A DNA stretch of 41,146 nt. Source: a virus. Below the pieces are notes generated by a model. It did no database searches. It worked only from the letters and a program-made list of their open reading frames with translations, and was not told the origin of the DNA. Positions 1-41,146 of the stretch are shown here, one piece after another (positions within the stretch are counted from its first letter, which is position 1; every line of letters starts with the position of its first letter). The stretch lies in the IMG/VR virus record IMGVR_UViG_3300028177_000420, positions 1 through 41,146 of that record; one strand, given 5' to 3'. Both the position numbers and the translations under genes were made by a program.

Positions 1-205
1 CTTCACGTTGTACCCAGCGATCATGCTTACGATCTATGACAGACTGGATCAAAATGCCTTCTTGTTTGTTAAAGCAAATGGTTTCTGGGTCGATCTTTAT
101 TATGACCCATTCCCATTTGTCGTATTGTTTGCGTAGTTGCCTGTTGCGTTGATTGGTAGGCTGTAATTCTACCATATCACCAACCTTAAGCGCCGTAATA
201 TTCAT
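1..205 (-). CDS. Partial small phage protein, unrecognised (C-terminus off the window)
   Basis: An open frame runs off the left edge. It begins with ATG at 205, inside the last codons of the upstream gene (about 20 bases of overlap). The visible 68 residues start MNITALKVGDMVELQ and are rich in Lys, Arg and Gln, with a short basic stretch (NQRNRQLRKQY) followed by WEWVIIKI. This could be a small beta-barrel opening, since V-G-D-M-V-E-L resembles the start of KOW/SH3-like folds, but I cannot name a family. The tight overlap with the preceding gene supports it as a real, co-translated gene. Confidence 0.6.
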   Translation of the reverse strand, partial: MNITALKVGDMVELQPTNQRNRQLRKQYDKWEWVIIKIDPETICFNKQEGILIQSVIDRKHDRWVQRE

Positions 206-608
206 CCGCACGTTCAAAGTCCTCCTGCTCTTGAATGTCACTTGGTTGTCCATCGTCACTGTCTCGGCCTGGGCCCAGGTCATATCCTTCATCTCTGTCG
301 CTGAAGAAAGAAATTTCACGCCAATCCAATTCTTGTTCTACCTGCTCAGGCCAATTGATGATAAAATCAAATCCCTCGAGCAGAGAGCCGTCATTGGTAT
401 TTGAAGCAAACGCCACGAGCTTGTCAATAAGACCAGCTGCACGAGCAATCTCTTTATCTGACATAGTGTTACGCATAAACTCAGCAAGCATATCCACTAT
501 ATTCACTTCTGCGGTAGTAAATAAGTCCTGAAGGTCTTGCAAAGTCTCATCGGCCGATGATTCTGACCCACGAGCATTCCAATAAGATTCTTTTATTGAT
601 TTATCCAT
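186..608 (-). CDS. Acidic hypothetical protein (140 aa)
   Basis: I do not recognise this protein. The N-terminal half looks alpha-helical (residues about 20-70, with LQDLQDLFTTAEVNIVDMLAEF). The C-terminal third is very acidic and rich in Asp, Glu and Gln, ending in EYYGA. There is no signal peptide or membrane segment. It starts three bases after the stop of the gene before it and overlaps the next one, so it sits in a minus-strand operon of small genes. Acidic tails of this type occur in phage proteins that mimic DNA or bind host enzymes, but that is speculation here. Confidence 0.65.
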   Translation of the reverse strand: MDKSIKESYWNARGSESSADETLQDLQDLFTTAEVNIVDMLAEFMRNTMSDKEIARAAGLIDKLVAFASNTNDGSLLEGFDFIINWPEQVEQELDWREISFFSDRDEGYDLGPGRDSDDGQPSDIQEQEDFERADEYYGA

Positions 609-611
609 TGC

Positions 612-989
612 TTACCACTTCGGTCCTGTCAAATAAGTGGCACCGTATTCGTTTACTGCACCGGCACCAAAATCTTCGGCAAAGATGTTACCACGGACAC
701 CATTAGGTGCCGGAGCCTTCCACCCACCGGCCTTCAAAATGTCGCCGTTTATCATATTGACAAACGTATGGACAGATCGTTGACCTGGGGATGCGTGAAC
801 TACTCGGGCATACTTGTTGCCGTAGTCTACTGAAATGTGATCAGGATCGGCATGGGTAAAACCATTTCGTTCCCAATAGGCATTCATCTTGCCTTGCACC
901 ATTTCAACATAACCATTGATGCGTTCCTGTACATCACAGGGATTCATCTGTTGGTCGGACCACATCGTTTTGTGTTTCTTTTTTACCAT
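612..989 (-). CDS. Conserved-looking phage protein (125 aa), function unknown
   Basis: The start chosen is the ATG at 989 (MVKKKHKTMWSD), because AGGAAC lies just upstream. A longer in-frame reading to 1130 would run through the neighbouring gene. The C-terminal half reads like a compact domain: a segment around YARVVH, then SVHTFVNMINGDILKAGGW and APNGVRGNIF. That pattern (a protein stored with its own 'GDILK' loop and 'RGNIF' motif) is, from memory, common among uncharacterised proteins of marine T4-like phages. No enzymatic motif is visible. Confidence 0.7.
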   Translation of the reverse strand: MVKKKHKTMWSDQQMNPCDVQERINGYVEMVQGKMNAYWERNGFTHADPDHISVDYGNKYARVVHASPGQRSVHTFVNMINGDILKAGGWKAPAPNGVRGNIFAEDFGAGAVNEYGATYLTGPKW

Positions 990-999
990 TATTAGTTCC

Positions 1000-1230
1000 T
1001 TAAATGTAAAAGGGTGTGTCATCACCGTAACCGATGGCAACAAATACATTCTCACGAACCACCGTATCGGTGGCTTCTTCAAATCGTTTGTTGCCATTAA
1101 GTTCGTTTTCACCAAGGTCGATAAGTGCATCCATCACTTCCTTCCAAGATTGTTTCCGCTCTATAGCATTGTCAATAATATTCTTCACAGCTCGGTTACC
1201 GAGGTCGGTGAACATTCCAAAATCATTCAT
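1000..1230 (-). CDS. Hypothetical protein (76 aa)
   Basis: A small, mostly helical protein (MNDFGMFTDLGNRAVKN...). It starts with the TAATG junction formed with the upstream Cys-rich gene, which argues for translational coupling. Residues 1-60 look like two or three amphipathic helices, and the tail ends in GYGDDTPFYI. No cysteines, no membrane segment, and no family that I can name. Confidence 0.65.
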   Translation of the reverse strand: MNDFGMFTDLGNRAVKNIIDNAIERKQSWKEVMDALIDLGENELNGNKRFEEATDTVVRENVFVAIGYGDDTPFYI

Positions 1231-1403
1231 TACTTTCTCACCTTCATGGGTTTGAGGTTTAAACCTACCATAGCCTGTCTATACCAACCAGTATTATAGT
1301 AATCTTTGACTGCCTTACATTCTGTAGCCGCACTGCCGCATTGACTTCTACGCGGACATGGGTCACAGGGACAATCGTGTATCTTTCCTTTACTATCTGA
1401 CAT
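1230..1403 (-). CDS. Small Cys-rich protein (57 aa), putative metal-binding
   Basis: This short gene has ATG at 1403 with AGGAAA upstream, and its TAA overlaps the next ATG (TAATG). The N-terminal half carries a cysteine cluster, CPCDPCPRRSQC, with a further Cys at about residue 29. The C-terminal half is basic and aromatic (DYYNTGWYRQAM). The C-x-C-x-x-C spacing suggests Zn or Fe-S binding, but no exact family match can be claimed. It shares the CDPC element with the metallothionein-like peptide at 5092-5220. Confidence 0.7.
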   Translation of the reverse strand: MSDSKGKIHDCPCDPCPRRSQCGSAATECKAVKDYYNTGWYRQAMVGLNLKPMKVRK

Positions 1404-1522
1404 CTTAATTTCCTAAATGTTTCTCAACGTGAAATAATAGCTTACCATTTTTTCCCATATGCCGTCAAGCGAATAAGCGACTAACCCTTACTCAAATGCG
1501 ACATAGGGAGTATATTAGTTGT

Positions 1523-1894
1523 TTATAATATACCGAAATTGTATTGTTTAGTATTGTTGGTTAATAGGTCGGATACTAACCAATGAGCAGGATGTTCCTT
1601 ACTATGGAATCCACCAATGTGCCAGACATACTCGCCTATACGGGCATGGTCGGGGTGGGATTCTTTCCAATCATATATGCTGGCATATACATCTTCCGAA
1701 TCTTCACCATCCTCATCCCATACTCTGAAACAAAGGTCCCACGATGTCCAGACCTTATCACCTGGCGGGCAATTAGGCTCACCAAATAACTCCACAAGCT
1801 TAGTGTAGTTTGTAGTGATGTATCCCATTAGACTTGAACCATTAGAGTCCATACAATCATCGGGTCCATATTCAACTTCAAGCTTTTGTGTCAT
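1523..1894 (-). CDS. Conserved-looking phage protein (123 aa), function unknown
   Basis: The start is taken at the ATG at 1894, which overlaps the stop of the upstream gene as ATGA. The longer reading from 1909 is less likely. The protein has a striking run of acidic and aromatic residues around WDEDGEDSEDVYASIYDW, then HIGGFHSKEHPAHWLVSDLL near the C-terminus. I recall similar 'VWDEDGE...IYDWK' proteins in marine phages, none with a known function. No membrane segment or catalytic motif is obvious. Confidence 0.65.
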   Translation of the reverse strand: MTQKLEVEYGPDDCMDSNGSSLMGYITTNYTKLVELFGEPNCPPGDKVWTSWDLCFRVWDEDGEDSEDVYASIYDWKESHPDHARIGEYVWHIGGFHSKEHPAHWLVSDLLTNNTKQYNFGIL

Positions 1895-2259
1895 GTGCCG
1901 TATCCCCAAGAGCCGGTGCCCTTATTATCTTCAGAATGATCAATGGGATATTCTTGCTCTTCCCATTCTTGATCTTCCCATTGTTGTCGGTCCATATCAG
2001 CAGACCATTCGTACATCTCTTCCCGTGAATCTTCATCAACCGCAAAACATCGGTCACAAGTCTCCAAGGGAGCTTCTTCGTAAACACCTGGGTTACCAGG
2101 GCCGGGGACGATATCCTCGACATAGCGACCTACCCATTCAACACGGGGCACATTGTTCTCATTCAGGCAGGACTCACAAGTGAACATATTAGTCGAATGT
2201 GACCAACGCTGTCCATCATCATGCTGTCCTGTAACAATTTTTCTGTATACTTTTGGCAT
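1891..2259 (-). CDS. Putative zinc-binding protein (122 aa)
   Basis: The protein has two CxxC pairs, CESC near residue 29 and CDRC near residue 69, the arrangement of a zinc ribbon or zinc knuckle. The C-terminal third is very acidic and rich in Trp, Glu and Gln. The start preferred is the ATG forming TAATG with the upstream stop (MPKVYRK). An ATG six codons earlier (2277) is possible. It overlaps the downstream gene by four bases, so it is translationally linked on both sides. It could be a small regulator or an RNAP- or ribosome-binding factor, but its function is unknown. Confidence 0.65.
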   Translation of the reverse strand: MPKVYRKIVTGQHDDGQRWSHSTNMFTCESCLNENNVPRVEWVGRYVEDIVPGPGNPGVYEEAPLETCDRCFAVDEDSREEMYEWSADMDRQQWEDQEWEEQEYPIDHSEDNKGTGSWGYGT

Positions 2260-2471
2260 TACTGTTTTTTCATCCAAGTTATGAAGGCAGGGAAATTATG
2301 AATTTGACTGCCGGGGGCACGTGACCAAGCTTTGCGGTCTTGTTTCATGGTATCGCACCAAAGGTTAAAATAATAATTCACTTCAGCCATACGGCTTTCA
2401 TCAAGTGAAATCCCATTCTGTTCCAGCGCAATTAGAAATTCATTGCGACTTAAAGGATAGTTTTTTGTCAT
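2259..2471 (-). CDS. Hypothetical protein (70 aa)
   Basis: A small helical protein beginning MTKNYPLSRNEFLIALEQNG. The N-terminus resembles a short helix-turn-helix-like segment (LSRNEFLIALEQNGISLDESRM), but nothing definitive. It is linked to its neighbours by an ATGA overlap upstream and a TAATG overlap downstream, so it belongs to the operon driven by the promoter at 2822-2850. Confidence 0.6.
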   Translation of the reverse strand: MTKNYPLSRNEFLIALEQNGISLDESRMAEVNYYFNLWCDTMKQDRKAWSRAPGSQIHNFPAFITWMKKQ

Positions 2472-2815
2472 ACTAACATCTCCTTGAGATTAGCAAAAGG
2501 TTTAAAGGTACGGGATACCGGTTTCTTGGCAGCCCGATAAAGAACGGCAACACGGTTCGCCTCGAGCATTTTCTCATGGGCCTCTTTACGTTCCCATTCG
2601 GCTTCCTCCACTACCTCCTGCTGCATACGGTCAGCAGCATCACGGATATCCTGAATAGGATCTTCCATGTTATAGTAACGACACCGAACCCCATAAAGCA
2701 TTTTATGGGTATCTGACAGATATATAAGGAGGTCTTGTTTCTCCTCGTCTTCCGATGTGGTAGAGATATCCTGGAACCAGCCAGGGGCGAACATCAATGT
2801 ATTTTTCATTTCCAT
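2468..2815 (-). CDS. Conserved-looking phage protein (115 aa), first gene of operon
   Basis: The start is set at the ATG at 2815 because a near-perfect sigma70 promoter has its TATAAT ending six bases before that ATG. The ATG further upstream at 2839 lies inside the promoter. The central motif IYLSDTHKMLYGVRCRYY is followed by a long acidic/basic helix that is probably coiled coil (residues about 60-100). I recall the 'SDxHKxxYGxRxR' motif in many small phage proteins without a known role. The mRNA would be leaderless. It is likely an early gene. Confidence 0.7.
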   Translation of the reverse strand: MEMKNTLMFAPGWFQDISTTSEDEEKQDLLIYLSDTHKMLYGVRCRYYNMEDPIQDIRDAADRMQQEVVEEAEWERKEAHEKMLEANRVAVLYRAAKKPVSRTFKPFANLKEMLV

Positions 2816-2821
2816 ACTGCT

Positions 2822-2850
2822 ATTATACACAGCTGCCACCCATAAGTCAA
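2822..2850 (-). promoter_or_regulatory. Sigma70-type promoter TTGACT-N17-TATAAT
   Basis: On the minus strand the -35 hexamer TTGACT (2850-2845) and the consensus -10 TATAAT (2827-2822) are exactly 17 bp apart. The ATG of the next gene follows six bases after the -10, so transcription is expected to start at or next to the start codon. Confidence 0.85.
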
Positions 2851-2860
2851 TTTCCTTCGT

Positions 2861-2880
2861 AAGTCATTGATTTATATAGG
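2861..2880 (+). repeat. 20-bp motif AAGTCATTGATTTATATAGG, copy 1
   Basis: This is one of three copies of a 20-bp motif (others at 2931-2950 on the minus strand and 29468-29487). It sits 10 bp upstream of the -35 box of the 2822-2850 promoter. The copy at 29468 has the same relation, 7 bp upstream of the promoter at 29432-29460. The position suggests an activator- or repressor-binding site. Confidence 0.65.
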
Positions 2881-2930
2881 TTTTATTATGGGCCCTGAGC
2901 ACCAGCTCTTACCACTTTTGGGATAAATTT

Positions 2931-2950
2931 CCTTTAAATATCAATGACTT
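2931..2950 (-). repeat. 20-bp motif, inverted copy 2
   Basis: Read on the minus strand this is AAGTCATTGATATTTAAAGG. It differs from the 29468 copy at two positions and lies in inverted orientation to copy 1, so the two bracket a 50-bp spacer inside the 2816-3003 intergenic segment. Confidence 0.6.
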
Positions 2951-2964
2951 ACAGAGGTTTTGCC

Positions 2965-3001
2965 ATGTCGTTTTTAGACAAGTGATGTCGTTTTTAGACA
3001 A
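2965..3001. repeat. Tandem 17-bp operator-like repeat with internal dyad
   Basis: ATGTCGTTTTTAGACAA occurs perfectly twice, at 2965-2981 and 2985-3001, with a 20-bp period (about two helical turns). Each copy holds an imperfect palindrome TGTC-N7-GACA. Two same-face dyads upstream of a promoter look like a cooperative regulator-binding site. The source of the regulator (phage or host) cannot be told from the sequence. Confidence 0.7.
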
Positions 3002-3003
3002 TA

Positions 3004-3243
3004 TTAGAAATTACTTATGTTGTGACAGTAGTTTTTGCCGCTGCCGGATAAGGTGGTTAGATTGGTTTTTAATCGTTCAAGCTCATCCTTCAATTTGAGC
3101 TTTTTGATCTTTAGATTTTTGAGGTCAGCATCAGGTGCGTAATATTGACAGTGCTCAATTTCCTGATGGAGTTTTTCGTGTTCGTGTACTAAACTATTAT
3201 AGTGATTTGTTACATCTTCAAGTATTGCATCAGTACGGGTCAT
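3004..3243 (-). CDS. YdcH/DUF465-like small coiled-coil protein
   Basis: The 79-residue protein carries the YdcH (DUF465) pattern: a helix with LVHEHEKLHQEIEH, a short turn, then a second helix ending LKIKKLKLKDELERL. In the family the last helix is the conserved 'KKxKLxLKDE' element. The function of the family is unclear; members are small, dimeric and common in proteobacteria. Here it is the gene just downstream of the Fe-S carrier pair, and the operator-like region follows it. A C-terminal tail of about 20 residues extends beyond the usual family length. Confidence 0.7.
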   Translation of the reverse strand: MTRTDAILEDVTNHYNSLVHEHEKLHQEIEHCQYYAPDADLKNLKIKKLKLKDELERLKTNLTTLSGSGKNYCHNISNF

Positions 3244-3256
3244 TTATATATCTCCT

Positions 3257-3595
3257 TTAATGGTTATTTCCTGGCCCCATTGCGGCTCCACATCCTCCGC
3301 AAGTTCCAGTTCCTCCTTGCTGTTTAAATACGTCCTGAAATACAAATGTTGGGCTCATGCCCGAAGTATCATAATCTATAGTCGCACCATCCAAATAGGA
3401 TATTGCGATTGGGTCAATAAAAAAATTAGGTGCTACTTCGGTGTCTCGTTCTTCGATTATGTCTACAAAGGTCATAGCGTGGGACATACCAGAACAGCCA
3501 CCACCATATACAAATGCACGGACACCTACCATATCATTTTCTACGCACATCTCCGAAATCTTTTCTTTCGCCTTTGGTGTTACCTCTATATTCAT
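3257..3595 (-). CDS. A-type iron-sulfur carrier protein (IscA/ErpA-like), variant CGGC
   Basis: This is a HesB/IscA-fold protein of 112 residues that would hold and transfer Fe-S clusters to apoproteins. The first cysteine lies in GGGCSGM (residue 34). The C-terminal pair is in TCGGCGA (residues 99 and 102), so the usual C-G-C is widened to C-G-G-C, which may change metal binding. The start at 3595 is fixed by an ATGA overlap with the upstream paralogue; the longer 5' reading is inside that gene. Possible clients in this window include none with an obvious 4Fe-4S motif, so host targets are likely. Confidence 0.85.
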   Translation of the reverse strand: MNIEVTPKAKEKISEMCVENDMVGVRAFVYGGGCSGMSHAMTFVDIIEERDTEVAPNFFIDPIAISYLDGATIDYDTSGMSPTFVFQDVFKQQGGTGTCGGCGAAMGPGNNH

Positions 3596-3921
3596 TTCGG
3601 CACCACAAACGATGAGCCACAACCACACTGACCTTTGCCTGGTACACTTACTACAAAGTTAGGCATAAAGTTAGTTAGGTCGTAGTTGACTATCCCACCA
3701 TCAATAAAATCTGCGGTAAACTCATCAATAACAAATCTACCCTCTGATAATGGCCATGTCAATTCACCCTGTTCTGGTTCGTAATGGGGTTCTGTTTTCC
3801 ACTCGGCAATAAGACCCCCACAACCACCGCCTTTCAGCTCGTAGCGTACCGCAGCATCTCCCTTGCGTTCAAGAATACTGTTCATCTGCCGTATGGCATC
3901 ATCTGTTACTGTGATACTCAT
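3592..3921 (-). CDS. A-type iron-sulfur carrier protein (IscA/HesB-like), canonical cysteines
   Basis: A second HesB/IscA-fold protein (109 aa), next to the first. Its cysteines are canonical: GGGCGGL (Cys34) and a C-terminal QCGCGSSF. The middle region (VIDEFTADFIDGGIVNYD) matches the family's D-x-x-S/T-x-x-x-L/I-D-G-x-x-I-D/N-Y pattern. Both paralogues are joined by a four-base overlap and presumably co-translated. They are divergent from each other, so they may form a heterodimer or act on different clients. Confidence 0.85.
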   Translation of the reverse strand: MSITVTDDAIRQMNSILERKGDAAVRYELKGGGCGGLIAEWKTEPHYEPEQGELTWPLSEGRFVIDEFTADFIDGGIVNYDLTNFMPNFVVSVPGKGQCGCGSSFVVPK

Positions 3922-4053
3922 TTAATCAGGAAGTACCATACTAGTGTTCCGACCACGGCCATATCCAGACATACCGAATATAACAGGTATGCACGGATCA
4001 CCCATGGCCTTGCGCTCCGGAGGTACTTCACGGGTCTGTCCTCGTTCAATCAT
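3922..4053 (-). CDS. Small protein of unknown function (43 aa) between adenylate kinase and Fe-S carriers
   Basis: ATG at 4053 overlaps the adenylate kinase stop by eight bases, and the TAA ends directly next to the following ATG. The peptide starts MIERGQTREVPPERKAMG and continues with a single Cys (DPCIPVIFGMSGYGRGRN) and a Gly/Arg-rich C-terminus. It has no signal peptide. Its compact linkage on both sides and the protein-like composition make it a probable gene. I do not recognise the family. Confidence 0.6.
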   Translation of the reverse strand: MIERGQTREVPPERKAMGDPCIPVIFGMSGYGRGRNTSMVLPD

Positions 4054-4606
4054 TTTCTAGTTCCTTTATGATTTTCTTTGATGTATTCTCAGCAGTATCA
4101 CCTTCTGCTTTAATACTTATAAATTCACTTCTACCTTTATAATAATCAACAACTGGGCCTGTCTCCTTTTCATAAACCTTCAATCGGTTCTTTATGATTT
4201 CCGGCTTATCATCAGCACGACCTCTCGCTGTCAATCGGCGTATTACCTCTGCCTCACTTACATCCAAAAATACTACTCGATTTACTTCTATACTAGCCTT
4301 CTGCATTTCCTTTAGTTGTTCCATATTTCTAGGGAACCCATCAAGAATATATCCATTAGGCGATTTTAATATCTCTTGTTTTATGATTTTGACTACCACA
4401 TCCAAAGGCGCAAATTCACCCTTCGATATAAGAGCCTTTACCTCGGGATCATCAGACTTTCTCAGTATATCACCAGGATATATATGAGGTATACCAAAAT
4501 GTTTAGAGATGGCCTCGGAGTAGGTAGATTTACCAGACCCCGGGCCACCTAGTAACATAAGCTTGATAGATGCAGCTTCAATAATGTATGTAGAAAATCT
4601 TTTCAT
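4046..4606 (-). CDS. adk: Adenylate kinase with capsid-targeting-like N-terminus
   Basis: This is a short-form adenylate kinase (186 aa) that interconverts ATP, ADP and AMP. The P-loop is GGPGSGKST (residues 20-28), the AMP-binding region includes DGFPRN, and the LID is short (LTARGRADD). It lacks the zinc-finger LID. The first 14 residues, MKRFSTYIIEAASI, are an extension absent from ordinary adenylate kinases and resemble the T4 capsid-targeting leader (MKTYQEFIAEA in T4 IPIII), which is cut by gp21 after a Glu. A consensus promoter ends seven bases before the ATG, so the mRNA may be leaderless. It may work in nucleotide supply, be packaged and injected, or both. Confidence 0.88.
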   Translation of the reverse strand: MKRFSTYIIEAASIKLMLLGGPGSGKSTYSEAISKHFGIPHIYPGDILRKSDDPEVKALISKGEFAPLDVVVKIIKQEILKSPNGYILDGFPRNMEQLKEMQKASIEVNRVVFLDVSEAEVIRRLTARGRADDKPEIIKNRLKVYEKETGPVVDYYKGRSEFISIKAEGDTAENTSKKIIKELEND

Positions 4607-4613
4607 ACTTATT

Positions 4614-4642
4614 ATTATACTCTCTATTTAGGCTAATGTCAA
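4614..4642 (-). promoter_or_regulatory. Consensus sigma70 promoter of adenylate kinase
   Basis: The minus strand has TTGACA (4642-4637), a 17-bp spacer and TATAAT (4619-4614), both hexamers perfect. It is preceded by TAAAACTA, an extended -35 context shared with the promoters at 17453 and 31162. Seven bases separate the -10 from the ATG. Confidence 0.9.
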
Positions 4643-4647
4643 TAGTT

Positions 4648-4821
4648 TTACTTAAGCTTACGAACTTCCTTGAACCAGACATGGCGTCTAAGTTTCTTAT
4701 CATATTTTTTAAATCGTAACTTTTCACCAGCCTTTAGTCCCCTAGTGGGTTTTGTGGTAGTGTAATACTCACCAGTACCTTCCTCGGATACTAACTTAAC
4801 TATTCTGTACGGTTTTGCCAT
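4648..4821 (-). CDS. rpmG: Ribosomal protein bL33
   Basis: A 57-residue protein that aligns along its length with bacterial L33, a component of the large subunit near the E site. The shared elements are KLVSEEGTGEYYTTTK (E. coli KLVSSAGTGHFYTTTK), a basic middle with KLRFKKYD, and the tail RHVWFKEVRK. It is the Cys-free type, which needs no zinc. ATG at 4821 lies inside the end of the glutaredoxin gene (26-base overlap). It is followed by the adk promoter. Probably made to replace or supplement host L33 in ribosomes during infection. Identification is by eye but strong. Confidence 0.9.
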   Translation of the reverse strand: MAKPYRIVKLVSEEGTGEYYTTTKPTRGLKAGEKLRFKKYDKKLRRHVWFKEVRKLK

Positions 4822-5110
4822 AGGTCACTTCCTTTAACCAATTTTCAAGTTTTTCATAACCACCAATATGAATTTCCATTTCTTCATTACCATAAGCTCT
4901 GTTAGGATCATACATGAAAACCTGGGGCACAGTTTTTGCATTATTTGATTTCTTAAAAAATGCTTTCTGTATCTCAGGACTTTCCATCACGTCCACATAG
5001 GTATAGTTCTTACCATAATGATCTAATAGTGTTTGGGCCATAGTACAATACCGACACGTTTCAGACCCATATACTATATACTCTTCCTTTCTCACACTAG
5101 ACCTTTCCAT
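4796..5110 (-). CDS. grx: Glutaredoxin
   Basis: A 104-residue thioredoxin-fold protein with the redox site CRYC (residues 19-22), the cis-proline motif TVPQVF and the C-terminal GGYEKLENWL, all typical of glutaredoxin. It would use glutathione to reduce disulfides, and ribonucleotide reductase is the classical client; the window encodes a class II RNR. It overlaps the upstream Cys-rich peptide by 19 bases and the downstream bL33 gene by 26 bases. Confidence 0.88.
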   Translation of the reverse strand: MERSSVRKEEYIVYGSETCRYCTMAQTLLDHYGKNYTYVDVMESPEIQKAFFKKSNNAKTVPQVFMYDPNRAYGNEEMEIHIGGYEKLENWLKEVTYGKTVQNS

Positions 5111-5220
5111 TCATTATTACTGAGTTTTCTATCTTCACAACCACACAGGTTATCCGGTGTACAGGTACACGGGTCACAAGTACAATTCTCACAATTACAA
5201 TCTATGTTATCGCAAGCCAT
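5092..5220 (-). CDS. Metallothionein-like Cys-rich peptide (42 aa)
   Basis: The peptide has nine cysteines in the first 28 residues in C-x-C and C-x-x-C spacing (CNCENCTCDPCTC, then CGC). That density is typical of bacterial metallothioneins and similar metal-buffering peptides. ATG at 5220 has AGGAGA upstream. The gene overlaps the glutaredoxin downstream. The neighbours are redox and Fe-S genes, which suggests handling of thiols or metals during infection. I cannot assign it to a named family with certainty. Confidence 0.75.
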   Translation of the reverse strand: MACDNIDCNCENCTCDPCTCTPDNLCGCEDRKLSNNEWKGLV

Positions 5221-5261
5221 TTTCTTTTCTCCTAAGTGATATTGTTTTCGGTAACTATACG

Positions 5262-5684
5262 TCATTCTCCTAGGTCTACTAACTCACGGTTCGCCAAGTG
5301 TTGTTCTTCGATTTCATCTTTTGACTGTCCATGATATGCTACCGCTTGATATTTCTCTATCATCAAATCATTTAGAATGACCCAGGCATCAGTCTCATCG
5401 TTGTAAACTTTGAACTCACCTAGAATTCTACCATACTTACCAACAGCATCTTTATGTGTTATCAGTGTTTGGGCACTACCTTTCGGCAAATAAGACTGTA
5501 CAAACTTCTTTGCAGCGAGACCGTATTTCTTTTCTACTAAGTCTCTAGTACGGGACTCTGGTGTATCCATACCATAAAAACGGACTCGCTGTTTCTTTAA
5601 CCAAACACCGAACCCCAAGTCAATATCCACATCGGCGGTATCACCATCAATTACTCTAATTATTTTACAGGCATATTCGTACAT
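5262..5684 (-). CDS. Thermonuclease-like endonuclease (SNase domain)
   Basis: The whole 140 aa is an SNase (TNase) domain: VIDGDTADVDIDLGFG, RFYGMDTPESR with the catalytic Arg-Asp-Glu set, GKYGRILGEF with the second Arg, and LNDLMIEKYQAVAYHG at the C-terminus. The fold cleaves DNA and RNA in a calcium-dependent way. There is no signal peptide, so it would act inside the cell, possibly in host-DNA breakdown. It follows the HtrA-type gene, whose stop lies nine bases upstream. An AATAAATA octamer lies five bases before the ATG. Confidence 0.88.
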   Translation of the reverse strand: MYEYACKIIRVIDGDTADVDIDLGFGVWLKKQRVRFYGMDTPESRTRDLVEKKYGLAAKKFVQSYLPKGSAQTLITHKDAVGKYGRILGEFKVYNDETDAWVILNDLMIEKYQAVAYHGQSKDEIEEQHLANRELVDLGE

Positions 5685-5692
5685 ACACTTAT

Positions 5693-6790
5693 TTATTCTT
5701 TTTTGTCTTCCTCTTCAGAATTTGGAGGAATAGTAGTAATATTATCCTTATCATAATACTCCATAGGAATTTCTAACTTGTCTAACTTGTAGGGTAATAT
5801 AAGAAACTCTCCTTTACGAATTATCATAAGATAAACTATTTCATATGGTTTTTTATTTACCATATATGTGGCTACATCTATCATATCATTTATAGGATAA
5901 CCATCCATAGCCACAACAACATCATAGTTTTTTAGACCTTGTTTTGAGCCATAATCATCTTCCTCAAGAAAATTCATTATTACACCAAACGTATTTGGAA
6001 CTTCCTTACCTTCTTCCTCTAAAATATACGATGCAACATCTACATTTAGATTTATAACATTTAATTTTAGCGCAGGCCTTGGCACCTCTATACCCTGTGT
6101 CATCCATAGTAAAGAATTCGCTATAGTATCAATCTGTACGGCATAACCCATACCGCTATAGATTTGTATTTTTTGTACCGTACCTTTGGTGGGAGCAATT
6201 ATGTAAGTGTTTATACCTATCACATTTCCTTCAGTATTAAACAACGGGCCGCCGCTACTACCTTCCTGTATTACTGCATCATGCTGTATAAGATACACAT
6301 AGGGTGTAAGGAAACTCTGTCTATTGATTGAATTGATAACGCCTTTGGTGACTGACCATTGTAAACTTAATGGGGCACCTACCGCATATACATCTATCCC
6401 TGAAATTATTTTATCAGTATCATATTCTAAATTGACATAACTAAATTCTTCCTCAGGCCAAGGATCTATATCAATCAATGCCAAATCAGCAACAGGATCT
6501 ATTCCTATTACTGTAGCTGTATGGTAACGTCGGCGTCTGTCTTTATGTAACCATACTCTAATTTTATCTGAATTATGCACCACATGATAGTTTGTTAGAA
6601 TATTACCATCTTCGGATATGATTACACCCGAACCATGGCCTGTTACCATATTGTCTTTCTCAACCCTGACTAAAACTGTAGAATTTAATGCTTTGGACAT
6701 CAAATCCACATGAGTCAATTCTTCAGCGTATGCCTTGAAGGTGCATAATGTTAAGAGAGACACCAAGAGAAACTTGGTGTATATTTTCAT
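5693..6790 (-). CDS. Secreted HtrA-type serine protease with PDZ domain
   Basis: A 365-residue protein starting MKIYTKFLLVSLLTLC. That is a signal peptide with a probable cut after TFKAYA (residue 22). A trypsin-like domain follows: His in NYHVVHN, Asp in VADLALIDID, Ser in QEGSSGGPLF. A PDZ-like domain lies near residues 250-350 (GSKQGLKNYDVVVAMDG). The start at 6790 is set by a TAGGAAA site and by the signal peptide; an ATG 32 codons upstream lies inside the preceding gene. It would act in the periplasm, degrading or folding proteins. Why a phage carries it is unclear; it follows the tape-measure gene and may act during assembly or lysis. Confidence 0.88.
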   Translation of the reverse strand: MKIYTKFLLVSLLTLCTFKAYAEELTHVDLMSKALNSTVLVRVEKDNMVTGHGSGVIISEDGNILTNYHVVHNSDKIRVWLHKDRRRRYHTATVIGIDPVADLALIDIDPWPEEEFSYVNLEYDTDKIISGIDVYAVGAPLSLQWSVTKGVINSINRQSFLTPYVYLIQHDAVIQEGSSGGPLFNTEGNVIGINTYIIAPTKGTVQKIQIYSGMGYAVQIDTIANSLLWMTQGIEVPRPALKLNVINLNVDVASYILEEEGKEVPNTFGVIMNFLEEDDYGSKQGLKNYDVVVAMDGYPINDMIDVATYMVNKKPYEIVYLMIIRKGEFLILPYKLDKLEIPMEYYDKDNITTIPPNSEEEDKKE

Positions 6791-6800
6791 ATTGTATTTC

Positions 6801-9800
6801 CTAATCAAATTTCGCCCAGCCAGATAGTGCATACCCTGACTGCTTATGTGTATTGGGATCAGATGCCATCTTGGGCGTTTGTACATTTATCGTGGTATTA
6901 CTATTGCTAGAATTTGTAACAGGAGCATTAACTATGTTATTACTACTACCACCCTCACCATACATATTAGCACTTGCTGTAGCGATATCGTTTCCTGGTG
7001 TCATTTGAGCTGATGGTTCAATAGCCGGGTCACGATATGATGCTCTAGCACCAGCAAGTTCTACTGCCCTACCTCTACCTGTAGAATTAACATCAATGTA
7101 TGTTGAGCCTGTAAGTTCTTGCAATCGGTCAATATCATCCGCAGTATATATACCCTGATCTCTTAATTTAGCCTCATCACCTTTCCAATCTTCCCAATCG
7201 ACTGTTTTGTAGCTATCTGCAATATTATTATAATCACCACGGGCGCCACCTGAGCCATCTTCGCTAGTTATTATCGACTGGCTAACATCACCGATAGAAT
7301 TCATAACTCGGGTCATCTGTGAAGTACCTTCCTCATACTCATCGCCTGAAAATTCAGTACTAAACTTGTTCACGGCTTCTATATTCGTACCAAACATATA
7401 ATCCATAGTCGCTATTTTAGCATCTCGTTTAGCTTCTGTTTTTCGTTTCTCTAGCGGGTTTTCTTCGTAGTACCCTGTATTTTCCTCTAGTAAATAAGCT
7501 GCACGGGCCCGGGCATCCTCGGCCGTAGCATTCTTATCTCTCATAAAGCGCTGCGCTTCTTTTTTGGTCATTTCTTCATTTGCAACTACTGCTCTGAGTT
7601 CTTCCTGTCTCTCTGCTCTATCTATCTCAACTTCATCCTCATATTCTAATCCCATTTTTGTCTGTCGCTGCAAGACACCTGCGCCACCGCCAGCATAAGC
7701 AACACCTTTATCTTGCATTGCTTTGAACATCTGGGCCCATTCTTCATCTGTAGCACTCGCTAAAAATTCTCTACGACCTTCAATGGTACTCATATCAACT
7801 TCTTTATCACCTACTGAAGCAGCCAATGCCGGTGGAGGAACAACCTTTTTACCTGAGGCTGTTTCTGTTGGTTTAGTTTTACCATCAGATTTTAAGCCCA
7901 TACCTTCTTTCATAATCTCACCTAAGGGAACATCATGGGTATAGAGCGAACCTTCCTCAAGCGCAGCATTAGTCATCTTTTGTTGATCTTCAGCAAGAAC
8001 TGCTTGTAGTTGTACTTGTTCTTGATTAAGTGCCGCAATTTCTATTTCTTCTTCGGTACTAATTTGGTTTAATGCCAATTGTTCTTGTTCATTAATTGCT
8101 GCAATTTCTGTTTCGGAATGGCCTTGAGCTTGTGAAAGTGCTATTGCAGCATTCCTAACATCTATATCCTTATCTTCTTGGGTATACTCACCAATACCAA
8201 ACAAACCACCCTCACTAATTTCTTTTTCTGTAGCTGATTTTAATTTTTTCTCTAACTGAGTAACATTATTTTGAACTATTTGACGGCTATCTTCAGCTGC
8301 CTCACCGACCTGGCCACGTTTTCTTTCAGCCCGTGATTTTGCATCTGTTTTTTCTTCTTCTACTTCTGCAATTTTTTCTGTAGTTACAGCAATCGCCTCT
8401 GCGGTCTTATCTTTGTCGCTACCAAGTCCAAGCCAACCCATTAATTTCTTACCACCAGGAACTTTAGAAATCATAGATACTAACAAACCACCCCAATCTA
8501 TATCAAAGATATTAGCAAACCATTCACCTATAGCCGCAAGAGCATTTTTTAAGGTTTCCCATAAACTAAACCCTTCACTGGCTGCTTCTCCATCTTCTTC
8601 GCCCCAAGAGAATAATTCAGTAAACCACTTTTTTACGCTTTTCCATATGTCTGAAATGTATGTTGTTAAATTAGTCCAACCTTCAGCAATACCATCTGAA
8701 GCCCATGCCCAGAGTCCTTTGAACCAAGCAATAGCAGAATCCCATACACCTTTAATAAACGTGGTTACATTAGTCCAACCTTCCGCTATACCATCTGAAG
8801 CCCAAGACCATATTTTTTTAAACCAAGCAATAGCAGAATCCCAAATACCTTTAATAAATGTTGTCACATTAGTCCAACCTTCTGCTATACCATCACTAGC
8901 CCATGCCCAGAGTCCTTTGAACCAAGCAATAGCAGAATCCCATACACCTTTAACAAATGTAGTCACATTAGTCCAACCTTTAGCAATACCATCACTAGCC
9001 CATTCCCAAAGGCCTTTGAACCAGCCTATTACTTTATCCCACACGCCTTGGATAAATTCTGTCAAACCTGTCCATACACCAGATATTGCTTCACTAGCCC
9101 ACGTCCAGAGTCCTTTAAACCAATCTACTACTTTCAGGAAGGCCTCTTTAATCGGTTTCCAAAATTTGACTGTCAGCCAAAGAACTAATCCGGCAATGGC
9201 AGCAACAACCAGAATCTTCCATTTTGCAAACATCATCACTACTTTAAAAATAGTTTTAAAGAAGTTAAAGAATTTTAAAATCATTTTACCAAACTTACCC
9301 ATCCCACCTAACTTCTCAGCAATACCACCTTCAACTGCATCTTCACCTTCCTTTGATGCATCTGGTCCTTCTGCAACGTCCGCCATTATCTCCAGGAGTG
9401 ATGTTTGTTTTTTCAGTTCATCTAATATTTCGGCAGAACTACCAGCGATACTGTCCATAGCAATAGCAGGATCTGCAATACCAGCACCTTCGGCTGCAGC
9501 TTCACTACCATCGGCCTCAACACCTTCTTCTTCCTCACCACCACCAAACATAGACATTGCTGCACCTTTAAGAGAAGCCCCAATACCTTTAATCTTTCCG
9601 CCGATAGTTGTAGGTTTTTCTTGCGGCTTGACATCTTCTACTGGCTTACCTGTTTCTGGATCAGTTCCAAATGCTGCGCCTTTTCCCATAACATGAGCTT
9701 TAGCCAGGGCACCAATAGATAATTTCTTTTTAGGTATGGCCTCAGTGGTTGGTTTAACTCCAGGTGGCGCATCTTTATCTTTTTTATCACCAAACAGAGC

Positions 9801-10346
9801 ATTAAAGCCACCCTTGGCCAACTTACCAATTCCCTTAATACTACCAACTAATCCTTTCCTAATCTTATCAAAGCCCCAAGCTGCAAGTATCTGCACAGGT
9901 TTGGGGAACATATTTTTAAGAGAACCTATTAGACTATAGGTGCCAAATATACTGTCATAAAATTCTGAACCAAAATCTCGTTGTCGGTCTTTTAACTTCT
10001 GTTGTAATTTTGCTTCTTCCTTCTGAAACTCTCTATCAGCCTTTCTTAATTTTGCGGCATCGGCAGTGCTGGCTTTTTCAATTTCTTTACGGAGATTAGC
10101 TAATTGTTTTTCCTGACTGAGTTTCTTTTCTTTAAGTTCTAATGCATCATCTTCTTTTTCGGACTCTTTATTTAGAAGTTCATTTTGTTTCTTGATACGA
10201 TTTTGTAATTCTTTGAGTCTCTTATTGGCGTCCTTACCTTCTTTGGACATATTCCAGGCTCGATCAGCCTCAAGCTTAATAAGCTTTGCTGTAACATCCG
10301 CAAGACGTTTTTTATTGTCTATTTCAGCTTTTGTGTCTGTGGGCAT
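6801..10346 (-). CDS. Putative tail tape-measure protein with 99-bp tandem repeats
   Basis: This is the longest gene in the window (1181 aa). Residues 1-130 are coiled coil, about 350-395 is a hydrophobic stretch that could span a membrane, and about 392-590 consists of six 33-residue Trp-rich amphipathic repeats (core WFKGLWAWASDGIAEGW). The rest is Glu/Ala-rich coiled coil and low-complexity sequence. Length, coiled coil and hydrophobic segment fit a tape-measure protein. So does its place after the tail tube and gp26-like genes, as in the lambda V-G/GT-H order. No lysozyme or peptidase motif was seen. A different large virion protein is the alternative. Confidence 0.7.
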   Translation of the reverse strand: MPTDTKAEIDNKKRLADVTAKLIKLEADRAWNMSKEGKDANKRLKELQNRIKKQNELLNKESEKEDDALELKEKKLSQEKQLANLRKEIEKASTADAAKLRKADREFQKEEAKLQQKLKDRQRDFGSEFYDSIFGTYSLIGSLKNMFPKPVQILAAWGFDKIRKGLVGSIKGIGKLAKGGFNALFGDKKDKDAPPGVKPTTEAIPKKKLSIGALAKAHVMGKGAAFGTDPETGKPVEDVKPQEKPTTIGGKIKGIGASLKGAAMSMFGGGEEEEGVEADGSEAAAEGAGIADPAIAMDSIAGSSAEILDELKKQTSLLEIMADVAEGPDASKEGEDAVEGGIAEKLGGMGKFGKMILKFFNFFKTIFKVVMMFAKWKILVVAAIAGLVLWLTVKFWKPIKEAFLKVVDWFKGLWTWASEAISGVWTGLTEFIQGVWDKVIGWFKGLWEWASDGIAKGWTNVTTFVKGVWDSAIAWFKGLWAWASDGIAEGWTNVTTFIKGIWDSAIAWFKKIWSWASDGIAEGWTNVTTFIKGVWDSAIAWFKGLWAWASDGIAEGWTNLTTYISDIWKSVKKWFTELFSWGEEDGEAASEGFSLWETLKNALAAIGEWFANIFDIDWGGLLVSMISKVPGGKKLMGWLGLGSDKDKTAEAIAVTTEKIAEVEEEKTDAKSRAERKRGQVGEAAEDSRQIVQNNVTQLEKKLKSATEKEISEGGLFGIGEYTQEDKDIDVRNAAIALSQAQGHSETEIAAINEQEQLALNQISTEEEIEIAALNQEQVQLQAVLAEDQQKMTNAALEEGSLYTHDVPLGEIMKEGMGLKSDGKTKPTETASGKKVVPPPALAASVGDKEVDMSTIEGRREFLASATDEEWAQMFKAMQDKGVAYAGGGAGVLQRQTKMGLEYEDEVEIDRAERQEELRAVVANEEMTKKEAQRFMRDKNATAEDARARAAYLLEENTGYYEENPLEKRKTEAKRDAKIATMDYMFGTNIEAVNKFSTEFSGDEYEEGTSQMTRVMNSIGDVSQSIITSEDGSGGARGDYNNIADSYKTVDWEDWKGDEAKLRDQGIYTADDIDRLQELTGSTYIDVNSTGRGRAVELAGARASYRDPAIEPSAQMTPGNDIATASANMYGEGGSSNNIVNAPVTNSSNSNTTINVQTPKMASDPNTHKQSGYALSGWAKFD
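8577..9170 (-). repeat. Six 99-bp tandem repeats inside the tape-measure-like gene
   Basis: The same 99-bp register recurs at 8577, 8676, 8775, 8874, 8973 and 9072. The four central units are nearly identical in DNA and in protein (33 aa, with conserved GWTNVTTF and AIAWFK elements). The outer two are diverged. The unit is exactly in frame, so changes in copy number lengthen or shorten the protein by 33 residues. Confidence 0.92.
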
Positions 10347-10670
10347 TTACTTTTTACCTTTAGGTATTGGTGAACCAGCCTTACCAACATATAGTCCAAA
10401 GAACGCAGCACCAGCTCCAACTATGGTAGATATGAATGCTGCTTGGGCATTGGTAGGATCGTCTAGAGCCATGAACCATGTAGTAGATGAATAAAATGCA
10501 TAGATATAAGCCACCATGATGAGTCTGGGGATTAACCTAAACTGATCCATAATACCAGAAGTTTTATTATACCATGTAGGTTCATCTTGTCCCCGTGCTG
10601 GTACAATATCTTCTACTGCGAGCTCATACTCTTTAGTAGTTTCTACAATTCTTACCTTTTCTTCAGCCAC
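10347..10670 (-). CDS. Two-helix membrane protein, possible holin (107 aa)
   Basis: Residues 1-45 are soluble and acidic. Two hydrophobic helices follow, at about 46-70 (RLIPRLIMVAYIYAFYSSTTW) and 78-100 (FISTIVGAGAAFFGLYVG). A short basic tail (PIPKGKK) ends the protein. Small size, two helices and a charged tail fit a class II holin, but other phage membrane proteins look similar. It lies between the gp26-like gene and the tape-measure gene. The lysis hydrolase is elsewhere (27754-28221), which weakens the holin idea. Confidence 0.5.
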   Translation of the reverse strand: MAEEKVRIVETTKEYELAVEDIVPARGQDEPTWYNKTSGIMDQFRLIPRLIMVAYIYAFYSSTTWFMALDDPTNAQAAFISTIVGAGAAFFGLYVGKAGSPIPKGKK

Positions 10671-10672
10671 TA

Positions 10673-10861
10673 TTATCTCCTAGCCTCTGCCTTTCTTCGC
10701 TCTTTCTCCTCTTTCAAATATTGAACTAGAAGTGCAGCATATATTGTTCTTTCCCAAGGCAACATATTCATCAAGTCCTCATAACCGTAATTGTGATGTT
10801 GCATTAAACCAAAGTTCAATTTTATATGATGCTCTAAACTATCGTGAGAAAGAGCTATGCG
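10673..10861 (-). CDS. -1 frame extension of the gp26-like gene (tail-assembly-chaperone-like)
   Basis: This frame continues the gp26-like protein after a -1 shift at 10867-10861 and runs 62 residues to TAA at 10675-10673. The in-frame ATG at 10804 would give only 43 residues. The sequence before that Met (SLEHHIKLNFGL) reads like continuous protein with what follows (MQHHNYGYEDLMNMLPWERTIYAALL), which favours the fusion. The Pro-Trp-Glu-Arg core and the charged helical end look like the extension of tail assembly chaperones (lambda G/GT logic). A stop follows two bases before the holin-like ATG. Confidence 0.65.
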   Translation of the reverse strand, partial: RIALSHDSLEHHIKLNFGLMQHHNYGYEDLMNMLPWERTIYAALLVQYLKEEKERRKAEARR

Positions 10862-11556
10862 AAAAAACTATTAAGGCCCTCCAATGTTTTCCTGTGTTTC
10901 TTTTTAGTCTTAGGATTAGTAAACTCTACATCGTAACTCAATTTAGGCATTGTCTCAAAGAACTTTTGCATATCAGCAAATTGTTTAGTGTTCAGACTAT
11001 CCAAAAACACTATTAACTCCTTCTTATTAAAATCAGCACGTTCATGGATAATTTCCCCATCTATAATACGTTCTACACATTTACCAATTAAATCAAATAT
11101 AGCCTTAGTATCTTCACTATCAAAAGATTCAAGCATTTCAAATGTCGGATAAGCCATTTCTATTGTGATTTCATCATTTAGTTTTATTAAATTAGTATGA
11201 CCTTTCTGAAATTTAACTGAAATTTCATCTAAAGGTATATCAACCTCCACATATGTTTTCAGATCATCAGGGCTAAGTACTTGCACCTTTGCAACCTCAC
11301 CCACTGACTTAGCTCGTATGTTAAGAAACACATACTCCAAATCAAACATAGGCATCTCATTAACTTTAAGAGTCTTGAACGTACAGTTATCTACTATCGT
11401 GCGGACAGCATTCACCATATGTTTCGTATCCTCTTCCTCCATTGCTATCAATAGAATCTTTTCCTCTTTGACCAAAAATGGTCTGTACTTCAACTGTTCC
11501 TTTGTAGAAGGAACCTCCAACTCATAGGTTGGTGTGTTAATTACTGGTAAACTCAT
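10855..11556 (-). CDS. Baseplate protein, T4 gp26-like (PF12322-type)
   Basis: A 233-residue protein that starts MSLPVINTPTYELEVPST and continues KYRPFLVKEEKILLIAMEEED, the pattern I associate with the T4 gp26 baseplate/hub assembly family. An AGGAG site lies upstream of the ATG. Near the stop the frame carries T TTT TTC (10867-10861), with a downstream -1 frame open for 62 codons. If shifting happens the product is a two-form protein. Role in T4: baseplate hub assembly. Here it lies between the tail-tube and tape-measure genes, so a tail assembly chaperone role is possible. Confidence 0.8.
   Translation of the reverse strand: MSLPVINTPTYELEVPSTKEQLKYRPFLVKEEKILLIAMEEEDTKHMVNAVRTIVDNCTFKTLKVNEMPMFDLEYVFLNIRAKSVGEVAKVQVLSPDDLKTYVEVDIPLDEISVKFQKGHTNLIKLNDEITIEMAYPTFEMLESFDSEDTKAIFDLIGKCVERIIDGEIIHERADFNKKELIVFLDSLNTKQFADMQKFFETMPKLSYDVEFTNPKTKKKHRKTLEGLNSFFA
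10861..10867 (-). promoter_or_regulatory. Slippery heptamer T TTT TTC for -1 frameshifting
   Basis: In the gp26-like reading frame the last codons are AGT TTT TTC GCA TAG, so T TTT TTC fits the X XXY YYZ rule. Slipping back one base leads into the long open frame 10861-10673 and avoids the stop two codons ahead. Confidence 0.6.
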
Positions 11557-11589
11557 TATATTTTCAATTCTCCTTTAATATAGATTTTA

Positions 11590-12321
11590 TCATTGTTTAT
11601 TTTGCCGGGCCATGTAGCGTGCGGCCCAGGCGGCCGACTGCTCAGCTTCAACAGCTGCAGCAACCGAGTCGTCTCCTCCTGACTCGGCCTCGCCTAACAC
11701 ATCAGGATTTGGAGGTGCTGGGGGATTTCGGCCGACATATGCTGGTGGTAGATATGGAACATGGCGTTTTATTTTTGGTGCTGCCTTTTCTATACTATAA
11801 TTAGGTTCTTCTGTCCAATATCTAAATGCAAATTCCACATCTAATGTTTGATATGTATCATTACTGGCAGCCCCGAATGCTTGGCCACTTACTGTTTTGG
11901 GAAACACCTCAAATAGTTTTACTGCATATCTATCTCTTTCATCTGAATCTAAAGCAAAAATAGACATCGTGCACTGTGCCGCATAGTCAGCATAATAAAA
12001 TGCTTCCCAATCCATTTTATTAATAGTCAAGGCCTGCCATAGCGTGAAATATTTACGTTCTGGCATTCCAGGAGTACATATGAAAGTTATGTTGGTAGGT
12101 CCGTAGCTCATGGCTGTGGCCAGTTCTCTAGTAGGACCATAACGCAAATCTTCAGGATTACTAATAATTGTCTGACCTGGAATTTCTACCGATTCGGCAA
12201 ATGCAAGCATCTCCTGATCCATTGCACCCAGACCGCGAGGGCCCATAATAGAAATCCTATACTTATTTTGTCGCTGAACATTTTGACCAGCGACTTTTGC
12301 TGCAAATGCATTAAGTCCCAT
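11590..12321 (-). CDS. Tail tube-like protein, T4 gp19 family
   Basis: A 243-residue protein with gp19-like features: an N-terminal basic segment (QNKYRISIMGPRGLG), FAESVEIPGQTIISNP and the C-terminal YQTLDVEFAFRYW. These fit the tube-forming beta-sandwich fold shared by T4 gp19, gp48 and gp54. The last 60 residues are Pro- and Ala-rich (PPAYVGRNPPAPPNP) and look flexible. The ATG at 12321 overlaps the upstream stop; the longer reading from 12426 lies inside the upstream gene. It could be the main tube subunit or a baseplate tube protein. Confidence 0.75.
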   Translation of the reverse strand: MGLNAFAAKVAGQNVQRQNKYRISIMGPRGLGAMDQEMLAFAESVEIPGQTIISNPEDLRYGPTRELATAMSYGPTNITFICTPGMPERKYFTLWQALTINKMDWEAFYYADYAAQCTMSIFALDSDERDRYAVKLFEVFPKTVSGQAFGAASNDTYQTLDVEFAFRYWTEEPNYSIEKAAPKIKRHVPYLPPAYVGRNPPAPPNPDVLGEAESGGDDSVAAAVEAEQSAAWAARYMARQNKQ

Positions 12322-12898
12322 AGTTAATCTTTTCCCTAGAAGCTTTATACACACTATTATTGTGTACTTTCTTACGACTATTAAATTCACCACTAAAAAA
12401 TCGTTGCACTGGTAGTAATGCACCAATCAACATATCATCTAGTGGTATTTGTAAAAACAAAGATTTTACTTGTTTTGCATTATACTGCCTAATCGTTGGT
12501 GCCACATAACGTAACGCCTTTACCTTATCCCATGTTACCACAGCAGTCTGTGCAGTCTCATCACCATACCCAGCTGCAATAAGCTCTAGAAGTTTTATCC
12601 TCATAGGGATAGGTAGATAGTGAAAGTTCAAACCTTTAAACCCTGTTTTAGATCCTCCAACAGGTAGAACTAAAGGAAATGTATCATAAAATGAAATTCT
12701 TGTTGGCTCTTTTGGTCTATAATTAAAAAGATTCAACATCCCACCTCTAGGTCTGGCCTGTGCGGTGGCATCAGCCTTACCTTCCCTAATTACACTATCA
12801 CCTTTTAATGCGCCCAACGCTCTTACCCTATCCCTGTACCATCTGACAGATAGTTCTCTACCTTCCGCGGATTCTTTAATGTCTGCAAATAATGTCAT
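12311..12898 (-). CDS. Conserved phage structural/assembly protein (195 aa), function uncertain
   Basis: The core shows SFYDTFPLVLPVGG, then GFKGLNFHYLPIPMRIKLLELI, a combination I recall from T4-like marine phages but cannot tie to a named T4 gene. Sometimes proteins of this neighbourhood are called gp2 (DNA end protector); I see no proof. It follows the gp4 gene and overlaps the tail-tube gene by 11 bases. A late-type octamer GATAAATA lies seven bases before its ATG. Confidence 0.55.
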   Translation of the reverse strand: MTLFADIKESAEGRELSVRWYRDRVRALGALKGDSVIREGKADATAQARPRGGMLNLFNYRPKEPTRISFYDTFPLVLPVGGSKTGFKGLNFHYLPIPMRIKLLELIAAGYGDETAQTAVVTWDKVKALRYVAPTIRQYNAKQVKSLFLQIPLDDMLIGALLPVQRFFSGEFNSRKKVHNNSVYKASREKINYGT

Positions 12899-12912
12899 AC
12901 AAGACTATTTAT

Positions 12913-13371
12913 CTACATTCGCAAAGTTTTTTCTGTCCAAACGTCAAAGATCCAGTCTCGTTTATCACAATATTTTTTAGCTGCGGCCCACTTTGCACTA
13001 TTGCGGCCCCATTCTCTTACCTCATATAGATAAGATTTAGTCTTTTTTCTTCCTACTTTTGGTGGTTTAAGAAACTTAGCAGGCTTCACTTCAATAATTC
13101 TAGTCTCTATCAATTGACCTTTTTTCACCTTCACTAAAAAGTCAGGATAGTATCTGTGTATTTTATTATCCCAAGGAGATATATACGGTATAACAACTTC
13201 TTCGCTAGACCATTCTAAAACATTTTCATTACGGTCAAAATAGACCATACACTGCCGTTCCCACATTGATCGGTAAATAATGTTTCGTGGGTTGCCTTTA
13301 TACTTACCAGGCTCAATAGGTACAAACTTACCTTTGTAAGGTTTACGCCGTGAGTATTTCTTATTATCCAT
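12913..13371 (-). CDS. 4: Head completion protein, T4 gp4-like
   Basis: A 152-residue protein matching the gp4 pattern: KGKFVPIEPGKYKGNP, then IYRSMWERQCMVYFDRN, WSSEEVVIPYISPWDNKIHRYYPDFLV and a Lys-rich C-terminus with IIEVKPAKF. The fold is nuclease-like (PD-(D/E)XK layout: E in SSEE, D in YYPDF, E-x-K in IEVKP). In T4, gp4 completes full heads before tail joining. No clear ribosome site precedes the ATG. Instead TATAAGTA lies five bases upstream, suggesting a leaderless late transcript. It diverges from the plus-strand baseplate operon. Confidence 0.88.
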   Translation of the reverse strand: MDNKKYSRRKPYKGKFVPIEPGKYKGNPRNIIYRSMWERQCMVYFDRNENVLEWSSEEVVIPYISPWDNKIHRYYPDFLVKVKKGQLIETRIIEVKPAKFLKPPKVGRKKTKSYLYEVREWGRNSAKWAAAKKYCDKRDWIFDVWTEKTLRM

Positions 13372-13378
13372 ATAAATA
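13371..13378 (+). promoter_or_regulatory. T4-type late promoter octamer TATAAATA
   Basis: An exact copy of the T4 late -10 element TATAAATA lies 25 bases before the ATG of the gp48/54-like gene, followed by AGAGGAA as ribosome site. It would drive the plus-strand operon of three baseplate genes. Confidence 0.8.
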
Positions 13379-13384
13379 CTTATA
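13377..13384 (-). promoter_or_regulatory. Late-type octamer TATAAGTA, divergent
   Basis: On the minus strand TATAAGTA differs from the T4 late consensus by one base and ends five bases before the gp4 ATG. It overlaps the plus-strand octamer by two bases, giving back-to-back late promoters. Confidence 0.5.
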
Positions 13385-13403
13385 CAAGTTAGAGGAATTA
13401 AAT

Positions 13404-14306
13404 ATGGCAGATTTTAGTACATCAGGAGGAGGTGACGGGGCACCTGATGTCCCAAATACAGATAGGATAAGTCATTTAGGTCAAGGCACGACTAAAATGA
13501 TGACGCAACCAGTGTCCCTTAATGTAAAAACCTTTCCAGAGGATTTAGGACTAACCACAAATAATCCTAACTGGATTATGTTTGAATCTTACACAATGCG
13601 TGGTGGTGTGGGGTCAAGTACTAGTGATATGAATTTTGAAGGACCGCATGAATTTGTATGTCTACCTATTCCTAGTGGTATCGGTGCAACCTACGAACAA
13701 GGTTGGGATCAGGCAGATGTAAGTCTCCTTCAATCTGGTGTTCAGATGGGTGTAGAAACTGCCATAACTAAAGGAAGAACTTTGAAAGGATCCATGGATC
13801 AAGTTGGAGAACAAATGAAAAGTGCTTTCTCTGGTAAAAAAGCGATTCTAGGAAGTGTAGGTAAATTGATAATGGGAGAAGCAGCAACACAACGAGCTTC
13901 GGGTAGGGCTACCTTTAGTAATACCTATGTCACATATACCGGGCCCGCATTTCGAGATTTCACATTTAATTTCAGTCTTAAACCTTTACATAAGAAAGAT
14001 TCTGAAACCATACGGGACATTGTGCAATTTTTTAAAATAAATTCAGCACCTAGACAATTAATGGGAAATTTACAGCGAATATATGAACTACCTAAATTAT
14101 TTAATATTGGTTATCATAATGTAAAAGGACCTTTGAGACACTTAAATAATATTGCAAAGTGTGCTTTAACAAATATTAATGTAGTTTATGGTGGTGATAG
14201 ATTCGCAGTATTTTCCCAAACGCAAGCTCCTGTACAAGTAGATTTAACACTACAATTCAAGGAAGTACAGTTATTATCTCATTCAGATATGCTGGACGGA
14301 TACTAA
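13404..14306 (+). CDS. Baseplate tail-tube cap/initiator protein, T4 gp48/gp54 family
   Basis: A 300-residue protein with the C-terminal signature of the gp48/gp54 pair: a segment on APRQLMGNLQRIYELPKLF, INVVYGGDRFAVF, and VQVDLTLQFKEVQLLSHSDM near the end. The N-terminal PVSLNVKTFPEDLG region is closer to what I remember of gp48, so the cap is my first choice. Start at 13404 is preferred to the upstream ATG at 13350, which lies in the gp4 gene, because AGAGGAA precedes it. The protein sits between the tail tube and the hub/wedge and starts tube growth. Confidence 0.82.
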   Translation: MADFSTSGGGDGAPDVPNTDRISHLGQGTTKMMTQPVSLNVKTFPEDLGLTTNNPNWIMFESYTMRGGVGSSTSDMNFEGPHEFVCLPIPSGIGATYEQGWDQADVSLLQSGVQMGVETAITKGRTLKGSMDQVGEQMKSAFSGKKAILGSVGKLIMGEAATQRASGRATFSNTYVTYTGPAFRDFTFNFSLKPLHKKDSETIRDIVQFFKINSAPRQLMGNLQRIYELPKLFNIGYHNVKGPLRHLNNIAKCALTNINVVYGGDRFAVFSQTQAPVQVDLTLQFKEVQLLSHSDMLDGY

Positions 14307-14308
14307 TT

Positions 14309-14827
14309 ATGTATTTTGATAACTTTCCTACAATCGCATATGACGCCACTGGTAATAAAATATATCAGACAGTTTCCGATATATTAGTTAGAGTAGTCGC
14401 TAGAACTGAAGTAAAAACCAGAGATGTTTTATTCACAAAATATCAGATAATGGAAAATGAAACTCCTGAAAGTGTCGCTTTTAATTATTATGGTAGATCA
14501 GAGTATCATTGGATAATACTAATGTTGAATCAATATTATGATCGTTACTATGACTGGCCGATGTCCCAACGTAATCTACAAGCGTATGTGTTAAGTAAAT
14601 ACTCTGATGCTAATGGTATACATCATTATGAAATATCTCAAAAGTCAGGAAACACCAATACTAAAATAAAGGTAGAGTTGGCTGATGAGCCTGGTGCAAC
14701 ACCTATTACTAACTTTCTATATGAAGCTGATTTAAATGAAAATAGAAAACAGATAAAACTATTAGATGCTTCTTATCTCACATCATTTATATCTGAATTT
14801 AAACTAGTAGTGCAAAATGGCAATTGA
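14309..14827 (+). CDS. 53: Baseplate wedge protein, T4 gp53
   Basis: A 172-residue protein that matches T4 gp53 in order: NETPESVAFNYYGRSEYHWIILMLNQYYDRYYDWPMSQ, then an AYVLSKY element, and a helical C-terminus (RQIKLLDASYLTSFISEF). In T4 the corresponding 'YWVLLMCNDNYDPYYGW' is in the same position. gp53 is part of the baseplate wedge and locks it to the hub. It starts two bases after the gp48-like stop and overlaps the next gene by 11 bases, so translation is coupled. Confidence 0.9.
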   Translation: MYFDNFPTIAYDATGNKIYQTVSDILVRVVARTEVKTRDVLFTKYQIMENETPESVAFNYYGRSEYHWIILMLNQYYDRYYDWPMSQRNLQAYVLSKYSDANGIHHYEISQKSGNTNTKIKVELADEPGATPITNFLYEADLNENRKQIKLLDASYLTSFISEFKLVVQNGN

Positions 14828-16469
14828 TATCGTAGAAGGTTTAAAGGCGATAGGTGAGACTAGATCAGCTGACGGTAACTCACCACCCCCCGGCGCCTTT
14901 GATATAAAATGTTGTGAAATCCAACACGGAGATGGACACCTGTATGATATCTCTAGCTTGGTTATGGAGATACATCTCTTTGAAGATATAGAACAACTAG
15001 GTATTTCGGGTTGGATTAAATTAAAAGATAATATCAATCTTATTCGTAATTCTCTAATTATTGGTGAAGAACTGCTGTGGTTAGATTTTGAAACAGCTGG
15101 TGCAAAAGATGCTGGGTTAAAAAATTGGGCCGTGAAAGGTTGGCCATTATATATTCATAAGATTGAAGAAATTATATCGCCTATATCTGGCCAAGGACAA
15201 ACCACACAGTCCTGGTTAGAATACCGATTACATTTCTGTTCTACTGAAATGATAACTAATGATAGAATGAGACTATCAAAAACATTTCAAGGAACTATAG
15301 GTAGTGGTGCTGATGGTGGAGGAGATGATGGTATTATTGGTGATATTTTTAGAAAGGATATGAAAATAATTGATAAAAATATCTATTGTGCAAAGACATC
15401 AGGAATAAAACATATTGTAACACCCAGGATGCATCCATTCGATCTGATTACCTTTCTAACTAATAACGCCCATGCATGGACTGGACAACCTGTTAAGGGG
15501 CCCCAAGAATCCAAATCCATGAATATGTTTAAAGATTATCATGCTGATTTTGTTGTATTTGAAACCGCACAGAGAGAATTAGTAACCGATGGTGGTTGGT
15601 TTATGGTTCCTTTACAAAGAGAAATGTCTAATAATGATTTAATTTTTACACTAAACAATTCTATGACTACTAGTGGATCATCTGAGAAGGGCCCTAAATT
15701 CCACGGTGGTGGGCCACACGGTCGAGGTAATGAAGCTGCCCCCATTACAGGTTATGCAGCTGCGATGTTGAGAAGTAAAAGTTTTGAGTTTATTAGTACA
15801 GGAGATAAATGGAAATCAGTTCGGGCCGGAGCCTGGGCGGCAAAACAAATCAGACATAATAGTGTAACAAAATCTTTCGATATCTATAAAAGTGATTATC
15901 TAAAACAGTTAAAGAAAGATGAATACTCTCATGCATCAGAAACACCAGTGTATTTTGAATTAGGTGTTGGGGATAAATTGATATCAGAATGGCCTGATGC
16001 AAATGTAGGATACTCTAGTTTTGCATCACAAGATATGTCTAATATAAACTTGGATACCTATCGAGCTGACTATCCCTGGAAAGTAGGCTATGGTCATATA
16101 GGACTATTAAGAAAAATGCAGATGAATCATATGCTAGGCTATGAAAGAATACAGTGTGAAATGTATGGCATCTCTGGATTACAAATTGGTAAAAATGCAA
16201 AGGCAGAATTTCCTCAAATAGGTTTAGGTTCTGGTAGTCCTGCTGAAACTGGACTTGCCGGGTCAAGAGATATCTGGAAGGAAGATAGAAATAATAATAT
16301 ATGGATGATTACAAAAGTTGCACATCATGTCATTTGTTCTGGTGATGATCCCAATTATACTACTACAATGGAACTCGCTAATACCATGCGAGCCACCAAA
16401 AAGAAACTTCCGTTCTACGGTTCACTAACCGGCATCAATACTGTTAAGGCCGGAGCGACAGGAAGATAA
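14817..16469 (+). CDS. Putative baseplate hub protein (gp27-like)
   Basis: A 550-residue protein, probably a hub subunit. The N-terminus has a beta-rich domain (YDISSLVMEIHLFEDIEQLG, then LIRNSLIIGEELLWLDFE) like the hub's ring-forming domain, and the C-terminus has MYGISGLQIGK and a final IWMITKVAHHVI segment typical of hub ends. T4 gp27 is only about 390 aa, so the middle Gly/Ser-rich segment (residues 165-180 and 285-300) would be an insertion. Confidence is moderate; it is the third gene in the late plus-strand operon. Confidence 0.6.
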   Translation: MAIDIVEGLKAIGETRSADGNSPPPGAFDIKCCEIQHGDGHLYDISSLVMEIHLFEDIEQLGISGWIKLKDNINLIRNSLIIGEELLWLDFETAGAKDAGLKNWAVKGWPLYIHKIEEIISPISGQGQTTQSWLEYRLHFCSTEMITNDRMRLSKTFQGTIGSGADGGGDDGIIGDIFRKDMKIIDKNIYCAKTSGIKHIVTPRMHPFDLITFLTNNAHAWTGQPVKGPQESKSMNMFKDYHADFVVFETAQRELVTDGGWFMVPLQREMSNNDLIFTLNNSMTTSGSSEKGPKFHGGGPHGRGNEAAPITGYAAAMLRSKSFEFISTGDKWKSVRAGAWAAKQIRHNSVTKSFDIYKSDYLKQLKKDEYSHASETPVYFELGVGDKLISEWPDANVGYSSFASQDMSNINLDTYRADYPWKVGYGHIGLLRKMQMNHMLGYERIQCEMYGISGLQIGKNAKAEFPQIGLGSGSPAETGLAGSRDIWKEDRNNNIWMITKVAHHVICSGDDPNYTTTMELANTMRATKKKLPFYGSLTGINTVKAGATGR

Positions 16470-16494
16470 AAAAAGGGAGCCCCGAAGGACTCCC
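16468..16494 (-). terminator. Rho-independent terminator with UUCG tetraloop, after gp32
   Basis: On the minus strand GGGAGTCC-TTCG-GGGCTCCC forms an 8-bp stem (one G-U pair) capped by the stable cUUCGg loop and followed by seven Ts (16474-16468). It ends the gp32 transcript and lies between the convergent gp27-like and gp32 genes. Confidence 0.92.
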
Positions 16495-16515
16495 CATATC
16501 GTAGTTATCTAACGA

Positions 16516-17385
16516 TTAACCTTCATCTGCCAACTTGGCAAAATAATCTAAAGTCTCATCATCATCGGTTGTTTCAGGAACCGGAGTAATGACTTCAACT
16601 TTCTTCTTGGGAGTAAATGTCTCAACAGTACCCTTTACTGATGTACCAGTAAGAACCTTGTTGAGTTTTTCCTTCAGTTCATCATAAGTCTTAAAAGTCT
16701 TAGGATCAACAAATTCCTGTAGACTATGTAACTTCTCATTATATAATGTTTCAAGGCGAGCGTCATCACCTTCAAGCAGTTCTGAAGGATTATCAAACTC
16801 AGACTTATCGTAATTCCAATAACCATCGACCTTACGGATCTTGAGTTTAAAGTTAGCACCCTTCCACATATCAAATGGATTCAAGGGAGTTTCATCATCA
16901 AACGCAGGGTTCATAGCTTCAGTAATCTTATCAAAGATTTTCTTACCGAAACGATACAACCTTACTGTACCATCATTCTCAGGGTGCTTTGGGTCACTCA
17001 CAACTAGGATGTTGGAGTAATATTTGAGAATTCGCTTCTGCTTCCTGGCAATCTCCTTATCTGATTCTGCACCACTGTTCCAAAGTTCAGTGTTGTATTC
17101 AGATACTGGATCATTCTTACCAATCGTGGTCAGTGAATTCTCGATATACCAACCACCAGGACCGTTGAACGCATGATTCCAAAGTCGAACCCAAGGAAGA
17201 TCCTCACCAGCTGGTTGCGGCAGAAAACGAATTACTGCGAAACCATTGCCGGTCTTATCCAGATCGGGTTTCCAAAAACGGTTATCTTCAAAAGAATTGC
17301 CGGAGGCGGGACTGTTTAACTTTGAGAGTTCAGTCTGTAATTTTTCAAAAGAGCCAGACTTGCTCTTTAGGTCTGCAAAAGACAT
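16516..17385 (-). CDS. 32: Single-stranded DNA-binding protein, T4 gp32-like, zinc site lost
   Basis: A 289-residue gp32 homologue: basic N-terminus (SFADLKSKSGSFEKLQ), core with FWKPDLDKTGNGFAVIRFLPQP, PWVRLWNHAFNGPGGWYIENS, ILVVSDPKHPENDGTVRLYRFG and an acidic tail (TTDDDETLDYFAKLADEG). The tail is the protein-interaction end in T4. The T4 zinc site (His and three Cys) is reduced: the His in NHAF is kept but there are no cysteines in the protein. It coats ssDNA during replication and recombination. A perfect promoter lies upstream at 17453-17481. Confidence 0.93.
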   Translation of the reverse strand: MSFADLKSKSGSFEKLQTELSKLNSPASGNSFEDNRFWKPDLDKTGNGFAVIRFLPQPAGEDLPWVRLWNHAFNGPGGWYIENSLTTIGKNDPVSEYNTELWNSGAESDKEIARKQKRILKYYSNILVVSDPKHPENDGTVRLYRFGKKIFDKITEAMNPAFDDETPLNPFDMWKGANFKLKIRKVDGYWNYDKSEFDNPSELLEGDDARLETLYNEKLHSLQEFVDPKTFKTYDELKEKLNKVLTGTSVKGTVETFTPKKKVEVITPVPETTDDDETLDYFAKLADEG

Positions 17386-17452
17386 ATATTGTATCTCCTA
17401 TATATTATCGTATTTACTATCAATCGCTGTATAATCGCAATCAATACTATTT

Positions 17453-17481
17453 ATTATACCACGGTTCTTAACTAATGTCAA
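17453..17481 (-). promoter_or_regulatory. Consensus sigma70 promoter of gp32
   Basis: TTGACA (17481-17476), 17 bp, TATAAT (17458-17453) on the minus strand, both perfect, directly after the stop of the DUF262-HNH gene. TAAAACTC precedes the -35 as at 4614 and 31162. The leader to the gp32 ATG is about 65 bases and carries AGGAG. Confidence 0.92.
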
Positions 17482-17486
17482 GAGTT

Positions 17487-19055
17487 TTATGCCACATAAT
17501 CATCTTTTCCTTGACGATTATCTCTTATGGGTTGAATGACTATCTCATCATTCTTACCACCTTTACTCCAAGGATACTTATGTCCTCTATCAAAATGTTT
17601 CGATGATAGTTTTGAGACAGGAACCTTTCGGCCTCTAGAATCAAGAGGATTATCTACATAAGCTTCTTCCAGAGTTTTCATTCTAGAACGATCAACTTCT
17701 ACAACATAACGAGAGTTAAATAAATCATCTTTCATTTGTTGACAAGCCTTTAATTTCTTAGCGTTTGTCAATACATTAAAAAGAATAGACAATCTACCAA
17801 ACAAATCGCTCTGTTTCTTCTCTGAATTAAAATATACATAAGACCCTGGGTTTTTGTTTTTAGTTGTAGTGCCATCCGCTTGCTTAGTATAAAGATGTAA
17901 TGGTAATTCACCAAATTTTTCTGGATCCTTCATCAATGCTTTATTAACTATCTCGTATACCTTAGCGAAACCTTCACCACCATTTACTCTCCAACTAGGA
18001 ATAGTAATAGTAGAAAACTCCTTAGGATAGTCTAAGGCATAGCGTAGCATTACATAATTACGCAACTCAACATTTGAAATTAGAGGGCCGTCTTTATATA
18101 CCTTACCAAATTCAGTTAAGTATGTTTTAAGAGCTTTAAGATACTTATTCTTAATGTCTTTACCTCTAAAATAAGATTCAAATTCCTTAGGCTTAGTGAA
18201 TTGAGTTTTTGTTTCCATCCACACCAAACACTCAGCCACAAACAAATCATGACCATTGATATCATAGGAATATGGTTTATTTGTAATTCTACCTAATGCG
18301 GCCAGACAATATTGGTCACCTTTAATATCACTACCAGATGCAATCTCTGAAATTTGTTGACGAAATTTTGTATACCAGTTTACTTGTAAAAGTTTCTGCC
18401 AACTATCCCAGGCTATACCTTCATTCTTCCAAATAAGTGATTGTGAAAATTGATCTACATCTCCTTGAAGTGCAATAACAACAGGTATCTCAATAGCGCT
18501 TAAATAATCTTGAACATCTCTCGGCAAATCTTTAAAATACTTACCGGCTAAACTAACTTTCTTGCCATTAGAATGCTCAATGTCAAGCTTATCTTTACCA
18601 AAAACAAGCTTGTTACTAAAGTAAGGAATAAGAGATTCATTTAAGCGATTTTGACCATCAATAATAAAATATTGAACACCACTTGACATACACTCTTGAA
18701 CATACTTCAAAACTCCGGCCCAAGATTTCTTCTCATCCTTATCTGTGGTATTTTCTATATTCAGTTTAATAGAATTTATAAGAAGTGAAGCAGGAACTAA
18801 TACAAAAGAATCTAACAAATTAGAACCCATTATAATAGAACGCAAATAGGCTTTTGCTCTATATTGTTTCTCACCGTTGACTGTTTTATTCCACTCAATC
18901 TTTTGAGCAAGTCTCTGTAGAAAATCGTGAGCTGAATTAATTTTAGATTCTGTCCCATCGAACCCTGGCGTTCCAAATTGAACCAAAGTGCCTAAATTAA
19001 GAATTTGAATCTCATACTGCATACCACCAACAACTTTAAATTTATTAGATGTCAT
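17487..19055 (-). CDS. DUF262-HNH protein, defence-like nuclease
   Basis: A 522-residue protein. Residues about 20-210 contain a DUF262-like ParB/Srx-fold signature (IIDGQNRLNE at 131-140, where DUF262 usually has DGQQR). The C-terminal 55 residues contain an HNH-type motif (KHFDRGHKYPWSKGGKNDE, then QPIRDNRQ, with His492, Asn502 and Asn513). DUF262 followed by a DUF1524/HNH end is the layout of GmrSD-type type IV restriction proteins and of SspE, which attack modified DNA. A phage copy could act against competing phages or the host chromosome. It lies just upstream of gp32. The middle region is unassigned. Confidence 0.72.
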   Translation of the reverse strand: MTSNKFKVVGGMQYEIQILNLGTLVQFGTPGFDGTESKINSAHDFLQRLAQKIEWNKTVNGEKQYRAKAYLRSIIMGSNLLDSFVLVPASLLINSIKLNIENTTDKDEKKSWAGVLKYVQECMSSGVQYFIIDGQNRLNESLIPYFSNKLVFGKDKLDIEHSNGKKVSLAGKYFKDLPRDVQDYLSAIEIPVVIALQGDVDQFSQSLIWKNEGIAWDSWQKLLQVNWYTKFRQQISEIASGSDIKGDQYCLAALGRITNKPYSYDINGHDLFVAECLVWMETKTQFTKPKEFESYFRGKDIKNKYLKALKTYLTEFGKVYKDGPLISNVELRNYVMLRYALDYPKEFSTITIPSWRVNGGEGFAKVYEIVNKALMKDPEKFGELPLHLYTKQADGTTTKNKNPGSYVYFNSEKKQSDLFGRLSILFNVLTNAKKLKACQQMKDDLFNSRYVVEVDRSRMKTLEEAYVDNPLDSRGRKVPVSKLSSKHFDRGHKYPWSKGGKNDEIVIQPIRDNRQGKDDYVA

Positions 19056-19203
19056 AATAATACATCCTCATGTGTAGGGTGTAAGCATTACCAAATCACC
19101 CCGTAAATTAAACTACTTTTTTTGAACTTTTTACTTTAAGTCGGCTAGTTCCATCCGACTATCTATTAAGCTATCACAAACTAACTAGTCTGTCAAGCTT
19201 TTT
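19056..19203 (-). promoter_or_regulatory. Structured leader and weak promoter of the DUF262-HNH gene
   Basis: The 148 bases before the DUF262-HNH gene hold no ORF. The minus strand has TTGACA (19196-19191) without a good -10, a hairpin GTCGG-N10-CCGAC (19140-19159) and a second weak stem GGGTG/CACCC (about 19077-19101) close to the ATG. TGAGGATG precedes the ATG. The layout is compatible with attenuated or conditional expression, which cannot be shown here. Confidence 0.5.
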
Positions 19204-19431
19204 TCAATCTTTTTTTAGTTCGGCTTCGATTAAAGCCTTAATGAATTGTTGGGGGGATATTTCGTGTTGAACAGCCGCAATGATAAATTCAGCCATCTGT
19301 ATTTCTTTTTCTACCCAATATTTTTTTCTTTTTAATTCTTCCAATCGGACTTCATAGTCATCCAGTTCTCTTTGCTTACGAACCTTCTGTTCTATAATAT
19401 CAGTTATGGAAATAATATTAGTATCAGACAT
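19204..19431 (-). CDS. Small coiled-coil protein (75 aa)
   Basis: An almost fully helical protein; residues 12-45 (IIEQKVRKQRELDDYEVRLEELKRKK) are predicted coiled coil, and the second half forms another helix (MAEFIIAAVQHEISPQQFIKALIEAELKK). It lies directly upstream of the DUF262-HNH gene and could be its partner or unrelated. There is no ribosome site; TATAAGTA lies five bases before the ATG, so the transcript is probably late and leaderless. Family unknown. Confidence 0.6.
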   Translation of the reverse strand: MSDTNIISITDIIEQKVRKQRELDDYEVRLEELKRKKYWVEKEIQMAEFIIAAVQHEISPQQFIKALIEAELKKD

Positions 19432-19453
19432 ACTAATACTTATATTGGAACTA

Positions 19454-19473
19454 GGGGAGGATGCACCCTCCCC
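19454..19473 (-). terminator. Strong hairpin after the two-helix membrane gene
   Basis: GGGGAGG-ATGCAC-CCTCCCC is a perfect 7-bp GC stem with a 6-base loop, 22 bases after the stop of the 19496-19729 gene. It lacks a clear T-run on the minus strand, so it may act as a terminator, an mRNA 3' stabiliser, or both. Confidence 0.65.
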
Positions 19474-19495
19474 GTAGATCCTTTAGCCAATCTTA

Positions 19496-19729
19496 CTAGT
19501 CCTTCTTGGTGAAGATCCAATAAATGACGCCTAGGGCTACAAGTCCAACTAGTCCTTGGCTGCCTAGTGATGCCACTAGGCCGGTTATATTCCCAATGAC
19601 ATCAACGGGAAGAAAGATCATATCTGATCCGAAAAGTACTTGAAGTACTACTGCTAGAGCGATAAGACTTACGGCAACTTCCGAAATCTTATTAATCCAG
19701 CCCTTTACACTTGCTATTACATCAGCCAT
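19496..19729 (-). CDS. Small two-helix membrane protein (77 aa), strongly translated
   Basis: Residues 15-35 (ISEVAVSLIALAVVLQVLFG) and 55-74 (LGSQGLVGLVALGVIYWIF) form two hydrophobic helices joined by a short loop with the motif FLPVDVIGNITGLV. The ribosome site is near-perfect (AAGGAGG, 7 bases before ATG) and a strong hairpin follows the gene, so it is expected to be abundant. A holin, a virion membrane component or a host-envelope modifier are all possible. I recall similar proteins in marine phages, without function. Confidence 0.7.
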   Translation of the reverse strand: MADVIASVKGWINKISEVAVSLIALAVVLQVLFGSDMIFLPVDVIGNITGLVASLGSQGLVGLVALGVIYWIFTKKD

Positions 19730-19747
19730 ATAAACCTCCTTGGTTTT

Positions 19748-20632
19748 TTAAGTGTTAATCCTTTCATACATTTCATCTTGTGTAATGTACTCAAGGTTAG
19801 GAATATCAATCCATTCCTCAATTACAGCATTAACCCTATCATTAATATCGTTTGATATTGGTTTAGGATTAACCTTGTAATACTTTATATCCGGAAACTT
19901 TTCAAAAATCATCCGGTGTTGTTCTATCCAATTATCTGGTGGGATAGGTTGTCCGTCAGAACCTATGTAACATTCAGTTCCTTTAAATATATTGTTTGGT
20001 TTGTCTGTGTTGGAATATAAATCCATACCTAATAGATATACCTCTTCCGTATCTGGATTCATAGATGCAAATACATTACATAAAGCACCAGAACAAAAAC
20101 CATAATCTGAACCTCCAGGCAATGATTCTGTCTTTAATACTTTATCTTCAGGAGCTACCCAGGTTGCCCAAAGGCCTGCTCTTTTATCTGCAAATATTAT
20201 ATCTACTGTATCTAAATTTACTTCTATGCCTTCATTGTGGCAAGCGGTTAAATAATCTTCTCGGAGTTTTCTCAACTGGTCTAAATCTTGACCACCTATT
20301 GCAAACTCATTCCAACCTTCAACCCGTGGACTAACATGGATGTAGGACTTTAAATCACTTTGGTCCTTATGGGATATGTGAGACGGAACTACTATATTTT
20401 CGTATGCCTCTCCTGGCAATCTGTTCCAATCTCTAAAATATACAACATTCTTAAAAGCATAACCTGAGCGGTATATCTCATGGCTCATCTCTATATCGAC
20501 ACACACCAAAAAATCTGGTGCCCAATCACGATACAAAGCATTGCATCCCCAGATGGTTGCATACTGCCTTAATCCATCTAAATCAATTCCGAGACGGGAT
20601 TCACCATTCCCGAGACATATCACCCTACTCAT
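19748..20632 (-). CDS. DUF115/sialyltransferase-like Rossmann-type protein (294 aa)
   Basis: The N-terminus SRVICLGNGESRLGIDL, followed by WGCNALYRDWAPDFLVCVDIEM, resembles the nucleotide-sugar-binding start of GT42 sialyltransferases and of DUF115/MAF-type proteins ('xGNGxSLxxxD...CN...PD...D'). A second motif, GFCSGALCNVFASMNPDTEEVYLLGMDL, fits the same fold. It may add a sugar to a surface structure or to a phage component; the exact reaction is not visible. It is the second gene after FmdB and has no good ribosome site. Confidence 0.5.
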   Translation of the reverse strand: MSRVICLGNGESRLGIDLDGLRQYATIWGCNALYRDWAPDFLVCVDIEMSHEIYRSGYAFKNVVYFRDWNRLPGEAYENIVVPSHISHKDQSDLKSYIHVSPRVEGWNEFAIGGQDLDQLRKLREDYLTACHNEGIEVNLDTVDIIFADKRAGLWATWVAPEDKVLKTESLPGGSDYGFCSGALCNVFASMNPDTEEVYLLGMDLYSNTDKPNNIFKGTECYIGSDGQPIPPDNWIEQHRMIFEKFPDIKYYKVNPKPISNDINDRVNAVIEEWIDIPNLEYITQDEMYERINT

Positions 20633-20651
20633 TTTAATATGCTTTAGTTAT

Positions 20652-20846
20652 TTAGTCTTTTTCGTTCTTTGACGGGGACGGTTTATACCATCCATCACCC
20701 TTTAACACAAAATTAGCAGCAGTTATTTGACGCCTAATATGACCACTACATTCAGGACAAAATTCTAAAGGGAGATCAGACATCCTCTGAAGAACATCCA
20801 ACACCTCATGGCCGCACACTTCACAAACGTAATCATATATTGGCAT
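20652..20846 (-). CDS. FmdB family zinc-ribbon protein (64 aa)
   Basis: The full FmdB/CxxC-CxxC pattern is present: MPIYDYVCEVCGHEVLDVLQRMSD, then LEFCPECSGHIRRQI and the C-terminal NFVLKGDGWY. FmdB proteins are small putative regulators with one Zn ribbon; their function is poorly known. It overlaps the end of thyX by 14 bases, so it is part of the same transcript. The tail (PSPSKNEKD) is shorter than in many host relatives. Confidence 0.88.
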   Translation of the reverse strand: MPIYDYVCEVCGHEVLDVLQRMSDLPLEFCPECSGHIRRQITAANFVLKGDGWYKPSPSKNEKD

Positions 20847-21582
20847 AAAACAATGACTCCCATGACACAGGAAATTTCTCCTTGGCTAAATCATATAGTT
20901 CCCAAGCAACATTTCTAGTTTCTTCTTGTGTATCACCTTTACATCTTAACTTACATACTCTAGAAAATGCATACAATGAACCAGTCCAATACCATTCTGT
21001 ATAGGTGTTCTGTGGTAGTACCATACGAGCTTGTTCTGGTGCAATACCAGCATCCAACATTTTCTTATAAGTTTCTACAGCCAAATCACATGATGCACTA
21101 ACCGCAGCACCAACTCTCACCTCACGATCTAACCATTCTATTGTCTCATCACCAGACCCTTGTTTCTTATCTACTGGTTTACTTCTCCATATCTCTGGGT
21201 CCCAATATTCTGGCTCATCTTCCACATACCGGCGTGACACTTCATTCCATACCAAACCTACCTGATGCTTGACTAACTGCCGTGCAACAAAAATGGGTGC
21301 CTTAATGTGAAATGATAATGTTGCATGACCAAAAGGAGTCCAATGACCATGCTTGGCAAGATACTGAATAAGCTTCTTATCTCTATCGGCGAGCTCATAG
21401 ATGCCTTGCCCAGGGATGTGTTTTGCCCACTGCGACTTCTTTGCAAAACTAACCCGAGCGGCATTAACTACGCTAAGGTCATCCCCCATAAAATCTATTA
21501 GACTAACATCCATATCTATATAAAAACGAGCCGAGGATGCCAACCCCCTGTCAATAGCGGACGAGCCCTGTATTTGATCCAT
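20833..21582 (-). CDS. thyX: Flavin-dependent thymidylate synthase ThyX
   Basis: ThyX makes dTMP from dUMP with FAD, methylene-tetrahydrofolate and NADPH. The signature RHRxxSxNExSxRY appears in changed form as KHQVGLVWNEVSRRY (residues about 105-119), with the NExSxRY half intact. Other ThyX elements are AARVSFAKK near residue 45, FGHATLSFHI, and ARMVLPQNTYTEWYW. The start given is an ATG inside the last codons of glnA; the conserved core only begins at about residue 24, so an ATG at 21513 is possible. It completes DNA precursor synthesis with the RNR. Confidence 0.9.
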   Translation of the reverse strand: MDQIQGSSAIDRGLASSARFYIDMDVSLIDFMGDDLSVVNAARVSFAKKSQWAKHIPGQGIYELADRDKKLIQYLAKHGHWTPFGHATLSFHIKAPIFVARQLVKHQVGLVWNEVSRRYVEDEPEYWDPEIWRSKPVDKKQGSGDETIEWLDREVRVGAAVSASCDLAVETYKKMLDAGIAPEQARMVLPQNTYTEWYWTGSLYAFSRVCKLRCKGDTQEETRNVAWELYDLAKEKFPVSWESLFYANI

Positions 21583-22576
21583 CAATAGTCTCTACAATAT
21601 GTTTCATCACTCTATAGGGATCAGCATTTGCAGAAGGACGGCGATCTTCTAGATAACCATTCCAGTTGTTGTCTACTGTAATAATAGGAATACGAATACT
21701 AGCACCCCGATCACTAACCCCATAACTAAATTTTTTAATAGATTGTGTCTCATGTTTTCCTGTCAACCTCTGATCATTATCTGCACCATACTCTTTGATG
21801 GCTTCTTTATGTTTTGATCCTAGAAGTTTGCAACACGCTTCAAAATATGATTGCGAACCTAAATCTCTCATCTGTGCATTAGAAAAGTTTGTATGCATAC
21901 CGGAACCATTCCAATCACCTTTCTGTGGTTTAGGACTAAAGTCAATAGAGACTCCATGCTTCTCTGCAATCTTCATTAGAATATAACGAGACATCCACAT
22001 ATCATCCCCGGCACTTACACCAGACCCTAATACCTGATACTCCCACTGACCTAATGCAACTTCAGCATTAGTACCAGTGATACCTATATTAGCGTTCATA
22101 CACGCCTCTGTATGACGGTCTACGATCTCTCGGCCGATAACGTTATCAGCACCAACGCCACAGTAGAAATCCCCCTGTGCCCGAGGCTTGCCCTTCTCAG
22201 GCCATCCTAGCGGCCGTCCATCTTTATACATAAAATACTCTTGCTCAAAACCAAACCACCACTCACTACTAATCAATTCTAAACAATGGGTTCGTGTATT
22301 ACTGGGATGTGGTTCGTGATCAGCACTCAATACCTCACACATCACATAAGTGCCACCAAGGCCATCTCCTGTGCGAGTTGCATCTGCACGGATACGATCA
22401 ATGGTATGATACTCACCTACAGGATTTAAAATACAATCTGACTTATCACCTGTAGCCTGTTGTGTTGATGATCCGTCAAATGACCATAAACCAACTACAT
22501 CATCAATTTTAACTTTACTTCTTAGTGATGGTGTTGGTTTATAACCATCTAACCAAACATACTCTAACTTTTCCAT
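21551..22576 (-). CDS. glnII: Glutamine synthetase, type II (eukaryote-like)
   Basis: A complete 341-residue GSII that makes glutamine from glutamate, ammonia and ATP. Motifs in order: YVWLDG, LWSFDGSSTQQATGDKSD, WWFGFEQEYFM with GWP after it, DFYCGVGA, GTNAEVALGQWEYQ, PKPQKGDWNGSGMHTNFS, RLTGKHET and GASIRIPI plus YLEDRRPSANADPY. All the metal and ATP-binding residues I know of appear present. No regulatory adenylylation site is expected in this family. It is next to thyX and downstream of gp59, in the gp59-gp32 cargo segment. It could supply glutamine for nucleotide synthesis and relieve nitrogen limitation. Confidence 0.92.
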   Translation of the reverse strand: MEKLEYVWLDGYKPTPSLRSKVKIDDVVGLWSFDGSSTQQATGDKSDCILNPVGEYHTIDRIRADATRTGDGLGGTYVMCEVLSADHEPHPSNTRTHCLELISSEWWFGFEQEYFMYKDGRPLGWPEKGKPRAQGDFYCGVGADNVIGREIVDRHTEACMNANIGITGTNAEVALGQWEYQVLGSGVSAGDDMWMSRYILMKIAEKHGVSIDFSPKPQKGDWNGSGMHTNFSNAQMRDLGSQSYFEACCKLLGSKHKEAIKEYGADNDQRLTGKHETQSIKKFSYGVSDRGASIRIPIITVDNNWNGYLEDRRPSANADPYRVMKHIVETIDGSNTGLVRY

Positions 22577-22577
22577 A

Positions 22578-22814
22578 TTACGTTCCTACCTTTTTTAAAT
22601 ATTCCCAATATTCAGTTCCTTCCGGATCAGCATCTTGTTTAATTTCTTTATACCACAGCCAGACACCATCGCCATTCTCAGCCAACCAGCCTTGCATACT
22701 ATCATACTGCATAACCTTAACAGCAACTTTCTTATCTGTTCCTGTATTCTTTAAAACTATTTGATGACCCCTACGATATACCATACCTGAGGCTCCTCTC
22801 ACTTGAATGTTCAT
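22578..22814 (-). CDS. Hypothetical protein (78 aa)
   Basis: A small protein starting MNIQVRGASGMVYRRGHQIVLKN, beta-rich in its first half with several charged turns and a Trp-rich centre (GVWLWYKEI). It lies one base upstream of glnII, so it is likely co-translated. No known motif. A small beta-barrel is possible from the alternation of hydrophobic residues. Confidence 0.6.
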   Translation of the reverse strand: MNIQVRGASGMVYRRGHQIVLKNTGTDKKVAVKVMQYDSMQGWLAENGDGVWLWYKEIKQDADPEGTEYWEYLKKVGT

Positions 22815-22822
22815 AAAAAGGC

Positions 22823-23095
22823 TTAGTGTTGTGTTTCTTCTTCTCTCGTTCTAGCCAACTCACCCTTCCAATTACGACTACGATACTTCTTCTGATTGTA
22901 TTTGGAAGCTAACTCATCAGATAACTCTTGGAGTTTTTTCAGACAAACATCATTTGCCCACCGCTGAAGTTCTGCATTATCGAACTCCAATTTATGAACA
23001 CGGCCTTCTGCCTGTTCTAGTTTATAGGATAGATGTGCAATCCTACGCTTCGCCTCATCAATATAAGACTCTTTTGGTGCAGCTGTATCTGTCAT
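22823..23095 (-). CDS. Coiled-coil protein (90 aa), downstream of gp59
   Basis: Begins at the TAATG junction with gp59 (AGGAGTG upstream). Residues 12-60 are a heptad-like helix (IDEAKRRIAHLSYKLEQAEGRVHKLEFDNAELQ). A basic segment (KYNQKKYRSRNWKGELARTR) ends the protein. Such short helical proteins next to the helicase loader could bind replication proteins or DNA, but no homologue is known to me. Confidence 0.65.
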   Translation of the reverse strand: MTDTAAPKESYIDEAKRRIAHLSYKLEQAEGRVHKLEFDNAELQRWANDVCLKKLQELSDELASKYNQKKYRSRNWKGELARTREEETQH

Positions 23096-23676
23096 TAGAA
23101 ACACTCCTGTACTTTGTTTAATGTTATCATTCTATACTTTTTTGCGGATACTTGCATAAACGGTTCATACTTGCCTATTAATTTACTTACCTTTGGCCAA
23201 ATAAATTTCTCAGTTATATCTTTATCAAATACTTCTCTATACTGCAAAACCTTTTCAAGAATAACTAAAGTTTCTAAATTTATTTTCTTACCTAGATATG
23301 CCTTAATAAGTTTAGGATGATTCCCGTCTGTACATTTAAATAGTATATCAAAATTATCAGAAGATGTCAATAGTTTTTCAAGATCATTTTCATAAAAATA
23401 TTGTAGGCTCTGAACTATCTTTTTGTGTGCCATCCAATTCTTCTGGTCAAAGTCTCCAATCCATTCTTTACCACGAATAAAATTGGCTAAATAAAAATCT
23501 AGTATTTGAGGATCAGATAGTTTTCTTGATAAACGTACAAACTTAAATTTGTCTTTTCGTTTTTCAAAAGATTCTAAAGTAGCACTAACCTTACCTTTAT
23601 ATTTGTGAAAATCATACTCACTGCTGAAATGCAACTTCAGAGCTAAATAATTTTGATAGCATTCATAGTCTGTCAT
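23095..23676 (-). CDS. 59: Helicase loader, T4 gp59-like
   Basis: The 193-residue protein follows the gp59 pattern: ECYQNYLALKLHFSSEYDFHKYKG, then FEKRKDKFKFVRLSRKL, IQSLQ-type centre with FDILFKCTDGNHPKLI, and NLETLVILEKVLQY near the end. In T4, gp59 loads the gp41 helicase onto gp32-coated forks. The start is ATG 23676 rather than the TTG at 23685. It lies just after gp33, as in T4, but gp32 is about 6 kb away. Confidence 0.85.
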   Translation of the reverse strand: MTDYECYQNYLALKLHFSSEYDFHKYKGKVSATLESFEKRKDKFKFVRLSRKLSDPQILDFYLANFIRGKEWIGDFDQKNWMAHKKIVQSLQYFYENDLEKLLTSSDNFDILFKCTDGNHPKLIKAYLGKKINLETLVILEKVLQYREVFDKDITEKFIWPKVSKLIGKYEPFMQVSAKKYRMITLNKVQECF

Positions 23677-23681
23677 CAAAC

Positions 23682-23915
23682 TCAAAACAACGAACTCGTT
23701 TTGGGTAGATAGTTTAATTCTTCTGCATTGTATTGGATCTTTTCTCTCATACTTTTATCAATCCATTTGATGATAGTATGAGCCTCAAGATCGTTTTGTT
23801 CACAGTAATGCATCACTGCTTCAAAATGTGTTAATCGTTTCTCGCGGACTAGGTCCTCTATGATTATAGAGAACCTTTTGGGTGTTATTTTTGTTGGTGT
23901 TTTTGTAGGTGTCAT
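23682..23915 (-). CDS. 33: Late-transcription co-activator, T4 gp33-like
   Basis: A 77-residue protein resembling gp33 in its core: TPKRFSIIIEDLVREKRLTHFEAVMHYCEQNDLE, then IDKSMREKIQYNAEELNYL, mirroring T4 'FIIEKMVEEFGMSYLEATTAF...IIEKIQSEA'. gp33 bridges RNA polymerase and the sliding clamp at late promoters; TATAAATA octamers occur in this window. An ATG at 23942 is in frame but lies in the tmRNA terminator, so 23915 is preferred. Confidence 0.78.
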   Translation of the reverse strand: MTPTKTPTKITPKRFSIIIEDLVREKRLTHFEAVMHYCEQNDLEAHTIIKWIDKSMREKIQYNAEELNYLPKTSSLF

Positions 23916-23937
23916 ACTGTTCTCATAATATAAAAGT

Positions 23938-23967
23938 GACATCGCCTATCCCGCCTTCGGCGATATC
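23938..23967 (-). terminator. Rho-independent terminator of the tmRNA
   Basis: Nine base pairs (GATATCGCC with GGCGATGTC, one U-G pair) enclose a 12-base loop, followed on the minus strand by ACTTTTATATT. It ends the tmRNA transcript and sits directly before gp33. Confidence 0.8.
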
Positions 23968-24355
23968 GGTGTGTGGCTCTCGGAGGGCAGGGACCACGTT
24001 CTTTCAATATACATAGTTAGAAATGAGCCCGTTTGGTTATAAGGTGGTGCTCATGCCCCATCAGATATCACGCTGCTAGCGCATAGTCCTGAAAGTAAAC
24101 GTCATCGTTGGCGTTTGTGTTTTGTGTCAGAACCCTCTTGCAAAATTTCAACTCGCCCCGTCGAAGCCATGTCACCCCCGTATTCGTTCGTAAGCAATTG
24201 CTTATTCCGTTCGGGTGGTAATGGACCCAACATACCTAGTCGGGCCCATTGATTCTCGGTATAATACCAATCATCAGATTTGGTGGAGGTGGTGGGAATC
24301 GAACCCACGTCCGAAACGCCTACTCTTTTACCGTCATCAGTTTCTTTCACGGTCT
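23968..24355 (-). ncRNA. ssrA: Circularly permuted (two-piece) tmRNA
   Basis: The acceptor part comes first (about 24355-24281) and ends with GTTTCGGACGTGG, a T arm GTGGG-TTCGATT-CCCAC and CACCTCC-A-CCA. After a 101-base intervening segment (24280-24180) the coding piece starts GGGGGTGACATGGCTTCGAC at 24179. GGGGGTG pairs with CACCTCC over all seven positions, with a G3-U70 pair, the alanine identity. The tag frame follows at 24112. Later stems include ATGAGC/GCTCAT. Processing would give two RNAs held together by base pairing, as in alphaproteobacteria and cyanobacteria. It rescues stalled ribosomes. Piece ends at 24355 and 23968 are estimates. An AATAAATA octamer lies at 24355-24362. Confidence 0.92.
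24068..24112 (-). other. tmRNA tag reading frame ANDDVYFQDYALAA
   Basis: The resume codon GCC (24112-24110) starts a 14-residue tag, ANDDVYFQDYALAA, ending in TGA at 24070-24068. The AND start and the YALAA end match the bacterial tag consensus; the last residues are the ClpX/ClpA degron. The stop is followed by ATATC. Confidence 0.92.
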
Positions 24356-24357
24356 AT

Positions 24358-24948
24358 TTATTCAGAAGAAGAACTGCCGAGACTAATATTTAAAGAAATA
24401 CCAGCAACAACCGTGCCTCGATTCCAATCCGAATCATAAGGAATAGTCAAGTTAGGTGTTAGGGTAAAACCATCGGACAACTTCCAACTATAACCAACCC
24501 CAGCTTCTGAACCTGAAAATTCTGTTTCATCAACATCAAAATCTACTGAGTAATAACTATCCAAACCGAGGATACCATAACCCACTTTCACTGTCGAATC
24601 AAAATCTGTATCATTGACATTCCAATCAAGTGATGGTGTAATTGTAGCACCCCACTGACCAAAAGATGTTTCTAAGCCAATAACATTATCATTATCAGCC
24701 TGGTGATCTAAACCAACAGTAGCATCAAGTGCACCAAGTAATGTCGTAGAATAAGAAATACCAATATCAACTGTATCACTAGTGGAAATTCCTAGGCCAT
24801 TATGACTTGCAGAAAATTCATTTCCTGATTGGTCAAATGATACCGATGTATCACCTGTACCCACAGTAAGATCGTGCGACCAATCCGTTGTAAAAGCCAT
24901 AGCACTTAATGGTGCCATGCATAGTAAAGCTACTAAAGTTTTTTTCAT
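24358..24948 (-). CDS. Predicted outer-membrane beta-barrel protein (196 aa)
   Basis: MKKTLVALLCMAPLSAMA is a signal peptide (cut after residue 18). The mature part is a chain of alternating beta-strands (GLGISTSDTVDIGISYSTTLLGALDATVGLD...), with Asp/Asn-rich turns, as in small porin-like barrels of 8-10 strands. It ends ISLNISLGSSSSE, so the last strand lacks the usual terminal aromatic residue. Good ribosome site (AAGGAGA). A phage-encoded outer membrane protein could block superinfection or alter the host surface. It lies directly upstream of the tmRNA; a late-like octamer GATAAATA is at 25009-25016. Confidence 0.75.
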   Translation of the reverse strand: MKKTLVALLCMAPLSAMAFTTDWSHDLTVGTGDTSVSFDQSGNEFSASHNGLGISTSDTVDIGISYSTTLLGALDATVGLDHQADNDNVIGLETSFGQWGATITPSLDWNVNDTDFDSTVKVGYGILGLDSYYSVDFDVDETEFSGSEAGVGYSWKLSDGFTLTPNLTIPYDSDWNRGTVVAGISLNISLGSSSSE

Positions 24949-25056
24949 TGATTTCTCCTTTGTTGTAAAAAACTACATCTGTGTGTTTTTAATCACACTA
25001 TTAATTAATATTTATCTAAACGACAGGCCTGGGGCATCATATACAAAATGAAATTC

Positions 25057-25764
25057 TTACAGCTGTTGTAAATTAGCATCAAGATCCTCATAAAATTGAT
25101 CCATCATAGTCTCAAGTTTATCTTCAAAATCTTTTGTTTTCTTTTCAAATATTTGTACCTGACCATCTTCAGCTACCATCATAATAACAATATCATCAAT
25201 ACCTATACCAGTATGTTCTTCATACATTGAAGCATAAGCAGTACACTGTATAAAGTAATCGTCAATCCATTCTTCCTTCTTAGGTGTAGTAGTAGTTTTA
25301 AAATCTACCACTGCCAAGGTTTCATTATAGACACCAATAAAGTCACAACGGCCGGCAACTTTATATTTTGATGAATACATACTTTGTTCTAGAAGTAATG
25401 GTTTTCTCTGAATTTTCTCATCAAAATAAGGTTTCATTTCCTTAAACATACAATAGGCAAGAAAGTTCTTTTGTTTATGATCTTCTTCCAACTTGGTACT
25501 GAATTCAGGATCGGACAATATAAACATATCTTCACATATGTTATGAAAGGCAGTACCACGGCGAGCAGCTTTACCCGACACAATGCGAGCTTGTTCTTCA
25601 CCAATACGTTTACGCCATTCTTGTAGACCTTTCTGTTTACCTTTCTGTTTGCCTAAAACGGTGGTAATAGATGGATACTTATTACCATCAGGCGCCTCAT
25701 AGAAGCGCATACCATTATGGGTATGTACCACCAGTTCTGGGAACTCAAAATTTTCTGTATTCAT
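25057..25764 (-). CDS. PD-(D/E)XK nuclease (RecB/Cas4-like exonuclease)
   Basis: The nuclease core is visible in order: GKAARRGTAFHNICED (conserved His), SKYKVAGRCDFIGVYNETLAVVDFKTTT (the D and D-x-K catalytic residues) and IQCTAYASMYEE (motif QxxxY). The N-terminus has ITTVLGKQK. This family includes phage exonucleases and the mitochondrial MGME1. It would process DNA ends during replication or recombination. The start at 25764 is leaderless: the consensus -10 ends six bases before the ATG. Confidence 0.85.
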   Translation of the reverse strand: MNTENFEFPELVVHTHNGMRFYEAPDGNKYPSITTVLGKQKGKQKGLQEWRKRIGEEQARIVSGKAARRGTAFHNICEDMFILSDPEFSTKLEEDHKQKNFLAYCMFKEMKPYFDEKIQRKPLLLEQSMYSSKYKVAGRCDFIGVYNETLAVVDFKTTTTPKKEEWIDDYFIQCTAYASMYEEHTGIGIDDIVIMMVAEDGQVQIFEKKTKDFEDKLETMMDQFYEDLDANLQQL

Positions 25765-25770
25765 AATATA

Positions 25771-25799
25771 ATTATACTCTAGTTAGAGATTAAAGTCAA
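25771..25799 (-). promoter_or_regulatory. Sigma70-type promoter TTGACT-N17-TATAAT
   Basis: -35 TTGACT (25799-25794) and -10 TATAAT (25776-25771) on the minus strand, 17 bp apart. The nuclease ATG follows the -10 by six bases; the -35 lies inside the end of the PhoH gene. Confidence 0.85.
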
Positions 25800-26515
25800 G
25801 CACTATCTGGCATTTTCCCTATATTAGTTTTAGCAATTAAATAGGATCTTACTAATCCACTACGAATGATATCACCGATACCAAACTCTACCACCTCAAA
25901 CTCATCCATTGTGTCCAAAATAACTTGGAAATTAAGATAGCCAGTCTGCTCACCATTATTTCTCCTAAGGTCTGATTGTGCCATATCTCCGGCGAACATA
26001 ATCTTACTGTTCTGTCCTACACGGGTCATAATGGTGTCTAACTCTTGGAATAATAAATTGGATGCTTCATCTACTATGATAATGGACCTATCAAATGTTT
26101 GACCTCGCAGAAAAGAAGTTGAATAAAATTCTAAACTACCTTGTCCTACTAGTTTATCATAAAGCTGTGTAAATTCCTGTTCGTTTGGCATCTCAAAAAG
26201 ATACCTAACTAAAATTCTATAAGGGTCTTGATATAGATTAGCCTTCTCATCTAGTGTGCCTGGTAGAAAACCAATATCTCTAGATGGTAATAGTGATCTT
26301 ACTATAACCACCTTATCATATGGTGTGCCTTTATCTAATACTTCCTTGAAGGCCAAGTGAAGTAATATAAATGTTTTACCTGTACCAGCAGACCCAGTTA
26401 AAAATAAATTCTTATCGGCCGTGTAAGCTTCAAACGCCTTCTGTTGGGCTGGGCCTACAGGTTCTATTGGAACAAGATTTTGGGATGTAATATACAATTT
26501 TTTATGCCTACTCAA
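25796..26515 (-). CDS. phoH: PhoH-like ATPase
   Basis: A 239-residue PhoH domain with Walker A GSAGTGKT (residues about 41-48), a GFLPG motif after RSLLPSRDI, and Walker B IIIVDEASN, then GDMAQSD and a C-terminal IIRSGLVRSYL. It is an ATPase found in many marine phages, with a possible role in RNA metabolism or phosphate response; its function in phages is unclear. The start codon is TTG (26515) with GGAGG seven bases upstream. An AATAAATA octamer lies at 26546-26553. Confidence 0.92.
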   Translation of the reverse strand: MSRHKKLYITSQNLVPIEPVGPAQQKAFEAYTADKNLFLTGSAGTGKTFILLHLAFKEVLDKGTPYDKVVIVRSLLPSRDIGFLPGTLDEKANLYQDPYRILVRYLFEMPNEQEFTQLYDKLVGQGSLEFYSTSFLRGQTFDRSIIIVDEASNLLFQELDTIMTRVGQNSKIMFAGDMAQSDLRRNNGEQTGYLNFQVILDTMDEFEVVEFGIGDIIRSGLVRSYLIAKTNIGKMPDSA

Positions 26516-26564
26516 AGAATAGTCCTCCGTTTAACATTAATGAACTATTTATTTTAGAAGTATC

Positions 26565-26804
26565 TTAGACATCTATAGTACTTCCACGATTTTTCTTTTT
26601 AATCTCTCTTAATACATCTTTCCAACCATCAGATGTACCATGGCCACCACCCTGGCCACTGGTGTCTCTACCACTAATAATGGCATTAGGGTTCGGTGTA
26701 AATATCATAAGCCATCCCTCTTGTTTCAACACGAGCATATCTGCCACTGAGCAACTTATATCTTCTGCTTCGCCAGTTTCTGGCGATATCATTCTATATT
26801 CCAT
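26565..26804 (-). CDS. FmdB-like phage protein without zinc ribbon (79 aa)
   Basis: This resembles a family of small phage proteins: MEYRMISPETGEAEDISCSVADM, then a variable middle (AIISGRDTSGQGG) and the C-terminal GWKDVLREIKKKNRGSTIDV. The 'ETGE... VADM... F/WxDVLxxIKxxxxxSTI' order is what I remember from phage FmdB relatives. The cysteine pairs of real FmdB are missing (one Cys only). It may be structural or a regulator; unknown. Neighbour of RNase HI. Confidence 0.6.
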   Translation of the reverse strand: MEYRMISPETGEAEDISCSVADMLVLKQEGWLMIFTPNPNAIISGRDTSGQGGGHGTSDGWKDVLREIKKKNRGSTIDV

Positions 26805-26818
26805 CTAAATTTTCCTAT

Positions 26819-27277
26819 TTATGATCTGTATTCTTTGATTGCCTTATTGGCCAATGCATCTGCTTTCTCGTTGCCGGGGTGCCCAGCATGGGCTTTTACC
26901 CATTCCCATTTTACACAATGCTTTGATATAGCCTTATCTAATCTTATCCACAATTCTTTATTCTTGACAGGTTTCTTATAGCCTATCCAATTTTGAAGCT
27001 TCCAGTTTTTCATCCACACAGTAATCCCTTTTTGTAAGTATTGTGAGTCAGTCACCATAAGAACCTGACAACTCCACTTCAATGCTTCGAGCGCCATTAT
27101 TGCAGCAGTCAATTCCATTTTATTATTGGTAGTATCCGGCTCAGCGCCGTAGATAGGACGCTGAACGTGTGAATGACTGGGATGCATTTGTGAGTCTATA
27201 GTAAGTAATGCACCCCAACCCCCTATACCGGGATTAGGTTTACAAGCGCCATCCGTGTAGATAATAACTTTATTCAT
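26819..27277 (-). CDS. rnhA: Ribonuclease HI
   Basis: A 152-residue RNase HI that cleaves RNA in RNA-DNA hybrids. The catalytic set is visible: TDGACKPNPG (first Asp), KMELTAAIMAL (Glu), VTDSQY (Asp), KAHAGHPGNEKADALAN (His and last Asp). It is of the bacterial type, unlike the T4 rnh protein, whose homologue is encoded separately at 30048-30929, so the phage carries two primer-removing activities. It starts just after the lipoprotein gene (shared transcript). Confidence 0.93.
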   Translation of the reverse strand: MNKVIIYTDGACKPNPGIGGWGALLTIDSQMHPSHSHVQRPIYGAEPDTTNNKMELTAAIMALEALKWSCQVLMVTDSQYLQKGITVWMKNWKLQNWIGYKKPVKNKELWIRLDKAISKHCVKWEWVKAHAGHPGNEKADALANKAIKEYRS

Positions 27278-27278
27278 C

Positions 27279-27743
27279 TTATCGTTGTACTATCTGCCAA
27301 GAACCATCAGACTGACGGCAGGCAGTCCCGTAACCTTCTTCTGGATAACCACCAACATAAATGGTCTGTACAAACTCACGACAAGGAGCACCATTTGAAG
27401 CGGTGTATGTTTGAGTTGGCACTACCGTACCACTATTACCAGTGTTGGGATTCTGCCACTGACCTACTGAATTGTTAGGTGCAGTTTCTAATGTGTGTTG
27501 TACAGTCTGACCTAATAGTAATTGATCACGTTGGTCTAACTGTTGACCTATATTACTACCAAGCATTGCACCAGCACCAACACCAAGAACCGTCCATAAC
27601 TCTTTATTACTAGAGTTCTGTCCAAGTCCATAGGCCAATGCACCGCCGGCAAGAGCACCTAATGCTGTACCAGTTTCCATTTTAGTTGCACAACCACCAA
27701 GTAGCGGAAGCGATACTAGACCAATTAACATTAACTTCTTCAT
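27279..27743 (-). CDS. Lipoprotein, rickettsial 17 kDa surface antigen-like
   Basis: A signal peptide with lipobox LLGGC (Cys18) is followed by a glycine-zipper segment (ALAGGALAYGLGQ, then GVGAGAMLGSNIGQ) and the C-terminal CREFVQTIYVGGYPEEGYGTACRQ, ending DGSWQIV. This is the 17 kDa antigen pattern of Rickettsia and other alphaproteobacteria. The protein would be anchored to the outer membrane. It directly precedes the cell-wall hydrolase, so a lysis or surface-exclusion role is plausible. Confidence 0.85.
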   Translation of the reverse strand: MKKLMLIGLVSLPLLGGCATKMETGTALGALAGGALAYGLGQNSSNKELWTVLGVGAGAMLGSNIGQQLDQRDQLLLGQTVQHTLETAPNNSVGQWQNPNTGNSGTVVPTQTYTASNGAPCREFVQTIYVGGYPEEGYGTACRQSDGSWQIVQR

Positions 27744-27753
27744 TTACATCTCC

Positions 27754-28221
27754 TCATTTATAAAATATATGATTACCAATTTTAGCTGTCACTTCCATTG
27801 ATCTTGACCAATATGGTTGGACCGAAACACTATGATAATGTGTAGCTCCATTTGTTACATCTTTCTCTATGTGCGCTATAAGAAACATATACACAGATTT
27901 CATCCACAATCTTCGTTGGTAGGTAGAGGTTAGTGGTATTTTATCACTCTTACCATCATGAGTCCACGAAAACTGTTTATCTTGCCATACTACCTCACAG
28001 ATTGTATTAGGCCATCTTTTATCCTTTACTCTATTTAGAACTACTTGACTAACCGCAACCATTCCTAGACTAGGTTCACCCTGACTTTCAAAATAAACAT
28101 TCTGAGAGCCACAATATATTTCTTGTCTATCATTTATATCTACCTTATCAAATCCCAAAGTAGACATTGCATGATTTAATACAGTCATCACAGCAAAAAT
28201 TATTCCCATTGTTGGTGTCAT
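27754..28221 (-). CDS. Cell-wall hydrolase, SleB/CwlJ type (endolysin)
   Basis: Residues 1-20 form a hydrophobic signal-anchor (MGIIFAVMTVLNHAMSTLG). The hydrolase_2 domain follows: CGSQNVYFESQGEPSLGMVAVSQVVLNRV, then CEVVWQDKQFSWTHDG, ATHYHSVSVQPYW and IGNHIFY. The catalytic Glu lies in FESQG. The family cuts peptidoglycan (lytic transglycosylase-like). As the only clear murein enzyme in the window it is the likely endolysin, exported by its signal-anchor. Confidence 0.87.
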   Translation of the reverse strand: MTPTMGIIFAVMTVLNHAMSTLGFDKVDINDRQEIYCGSQNVYFESQGEPSLGMVAVSQVVLNRVKDKRWPNTICEVVWQDKQFSWTHDGKSDKIPLTSTYQRRLWMKSVYMFLIAHIEKDVTNGATHYHSVSVQPYWSRSMEVTAKIGNHIFYK

Positions 28222-28223
28222 TA

Positions 28224-28514
28224 CTAGTTACCTTCATTTGGTCTAAAATCTGAAAGTTGTCGTGTATCTTGGGGATCAAAAGTCTCAACTCCAACGTGTT
28301 CAATGCCTAAATGGTGTACAAAAATAATCAACTGACGTTCTTCTAACTCCATAGAGTATAATTGTCTAGCTGTAATATGTGCCCAACTTTTGAGAGAAGT
28401 TAAATAACCTTCATCAGTACCATCACCCTCAAACCAATCACGTTTAGGACGTTTCTCGGACATATTCTCAGCAATCAATCTAACTTGCCAATCACCCCAG
28501 ATACCTTCAGCCAT
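28224..28514 (-). CDS. Hypothetical protein (96 aa)
   Basis: A mostly helical protein with Trp-rich start (MAEGIWGDWQVRLIAENMSEKR) and a central region SLKSWAHITARQLYSMELEERQ, then IIFVHHLGIEHVGVETFDP. It overlaps the end of the acyl carrier protein gene by eight bases and lies just before the lysis gene. No family is recognised. The first half has the look of a small DNA- or RNA-binding helical bundle, but this is weak. Confidence 0.6.
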   Translation of the reverse strand: MAEGIWGDWQVRLIAENMSEKRPKRDWFEGDGTDEGYLTSLKSWAHITARQLYSMELEERQLIIFVHHLGIEHVGVETFDPQDTRQLSDFRPNEGN

Positions 28515-28749
28515 TTAATCTCTCCTGAATATACTCTGATGCTTGAGATATAGTGTGTATTTTTTCAGCTCGAATATCATCAATCATAACATCAAATTCT
28601 TCTTCTAAAGATAATACTAGTTCTGCCATATCTAAAGAATCAGCACCCAAGTCAAAACTAAAATTAGATCCAGAATGTATCTCACTGTGCCACTTAATCC
28701 CTAACACTTGAGTAGTTACTTTTATAACTCGTTCTTCTACACTAGTCAT
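28507..28749 (-). CDS. acpP: Acyl carrier protein
   Basis: An 80-residue ACP. The phosphopantetheine site is Ser38 in LGADSLDMAELV, and the surrounding acidic helix II (EEEFDVMIDD) is that of a fatty-acid type ACP. The ATG at 28749 overlaps the upstream stop by eight bases (ATGACTAG). Fatty-acid synthesis, a lipid A step or a modified-lipid pathway could be the target; no other lipid gene is in the window. Confidence 0.88.
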   Translation of the reverse strand: MTSVEERVIKVTTQVLGIKWHSEIHSGSNFSFDLGADSLDMAELVLSLEEEFDVMIDDIRAEKIHTISQASEYIQERLNG

Positions 28750-29203
28750 AATACCACTCCGCAAATTCATTATATAGTTTACTTTCTAAACGATAAGCTT
28801 CTCGTTCCCAAGGTTGATGGTTATAAATAACATCTCTAGAATATCTTTTAGACTTCCATTGTACTGATCCTGTTTCATAATCATACAATTCACCCCTCAC
28901 AAATTGTTTAAGATGTACCATTTCATGAGCAAACCATATAAGAATCTGATCAAAAGAATGCTTCATAGAAGTATCTAATTCAATATGAAATTCTCTAGGT
29001 TTGTTTAAATTATCATCCAGAATATGACAATAGCCATAGGCCTTCTCTTTTTCATATAGACCTTTTGTAAGTTTAAGGTCTAGATTAATATTACGAGCCA
29101 TACGACTCCCCAACAAACGACGGCTATAGTACCACCCTGCAGCAGATAATGATCTATCTAACGTGCGATTGTGGCGTCTATAACCTTCAATGTACAGATT
29201 CAT
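28742..29203 (-). CDS. SprT-like zinc metalloprotease (153 aa)
   Basis: The motif HEMVHLKQF (residues about 90-98), with WEREAYRLESKLYNEF downstream, gives the HExxH zinc site with a third ligand in the C-terminal half. The segment before it (FHIELDTSMKHSFDQILIWFA) fits the SprT-like core. Such proteases may work in DNA-protein crosslink repair. ATG at 29203 is inside the previous gene (17-base overlap). Confidence 0.75.
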   Translation of the reverse strand: MNLYIEGYRRHNRTLDRSLSAAGWYYSRRLLGSRMARNINLDLKLTKGLYEKEKAYGYCHILDDNLNKPREFHIELDTSMKHSFDQILIWFAHEMVHLKQFVRGELYDYETGSVQWKSKRYSRDVIYNHQPWEREAYRLESKLYNEFAEWYYD

Positions 29204-29399
29204 CTTTCTCCACTTCTTCAAAGATGTACTGTAATACTGGGGTTGGTTTTCTATCCTCAGATCGTAATACCCCACGATCAGAACCTTGAATCAACTTCCT
29301 GCACAATTCCAGCTCACCTGGACCATGTTCTGATATCACCGCTTTAAGGTCCGGTGTCATAATCTTATAACCTATCACTTTTGGCATTATTACCGACAT
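29187..29399 (-). CDS. Hypothetical protein (70 aa)
   Basis: Starts MSVIMPKVIGYKIMTPDLKAV, with AGGAG before the ATG. The second half is charged (RSEDRKPTPVLQYIFEEVEK). It opens the operon driven by the promoter at 29432-29460, which reaches SprT, ACP and the lysis genes. No motif recognised. Confidence 0.6.
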   Translation of the reverse strand: MSVIMPKVIGYKIMTPDLKAVISEHGPGELELCRKLIQGSDRGVLRSEDRKPTPVLQYIFEEVEKDESVH

Positions 29400-29431
29400 A
29401 TTAAACTCCTATTTGTGTTAATATACTATAC

Positions 29432-29460
29432 ATTATACACTATAAAGGGCATAATCACAA
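29432..29460 (-). promoter_or_regulatory. Sigma70-like promoter with upstream 20-bp motif
   Basis: -35 TTGTGA (29460-29455) and consensus -10 TATAAT (29437-29432), 17 bp apart, on the minus strand. The 20-bp repeat lies seven bases further upstream. The mRNA leader is about 25 bases with AGGAG. Confidence 0.65.
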
Positions 29461-29467
29461 TAGCTAT

Positions 29468-29487
29468 AAGTCATTGATTTATAAAGG
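29468..29487 (+). repeat. 20-bp motif AAGTCATTGATTTATAAAGG, copy 3
   Basis: Third copy of the motif found at 2861 and 2931 (19 of 20 identical to copy 1), in the 29400-29563 intergenic segment. The rest of that segment shows no ORF. Confidence 0.65.
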
Positions 29488-29563
29488 AAAGAGAAAATAA
29501 TCTAGTATAATAGTCAAAAATCACCCTATATTAGAGTGTTCTTATATGATAATATTATTATAT

Positions 29564-30046
29564 TTAACGAGGTTCAAAGGTATCCGACCACTCAAATGCC
29601 TCACAGACACAAGTTGCGGTTAATCCTTTAAAATTCTTACTCAACAATTTGTCTTTTGCCAAGATAACCAACTGCGCTTCTTTCGTATGCAACCCTTCCA
29701 ACATTTGAATAAACATCATCTCTCGCTGGGCCATATTAATATGATTATTACCAATAACTTCAGGCAAATTAAGTCTACTACGATCCATCTTAACATAATT
29801 GTAAAGATTTCGAGCTTCTTGAGCCAGAATGGTATGCTCAGTGCCTTCTGGAGCTTCATTAGGTTTATAAGGTACATCACCGTGAGGTAACATCCATACT
29901 ATATTAGGATTTAATCCTGAGTTCAAAAACATCTCAAGACACTCAGTTCTGTATTTTCTTAATACTCCAATCTTTTTAGCTTTATCTTTAGCATTATTTA
30001 CTTTAGAGCAAATCTCATGAAAAGATGGTGTATATGTTTCTTCCAT
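29564..30046 (-). CDS. Conserved T4-like phage protein (160 aa), function unknown
   Basis: A helical protein with segments I recall from cyanophage and pelagiphage proteins: FHEICSKVNNAKDKAKKIGVLRKY, then NIVWMLPHGDVPYKPNEAPEGTEHT and MFIQMLEGLHTKEAQLVILAKDKLL, with NFKGLTATCVCEAF near the end. These elements belong to a family without known function. It directly follows the flap-nuclease gene (one base between), so it may assist replication. Confidence 0.7.
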   Translation of the reverse strand: MEETYTPSFHEICSKVNNAKDKAKKIGVLRKYRTECLEMFLNSGLNPNIVWMLPHGDVPYKPNEAPEGTEHTILAQEARNLYNYVKMDRSRLNLPEVIGNNHINMAQREMMFIQMLEGLHTKEAQLVILAKDKLLSKNFKGLTATCVCEAFEWSDTFEPR

Positions 30047-30047
30047 T

Positions 30048-30929
30048 TTAAAAATCTCCTATTGATTCTATCAATTGTGTTAATTTGTTTTCTATAAAAT
30101 ATGTTAAAAGATTAGCTCTATTACCAACTTCTATATTATTATACTCTTTAGATATCTCTGACATGATATTATTAGGTATCTTACCCAAATCTATTAAAGT
30201 CTCGTTTCTTTGCCAATTACGAATCCAGGTGTCTTTTGGACATTTGGCTAGTTGATAAACTTTATCTGGTTTAAATTTTTCTAGTGCCTCTGTGATATTT
30301 CCAATAACAACCTTTCGCATTGGTTTCTGTCTTATTTCAGATACAAATGAATCATCGGGTGAAAGTATATTAGGAATACCATCACTACGATCACCCTTTA
30401 AAATATGTTCTATCAAATAATTTTTAGGATCTTTACCATTAAGCATCTTTTTTGCAACAGGACTAAACTGGTCTACATTATATCTGTGCAATTGAATAAA
30501 ATCTTTATCTGATGAAAGAATTAAATGTTTTTGCGTATCCTTTTTATCTGCCCTATTAAAAATTAATGTAGCAATAATGTCATCAGCTTCTGCGCCATAA
30601 ACTTCTAATACTTTATATGGGAAATATTTTTTCAGGTCATCACGAATATTATTTAAACAACCAAAAATCACATCCCAATCATAGCCAGTTGTCTCACGTT
30701 CTTTCTTACGATTGATTTTGTAATTAGGAAAATAATCACGGCGCCAGTAGTGTTTACTATCACAGCAGATTATCAACTCATCATACTTCTCAAAAAATCT
30801 AGAACGATAATAACGTAAACTATTTAATATCAAATGACGAACTAAAGTTTCACTCAGCTCTTCACCTCTATTAAGTGCCACCATCACATTACCAATCGCA
30901 ATTTGGTTAAAATCAACTAATATACTCAT
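30048..30929 (-). CDS. rnh: 5'-3' exonuclease/flap nuclease, T4 RNase H-like
   Basis: A 293-residue FEN-type nuclease like T4 rnh, which removes RNA primers on the lagging strand. Catalytic acidic clusters are in place: ILVDFNQIAIG (first Asp), IICCDSKHYWRRDYFP, GAEADDIIATLI (Glu and two Asp), LSSDKDFIQL and KGDRSDGIPN. It is not the fold of the RNase HI at 26819. The upstream small ORF overlaps its start by 17 bases. Confidence 0.9.
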   Translation of the reverse strand: MSILVDFNQIAIGNVMVALNRGEELSETLVRHLILNSLRYYRSRFFEKYDELIICCDSKHYWRRDYFPNYKINRKKERETTGYDWDVIFGCLNNIRDDLKKYFPYKVLEVYGAEADDIIATLIFNRADKKDTQKHLILSSDKDFIQLHRYNVDQFSPVAKKMLNGKDPKNYLIEHILKGDRSDGIPNILSPDDSFVSEIRQKPMRKVVIGNITEALEKFKPDKVYQLAKCPKDTWIRNWQRNETLIDLGKIPNNIMSEISKEYNNIEVGNRANLLTYFIENKLTQLIESIGDF

Positions 30930-31065
30930 CTAACATCCATCCTATAGTATTTTCCCTAAGAGCCCGGGCACCTGGCACCTTTTCTCTAAACTTAGGGCTA
31001 ACTTCACCTACAACTTTTCCTTGGTTGAAATAAAGGGCACTCCTAATATCATAATATATATTCAT
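30913..31065 (-). CDS. Putative small protein (50 aa) between tRNA-Thr and flap nuclease
   Basis: An open frame starts with ATG at 31065, two bases after the tRNA 3' end, and overlaps the flap-nuclease start. The peptide runs MNIYYDIRSALYFNQGKVVG, then EVSPKFREKVPGARALRENT, with a final IGWMLDEYIS. The composition is protein-like and the overlap fits the operon style, but the ribosome site is poor and would lie in the tRNA. Real but uncertain. Confidence 0.45.
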   Translation of the reverse strand: MNIYYDIRSALYFNQGKVVGEVSPKFREKVPGARALRENTIGWMLDEYIS

Positions 31066-31066
31066 T

Positions 31067-31142
31067 TGGAGCCACCACCAGGAATCGAACCCGGGACATC
31101 AACCTTACAAAGGTCGTGCTCTACCTGCTGAGCTATAGTGGC
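31067..31142 (-). tRNA. tRNA-Thr(UGU) with encoded CCA
   Basis: GCCACTA pairs with TGGTGGC (one G-U) to form the acceptor stem. D stem GCTC/GAGC. The anticodon stem CGACC/GGTTG holds the loop TTTGTAA with anticodon TGT. T arm CCGGG-TTCGATT-CCTGG, discriminator T and CCA encoded. It reads ACA codons, which are common in AT-rich coding. It has its own promoter. Confidence 0.95.
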
Positions 31143-31161
31143 AAATTTCACTTATTACATA

Positions 31162-31190
31162 ATAATAACATACTATCTAAAGATTGTCAA
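31162..31190 (-). promoter_or_regulatory. Promoter of tRNA-Thr, TTGACA-N17-TATTAT
   Basis: -35 TTGACA (31190-31185) is perfect and -10 TATTAT (31167-31162) matches 5 of 6, 17 bp apart on the minus strand. The -35 is preceded by TAAAACTC, as at the gp32 and adk promoters. Transcription would start about 15 bases before the tRNA. Confidence 0.75.
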
Positions 31191-31195
31191 GAGTT

Positions 31196-31270
31196 TTAAT
31201 CAGGAAATTCAATCTCTAGTTGTATCATCATAAACTCATCGGGAAATTCAATCTGTAGTTGTCTCATCAT
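31196..31270 (-). CDS. Possible 24-aa peptide made of a tandem repeat
   Basis: In a frame different from the end of the 31248-31661 gene, ATG at 31270 opens a 24-residue peptide, MMRQLQIEFPD, then EF and MMIQLEIEFPD, that is, two copies of the same unit. It ends with TAA at 31198-31196. It may be a by-product of the DNA duplication below. Confidence 0.3.
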   Translation of the reverse strand: MMRQLQIEFPDEFMMIQLEIEFPD

Positions 31271-31272
31271 AA
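31203..31272 (-). repeat. Tandem 39-bp-period duplication at a gene end
   Basis: GGAAATTCAATCTCTAGTTG and its 31-base continuation at 31203-31233 is repeated at 31242-31272 with two changes. The duplication covers the last codons of the 31248-31661 gene and 40 bases after them. It looks recent and suggests slippage or a selected peptide repeat. Confidence 0.85.
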
Positions 31273-31661
31273 CCTGCCATTCTCCAATTTTCAATTTTCA
31301 TAAAACCTTCACTATCATAAGCTGGTACAATAGTTTTCCATTTAGTCTTGTGTTCTTGATCTTTACCATAAAATAAATCTAACCATGTTGATGTATCAAA
31401 ATAGGTTGCAATATTTTTTAAATACCCTTCACGACTAAATAACTCTCTCTTTAAGTCACGTTCTTCTTTACCACTCACCTTACGAATAAGAGGTCTTAAT
31501 TCTTTCACACGTTCCTTATTATATTTTTCCCATTCCTTAACATTCTTGACACTTAAATAATGATCATCATCTAAAGCCTTAACATCTTCATGTATATTTT
31601 TATATGTGGGTGGCTTCTTGGCAGCACGTGCCTTCGCCATACGATCTTTTGTATCTACCAT
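31248..31661 (-). CDS. Conserved-looking phage protein (137 aa), function unknown
   Basis: Highly charged and basic N-terminus (MVDTKDRMAKARAAKKPPTYKNIHEDV), then a coiled-coil-like region (NVKEWEKYNKERVKELRPLI) and FDTSTWLDLFYG. I recall 'KARAAKKPPTYKNIH' in marine phages, role unknown. The C-terminal codons lie in the tandem duplication. It starts one base after the glutaredoxin-like stop (TAATG). Confidence 0.65.
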   Translation of the reverse strand: MVDTKDRMAKARAAKKPPTYKNIHEDVKALDDDHYLSVKNVKEWEKYNKERVKELRPLIRKVSGKEERDLKRELFSREGYLKNIATYFDTSTWLDLFYGKDQEHKTKWKTIVPAYDSEGFMKIENWRMAGYDETTTD

Positions 31662-31921
31662 TATGATTTACCTTGATAATTTATTATACCCTCATTCACT
31701 AAAAATTCAATCAGATCATAATAGCGCCCAACTCTTTTACCATCTACCGAAACCATAGGTAAACGCCGAACAGTCTCTCCTACTTGATTAGAAATATAAT
31801 CTAAGGAATCTTCGTCATTAAACACTTGTACTGAAAACTTTATACTGTTATTTTCAAGTAAAGTTAAAATGTCTAAAGCAGACTTATCAAATTTATCATA
31901 TACAAACAACTCAACATTCAT
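31661..31921 (-). CDS. Glutaredoxin-like protein lacking the active-site cysteines
   Basis: An 86-residue thioredoxin-fold protein with the cis-Pro motif RRLPMVSVDGKRVGRYYDLIEFL, but where glutaredoxins have CxxC it has YDKFDKSALD and no Cys at all. It cannot do thiol exchange and may be a binding protein, or a paralogue of the active glutaredoxin at 4796-5110. It lies between bS21 and the 137-residue protein. Confidence 0.75.
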   Translation of the reverse strand: MNVELFVYDKFDKSALDILTLLENNSIKFSVQVFNDEDSLDYISNQVGETVRRLPMVSVDGKRVGRYYDLIEFLVNEGIINYQGKS

Positions 31922-31925
31922 TATT

Positions 31926-32141
31926 TTATACAGGAATACGCTTTGTGTCTTGCTCCCCCTGCCTCTTCTGTTCTAATTTTCTAGCTGATTCTTTGGCCAA
32001 CTTTCTTTTTATGCTGGACTTAACATAATGCTCACGCTTTCTTACTTCATTAATAATATCCTTCTTTTCTATTGTTTTCTTAAAACGTCTAAACAAAGAA
32101 TCAAAGGACTCTGTCCTATGTTTTTTTCTCACCATTTTCAC
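31926..32141 (-). CDS. rpsU: Ribosomal protein bS21
   Basis: A 71-residue S21 homologue: ESFDSLFRRFKKTIEKKDIINEVRKREHYVKSSIKRKLAKESARK matches E. coli [40 protein letters not shown] in order. The N-terminus is longer and basic (MKMVRKKHRT). bS21 binds the 30S platform near the anti-Shine-Dalgarno helix and affects initiation. Phage-coded S21 may bias initiation towards phage mRNAs. Confidence 0.92.
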   Translation of the reverse strand: MKMVRKKHRTESFDSLFRRFKKTIEKKDIINEVRKREHYVKSSIKRKLAKESARKLEQKRQGEQDTKRIPV

Positions 32142-32150
32142 TTCTCCTCA

Positions 32151-32426
32151 TTATGAATTTGTTTTTGGTTCAAAATCCTCAGGTATTTTATGACCTAGAT
32201 CAACATTGCGTTTAATCCACTCAGGTTCAGTTATACACTCAAATTTTAAAATCTCACCCATACCTCTAAAAGTACTATGTATATAAAATTCCATTTCTAC
32301 TTTTCTTACAGGCATAACTGTGTTGCATTCCTCAATAGTTTCATAAGGAATTGCATCTTGCATCCACCCTGTAGGCGGATCAGCATTTAATAATGCAAGG
32401 CTTACTAGAATAGATATAAAGTACAT
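32151..32426 (-). CDS. Secreted small protein, hypothetical (91 aa)
   Basis: The first residues MYFISILVSLALLNADPP look like a short signal peptide. The mature part has two cysteines (EECNTVM and KFECITEP) that could form one disulfide, and many aromatic and charged residues. The start forms TAATG with the upstream gene. It resembles no family I know; a periplasmic role is likely. Confidence 0.55.
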   Translation of the reverse strand: MYFISILVSLALLNADPPTGWMQDAIPYETIEECNTVMPVRKVEMEFYIHSTFRGMGEILKFECITEPEWIKRNVDLGHKIPEDFEPKTNS

Positions 32427-33862
32427 TACTTTTTGTTATCGTCCTCATCAGATTTTCCTTGAGCTCTCTTGCGGTAATCTATTTTTTGTGCAGCCTTAGT
32501 AACTCTAATAATAGACTCTATATCATCAGGATGTTTCAACTGCCTTCTTAATGATTGCTTAACTGCGGCCGCTGTTTTTGCAGGAACATAAAATGGAGGA
32601 ATACCTTTAATTGTAACTTTAAATTCTAAATCTTCCTTTACACCATACATCGCCTGTGCAGCTTTACGACCTTTACCCTTCGGAGCTAAAGACATATCTT
32701 CTACAGCCGCTCTACCTTTTTTGGTTATTTTAACTTGAGTCTTAACTTTGGGTCTATCTCTATCTTTTCTTAAAGCATCTAAACCTTTTTGAGTAATCTT
32801 TAATTTTCTATGAGGTTCTTTATGGTCAAGAGACATAATAGCCAACTCTACTTCTTCATGCTTCTTGGCATCATTCCTGAACTGTAAGGTGGTTGCTGTA
32901 TTGATACCTTTGTATCTTTTATGTGACTTATCATGGTCACCAGCCTTTGCCGCGGCACTTGATGCGGCAGCTGACTTTTTCTTGTATTTACCAAGCAACT
33001 CATTACTGAGCTCATCAATCCCTACATTTTCTTCCCCTCGTAACTCCTGTTCTTTACGGCGGCCTGCACCTAATTTTATTAAATTGTCTGCGTGTTGCAT
33101 ATCTTTTTTCATCTGTGCAGCTGATTTCTTTTTTCTTGCTCTTCGTACAGCTAATGATACACCTGCATCTGGATGAGCTTCTAGTTCTACTTCTTCATTG
33201 GGTCCATAACCTTTAGGTGTTACATCTTTAACTTTAGTTGCAACCGCTCGTTTCTTTTTACCATCGGCCATACGTTTGGCTGCTTCTGGATTTGGATTAC
33301 CTTTCTTGTCTAAGAATTTAGAAAGATGAGGAGGTAAATTACTTTCTTTCTGTGATATCCAATCTTTATGAGAAACTTCTGGATGAACTTCATCACAATT
33401 ATGATCTTCAGCAGTAGGACGAATTTTACTACGAGTCGCCTGTGCTTCATCGTCACGATCTAGATCATCTTGTTTCTTTTTCTTTTTAAAAGGATTAGGC
33501 CTTAAACCTTTTTCACCACCAGATTCCCTATCTTCATAATCATCATCAGATTCACCAGCCTTTCTCTCACCACGTTCTGCCTTCTCTGGTTTCTGCTCAC
33601 CCTTTTCATGTTTAATCTGTGTAGATTCTCCTACACCTGTAGAACCTTCACCTTTCTTCCAACCTTGTTTTGCTCGAATAGCAAATAAAAGGCCACCCAT
33701 TTCTTTTTCGTTATTGGGTTTGCCTCTTAAAGCTTCAACTTCTTTTTCAAGTTGGGCAACAGTTTTATCCTTATGTTCCCCTGTAGATTTGACCTCTACA
33801 TCTTTAGACCACTTCTCTACTTGGGCCCAAGCTTCGGTAAATGATTGACGATATCGTGACAT
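32426..33862 (-). CDS. Large charged internal-head-type protein (478 aa)
   Basis: The N-terminus MSRYRQSFTEAWAQVEKW resembles the T4-type capsid-targeting leader (a Met, basic residue, aromatic, then x-E-A). The rest is extremely charged and repetitive (Lys/Glu-rich, many KKK and EE runs, e.g. KKKKQDDLDRDDEAQ), with little hydrophobic core. T4 internal head proteins and cyanophage relatives look like this. Its own late promoter and a hairpin-shaped ribosome site lie upstream, which fits a late virion gene. Function in host DNA binding or injection is possible; not proven. Confidence 0.6.
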   Translation of the reverse strand: MSRYRQSFTEAWAQVEKWSKDVEVKSTGEHKDKTVAQLEKEVEALRGKPNNEKEMGGLLFAIRAKQGWKKGEGSTGVGESTQIKHEKGEQKPEKAERGERKAGESDDDYEDRESGGEKGLRPNPFKKKKKQDDLDRDDEAQATRSKIRPTAEDHNCDEVHPEVSHKDWISQKESNLPPHLSKFLDKKGNPNPEAAKRMADGKKKRAVATKVKDVTPKGYGPNEEVELEAHPDAGVSLAVRRARKKKSAAQMKKDMQHADNLIKLGAGRRKEQELRGEENVGIDELSNELLGKYKKKSAAASSAAAKAGDHDKSHKRYKGINTATTLQFRNDAKKHEEVELAIMSLDHKEPHRKLKITQKGLDALRKDRDRPKVKTQVKITKKGRAAVEDMSLAPKGKGRKAAQAMYGVKEDLEFKVTIKGIPPFYVPAKTAAAVKQSLRRQLKHPDDIESIIRVTKAAQKIDYRKRAQGKSDEDDNKK

Positions 33863-33889
33863 AGTAGTATTCTCCTACTACTATTTATA
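33863..33889 (-). promoter_or_regulatory. Late promoter TATAAATA with ribosome site in a hairpin loop
   Basis: On the minus strand TATAAATA (33889-33882) is followed by a perfect 7-bp hairpin AGTAGTA-GGAGAA-TACTACT (33882-33863). The Shine-Dalgarno GGAGA lies in the loop and the ATG follows the stem directly. Confidence 0.8.
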
Positions 33890-33893
33890 CTTT

Positions 33894-34466
33894 TCAATAT
33901 ATTGTCTTTATTGAATCACAAAGATTCAATTTCTTCGCTTCCTTTGCTGATAGATACATATCTTCTGGTGGTAATAAACTCTCTCTAATCTTATCTTCTT
34001 CCAAACCTGTACACTTTTTATAATGTTCAATCATTCTAGTCGTAGACAACTCAAACTCCTTTACTTGTGCAAACAATTCATGCTCTTTTCCCCAACTACC
34101 CCATGAATATTGGTGCGATAGAATAGATGTGTTTGGTGTAAGAATTCGTTTGCCTGGTTCGCCGGCAATAAAAATCAACAAACCACAAGATGCAATACAC
34201 CCTAAACCAACTGTATGAATTGGTATTTTACTGGCTTTAATAACATCAATTAGTGCAAAGGCACAAGGAACATCTCCACCATTACTACAAATCATCATTT
34301 TGAGATAAGGTTTTTTCTTTTTTTCGTGATTGTGTTTTAAAATAAATTCTATCGCATCTTTACAACTACTCTCATCAACATCACTCATAAACAAATGTAT
34401 ACCTATGCGATTTAAATCTACATCAGGCGGTAAGGTCGGATCATTATCAAATTCTTTTTTACTCAT
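33894..34466 (-). CDS. clpP: ClpP-type serine protease
   Basis: A 190-residue S14 peptidase. The catalytic Ser is in CIASCGLLIFIAGEPG (residue about 93; ClpP usually has ASMG), His in LSHQYSWGSWGKEHE (about 118) and Asp in the final KLNLCDS. The layout DVPCAFALIDVIKASKIPIHT corresponds to ClpP strand/helix 3. It would form a barrel with a host ClpX/ClpA partner or act alone; no phage Clp ATPase lies in the window. The tmRNA tag ends in YALAA, a Clp degron, so the two may be linked. ATG at 34466 has AGGAG upstream; 34472 is an alternative. Confidence 0.88.
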   Translation of the reverse strand: MSKKEFDNDPTLPPDVDLNRIGIHLFMSDVDESSCKDAIEFILKHNHEKKKKPYLKMMICSNGGDVPCAFALIDVIKASKIPIHTVGLGCIASCGLLIFIAGEPGKRILTPNTSILSHQYSWGSWGKEHELFAQVKEFELSTTRMIEHYKKCTGLEEDKIRESLLPPEDMYLSAKEAKKLNLCDSIKTIY

Positions 34467-34803
34467 TATCATTCTCCTTTATCAAGTTCACAAAATATTC
34501 TGCATCAACAACAACTAATGGTTTTACATTATTTTTCTTTATCACTAAAATAGGATTATACTTACCACTATTAGCTATAGCTTGTTCCCAAGCTCTCCAT
34601 ACATTTAAACTCTCCTGATTTTTTGCCTCAATTGAAAATGGGAATTTCTCACGAGCGGCACGGGCCATAATAAGGTCCTCACCCTGAGAACCCATAGGCC
34701 TACTCTCAATATCTTCTGGATGTATATCCAACTTCTCTATTAGAAGATCACGGACCCATTGCTGGAGCCGCCTACCCTTAGCTTTGGCTACTGATGTTTT
34801 CAC
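34459..34803 (-). CDS. PD-(D/E)XK nuclease, Hjc-like (114 aa)
   Basis: A small nuclease with SRPMGSQGEDLIMARAAREKFPFSIEAKNQESLNVW, giving the pattern E/D-x14-20-E-x-K (GED, then IEAK). It is like Holliday-junction resolvases and some phage endonucleases. The start is GTG at 34803, with AGGAAG six bases upstream and an overlap with the preceding gene; starting at 34848 would double-code 70 bases. It overlaps clpP by eight bases. Confidence 0.75.
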   Translation of the reverse strand: MKTSVAKAKGRRLQQWVRDLLIEKLDIHPEDIESRPMGSQGEDLIMARAAREKFPFSIEAKNQESLNVWRAWEQAIANSGKYNPILVIKKNNVKPLVVVDAEYFVNLIKENDNE

Positions 34804-35122
34804 GCTTCTTCCTATTAGTTGCTGAGTTTGGGTTCGCTTGACCCACATATGATCTACGGTTTTTCATCATCTTTGCTATATGTTCTGGTGTTTTGTTTCT
34901 CAAGTGATAGCCTTTTCCTGGACCATCCGTAACGGGGACATAGTTTCTCTTATTTCTTTGTCTATCATACTCTTTAGGGTTATCAGTTCTCTGACCACCT
35001 TTCCAGTTTGCGTTGTTCTCCCGTTGCTGGTCTGAAAACGCACCTTCCGCTATTAGTTCTTCTCTTGTAGGTCGTTCGATCTTACCTACATCTGCTGGGT
35101 CTAAATACTTATAGGACATCAT
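34778..35122 (-). CDS. Hypothetical basic protein (114 aa)
   Basis: Starts MMSYKYLDPADVGKIERPTREELIAEGAF with AGGAGG upstream. The middle has the segment ENNANWKGGQRTDNPKEYDRQR, a pattern common in HNH-associated DNA-binding segments of phages, then HLRNKTPEHIAKMMKNRRSYVG near the end. It may bind DNA. It comes after the late promoter at 35187 and a leader stem-loop. Confidence 0.55.
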   Translation of the reverse strand: MMSYKYLDPADVGKIERPTREELIAEGAFSDQQRENNANWKGGQRTDNPKEYDRQRNKRNYVPVTDGPGKGYHLRNKTPEHIAKMMKNRRSYVGQANPNSATNRKKRENISSQS

Positions 35123-35149
35123 TCATACCTCCTGTATAATGGTGTTTAG

Positions 35150-35181
35150 GAGAAGGGGCTGTTATCAGCAGTCCCTTTCTC
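35150..35181 (-). other. Leader stem-loop of a late transcript
   Basis: On the minus strand, directly after the late promoter, GAGAA..GGG..CTG pairs with CAG..CCC..TTCTC around a CTGATAA loop (11 bp with one bulge and one mismatch). T4 late leaders often carry such 5' structures; it may stabilise the mRNA. Confidence 0.65.
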
Positions 35182-35186
35182 TGTTC

Positions 35187-35194
35187 TATTTATA
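35187..35194 (-). promoter_or_regulatory. T4-type late promoter TATAAATA
   Basis: An exact TATAAATA on the minus strand, 65 bases before the hypothetical 34778-35122 gene and just after the stop of the zinc-ribbon gene. Confidence 0.75.
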
Positions 35195-35197
35195 ATA

Positions 35198-35362
35198 TCA
35201 TATCTCTACCGGTTCATTTGTATCATAATCTTCATCCCAATCAATATTTTCTAATGGTTCACCACAAAACGGACAATAAACTACTTCTATATCCATATCA
35301 GTTGTGACGCCACCTTCGGCGCCACATTCCTGACATTCTATAAGCTTACTATTATCTTCCAT
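35198..35362 (-). CDS. Small zinc-ribbon protein (54 aa)
   Basis: ATG at 35362 makes a TAATG junction with the RNR stop, so it is translated with it. It has CQEC (residues 10-13) and CPFC (30-33) separated by 16 residues, a classic zinc ribbon, then an acidic tail (DWDEDYDTNEPVEI). A structural or DNA/RNA-binding role is likely; a small RNR-associated protein is one option. Confidence 0.8.
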   Translation of the reverse strand: MEDNSKLIECQECGAEGGVTTDMDIEVVYCPFCGEPLENIDWDEDYDTNEPVEI

Positions 35363-37284
35363 TATCCTACTGAACTGAGATCAACAATCTCACACCCATC
35401 CGCACTACAGGCCAATTCTTGACTACCAGCTGTCATATCTTTTTCCTCATAATCTGAAAGTTTACTCCAATCCGCACTAGGCATCTTTTTCATCAACTCA
35501 TCATACTGTTGTTTATCACAATCTTGATAAGGTGCTTGTCTATATGTATGATCTGCAAATGGTAAGAATGATACACCACTCATCATATCAAAGTTTTCAT
35601 AAGTCCATGCACCTACTCCCATCCATTCTTCTTCCTTTACCGATACTGTAATAGACGGTTTATGTTCACACCAATTTTCTTGGTAGATTTTCCATAGTTC
35701 TAACTGCTCAACTGCTGTCATATCTTTTCTATATATACCATTCTTCGGACCCTTCACAGGAAAACTGAATACCCATGTATGATCTGGTTTAGTCACATCA
35801 TCTTCTACAGGAAATCCAGCCTCATACATCATCTTAGCCAATGGGTCTTTCTTATCAGCTCTGACTGTCCTTATATAGTATGGGTTATGTCGTGCATGAA
35901 TACCACTAGCACTATCAACTAACTGACTCACCGTACCAGAAGGCTTAACACAAGTAATAGCAACCGACTGTGGAATACCTAATTTCTTTGACCACTGTAA
36001 GTTTATATCTACAGCAACCTGACGCAATTTACGAAGCAACTCTTCCAAACCCTTTGTCTTACCATTGGTTAGTGTATTATCCATTATACCTGTCAAAGAC
36101 ACACCAAGCAATCTTTCTTCTTCACAATTCTCTTGCCACTTACGATTAAGATATCTAAAGTTTGTGAGTGTTGATTGTATAGTTCCTATGATAGTAGCAG
36201 TTTTAACCTTTTCTGTTAATGTCTCTAATGTATCCTCTTCTCTTACTACTACCTCCGAAAGATTACAAAACTCCCTATCACGGAGGATTATTTCTGAACA
36301 AGGATTAGTCCCAAATTCATGGTCTGCATCTCGTCTAGTATTCTTTGCAGCTTGTGTCTGTGCGGCATGACGATTAAACATACCACGCTCACCTGACTTT
36401 GATTCATATAACGACTTCCACTCTTCCATGAAAATACCCATATCAGGTTTTTCAGTATAACAGGCAGAGTTATTAGCCAATGCACGTTGCACATTAGACT
36501 CCCACCAACGGCCTGCCTTTGCATGACGCATACGATCATCTGATAGATTGGATAAACTGATAAGCGCCGAACGTCTTACACCACCAACCACAACAACCTC
36601 TGCAATCTTGCAGCAGATATCATGTGCCTCTAATGATGTTAGTTTTCTACCAGCAGCCTCTCTGAATATGGCTACACAAAATTTAAATAAATCTTCAAGT
36701 GGTTCTGGTCCTGATGCACGCCCGCCAAAGGTTTTTAAAGGCGCACCGGCCGGTCTTACTCTTGACAAATTCCACTTTGGTATTTGACCACCAGCCAATA
36801 GAAAAATTAATTCTTTTAAAGCTTTGGCCCAACCTAGTTTAGAATCCGAGACTATAATTACTGTATCAGTATCATAAAATTCTTCATTGATTGTTGGAAG
36901 TTTAGTTACAAATTGTCGTTCTACACTAAAACCTACACCTGTACCATTCATCAATACATACAAAAGTTCATCAAACGCACGGAGACTATCTACTGCAATA
37001 TAAGAACAATTATATCCTGAAACATTTTCTCTTTTTAATGCTTCACCGGCCGTCATTAAGCAACGCATTGATGGCATCACCTTTAATTCTAAAACTGCAT
37101 TTTTTATTGGGACTATCGCCTTATCTGTAAAATTAAAATCACATTGTTCTTTTAAATGACCTTTAAAAAAACCAAAGTATCTATCTACTGTTTCATTCCA
37201 TGTTTCTCGTCTATTATCCTCATATCGGTATCGAGCATATCGTGATAAATGAATATACTCCTGATAAGGTGTAGGTAACCCCAT
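35362..37284 (-). CDS. nrdJ: Class II (B12-dependent) ribonucleotide reductase, monomeric
   Basis: A 640-residue adenosylcobalamin-dependent RNR reducing ribonucleoside triphosphates or diphosphates. Landmarks: GYNCSYIAVD, GVGFSVERQF, FGGRASGPEPL (a glycine-rich loop), NPCSEIILRDREFCNLSEV with the two active-site cysteines, and the C-terminal CSADGC pair that passes electrons in. It is the monomeric type like Lactobacillus RTPR (739 aa) but about 100 residues shorter. The need for B12 limits hosts to those with cobalamin. The glutaredoxin at 4796 may be the reductant. AAGGAG precedes the ATG. Confidence 0.93.
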   Translation of the reverse strand: MGLPTPYQEYIHLSRYARYRYEDNRRETWNETVDRYFGFFKGHLKEQCDFNFTDKAIVPIKNAVLELKVMPSMRCLMTAGEALKRENVSGYNCSYIAVDSLRAFDELLYVLMNGTGVGFSVERQFVTKLPTINEEFYDTDTVIIVSDSKLGWAKALKELIFLLAGGQIPKWNLSRVRPAGAPLKTFGGRASGPEPLEDLFKFCVAIFREAAGRKLTSLEAHDICCKIAEVVVVGGVRRSALISLSNLSDDRMRHAKAGRWWESNVQRALANNSACYTEKPDMGIFMEEWKSLYESKSGERGMFNRHAAQTQAAKNTRRDADHEFGTNPCSEIILRDREFCNLSEVVVREEDTLETLTEKVKTATIIGTIQSTLTNFRYLNRKWQENCEEERLLGVSLTGIMDNTLTNGKTKGLEELLRKLRQVAVDINLQWSKKLGIPQSVAITCVKPSGTVSQLVDSASGIHARHNPYYIRTVRADKKDPLAKMMYEAGFPVEDDVTKPDHTWVFSFPVKGPKNGIYRKDMTAVEQLELWKIYQENWCEHKPSITVSVKEEEWMGVGAWTYENFDMMSGVSFLPFADHTYRQAPYQDCDKQQYDELMKKMPSADWSKLSDYEEKDMTAGSQELACSADGCEIVDLSSVG

Positions 37285-37297
37285 AAGTCAGTTCTCC

Positions 37298-38254
37298 TTA
37301 AATTCGCTTCCAGGTGGCCAAGCGCATTTTGGCTTGCAACCCAGAAAAAGTGTTGTTGTCTATAATTGTTTGTATGCCCTCAATACCTGCGAGGGTCATA
37401 TCGTTGATGTCTTTTTGTTGAATGGAATCTGGCCAAATCACTAGTTCATAATCTATATCAATTAAATTTTCCATTCGTCTTACTATCTCTTTATTTCTGG
37501 GTTCGTTATCCAGAATTATTGTTGTATCTTCTTTTTGAAGATTATTAAAATCTGCACCGGCGACAGCAAGACAATTATTCAAAAATAGAGAATCAATAGG
37601 ACCCTCTACTACATAAACTCTTTTGGAGAAATCAACCCGATCTAAACCAAAGATTTTTGGCTTGTCATCAAACTTTACAGTCAGATACTTGGGTTGCTCA
37701 TTACCAAAAGCTCTACCTTGTGCAGCAAAAATTTTTCCATCTTCATCATAAAAGGGAATCACCAATCTAGGATGATCCTTATTACTACTTATCTCTGACC
37801 AAGCATAGAACTTATGACAGAGATAAAACTTATCATAATGCTCTTTCGGAATTTGTCGGGTGACTAAAACTTGATAGGCAGGATGATCGGCGTTAAGTTT
37901 ATTTATAGAAACCAAGTCTTTGAGTTTTGGGTCCCTCTTTTTAAACTTAGGTTCTTCAAACTTATATTCAATTTCTTTCTCGGTTGGAAAAAAACTCTCT
38001 TTTACATACTCTTTATAGATTTCTGGATTTATGTATTTTACCACATTTCCAGCGGTTGTACCATAATCGCAATTATGGCATCTAAAGTTCATTTGATCCT
38101 TTACCCGATAAAAGTATCCACGGGCCTTATTTTTGAATTTCTCAGAATCACCGCAATATGGGCATCTAAGGTTATAAAGGTAATCCCGCACTTTATGGAA
38201 CTTATCCAAATGCGGACTGATTTCGTGGATGTATTTAATATCAATAAAGATCAT
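37298..38254 (-). CDS. 61: DNA primase, T4 gp61-like
   Basis: A 318-residue primase. The zinc-binding domain is CPYCGDSEKFKNK, followed by FRCHNC, and the Toprim motif is VVEGPIDSLFLNN with ILDNEPRNKEI (acidic catalytic residues). T4 gp61 makes the pentanucleotide primers for gp43. The start ATG (38254) is six bases after a TATAAT, so it is a leaderless early gene. The class II RNR and the zinc-ribbon gene are downstream in the same transcript. Confidence 0.9.
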   Translation of the reverse strand: MIFIDIKYIHEISPHLDKFHKVRDYLYNLRCPYCGDSEKFKNKARGYFYRVKDQMNFRCHNCDYGTTAGNVVKYINPEIYKEYVKESFFPTEKEIEYKFEEPKFKKRDPKLKDLVSINKLNADHPAYQVLVTRQIPKEHYDKFYLCHKFYAWSEISSNKDHPRLVIPFYDEDGKIFAAQGRAFGNEQPKYLTVKFDDKPKIFGLDRVDFSKRVYVVEGPIDSLFLNNCLAVAGADFNNLQKEDTTIILDNEPRNKEIVRRMENLIDIDYELVIWPDSIQQKDINDMTLAGIEGIQTIIDNNTFSGLQAKMRLATWKRI

Positions 38255-38260
38255 CTATAC

Positions 38261-38289
38261 ATTATATAACGAATAGGTGGGAAAGTCAA
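38261..38289 (-). promoter_or_regulatory. Sigma70-type promoter of primase, TTGACT-N17-TATAAT
   Basis: -35 TTGACT (38289-38284) and -10 TATAAT (38266-38261) on the minus strand, 17 bp apart. The -10 ends six bases before the primase ATG. Confidence 0.88.
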
Positions 38290-38315
38290 GTTTTTAGGAA
38301 AAATGGTTTTGGGGG

Positions 38316-38343
38316 AAAAAATAGCCGCCGAACTTTACGGGGC
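38316..38343 (-). terminator. Rho-independent terminator before the primase promoter
   Basis: On the minus strand GCCCCG-TAAAGTT-CGGCGGC forms a 6-bp stem with one bulged C, followed by TATTTTTT. It ends transcripts coming from the lipoprotein and cyclase genes. The plus strand also has a T-run after the stem, so it may act both ways. Confidence 0.75.
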
Positions 38344-38388
38344 ATTTTTTGTACAAAGGCCTTTAACTTTTCCCAGGGAACTTTTAAG

Positions 38389-38871
38389 CTAATTAATAAT
38401 TACTGCTTGACACAACCAGATAGGTTCGTTGTTATCTTCATCCCAACCAGCATACTCTGCATCACAGGCATTAGTACCACAAGTTTCTATCAACCACTCA
38501 CCTACACTTAAACCTTCTTGACACGCCTCGCAAGAAGGTGTCAATGCCATACAACAAATTCTAGGTCGTTCTATGTCACAATATAGAGTGTTACCTGGAT
38601 ACCAACAACCCGGCGGGTCGGTAGGTCTTTCACAACCCCAACCTGTGCAGGGCGGCCGCTCTATCACTGCCTCGTCCTCTATCCAAACATCTACTGGTTC
38701 ACACGCATCACCTGTAATACCTATACCAGCTACAGCAGTACACGCCTGCCCTTTACTATCCTCACCTCTTTCACAACCTGTTAGCATCGGTACTATTATT
38801 AATGCTATCAATATACCTAGTATAAAATACAACGCATGATATTTTCTATGTCCAAACGGATCTCTGTCCAT
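38389..38871 (-). CDS. Cys-rich lipoprotein (160 aa)
   Basis: A transmembrane signal (FILGILIALIIVPMLTGC) places the lipobox Cys at 33. The secreted part has 13 more cysteines (CTAVAGIGITGDAC, CTGWGC, CC and several C-x2/3-C pairs), with Pro and Trp, which suggests a disulfide-knotted domain on the periplasmic face of a membrane. It follows the cyclase gene with GGAGG before its ATG. Possible functions: sensor input to the cyclase, surface exclusion, or host cell binding. Family unknown. Confidence 0.7.
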   Translation of the reverse strand: MDRDPFGHRKYHALYFILGILIALIIVPMLTGCERGEDSKGQACTAVAGIGITGDACEPVDVWIEDEAVIERPPCTGWGCERPTDPPGCWYPGNTLYCDIERPRICCMALTPSCEACQEGLSVGEWLIETCGTNACDAEYAGWDEDNNEPIWLCQAVIIN

Positions 38872-38914
38872 GATATATTTCCTCCATGACGAGATTCACA
38901 TTACACATAATATA

Positions 38915-40975
38915 TTATTTTGTTGTAGCTCTATACACTCCATCCCAATCTTCGCCGGGACTATTTTCTTTGTATTCAGCAATTCGATCTAACATTATAT
39001 CATAATAGTCAGCCATATCAGGCCAACCATCTCTCAAATCATTCGCAAACTTCTCTGCACTCATCCACGATTGACCACGATAAAGTTGCAAGAACTTTTC
39101 GTGTTGCTGTTGGTTAAAATACCAATTGGTATTCTTAAAGACCCATTCGTTATTACCTAATACTGTGAAAATACGAACCGAATCTTTCTTTCCTTTAACT
39201 GCAATACTATCCAACTCCACACTAAACAACTCATTCTCAACGGCCGATGCAGTTTCTTCACCTAATATAATAGTTACACCATACCCTTTAGACTGTCCTT
39301 CTAGTCTCGATGCAAGGTTCGCCGCATCACCTAATATAGAATAATCAAAACGATTATTTGATCCCATGTTACCCACAACTACCTCACCAGTGTTGATGCC
39401 TATCCCAATCTTGATAGGCATGAGTCCTTCGGACTCTAGTTCATCGTTTAATTCCTTTAGTCGTTGCACCATCCCTAGTGCAGACTCAACAGCTTTCATC
39501 TCATGATCACTTACATTCACTGGAGCATTCCAAAAAGCCATAATACAGTCTCCCATGTATTTATCAATTGTGCCATCTTTAGACATAATAAAATCAGTCA
39601 TTGGTGTTAGAAATCTATTGATGAGAGATGTCAGTCCCTGTGGGTCTGTCTTATACTGTTCACTGATAGGTGTGAAGCCTCTGATGTCTGCAAACAATAT
39701 GGATAGTTTCTTTGTCTCTCCACCTAACTTCAGCAGTTCTGGATTCTTCTGGAGTATCATTACCATTGCCGGTGATAGATATGTACCAAACTGTTTCTTA
39801 ATGAGCATCTTCTGTTTGAATTCTAATATGAATCTATTGAAGATGCTATGCATACCAACTATAGTTGTCGTAATAATAATCCAACTTACATCAGCAAGCA
39901 CTAGATGTCTTGTAAACAACCAGTAACTACCAAACGCACTGCCAGCATAGAATAGTATCATCATACCACCGACTGCCCAGTATGGTGTAAATCTTGTAAG
40001 GACTACAATGATAAGTCCTACTAATACTGAAATCATCAACTCTATAAACAAACTTATATCATATCGTTTGGGTGCAGTGCCATTGATAACTGTCTGTAGT
40101 GCAGAGGCAGATAGAGCCCAATCGTATTGTTCCCCTACTGGTGTGCCGATGATACTGCCGAGTCCTTCAGCCGTGATACCAACAACAACCGTCTTACCCT
40201 TGAGTGTCGAATAATCATCTGCTGACGCAGATACAGATTGGAAAGTATTATTCCACCGTAACCATATTCTGGCGTGAGCATCTGTGTTGATGGTGGGATA
40301 ACCTGGCACACGGACTGCTATGACTCCAGCATCACCTGCTTTGATTTGATAACTTGGATTGCCTGTAGCAACACGGATAGTTTCGATTGCCATTGCGGGA
40401 TATGTTTCTTCACCCACTCTCATTATCAGTGGTAGTCGTCTGACCACACCGTCTATCTCTGGTGCTGTATTGATAACACCTACACCATCAGCAGTACCAC
40501 CCAAGTCTGGTATAGGTCCTAACATACCATTCCATTCATACAACCAGGGCAGTGGGTCACCTATCTTGGCAACACCTCTTGGCACAGCATTCTTGTGTGT
40601 TTGGTTTGTACCGACCTGTGCTATCACTACACCCATTTGATGTAACGATATCATAAACATCTCATCACCACCTAGTCGGTCTGGTTCGGAGAATAGTATT
40701 GGCATCACAATGATACCGACCTCTGCCGCACGAAGGCGGTACACTATGTCGGCGAGCACATCCCGATTCCACGGATACTGACCATACTTTTCTATAGAGG
40801 CCTCGTCTATCGTAACGATACCAATGTCTGGTGATAACTCTTTTTCTTCATACTGAGCAAGTAGGTCAAAACTTTTCAGTCGTAATGTTTCTTTTACAAA
40901 GGGGTCTTGTAGTCCTATAAATGTAATCACCGCAAGTGTCACAAACCCCATCATCCAATTTGATAATATTTTCAT
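38915..40975 (-). CDS. CHASE2-domain membrane adenylate cyclase (class III)
   Basis: A 686-residue protein: N-terminal helix (residues 7-22), a CHASE2 sensor domain facing the periplasm (about 30-300; IGIVTIDEASIEKYGQYPWNR is typical), three transmembrane helices (about 308-327, 332-353, 359-380) and a class III nucleotidyl cyclase (about 420-605). Metal-binding Asp430 (LFADIRGFT) and Asp476 (YMGDCIMAFW), adenine-type Lys472, and Asn553/Arg557 (LGDAANLASRLEG) are all present, so the enzyme looks active. It would make cAMP (or cGMP) at the membrane. TAATG coupling to the upstream partial gene. A phage-borne cyclase with an extracellular sensor is unusual. Confidence 0.9.
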   Translation of the reverse strand: MKILSNWMMGFVTLAVITFIGLQDPFVKETLRLKSFDLLAQYEEKELSPDIGIVTIDEASIEKYGQYPWNRDVLADIVYRLRAAEVGIIVMPILFSEPDRLGGDEMFMISLHQMGVVIAQVGTNQTHKNAVPRGVAKIGDPLPWLYEWNGMLGPIPDLGGTADGVGVINTAPEIDGVVRRLPLIMRVGEETYPAMAIETIRVATGNPSYQIKAGDAGVIAVRVPGYPTINTDAHARIWLRWNNTFQSVSASADDYSTLKGKTVVVGITAEGLGSIIGTPVGEQYDWALSASALQTVINGTAPKRYDISLFIELMISVLVGLIIVVLTRFTPYWAVGGMMILFYAGSAFGSYWLFTRHLVLADVSWIIITTTIVGMHSIFNRFILEFKQKMLIKKQFGTYLSPAMVMILQKNPELLKLGGETKKLSILFADIRGFTPISEQYKTDPQGLTSLINRFLTPMTDFIMSKDGTIDKYMGDCIMAFWNAPVNVSDHEMKAVESALGMVQRLKELNDELESEGLMPIKIGIGINTGEVVVGNMGSNNRFDYSILGDAANLASRLEGQSKGYGVTIILGEETASAVENELFSVELDSIAVKGKKDSVRIFTVLGNNEWVFKNTNWYFNQQQHEKFLQLYRGQSWMSAEKFANDLRDGWPDMADYYDIMLDRIAEYKENSPGEDWDGVYRATTK

Positions 40976-41146
40976 TAGTTTTGTGTTACATTAACCGTAC
41001 ACCCTCCGGAGGTTTGACAATTATTAGTTAGTGAATAAGTCTGGTCTGTTTGACTATCTTGCGTCAGAGTCAAATCTGTCCCATAAGAACCAGTCAGGTC
41101 TATTGTAGCAGTATGATCCCCATCTGATTTCTGTACGAGGTTGACA
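40975..41146 (-). CDS. Partial secreted repeat-like protein (C-terminus)
   Basis: The frame enters from the right edge and ends in TAA that overlaps the cyclase ATG (TAATG). The visible 56 residues (DLTGSYGTDLTLTQDSQTDQ, then YSLTNN, CQTSGGCTVNVTQN) are short beta strands rich in Thr, Asn, Gln and Gly, with a Cys pair near the end. It resembles a curlin-like or other beta-solenoid secreted protein. The whole gene is needed to judge. Confidence 0.55.
   Translation of the reverse strand, partial: VNLVQKSDGDHTATIDLTGSYGTDLTLTQDSQTDQTYSLTNNCQTSGGCTVNVTQN

Follow-up and report, generated by a model that had tools for sequence, protein, structure and literature searches.

Gene content of the window and the four promoter–ATG sites

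The window analysed here is an uncultured virus record of 41,146 bases in IMG/VR (IMGVR_UViG_3300028177_000420), taken at its full length. Its gene content includes gp32 (phrog_224), a gp61-like primase, a ribonucleotide reductase (phrog_367, with DNA matches to B12-dependent enzymes), an RNase H-like exonuclease and a PD-(D/E)XK nuclease. The top cultured matches of gp32 and the nuclease include the Pelagibacter phages Mosig and HTVC008M, the Methylophilales phage Melnitz and cyanophages; the three named phages are listed as Kyanoviridae, and the gene order primase, ribonucleotide reductase, nuclease, gp32 parallels that of Mosig. The window represents part of the genome of a Kyanoviridae-like, marine T4-like bacteriophage. 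It also carries a permuted tmRNA and a tRNA-Thr(TGT), the latter with an extended sigma70-type promoter of its own that begins about 20 nt upstream of the tRNA. A tmRNA is likewise present near the nuclease in Mosig and Melnitz, and that of Melnitz is discussed in the Melnitz paper (PMC9004378).

An earlier note had described four minus-strand genes that share one build: TTGACA or TTGACT, 17 bp, TATAAT, 6–7 bases and ATG. An exact search of the whole record for TTGAC[A/T]-N17-TATAAT-N6/7-ATG recovered those four only; every one lies on the minus strand and at the start of a gene, with no match on the plus strand and none to the reversed pattern (Table 1). The spacer measures 17 nt in 4/4 sites, and the gap to ATG is 6, 7, 6 and 6 nt for the gene of a 115-residue protein, adenylate kinase (adk), the nuclease and the primase, respectively. 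All four have 11–12 of 12 matches to TTGACA and TATAAT at a spacing of 17 ± 1, the consensus on which the sigma70 assignment was scored. Duplex energies of +0.3, −3.3, −2.4 and +0.9 kcal/mol indicate that none of the four has a Shine-Dalgarno (SD) sequence, as against −7 to −12 kcal/mol for many other genes of the window. The normal leaders that the same note had ascribed to gp32 and the gene at 29399 were also found, with promoters 67 and 32 nt upstream and a GGAG in both.

Table 1. Coordinates of promoters, genes and neighbouring features in the window
Feature	Position	Strand	Details
Promoter of 115-residue gene	2813..2850	-	TTGACT-17-TATAAT-AGCAGT-ATG; −35 at 2845-2850, −10 at 2822-2827
115-residue CDS, function unassigned	2468..2815	-	alternative in-frame GTG starts at 2839, 2830
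Inverted repeat, 27 nt	2854..2880, 2931..2957	-	81% complementary
Two identical 17-nt repeats	2965..2981, 2985..3001	-	
Promoter of adk, perfect	4604..4642	-	TTGACA-17-TATAAT-AATAAGT-ATG
adk CDS (PF00406)	4046..4606	-	186 residues; N-terminal extension kept in relatives
Late-type box TATAAATA	13371..13378	+	25 nt before ATG; ribosome site
Contrast promoter of gp32 (CDS 16516-17385), perfect	17386..17481	-	promoter 17453-17481; 67-nt interval
Permuted (two-piece) tmRNA, RF04321	23977..24373	-	predicted tag ANDDVYFQDYALAA
Promoter of nuclease	25762..25799	-	TTGACT-17-TATAAT-TATATT-ATG; −35 overlaps stop codon of upstream gene
PD-(D/E)XK nuclease CDS (phrog_298)	25057..25764	-	235 residues
Contrast promoter of 29399 gene	29400..29460	-	TTGTGA-17-TATAAT; 32-nt interval
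tRNA-Thr(TGT)	31067..31190	-	promoter TTGACA-17-TATTAT, 31190-31162
Late-type box TATAAATA	33882..33889	-	19 nt before ATG; ribosome site
Promoter of primase	38252..38289	-	TTGACT-17-TATAAT-GTATAG-ATG
DNA primase CDS (phrog_47, gp61-like)	37298..38254	-	318 residues

The region upstream of the promoter of the 115-residue gene (2854-3001) contains an inverted repeat, whose lower arm stops immediately short of the −35 box, together with two direct 17-nt copies. The inverted repeat folds stably (z-score −3.4), and no match to the region was found in the phage collection.

Upstream genes and start codons

The most serious alternative to initiation on the adjoining promoters is that translation of the genes depends mainly on longer mRNAs begun farther upstream, through read-through or translational coupling, the sigma70 boxes being minor or serving downstream genes only. 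The adk and nuclease genes follow a same-strand upstream gene after 41 and 31 nt, and distant adk relatives sit in operons without a promoter of their own. Such initiation would nevertheless find no SD, and it would leave both the consensus quality and the fixed 6–7 nt distance unexplained; the primase and the 115-residue gene are moreover preceded by gaps of 134 and 188 nt, and the same distance peak recurs across viral contigs (see below). We consider this explanation improbable as the main one, although read-through mRNAs may also carry adk and the nuclease, a point against the leaderless reading. Leaderlessness may be selected as such or be a by-product of compaction. A promoter packed into a short gap would explain adk and the nuclease but not the primase and the 115-residue gene; the ample room before the latter two hints that this arrangement is favoured in its own right, or at the least does no harm.

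Less probable still is that the true starts lie elsewhere, at an upstream GTG of the 115-residue gene or at downstream codons with ribosome sites, so that the promoters would be intragenic or followed by leaders. The two in-frame GTGs of the 115-residue gene do have SD-like energies (−5.7 and −5.8 kcal/mol). Relatives, however, place the start at the adjacent ATG for the nuclease, adk and the primase: nuclease relatives with an ordinary ribosome site begin at the same protein position, the adk of many marine contigs has the 14-residue extension conserved from residue 1 (50–59% identity), and primase relatives share their start to within one or two residues. Downstream candidates have a weak SD or would cost adk its P-loop strand or the primase its Cys motif. 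Wrong start codons were thus rejected for these three of the four genes. The 115-residue gene is the weakest member of the set, because an IMG/VR search found no relatives of the protein and two upstream GTG starts are possible; its predicted leaderless start is a call from geometry alone.

The adk protein begins MKRFSTYIIEAAS ahead of the P-loop strand, and relatives in L165–L244 keep MK[TS]F..F..EA. Some adk relatives are without the extension (MNIILIGGPGSGKS); similar N-termini occur on enzymes encoded nearby in those contigs. The adk N-terminus resembles the capsid-targeting propeptides of T4, which are cut after L/I-X-E (PMC9026906), and by this analogy the adenylate kinase may be packaged in the head.

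Promoter–ATG spacing across viral DNA and gene families

The window's promoter-like sites in total are close to shuffled expectation (61 observed vs 64.9 expected, and 88 vs 72.6), as would fit a chance juxtaposition of promoter-like strings and ATG in A+T-rich DNA, and weak promoter matches are therefore uninformative. The shared build stood out against chance expectation both here and in a wider survey. The four exact sites compare with 0 matches in 400 first-order Markov simulations of the window's dinucleotide composition, and, under a looser definition (at least 10/12 matches), those window ORF starts that have a promoter at 0–14 nt have it only at 6 (n = 3) or 7 nt (n = 1).

IMG/VR was scanned for perfect sigma70 promoters with an ATG 0–30 nt downstream; the matches listed are not a strictly random sample. 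Among these matches, ATGs taken anywhere in the interval showed no preferred distance; ORFs of at least 50 codons gave a sharp peak at 6–8 nt (26/90 with TTGACA, 13/85 with TTGACT) and a second, broad hump past about 20 nt. Counting all ORF starts in listed viral contigs not chosen for lineage, we found 47 at 6–8 nt vs 8.8 predicted from neighbouring distance bins (p ~2e-19), a layout about five times commoner than chance across the sampled environmental viral DNA; Kyanoviridae-like loci had 26 such starts vs 6.0 expected. Bacterial genome contigs, mostly Clostridia and unrepresentative of marine hosts, had no peak at 6–8 nt (4 vs 4.2 expected), and a Pseudomonadota baseline of 200 genomes contained no more than 4 exact N6-8 matches, a number that does not allow a histogram of distances.

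Among the matches listed in viral contigs, a strong SD was present in 4% of the 6–8 nt class vs 48% of genes with promoters 19–40 nt away; part of this deficit is unavoidable, since the −10 box lies where an SD would be. The first 40 nt of the 6–8 nt class are also less structured at equal G+C content, which agrees with a report that leaderless mRNAs of Caulobacter have an unstructured region (PMC4117421). Forty surveyed genes of the class were scanned for function: five belonged to primase families, two to the phrog_298 nucleases, three to 2OG-Fe oxygenases and two to endonuclease V, with single genes of clamp-loader, late sigma factor and late-promoter coactivator families. The survey thereby returned the window's primase and nuclease families independently.

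When 12 nuclease promoters were aligned on the ATG, mean identity was 0.92 in the −35 box, 0.58 in the spacer, 0.85 in the −10 box and 1.00 at the ATG, so that the spacing is kept while the spacer sequence drifts. The six bases before the ATG also reach 0.94; TATATT precedes the ATG in several SD-led relatives as well, and its conservation may therefore reflect more than the promoter. Chance juxtaposition, contradicted by the simulations, by the distance histogram from independent viral DNA and by this retained spacing, was rejected as highly unlikely. A consensus promoter TTGAC[A/T]-17-TATAAT is conserved at L099:5983, L107:4137, L109:4418, L112:4753, L113:3910, L118:3137 and L088:9584; the conserved sequence after it reads FQCKDGNHPKLVKAY in one frame and seemingly lies inside a coding region.

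Of the 38 nucleases on the tree, 18 count as leaderless by promoter distance; their spacer is 17 nt without exception, and their promoter stands 6 or 7 nt from the ATG. The outgroup nucleases of HTVC008M, Mosig, L127, L130 and L133 have a promoter 25–31 nt upstream and a ribosome site. Two members of the clade, L092 and L100, have a GGAG in place of the promoter, which they have lost, and in L115 and L116 the promoter stands 22–27 nt upstream; relatives without an adjoining promoter mostly have a GGAG/AGGA ribosome site, their promoter being absent or 22–31 nt upstream. Because the leaderless label requires about six changes on the tree, a count that long branches make approximate, leaderless and SD-led modes exchange in this family.

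For the primase, the promoter lies 6–11 nt from the ATG in the window, L006/L007, Melnitz (N7), Mosig (N10) and HTVC008M (N11); in L032 and L042, judged by eye, it is at 8 nt and has TTGCTT as a weaker box. The expected leaders of the Mosig and HTVC008M primases are about 3–5 nt, not zero, and annotated Mosig genes with an N6 distance were also found. On the cyanophage-like side of the tree the promoter is at least 14 nt from the ATG in 47/47 rows.

The two late-type TATAAATA boxes of the window both precede genes with ribosome sites, and late-type promoters of this phage appear to have leaders. That the four sites are themselves T4-type late promoters rather than host-sigma70 ones is the remotest of the readings: the phage is T4-like and such promoters also start transcription a few bases past their box, but a late promoter has no −35, the four have TATAAT followed by AG, AA, TA or GT with TTGAC[A/T] at exactly 17 nt, and the true TATAAATA boxes stand 19–25 nt from ATGs with SD; it was rejected for the wrong box and the presence of a −35.

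Predicted leaderless initiation and known systems

Transcription usually starts 7–8 nt after TATAAT, and at the four sites this distance would make the first transcribed base the A of the ATG or a base 1–2 nt before it. We propose, with a probability of roughly 0.85, that the four sites are host-sigma70 promoters placed for leaderless mRNAs. Transcription would start at the A of the start codon or within 1–2 nt of it, and the resulting mRNAs would be translated through their 5'-terminal AUG without an SD, presumably by 70S ribosomes. The leaderless mRNAs that the earlier note predicted are supported, as a prediction, by sequence comparison: by the promoter geometry, the lack of an SD, the fixed starts of three genes, the exchange with SD-led starts and the virome-wide distance peak. 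From the host-sigma70 form of the promoters and the types of gene, expression is predicted to be early; the timing of adk is less certain, because of its possible capsid-targeting peptide.

Beyond the window, it seems slightly better than an even guess that leaderless initiation is a widespread, gene-specific alternative to SD starts for host-sigma70-transcribed genes of aquatic tailed phages, recurring at primase, nuclease, 2OG-Fe oxygenase, endonuclease V and gp33/gp55-type genes and exchanging repeatedly with SD-led starts. Programs that predict phage genes or model their expression generally take a leader with a ribosome site for granted. Were leaderless genes common in phages, the sequence would directly give their start codons and mRNA ends, and part of phage translation would not need the SD-dependent pathway. 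In the nuclease family one and the same gene occurs with either kind of start, a natural series of switches between them. Relatives have been cultured together with their hosts (Melnitz on OM43, Mosig on SAR11), and the claim can therefore be tested directly.

Among known systems, the mRNA of lambda cI begins at its AUG, as predicted for the phage genes of the window; cI, however, is a single repressor gene of a temperate phage, whereas the window has several replication-type genes in a T4-like phage. Leaderless initiation was first found in lambda (PMC3160421). The AR9 paper states that phage transcripts "are often leaderless". For Melnitz, a Kyanoviridae relative whose primase promoter stands at N7 in the present scan, early promoters with sigma70-type boxes were predicted (PMC9004378); the word "leaderless" occurs in that paper only in a reference title, and none of the papers covered by our literature searches described leaderless genes for this group of phages.

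In the TA-led bacterial genes of Zheng et al. 2011 (PMC3160421), a −10-like TANNNT hexamer lies about 10–12 bp before a start codon that has no SD. The four genes are alike in both respects, TATAAT beginning 12–13 nt upstream in 4/4, but that survey covered cellular genomes, whereas the window is from a phage and has a near-perfect −35 as well. In Deinococcus-Thermus a −10 motif 6–7 bp upstream of the ORF yields leaderless mRNA, usually without a −35, and a properly spaced −35 is needed for expression in E. coli (PMC12340547); the window has the same −10 distance, and its layout equals the −35-added version that was expressed in E. coli. Leaderless genes with a −10 box next to the ATG are already known from lambda, Deinococcus and Actinobacteria; what is new here, and well supported as a prediction from sequence, is the set of phage genes.

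Follow-up and report, generated by a model that had tools for sequence, protein, structure and literature searches.

We believe that the gp26-type gene described here makes two proteins, a short chaperone and a 294-aa gp26-gp51 fusion, which would form a pair of the lambda G/GT type produced by -1 frameshifting. We put the probability of this reading at about 0.9, judging from sequence comparison and structure prediction. The gene lies on the minus strand of an IMG/VR virus record 41,146 nucleotides long, which we call the window. The features that matter to the argument are collected in Table 1.

Table 1. Features of the gp26-type locus and its neighbours in the window, in order of transcription.
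Feature	Position	Strand	Family or remark
Tail tube gene (gp19-like)	11590..12426	minus	phrog_45 (4.3e-25); PF06841 weak
gp26-like gene, short form, 233 aa (G / TAC-N equivalent)	11556..10855	minus	PF12322, phrog_150
SD-like GGAGGG, probable slippage stimulator 9 nt upstream of the heptamer	10882..10877	minus	anti-SD pairing
Slippery heptamer T TTT TTC, zero frame	10867..10861	minus	two codons before the stop
-1 frame extension, 62 codons plus TAA (gp51 / T equivalent)	10861..10673	minus	phrog_634
Zero-frame stop TAG of the gp26-like gene	10857..10855	minus	
Weak hairpin of 5 bp (GCTCT...AGAGC), where related phages have their probable stimulatory hairpin	10855..10831	minus	
107-aa ORF, GTG start, SD AGGAG	10670..10347	minus	phrog_10198
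Tape measure gene, 1181 aa	10346..6801	minus	phrog_58 (7.3e-23)

The gp26-like ORF matches PF12322 at E=3.5e-62 (210 bits against a curated cut-off of 24.5) and phrog_150 at 1.6e-67. Its zero frame ends GAG GGC CTT AAT AGT TTT TTC GCA TAG. An earlier note on this DNA had proposed a slippery T TTT TTC in the correct frame just before the stop and a 62-codon extension in the -1 frame, and both are there as it described them. After a -1 shift the reading becomes TTT TTT CGC ATA ... and runs to a TAA at 10675..10673, giving the product of 294 aa. The extension is protein-like: it matches phrog_634, the gp51 family, at 3.6e-22 over the C-terminal half of the profile, hence it is not an anonymous ORF. 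The same note credited the extension with a single ATG, at 10804, which was a miscount; there are two further ATGs deeper in (...DLMNM...).

The mechanism we propose is as follows. Most ribosomes would terminate at the TAG at 10857 and release the short chaperone of 233 aa. A minority, standing on AGT TTT TTC, would slip back one base with both Phe tRNAs re-pairing on TTT TTT, and would then read the 62 codons of the -1 frame to make the gp26-gp51 fusion; we infer both the slip and its rate. GGAGGG, able to pair with 16S rRNA when the ribosome stands on the heptamer, probably promotes the slip; the same is probably true, in related phages, of a hairpin 5 nt downstream. By analogy with lambda gpG and gpGT, whose binding roles are summarised in PMC5009743, the gp26 part common to both products may coat the tape measure protein, and the gp51 part may recruit tail tube subunits. 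The chaperones would be expected to partner the tape measure protein, and the long form the tail tube protein.

Almost all relatives keep the heptamer, and its conservation is what the earlier note had proposed to check. Eighty relatives came from a viral contig scan, and more scans together with named phages brought the collection to 133 loci, from which we took as representatives 89 that are less than 90% identical to each other. The heptamer is TTTTTTC in 77 of these, TTTTTTT in 4 and TTTTTTG in 1, so it is kept in 82 of 89. The codon before it ends in T in all 82, encoding Ser, Asp, Ala, Asn or Thr. All 77 complete representatives have an open -1 frame, and in the same 77 the other two frames are closed by a stop within 53 codons. 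Elsewhere in these genes an in-frame T TTT TTC occurs at none of 18,107 codon positions. The Phe-Phe pair is TTT-TTC at the 77 heptamer sites versus none of the 76 other Phe-Phe pairs in the same genes, which are TTC-TTT, TTT-TTT or TTC-TTC. Because the heptamer is so conserved and the codon statistics so one-sided, the arrangement is far beyond chance. One locus of the 133 (L037) has a one-base change in the heptamer at the end of its gp26 gene, AGTGTTTTC replacing AGTTTTTTC, which may reflect either an error in sequencing or a naturally weakened site; in another (L118) the frame is broken, probably through a sequence error.

Upstream of the heptamer is a Shine-Dalgarno-like (SD-like) element whose pairing with the anti-SD is -9.8 kcal/mol in the window. 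We compared the relatives with synonymous recodings in which the amino acids were fixed and each gene's own codons were used. Mean anti-SD pairing at the element is -6.89, versus -4.66 +/- 0.16 in the recodings, and 0 of 500 recodings were as strong. When the test was slid up to 60 codons upstream, z reached about -13 to -15 only at the element and ranged from -2.6 to +3.6 elsewhere. The Glu codon at the element is GAG in 48 cases and GAA in 8, set against 575 GAG and 1317 GAA elsewhere, and this bias shows selection at the level of the RNA. The element probably stimulates slippage and is selected beyond its protein sequence.

This codon bias also bears on the argument that T TTT TTC is a by-product of overlapping constraints, in which frame 0 asks for Phe-Phe and frame -1 for Phe-Phe-Arg, the frames themselves being joined by some other means. 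Arg is indeed the next residue of the -1 frame in 66 of 78 representatives, and Arg alone would require TTC and then G. However, the junction can be under constraint in both frames only when ribosomes read the -1 frame from that point on, the site persists even when Leu or Gln is the next residue of the -1 frame, and the synonymous choice upstream shows selection on RNA. We consider the by-product argument very improbable.

A downstream stem-loop had also been suggested as something to look for, and here the answer is divided: there is a strong, covarying one in a single lineage, but in the window itself it is weak. The RNA from +12 to +72 folds more stably than dinucleotide shuffles, with a z of -2.0, while the 60 nt upstream of the site give +0.1 and the stretch from +60 to +120 gives 0.0; the RNA from +7 to +62 also folds more stably, again with a z of -2.0, than versions in which the -1 frame was recoded synonymously. 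The region holds, in 26 of 77 representatives, an 11-bp hairpin that begins 5 nt after the heptamer and has a loop of 9 nt. Its cells hold standard pairs in 91% of cases, versus 24-48% when the helix is slid; the first share is biased upward by the choice of these 26 sequences for having the helix. Less affected by that choice are the compensatory changes, one pair alternating among G-C, U-A and A-U. RNAalifold found no consensus structure across all 78 representatives, so the hairpin is lineage-specific and we claim it for the group of 26 only. Nor did we find a trade-off between SD strength and hairpin strength (Spearman 0.22, P 0.06). The 5-bp hairpin of the window has z values of -0.7 to 0.0 and is no stronger than expected; therefore the upstream element is the better supported stimulator in the window phage.

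The E. coli dnaX frameshift cassette has an internal SD about 10 nt upstream of its -1 heptamer, and the SD-like element described here lies at that distance. The downstream hairpin of dnaX has a strong, covarying counterpart in 26 of 77 representatives and a weak one in the window. The two systems differ in the gene and in the heptamer, and in dnaX the shifted product is the shorter one.

These two kinds of element also help to decide between ribosomes and RNA polymerase, which could in principle produce the long form by slipping on the T run. Polymerases can slip on sequences such as a run of six Ts, but the bacterial sites that have been described are runs of nine A or T (PMC5009743). The heptamer holds a strict frame and its TTC where a longer T run might have been kept, and an SD-like element and a hairpin are stimulators of ribosomes. 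The chance that polymerase slippage is the source of the long form seems to us slight in the extreme.

A more familiar objection is that gp51 is a separate small protein, with its own start codon or translated by re-initiation after the gp26 stop. It has been annotated in this way, from an early ATG, in P-SSM4, S-CRM01, Mendera, RHph_Y68 and others, and some of the annotated starts overlap the gp26 stop as TAATG or TGATG. Yet in the window 19 codons of the extension precede its first ATG, which lacks an SD, and the SD-like element ahead of the heptamer lies too far from every ATG in the extension to start translation there. Start codons fall at differing places in different phages: the column of ATG 10804 holds ATG in 43 of 78 representatives, the other starts are scattered, and no start column is conserved. 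Ahead of the extension's first ATG the mean anti-SD pairing is -1.6 kcal/mol, the same as at random positions (-1.6), versus -4.1 at gp26 starts. The earlier note had claimed that coding sequence continues upstream of ATG 10804, and in the relatives those codons are indeed conserved as protein (R-[IVL]-A/G-[LM]-x-H-...). It had also pictured the contrary case, in which relatives lose the heptamer and the small ORF keeps its own ATG and ribosome site; what we see is the opposite. A separate gp51 would have no need of the heptamer, yet the heptamer is kept, and T4 gp51 corresponds to the full-length fusion. We therefore think a separate gp51 unlikely. Since neither starts nor SD are conserved and the residues ahead of the starts are, while some annotated starts do overlap the gp26 stop, re-initiation remains a minor rival for some phages and not for the window.

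The candidate frameshift signal is conserved across much of the T4 family. T TTT TTY/G followed by a homologous extension can be read in the Kyanoviridae, in Stenotrophomonas phage Mendera, in Aeromonas phages (Straboviridae), in Rhizobium phage RHph_Y68 (TTTTTTG) and in one 253-kb Vibrio phage. The Ackermannviridae and the Vibrio phages D504 and K476 have a -1 extension in the same place, with the junction GAN ATT TTC ATT TAA or CTT TTC/T; either junction would let just one Phe tRNA re-pair. Lacking the canonical heptamer, the Ackermannviridae were listed apart and not counted as support for T TTT TTC. As an observation in its own right, the GAN ATT TTC ATT TAA TTTTTGAAA stretch of these phages (L095, L102-L116) is near-invariant DNA despite about 70% protein identity; their extension is phrog_9633, which is related to gp51, and the junction looks like a non-canonical, single-tRNA -1 site.

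Of the 15 named phage records that we read with this arrangement, not one joins both parts, and several omit the extension altogether; the databases, PHROG families 634 and 9633 among them, therefore contain a truncated protein. Sullivan et al. (2010; PMC3037559) reported that cyanophage gp51 is about 20% of the usual length and is without the first ~200 residues. We would explain these short marine proteins by the rest being supplied in frame 0 by gene 26.

Coliphage T4 has long been cited as the exception that lacks G/GT frameshifting. Its gp51 is known under the name "baseplate hub assembly catalyst". T4 gp26 is homologous to the short form (E 6e-21), and T4 gp51, of 249 aa, is homologous to the whole fusion: it matches the fused profile at 2.4e-9, while the value is 0.018 with the short form by itself and 0.0019 with the extension by itself. 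In hhalign, columns 25-283 of the fused profile align with residues 13-244 of T4 gp51 over 226 columns at a probability of 97%, and phrog_150 spans residues 3 to 248 of a T4-type gp51. The AlphaFold2 model of the window gp26 has a pLDDT of 89; the fusion was modelled through its natural counterpart, a T4-type gp51, whose predicted model has a pLDDT of 84.5. Helices and strands come in matching order in the two models, and gp51 adds C-terminal helices at the place of the extension. Because gp51 is homologous to the whole fusion and the models are alike, T4 has the short and long forms as two genes where the window phage would have one gene and a shift. The difference is that the two T4 genes are separate and divergent, with no frameshift site. 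T4 gp26 and gp51 are both listed as hub assembly chaperones, and gp51 is reported missing from the virus particle (PMC3004832).

The predicted fold also points to a tail assembly chaperone. Over residues 1-87, a second-look alignment of the gp26 model gave the HK97 tail assembly chaperone 2ob9 (Z 8.0), 3fgx (7.8) and YqbN 3klu (6.7), the next match having a Z of 2.8; the chaperone scores are borderline and the model is a predicted one. We take 3fgx and YqbN to be phage or prophage chaperone relatives, which their structure titles do not say. The gp26 N-terminal domain thus matches the tail assembly chaperone fold, within residues 1-87 only. Foldseek alone listed the HK97 protein for the gp26 model with no significant E-value, the gp26 profile found nothing among the sequences of solved structures, and a second look at the PDB with the T4-type gp51 model returned no chaperone match. 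Two findings support the likeness to lambda G/GT that the earlier note drew: T4 gp51 is homologous to the whole fusion, and the predicted fold of gp26 is that of a chaperone.

The T4-type gp26 and gp51 proteins cluster apart from the frameshift-type genes in a tree with support of 93/91, long branches and a midpoint root. This fits a duplication in the T4 lineage, the direction of which the tree does not prove. We lean, by a modest degree, towards the idea that frameshifting is ancestral in the T4 superfamily and uses a two-part stimulator of the dnaX kind, an SD 9 nt upstream and, in some lineages, a covarying hairpin. T4 would then have replaced frameshifting by duplication, and gene 51 would be the permanently fused long form.

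The -1 frameshifted chaperones of lambda (G/GT) and of most long-tailed phages resemble the window's pair in lying near the tail tube and tape measure genes and, as predicted for the window, in -1 slippage near the end of the short gene and in a short form accompanied by a minor long form. They differ in that no sequence similarity to lambda is detected or expected, the window has its own heptamer, T TTT TTC, its tail is contractile, and a small ORF stands between chaperone and tape measure. Also comparable is the locus of Pseudomonas phage Adele and the Vandenendeviridae/Andersonviridae (PMC12846349), which has a conserved poly-T (GTTTTT) -1 site and an extension misannotated as a separate gene ahead of the tape measure gene, but belongs to other phage families. 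The earlier note thought that a frameshifting chaperone in the T4 family would be new, but this kind was already known: Vladimirov, Gautam and Davidson (2022; Virology 566:9-15) identified T4-like chaperone genes which, as citing papers describe them, belong by all signs to the same protein family as the window's. On the evidence of those citing papers, a frameshifted T4-like chaperone as a general idea is in the literature by 2022. In the literature, with Vladimirov et al. represented by the papers that cite it, we found no description of the SD-like stimulator or of the lineage-specific covarying hairpin.

The locus sits between the tail tube and tape measure genes. The order of tail tube, chaperone and tape measure claimed in the earlier note is right as to the flanking genes, but the extension does not adjoin the tape measure gene, since the 107-codon ORF separates them. 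This ORF has a hydrophobic stretch, is absent at the corresponding place in P-SSM4, and is not itself part of the frameshift. Several other observations on this part of the window deserve to be recorded. The tape measure gene contains, at 8681-9080 on the minus strand, a Trp-rich unit of about 33 aa (...WFKGLWAWASDGIAEGWTNVTTFIKGVWDSA...) that is present in four to five tandem copies. Overlapping the end of the tape measure gene is a minus-strand gene at 5693-6886, an unusual cargo beside a tail gene; its product resembles serine proteases of the trypsin/HtrA type, carries the motif GSSGGP and likely has a signal peptide. A very Cys-rich small ORF (MACDNIDCNCENCTCDPCTCTPDNLCGCE...) at 5092-5265, also on the minus strand, is metallothionein-like in look and adjoins a glutaredoxin-like ORF (4796-5110) and a thermonuclease-like ORF (5262-5684).

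We believe the gp26-type locus, which comes from an abundant group of ocean phages, offers a clear site for testing whether an internal SD drives -1 slippage. What it suggests about the biology is that one gene of this marine T4-family phage probably yields two tail-building helpers, one short and one long, as happens in lambda.

Follow-up and report, generated by a model that had tools for sequence, protein, structure and literature searches.

Two-piece tmRNAs are already known from bacteriophages. In the Methylophilales phage Melnitz, Buchholz et al. described in 2022 a two-piece ssrA that immediately precedes the late coactivator gene, and they reported 53 putative two-piece tmRNAs among phage genomes, of which 50 came from aquatic samples (PMC9004378). 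Melnitz (MZ577097) resembles the locus analyzed here in that it is a T4-like marine phage with a permuted tmRNA between an exonuclease gene and gp33/gp59, but its tag is different and its spacer holds an unrelated ATG-started ORF without the YYT motif described below. Melnitz also harbors a glutamine riboswitch after the tmRNA (L026:3446-3494), while the window (our term for the whole stretch of 41,146 nt from the IMG/VR record IMGVR_UViG_3300028177_000420) has none: the search with RF01739 gave no match in it and found the riboswitch of Melnitz, which served as positive control. In the Pelagibacter phage HTVC008M (KC465899), a permuted tmRNA exists at the same locus (RF04321, 90.6 bits, L027:5104-5415), where it is unannotated in the record, but its spacer is a short hairpin without the motif. 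A precedent for functional cargo comes from a single, nominally archaeal genome, in which the intervening sequence of a permuted tmRNA harbors an intact tRNA-Ala, as presented in the 2025 tmRNA database paper; there the cargo is a tRNA and not, as in the window, a conserved frame overlapping the tmRNA (PMC11915505).

An earlier note on this DNA had proposed a permuted tmRNA in a T4-like phage and knew of no other such case. Since those of Melnitz and other phages are published, the tmRNA of the window is itself of a known kind. What appears to be new, judged from sequence comparison, is the protein gene nested with its frame kept in the intervening segment; a literature search on tmRNA intervening segments or nested microproteins retrieved nothing, and a further one only the Melnitz paper. 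Intervening segments of permuted tmRNAs are regarded as waste that is discarded during maturation, and the 101-base segment had been taken as inert in the note. This does not agree with the coding evidence in the spacer: within the phage clade, one protein frame is maintained from the first tRNA-like piece through the intervening segment into the second.

The permuted tmRNA gene and its fold

ARAGORN called a permuted tmRNA at 23977-24373 (-), and the Rfam model tmRNA_permuted (RF04321) matched 24335-24068 (-) with 101.7 bits (E 7e-19), well above its gathering threshold of 47 bits. The gene is complete and we place it at about 24350-24019 (-), so the limits of 23968-24355 given previously enclose it but are slightly wide. 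Its parts are listed in Table 1. The tRNA-like domain is split in the permuted two-piece order, with the acceptor piece and its CCA ahead of the 5' piece, as had been predicted. The 7-bp acceptor stem (GGGGGUG/CACCUCC) with the G3-U70 pair, which confers alanine identity, closes across the spacer. The resume frame encodes the alanine-rich tag and then a stop, in agreement with the tag read earlier from the letters, and most relatives follow the tag pattern ANDD[FVYS]Y..[DE][YF][AR]LAA. A sub-threshold match to DUF805b RNA in the 5' part of the acceptor piece, at 24317-24353 (-), is weak (22.1 bits against a threshold of 35.6) and was taken as fortuitous.

Table 1. Features of the tmRNA locus, in positions of the window
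Feature	Position	Strand	Basis or remark
Upstream gene, 196 aa, outer-membrane-protein-like by composition	24358..24948	-	no family match
T4-type late promoter element AATAAATA	24355..24362	-	sequence
ORF, 82 aa, GTG start, VKETDDGKRVGVSDVGSIPTTSTKSDDWYYTENQWARLGMLGPLPPERNKQLLTNEYGGDMASTGRVEILQEGSDTKHKRQR	24102..24350	-	from the acceptor piece 5' end, through the spacer, into the coding piece
tmRNA acceptor piece with T arm, 3' acceptor strand and CCA	24281..24350	-	70 nt; ARAGORN, Rfam, pairing with the coding piece
Intervening segment, read as protein-coding in frame with the acceptor piece	24180..24280	-	exactly 101 nt, CCA (end 24281) to GGGGGTG (start 24179)
Conserved motif WYYTENQWARLGMLGPLPPER encoded by the spacer	24207..24269	-	sequence comparison
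tmRNA coding piece with 5' acceptor strand, D-loop region, tag and 3' structured region	24019..24179	-	3' end approximate
Tag reading frame ANDDVYFQDYALAA and stop	24068..24112	-	ARAGORN, sequence
gp33-like late transcription coactivator, syntenic	23682..23942	-	PHROG 254, 3e-18

The two-piece structure was compared over 28 distinct relatives. In these, 96.3% of the cells were paired, double-sided changes were found at 19 of 30 pairs, and the G3-U70 pair was kept in 28/28. The covariation score amounted to 0.434 versus 0.156 in shuffles (0/500), and with slid partner versions the pairing collapsed to 38-50%. Compensatory pairing between the pieces is present in helices 2, 3, 4 and 6. Since helices 2-4 are formed between the two pieces and lie outside the acceptor stem, the two pieces are held together by more than this stem, a point on which the earlier proposal had been made to depend. 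A nucleotide search of phage records with the tmRNA yielded only short T-arm/acceptor matches in tRNAs, in prophage attachment sites and in other tmRNAs. The tmRNA tree (about 130 columns, with several unparsed sequences left out) was too poorly resolved for use.

The comparison with alphaproteobacterial ssrA suggested in the note gave a mixed picture. The threshold of alpha_tmRNA (RF01849) was passed by many relatives (L022, L023, L036, L047, L054, L081, L084, L086 and L238), but no match to this model was reported in the window, where beta_tmRNA (RF01850) scored best of the two with 59.7, below its threshold of 84. An alphaproteobacterial affinity of the window tmRNA is plausible. All relatives carrying the motif are metagenomic contigs, and a genome scan for the host with the tag pattern revealed as the sole plausible look-alike the marine alphaproteobacterium UBA2964 (L106, ANDNVASQDYALAA). 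The 41-kb fragment harbors no SmpB gene, and therefore SmpB is presumed to be provided by the host.

The reading frame in the intervening segment

The first relatives were collected by a tRNA-arm pattern and by gp33, and not by the peptide. The lengths of their spacers (101, 116, 140 and 170 nt) are separated by multiples of three, and a single open frame is common to all, while the other frames contain stops. In the ORF frame, NG86 analysis of these spacers resulted in dS values of 0.19-1.13 and dN values of 0.02-0.11; dN/dS in spacers was mostly about 0.05-0.5, with the pairs of deepest divergence resting on the 21-codon motif. This motif has the consensus YYTxxEWSRxxGxGxxPxER in the clade. 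A search with the spacer peptide revealed 63 loci, nearly all of them within permuted tmRNAs.

By spacer-length scans and a search with a broader motif, the set was widened to 57 distinct genes. The later members were gathered by the motif, and thus its conservation reflects in part how they were chosen; frame, start codon, promoter position and synonymous change played no role in this choice. The distance from the CCA to the motif has 17 values in the 57 genes, and 16 of these are 2 modulo 3, i.e. they correspond to the same frame. Between the GTG and the last motif codon, 54/57 genes are open in frame 0 and 0/57 in the frames +1 and +2, and the numbers of stops in the frames 0, +1 and +2 are 8, 214 and 413. 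A start codon at the acceptor piece 5' end is present in 56/57 genes (GTG at -70 in 50, ATG at -64 in six). The sole gene that breaks the frame is L336, in which an ATG is found 3 nt after the spacer begins. Not all distinct spacer lengths need to be independent events, but each new length requires at least one. In the clade, the frame has persisted through at least 15 frame-preserving length changes.

An excess of third-position entropy was found for the motif (p=5e-5) and was not significant for the acceptor piece (p=0.20), a stretch constrained by RNA pairing. In L039 and L060 the spacers encode an extra helical C-terminal part, in which synonymous sites are saturated at a dN of 0.24. The combination of a kept frame and synonymous change fits selection on a protein and does not fit a frame open by chance. 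Thus the spacer ORF is under purifying selection on its amino acids, and the interpretation of the intervening segment of this uncultivated phage clade as protein-coding is well supported.

Alphaproteobacteria served as a control. Permuted tmRNA genes were detected in 133/142 genomes, and spacers could be parsed for 28 of the 30 best-scoring genes. These spacers are 3-47 nt long, and in 26/28 the acceptor piece contains a stop in the matching frame.

Copies of the motif are also found in stand-alone genes. Those in L065, L073, L074, L076, L078 and L089 start with ATG, and RF04321 has no match anywhere in their records; for further stand-alone copies in L325, L326, L330, L331, L332 and L335, ARAGORN detected no tmRNA within the fetched stretch. 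The copies in L333 and L334 are tmRNA-borne and do not belong to this group. The stand-alone proteins comprise 54-124 aa with the motif near the N- or the C-terminus. Searches with the spacer peptide in 50,697 phage records, Pfam, PHROGs and PDB sequences gave no credible match. An AlphaFold model of the spacer-ORF protein is of low confidence on the whole (mean pLDDT 62.9): the N-terminal part encoded by the tRNA-like sequence is disordered (pLDDT <50), while the helices after the motif are confident, and the model has no structural match at E<=0.001. The model suggests a protein with a disordered, tRNA-encoded tail followed by helices.

Putative late promoter and start codon, and neighborhood

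A putative T4-type late promoter element directly precedes the gene. Nearly all relatives share (A/T/C)ATAAATA or CTAAATA at this place, its end 4-6 nt ahead of the start codon. In T4 the late consensus TATAAATA occupies positions -13 to -6 and has A or T at the first of them, and CTAAATA is the form of the late element in phage Aeh1 (PMC1524935). Based on this spacing, the +1 of the transcript is predicted to coincide with the GTG within 1 nt. With this start, the acceptor piece would need no 5' trimming and the ORF would be leaderless. Late expression of the locus is supported by the motif at its fixed upstream place, and not only by the nearness of gp33, from which late or constant expression had been suggested in the note.

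Leaderless GUG starts are inefficient in E. coli. A Shine-Dalgarno site is absent before the window ORF and exists in only some relatives (L313, and before the internal ATG of L022). In addition, nearly all relatives pair the GUG with CAC in the coding piece as part of helix 1; this provides a second explanation for the conservation of the GUG, so that the constancy of the GTG alone is no proof of a start codon. On the other hand, for genes such as that of the window, in which only four codons lie between the CCA and the motif, the kept frame requires a start in or before the acceptor piece.

The gene beside the tmRNA is gp33, as stated earlier, and the surroundings contain further T4-type genes: gp59, an exonuclease gene, phoH, the gene of a flavin-dependent thymidylate synthase, gp32 and genes of baseplate proteins. 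The order phoH - exonuclease - (variable gene) - tmRNA - gp33 - gp59 is common to many contigs, Melnitz and HTVC008M. In the window, the stop codon of the variable upstream gene falls within the late promoter; among relatives the gene at this position changes, and late promoter and tmRNA stay. The 196-aa protein encoded there has a signal-peptide-like start and a barrel-like composition.

Some other elements of this region were noticed. Right after the tmRNA, at about 24014-23945 (-), a short ORF is located (MYIERTWSLPSESHTPISPKAG), which is common to close relatives (L015:1869, L019:1704, L020:2860). Sequence similar to GTGGTCYCTGCC is more widespread in the clade, and thus this ORF may instead represent an RNA structure. 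The manA RNA motif (RF01745) is found 3' of gp59 in relatives (L002:5575-5791, L036:2614-2818, L081:2800-3004) and was not reported in the window. A phage-borne glutamine synthetase of the GlnII type is encoded at 21551-22576 (-) (NCBIfam NF041605, 2.6e-114, below its cut-off); it shares 50% identity with one in a 735-kb uncultured phage and is syntenic in many contigs of the clade. A tRNA-Thr (TGT) is located at 31067-31142 (-), and is present in several relatives, too.

A probable dual-purpose gene and other explanations

From the tmRNA structure, the late-promoter motif, the kept frame, the selection on the peptide and the stand-alone relatives, we infer that this locus of an uncultivated marine T4-like phage is very probably a dual-purpose gene, giving rise to a two-piece tmRNA and to a small protein. 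Transcription from the late promoter would yield an RNA beginning at the GUG or within a base of it. This RNA could be folded and cut, presumably by tRNA-processing enzymes of the host, into a 70-nt acceptor RNA and a coding RNA of roughly 160 nt. Together with SmpB of the host, the two-piece tmRNA may rescue stalled ribosomes late in infection, and the products would carry the tag. Alternatively, if a ribosome initiates at the GUG before the cutting, the same RNA would serve as mRNA. The resulting small protein would receive its N-terminus from the tRNA-like half, its conserved core from the intervening segment and its C-terminus from the start of the coding piece. For each molecule, the fates as tmRNA and as mRNA would be mutually exclusive. 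SgrS/SgrT is a known dual-function RNA, combining a functional RNA and an mRNA in one, but it is a base-pairing regulator, whereas the tmRNA precursor proposed here must be cut for one function and stay whole for the other.

It is tempting to go further and to propose that the late transcript is truly bifunctional, being either cut to a working two-piece tmRNA or translated leaderless from the GUG through the tRNA-like domain, that cutting and translation compete and thereby set the ratio of rescue RNA to protein, and that spacers of phage permuted tmRNAs are more generally sites of nested genes. To this extended proposal we give an even chance.

The simplest alternative is an ordinary phage permuted tmRNA with an inert spacer, in which the frame is a chance by-product of tRNA-like sequence. 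Indeed, the 3' halves of tRNAs are often open in the ORF frame; alphaproteobacterial genes read ...DPGAVPGAST after their early stop, and the GUG is needed for RNA pairing in any case. However, chance would hardly place sixteen spacer lengths in one frame with the other frames never open, nor would it account for the mostly synonymous change in the spacers, up to synonymous saturation in L039 and L060, and for the existence of homologous stand-alone genes. We therefore consider an inert spacer highly improbable. The same stand-alone homologs show that the motif belongs to independent genes, and this would suit a somewhat different history, in which the spacer is the decaying remnant of a protein gene that was located beside the tmRNA at the time of permutation, was coding until recently and is no longer made into protein. 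A permutation by tandem duplication would be expected to trap a neighbor in the spacer, and a remnant would also explain why there is no Shine-Dalgarno site and why no function is assigned. Decay is, however, difficult to reconcile with 54/57 divergent copies that are open, in frame and equipped with a start, many of them with saturated synonymous sites. A remnant would not persist so long, nor would it gain a replacement ATG as in L336, and hence this explanation seems quite unlikely to us.

Alternatively, translation of the ORF could itself act as a signal. The state of the ribosome would then be linked to tmRNA maturation by a peptide of the leader or arrest type, or by a nonstop end that cleavage creates, and the peptide would have no independent role. 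The overlap of the ORF with both tmRNA pieces sets translation against folding, and a cut at the 5' end of the coding piece would leave a nonstop mRNA that could be rescued by the tmRNA itself. The spacing of the invariant W, G and P resembles arrest peptides, albeit loosely. The stand-alone copies of 54-124 aa, in which the motif occupies either end, and the extra conserved helical C-terminal part in L039 and L060 point instead to a protein product, and we regard a purely regulatory ORF as unlikely. If, as the dual-purpose gene implies, the protein is made, the sequences for tmRNA and protein overlap and every transcript can serve only one of the two, which would be unusual for ribosome rescue, for leaderless translation and for overlapping genes. 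The specific peptide and the RNA ends are offered here as targets for marine metatranscriptomes and metaproteomes.

Finally, the long spacers of other phage permuted tmRNAs also deserve mention. Small ATG- or GTG-started ORFs unrelated to the one described here are present in L026 (Melnitz), L006/L011, L144, L169, L242, L251 and L259, and several of them are hydrophobic, for example those of L006 (MTHKEEKRQLILFCVPAVAIILALVFL, ending in a stop) and L144 (MEKVQAYLLFTMLFFLGMYLLIY, likewise). Another class of phage spacers is closed by a stem of 9-12 bp and looks structured inside (L141, L184, L202, L216, L239 and many of L140-L224). Some of these stem-closed spacers hold a T-arm-like sequence (GGTTCGAGTCC) and are perhaps derived from tRNA.

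Follow-up and report, generated by a model that had tools for sequence, protein, structure and literature searches.

What this locus asks is why a phage should carry a membrane-bound sensor fused to a cyclase, and to which other genes that sensor belongs. The window, that is, the whole stretch analysed (41,146 nucleotides, positions 1 to 41,146 of IMG/VR record IMGVR_UViG_3300028177_000420), has three minus-strand genes at its right edge: first, in the direction of reading, one truncated by the edge, of which the final 56 codons are left, then those for a 686-aa and a 160-aa protein (Table 1). A first-pass annotation, made from these letters, had correctly seen a phage genome and had joined the three genes into one cAMP-signalling module. 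The reading that we prefer, and hold to be somewhat likelier than not, is that they are the 3' end of a phage curli (type VIII secretion, T8SS) cassette followed by a lineage-specific lipoprotein, in a T4-like (Kyanoviridae-type) marine phage, and that the unit serves surface signalling late in infection, tied to curlin export. The sequences show the identity, order and conservation of the genes, an intact ATP-type active site and a late-type promoter in a relative, whereas the late surface-signalling role would be the most likely function of such a unit.

Table 1. Features at the right edge of the window (coordinates in window numbering).
Feature	Position	Strand	Evidence
3' end of second curlin-repeat gene Cur2, 56 codons + stop, cut by window edge	40975..41145	-	profile, tblastn, position
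CHASE2 receptor adenylate cyclase, 686 aa	38915..40975	-	Pfam and PHROG matches; AlphaFold2 model, pLDDT 88.3
CHASE2 sensor domain, residues 15-321, behind N-terminal membrane helix (9-23)	40013..40933	-	Pfam 6e-38; model helices
Three membrane helices and linker helix (308-329, 332-357, 364-396)	39788..40054	-	model secondary structure; partial hydropathy support
Class III cyclase domain, residues 421-599	39179..39715	-	Pfam (Guanylate_cyc) 1.9e-23; alignment; Foldseek to Cya2, CyaB, CyaC
Helical C-terminal tail, residues 609-686, ending DWDGVYRATTK	38918..39151	-	alignments and model
GGAGG ribosome-binding site of lipoprotein gene	38881..38885	-	read from sequence, 9 nt upstream of ATG
Predicted lipoprotein, 14 Cys, 160 aa, lineage-specific	38389..38871	-	lipobox and helix; four relatives directly 3' of cyclase
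Sigma-70-like promoter TTGACT-17-TATAAT before next gene (primase)	38261..38289	-	sequence, 11/12 matches

The layout of the 686-aa protein was derived from its Pfam matches and from an AlphaFold2 model based on an alignment of 22 sequences (the window and fetched loci), which shows a single N-terminal helix, a large CHASE2 domain, three further membrane-region helices and a cyclase fold. Pfam and the model together place CHASE2 between the N-terminal helix and the three membrane helices (308-396), in agreement with the earlier proposal of a sensor outside the cytoplasm. All of the best 50 solved structures matching the model were cyclases, and no CHASE2 match was found among these 50 PDB entries; Cya2, CyaB (P. 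aeruginosa) and CyaC (Spirulina) share the catalytic fold, with TM-scores to the target of 0.82-0.89. The alignment confirmed that the class III catalytic residues are intact, as had been claimed: the metal Asp D430 and D476, the ATP pair K472/D544 and the transition-state pair N553/R557 are all present, and the set is complete in 82 of 83 aligned cyclases. Judged by these residues, the cytoplasmic domain is of the adenylate type and probably makes cAMP. PADLOC PycC models also match the window cyclase (6e-29), but they match as well a diverged domain of its relatives described below, and the match probably reflects general class III likeness. Membership in Pycsar was rejected, there being no cNMP-binding effector domain anywhere in 15 phage records; PycC matches such as this one, at 38915-40975(-) and without an effector, probably lead to false Pycsar calls.

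The key to the neighbourhood came from the cut gene upstream. The cyclase ATG (40975-40973) shares one base with the upstream TAA (40977-40975), giving TAATG, an overlap that had been noted at the outset. The upstream product had been described as secreted and beta-rich; its linkage to the cyclase stands, and its identity has been corrected to that of a curlin-type fibre subunit, by sequence the second curlin-repeat protein, Cur2. The 56-codon frame matches a phage Cur2 curlin-repeat profile, seeded with phages HTVC008M and Melnitz, at 8.2e-22; its closest tblastn relative (65% identical over 54 aa) is the Cur2 of locus L175, and its position is that of Cur2 in complete cassettes. The order in both HTVC008M (KC465899) and the Methylophilales phage Melnitz (MZ577095) is CsgF-CsgG-Cur1-FecR-Cur2-cyclase, with the cyclase last (Pfam in HTVC008M: CsgG 5e-53, CsgF 5e-16, FecR 1e-8, Curlin_rpt 5e-8). 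The HTVC008M cyclase is 53% identical to that of the window over 603 residues, whereas the Melnitz protein aligns over all 686 residues (47%). The C-terminal tail, common to bacterial relatives, Melnitz and the window, is missing in HTVC008M, which also differs from the window phage in having no lipoprotein after the cyclase. The genes that follow are primase and RNR in the window phage but tape-measure genes in the pelagiphage module, of which a podovirus version has a histidine kinase before CsgF.

This arrangement proved general in a first set of 82 loci around window-like cyclases (HTVC008M, Melnitz and 80 from the viral collection, these being the best 80 of 599 relatives, so that rarer arrangements may be under-sampled). 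Among loci with enough upstream sequence, FecR was found in 43 of 44, CsgG in 31 of 35 and CsgF in 26 of 27, the CsgG misses lying at truncated contig ends or beside insertions; a curlin gene and the cyclase occurred together in 65 of the 68 loci with 300 bp upstream. A second set mostly kept the order; in L185-L187 the curli genes are turned round with respect to the cyclase. Linkage of the cyclase to curli is not universal, since locus L165 has a divergent-CHASE2 cyclase and the lipoprotein, while the 2.8 kb upstream contain neither a curlin nor a FecR gene; there (L165:2834-4900), a window-type output domain and the lipoprotein lie behind a small, possibly secreted protein that is not a curlin. 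A curli/T8SS module with FecR and adenylate cyclase was described in pelagiphages by Wittmers et al. 2022 (PMC9599517), after partial reports of phage curli genes (Zaragoza-Solas et al. 2020, PMC7029224; PMC9004378, whose main text mentions neither the cyclase nor the FecR of Melnitz). The window thus holds a further member of this already described marine-phage cassette, cut by its edge, which the first-pass annotation had missed, and the functional unit reaches past the window to CsgG and CsgF. As for the three-gene module and its co-occurrence in relatives, the curlin-cyclase pair holds, while the lipoprotein is mostly absent, being present in four other contigs only.

A close relative made it possible to compare the cut gene with a complete one. 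From the cyclase start codon onward, contig L164 matches the window at 98.7% identity over 8585 nt, and it has the whole curli cassette, of which the window itself shows only the 56 codons besides the cyclase. However, its Cur2 is a different protein, of 110 residues, and the likeness ends at the gene boundary: the alleles switch exactly at the cyclase start (window 40975/40976; L164:3896). That the window and this near-twin carry unrelated Cur2 alleles is a new observation. A comparison of 75 complete cassettes shows the greatest divergence in Cur2 (mean pairwise identity 0.35, length 110-496), the cyclase and CsgG both standing at 0.55. Since Cur2 is the most divergent gene and the two alleles differ, the fibre protein is the exchangeable part of the cassette. 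In the preferred reading, the curlin-repeat proteins would reach the cell surface late in infection through CsgG and CsgF, the variable Cur2 protein forming the exposed part; CHASE2, probably with the FecR protein, would sense the condition of the periplasm or of the export process, to which the cytoplasmic domain would respond by making cAMP.

The main support for a link between the phage cyclase and export is that FecR, cyclase and a surface-protein exporter recur together in bacteria. The best 80 bacterial loci were nearly all alphaproteobacterial by record title. CHASE2 cyclases of Thalassospira (L107), a marine single-cell genome (L088) and a Caulobacteraceae MAG (L084) have the same domain layout and catalytic residues as the window protein, with identities of 44% at best among the alphaproteobacterial relatives. 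FecR adjoins the cyclase in several of these, and lies directly upstream of it, without curli genes, in eight loci. In marine single-cell genomes the cyclase adjoins, unlike in the window, a cNMP-binding/HlyD adaptor fusion, a second cNMP-binding protein and a type I exporter, with a FecR-RTX protein farther away. The fusion lies directly before the CHASE2 cyclase at L088:7246-8961 and L086:7208-8932 (supported by Pfam in L088 only), and suggests cAMP-gated type I secretion in marine Alphaproteobacteria. PMC9599517 places FecR and the cyclase outside bacterial T8SS operons; in contrast, the Caulobacteraceae MAG has a CsgF-CsgG-Cur-Cur-FecR-cyclase operon (L084:4986-11043) on a contig with chromosomal-looking genes. 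Its protein falls among phages in the sensor tree and outside them in the cyclase tree, and such cyclases were not found to be common in its order (1/249 at E<=1e-120).

If cAMP is made, it should have a reader. No cNMP-binding domain was found in the 15 phage records, which include the complete HTVC008M and Melnitz genomes, and this counts against the preferred reading, as does the fact that no clumping was seen in Melnitz cultures (PMC9004378). On the host side, the sample was the order containing genomes with the SAR11-441R 16S oligonucleotide, which we take to pick out the SAR11 order. Among its 147 genomes none had a class III cyclase, and 10 had a cNMP-binding domain, nearly always in a protein of about 870 aa; these counts, which like that of the phage records are new, bear first on phages of the HTVC008M type. 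It had been proposed that phage cAMP retunes host metabolism, and one could suppose that it does so through host cAMP receptors, the cyclase being a general second-messenger gene that lies beside curli by chance. The intact ATP-type active site of the window cyclase and the ten genomes with a candidate receptor are in line with this idea, yet the other 137 have no recognised cNMP-binding domain, a class III cyclase is missing from all 147, the linkage of the cyclase to curli genes is near-invariant, and a late promoter, as in HTVC008M, would leave little time for retuning. The proposal is weakened by these domain counts, and we regard it as improbable.

The evidence for late timing comes from HTVC008M, in which ATAAATAG lies 12 nt before csgF, as it does before the tape-measure, gp2, gp48/54 and gp25 genes. 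Eight of 27 late genes, but none of 23 early genes, have ATAAATA within 60 nt (p=0.005), the classes being those that we assigned from knowledge of T4; upstream of csgF the motif is present in 45 of 82 cassettes, compared with 11.8 in shuffles. That a T4-type late promoter opens the cassette in HTVC008M is a new finding. The motif was not found in L164 within the stretch inspected, so that late expression is something we infer for the window phage. At the other end, the promoter before the primase gene suggests that the curli-cyclase unit ends there; it is a weak candidate, as promoter-like sites overall were not above shuffles (18 vs 14.5).

Late timing would also suit a hypothesis put forward for Melnitz (Buchholz 2022, PMC9004378), that CsgG and CsgF are a repurposed lysis-timing pore; the CHASE2 protein would then sense a change in the envelope and help to time its opening. 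The outer-membrane pore genes are indeed present. Nevertheless, a bare pore needs no curlin-repeat genes, and these are kept with the pore genes in the 75 complete cassettes, with Cur2 as the most divergent gene; moreover, the Melnitz record annotates curlin-repeat genes, even though PMC9004378 describes csgA and csgB as lacking. We therefore give this hypothesis only a small chance.

A further turn was provided by the output domain of Melnitz, which carries D544S and N553S where the window is canonical; that the same cassette should have a non-canonical active site argues against curli-export signalling through cAMP. All 80 Melnitz-type sequences have Ser at both 544 and 553 (window numbering), but they were picked by this very pattern and mostly from sets collected with the Melnitz protein as query, so that neither the Ser counts nor natural prevalence are independent measures; the pattern is present in 78 of 79 readable members of the Melnitz-query set. 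Independent measures are provided by the neighbouring residues H480, H482, H543 and D546, which are also fixed, and by a dN/dS of 0.076 for the twin-Ser domain, compared with 0.073 for the canonical one and 0.137 for Melnitz-type sensors. Decay of the Melnitz-type cyclase was accordingly rejected. D544 and S546 are exchanged in the twin-Ser sequences, so that the ATP-selecting Asp may have been shifted by two residues instead of lost, whereas the alignment has the transition-state Asn truly replaced. Inactivity cannot be assumed, because Ma1120, a natural cyclase without this Asn, is active (PMC4215837).

In the cyclase tree the twin-Ser domains group as a single clade (57/57, support 1.0). 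In the sensor tree, by contrast, the same proteins are scattered, with at least six changes, and a single clade is rejected (AU p 3.8e-8; p 3.5e-8 without L167). Locus L167 is itself a swap, 90-100% window-like through CHASE2 and 80-96% Melnitz-like through the cyclase domain, with the lipoprotein behind. The site, under purifying selection and swapped between sensors, was recorded in L083, L167 and L168-L247. A heterodimer with a second phage cyclase was not supported, as each of 21 records (two complete genomes; the others may be fragments) has one cyclase domain. A recent origin from bacteria was likewise not supported, the DNA motif being present in 0 of 398 Pseudomonadota genomes, a partial sampling, and no replacement of Asn553 was found in the best 30 alphaproteobacterial matches, all of which keep it. 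What is new, then, is the swapped output domain of the Melnitz-type relatives, in which two conserved Ser stand in place of the ATP-selecting Asp and the transition-state Asn, and which is under strong purifying selection.

It is conceivable, although we would not bet on it, that the same CHASE2 sensors, repeatedly domain-swapped, feed either a canonical cyclase (window, HTVC008M) or a twin-Ser cyclase so far restricted to phages, which, in hosts perhaps devoid of class III cyclases, would make another cyclic nucleotide or signal without one. The stronger proposal, that making cAMP is not the main task of the cytoplasmic domain, which has a nucleotide-binding or alternative-nucleotide output, canonical and twin-Ser versions being interchangeable, is compatible with the conservation of the twin-Ser domain, the supported swaps, the single cyclase per record with no canonical partner seen, and the lack of a cNMP receptor in the 15 phage records. 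Against it, the window version keeps every catalytic residue, and bacterial relatives with the same residues adjoin cNMP-binding proteins; we consider it unlikely.

There remains the gene behind the cyclase, which had been called a 14-cysteine lipoprotein gene, a designation that the sequence supports. Its product has a membrane helix (residues 13-31) and an MLTGC lipobox with Cys33, this Cys and the preceding Gly being kept in all aligned relatives, and is predicted to be a signal peptidase II-type lipoprotein. The gene is considered real because two scans of the viral collection yielded four further contigs with a homologue (three of them 52-69% identical, the fourth identical). All four have it directly after the cyclase, including L165, with its different CHASE2, and L167, with the other output domain, a constancy that would fit an obligate partner of the cyclase acting as a ligand-binding co-receptor. 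However, neither the remaining cyclase loci of the first set nor 50,697 phage records yielded a relative, and the slot after the cyclase usually holds unrelated genes, which leaves little room for that role. The lipoprotein was consequently rejected as a conserved member of the module; it accompanies the cyclase gene within a single small lineage and does not serve as a general partner. A screen for Cys-rich ORFs in all frames returned mostly antisense noise.

Among ocean phages that infect streamlined bacteria, curli cassettes with their linked cyclase are widespread, and the most surprising material lies in the relatives of the window rather than in the window itself. Several handles emerge: a sensor predicted to make a signal for which hardly any receptor turned up in SAR11-order genomes or in the phages, a fibre gene whose alleles are exchanged at a gene boundary, and another type of active site that is also conserved. 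Elsewhere, the window encodes a phage glutamine synthetase (21551-22576(-), Pfam 6e-17) that overlaps the next, ThyX-like gene, Melnitz being reported to lack glnA; a permuted two-piece tmRNA (23977-24373(-)) with the tag ANDDVYFQDYALAA; a DegP-like trypsin/PDZ protease with a signal-like N-terminal stretch (5693-6886(-)); and an adenylate kinase (4046-4606(-)).
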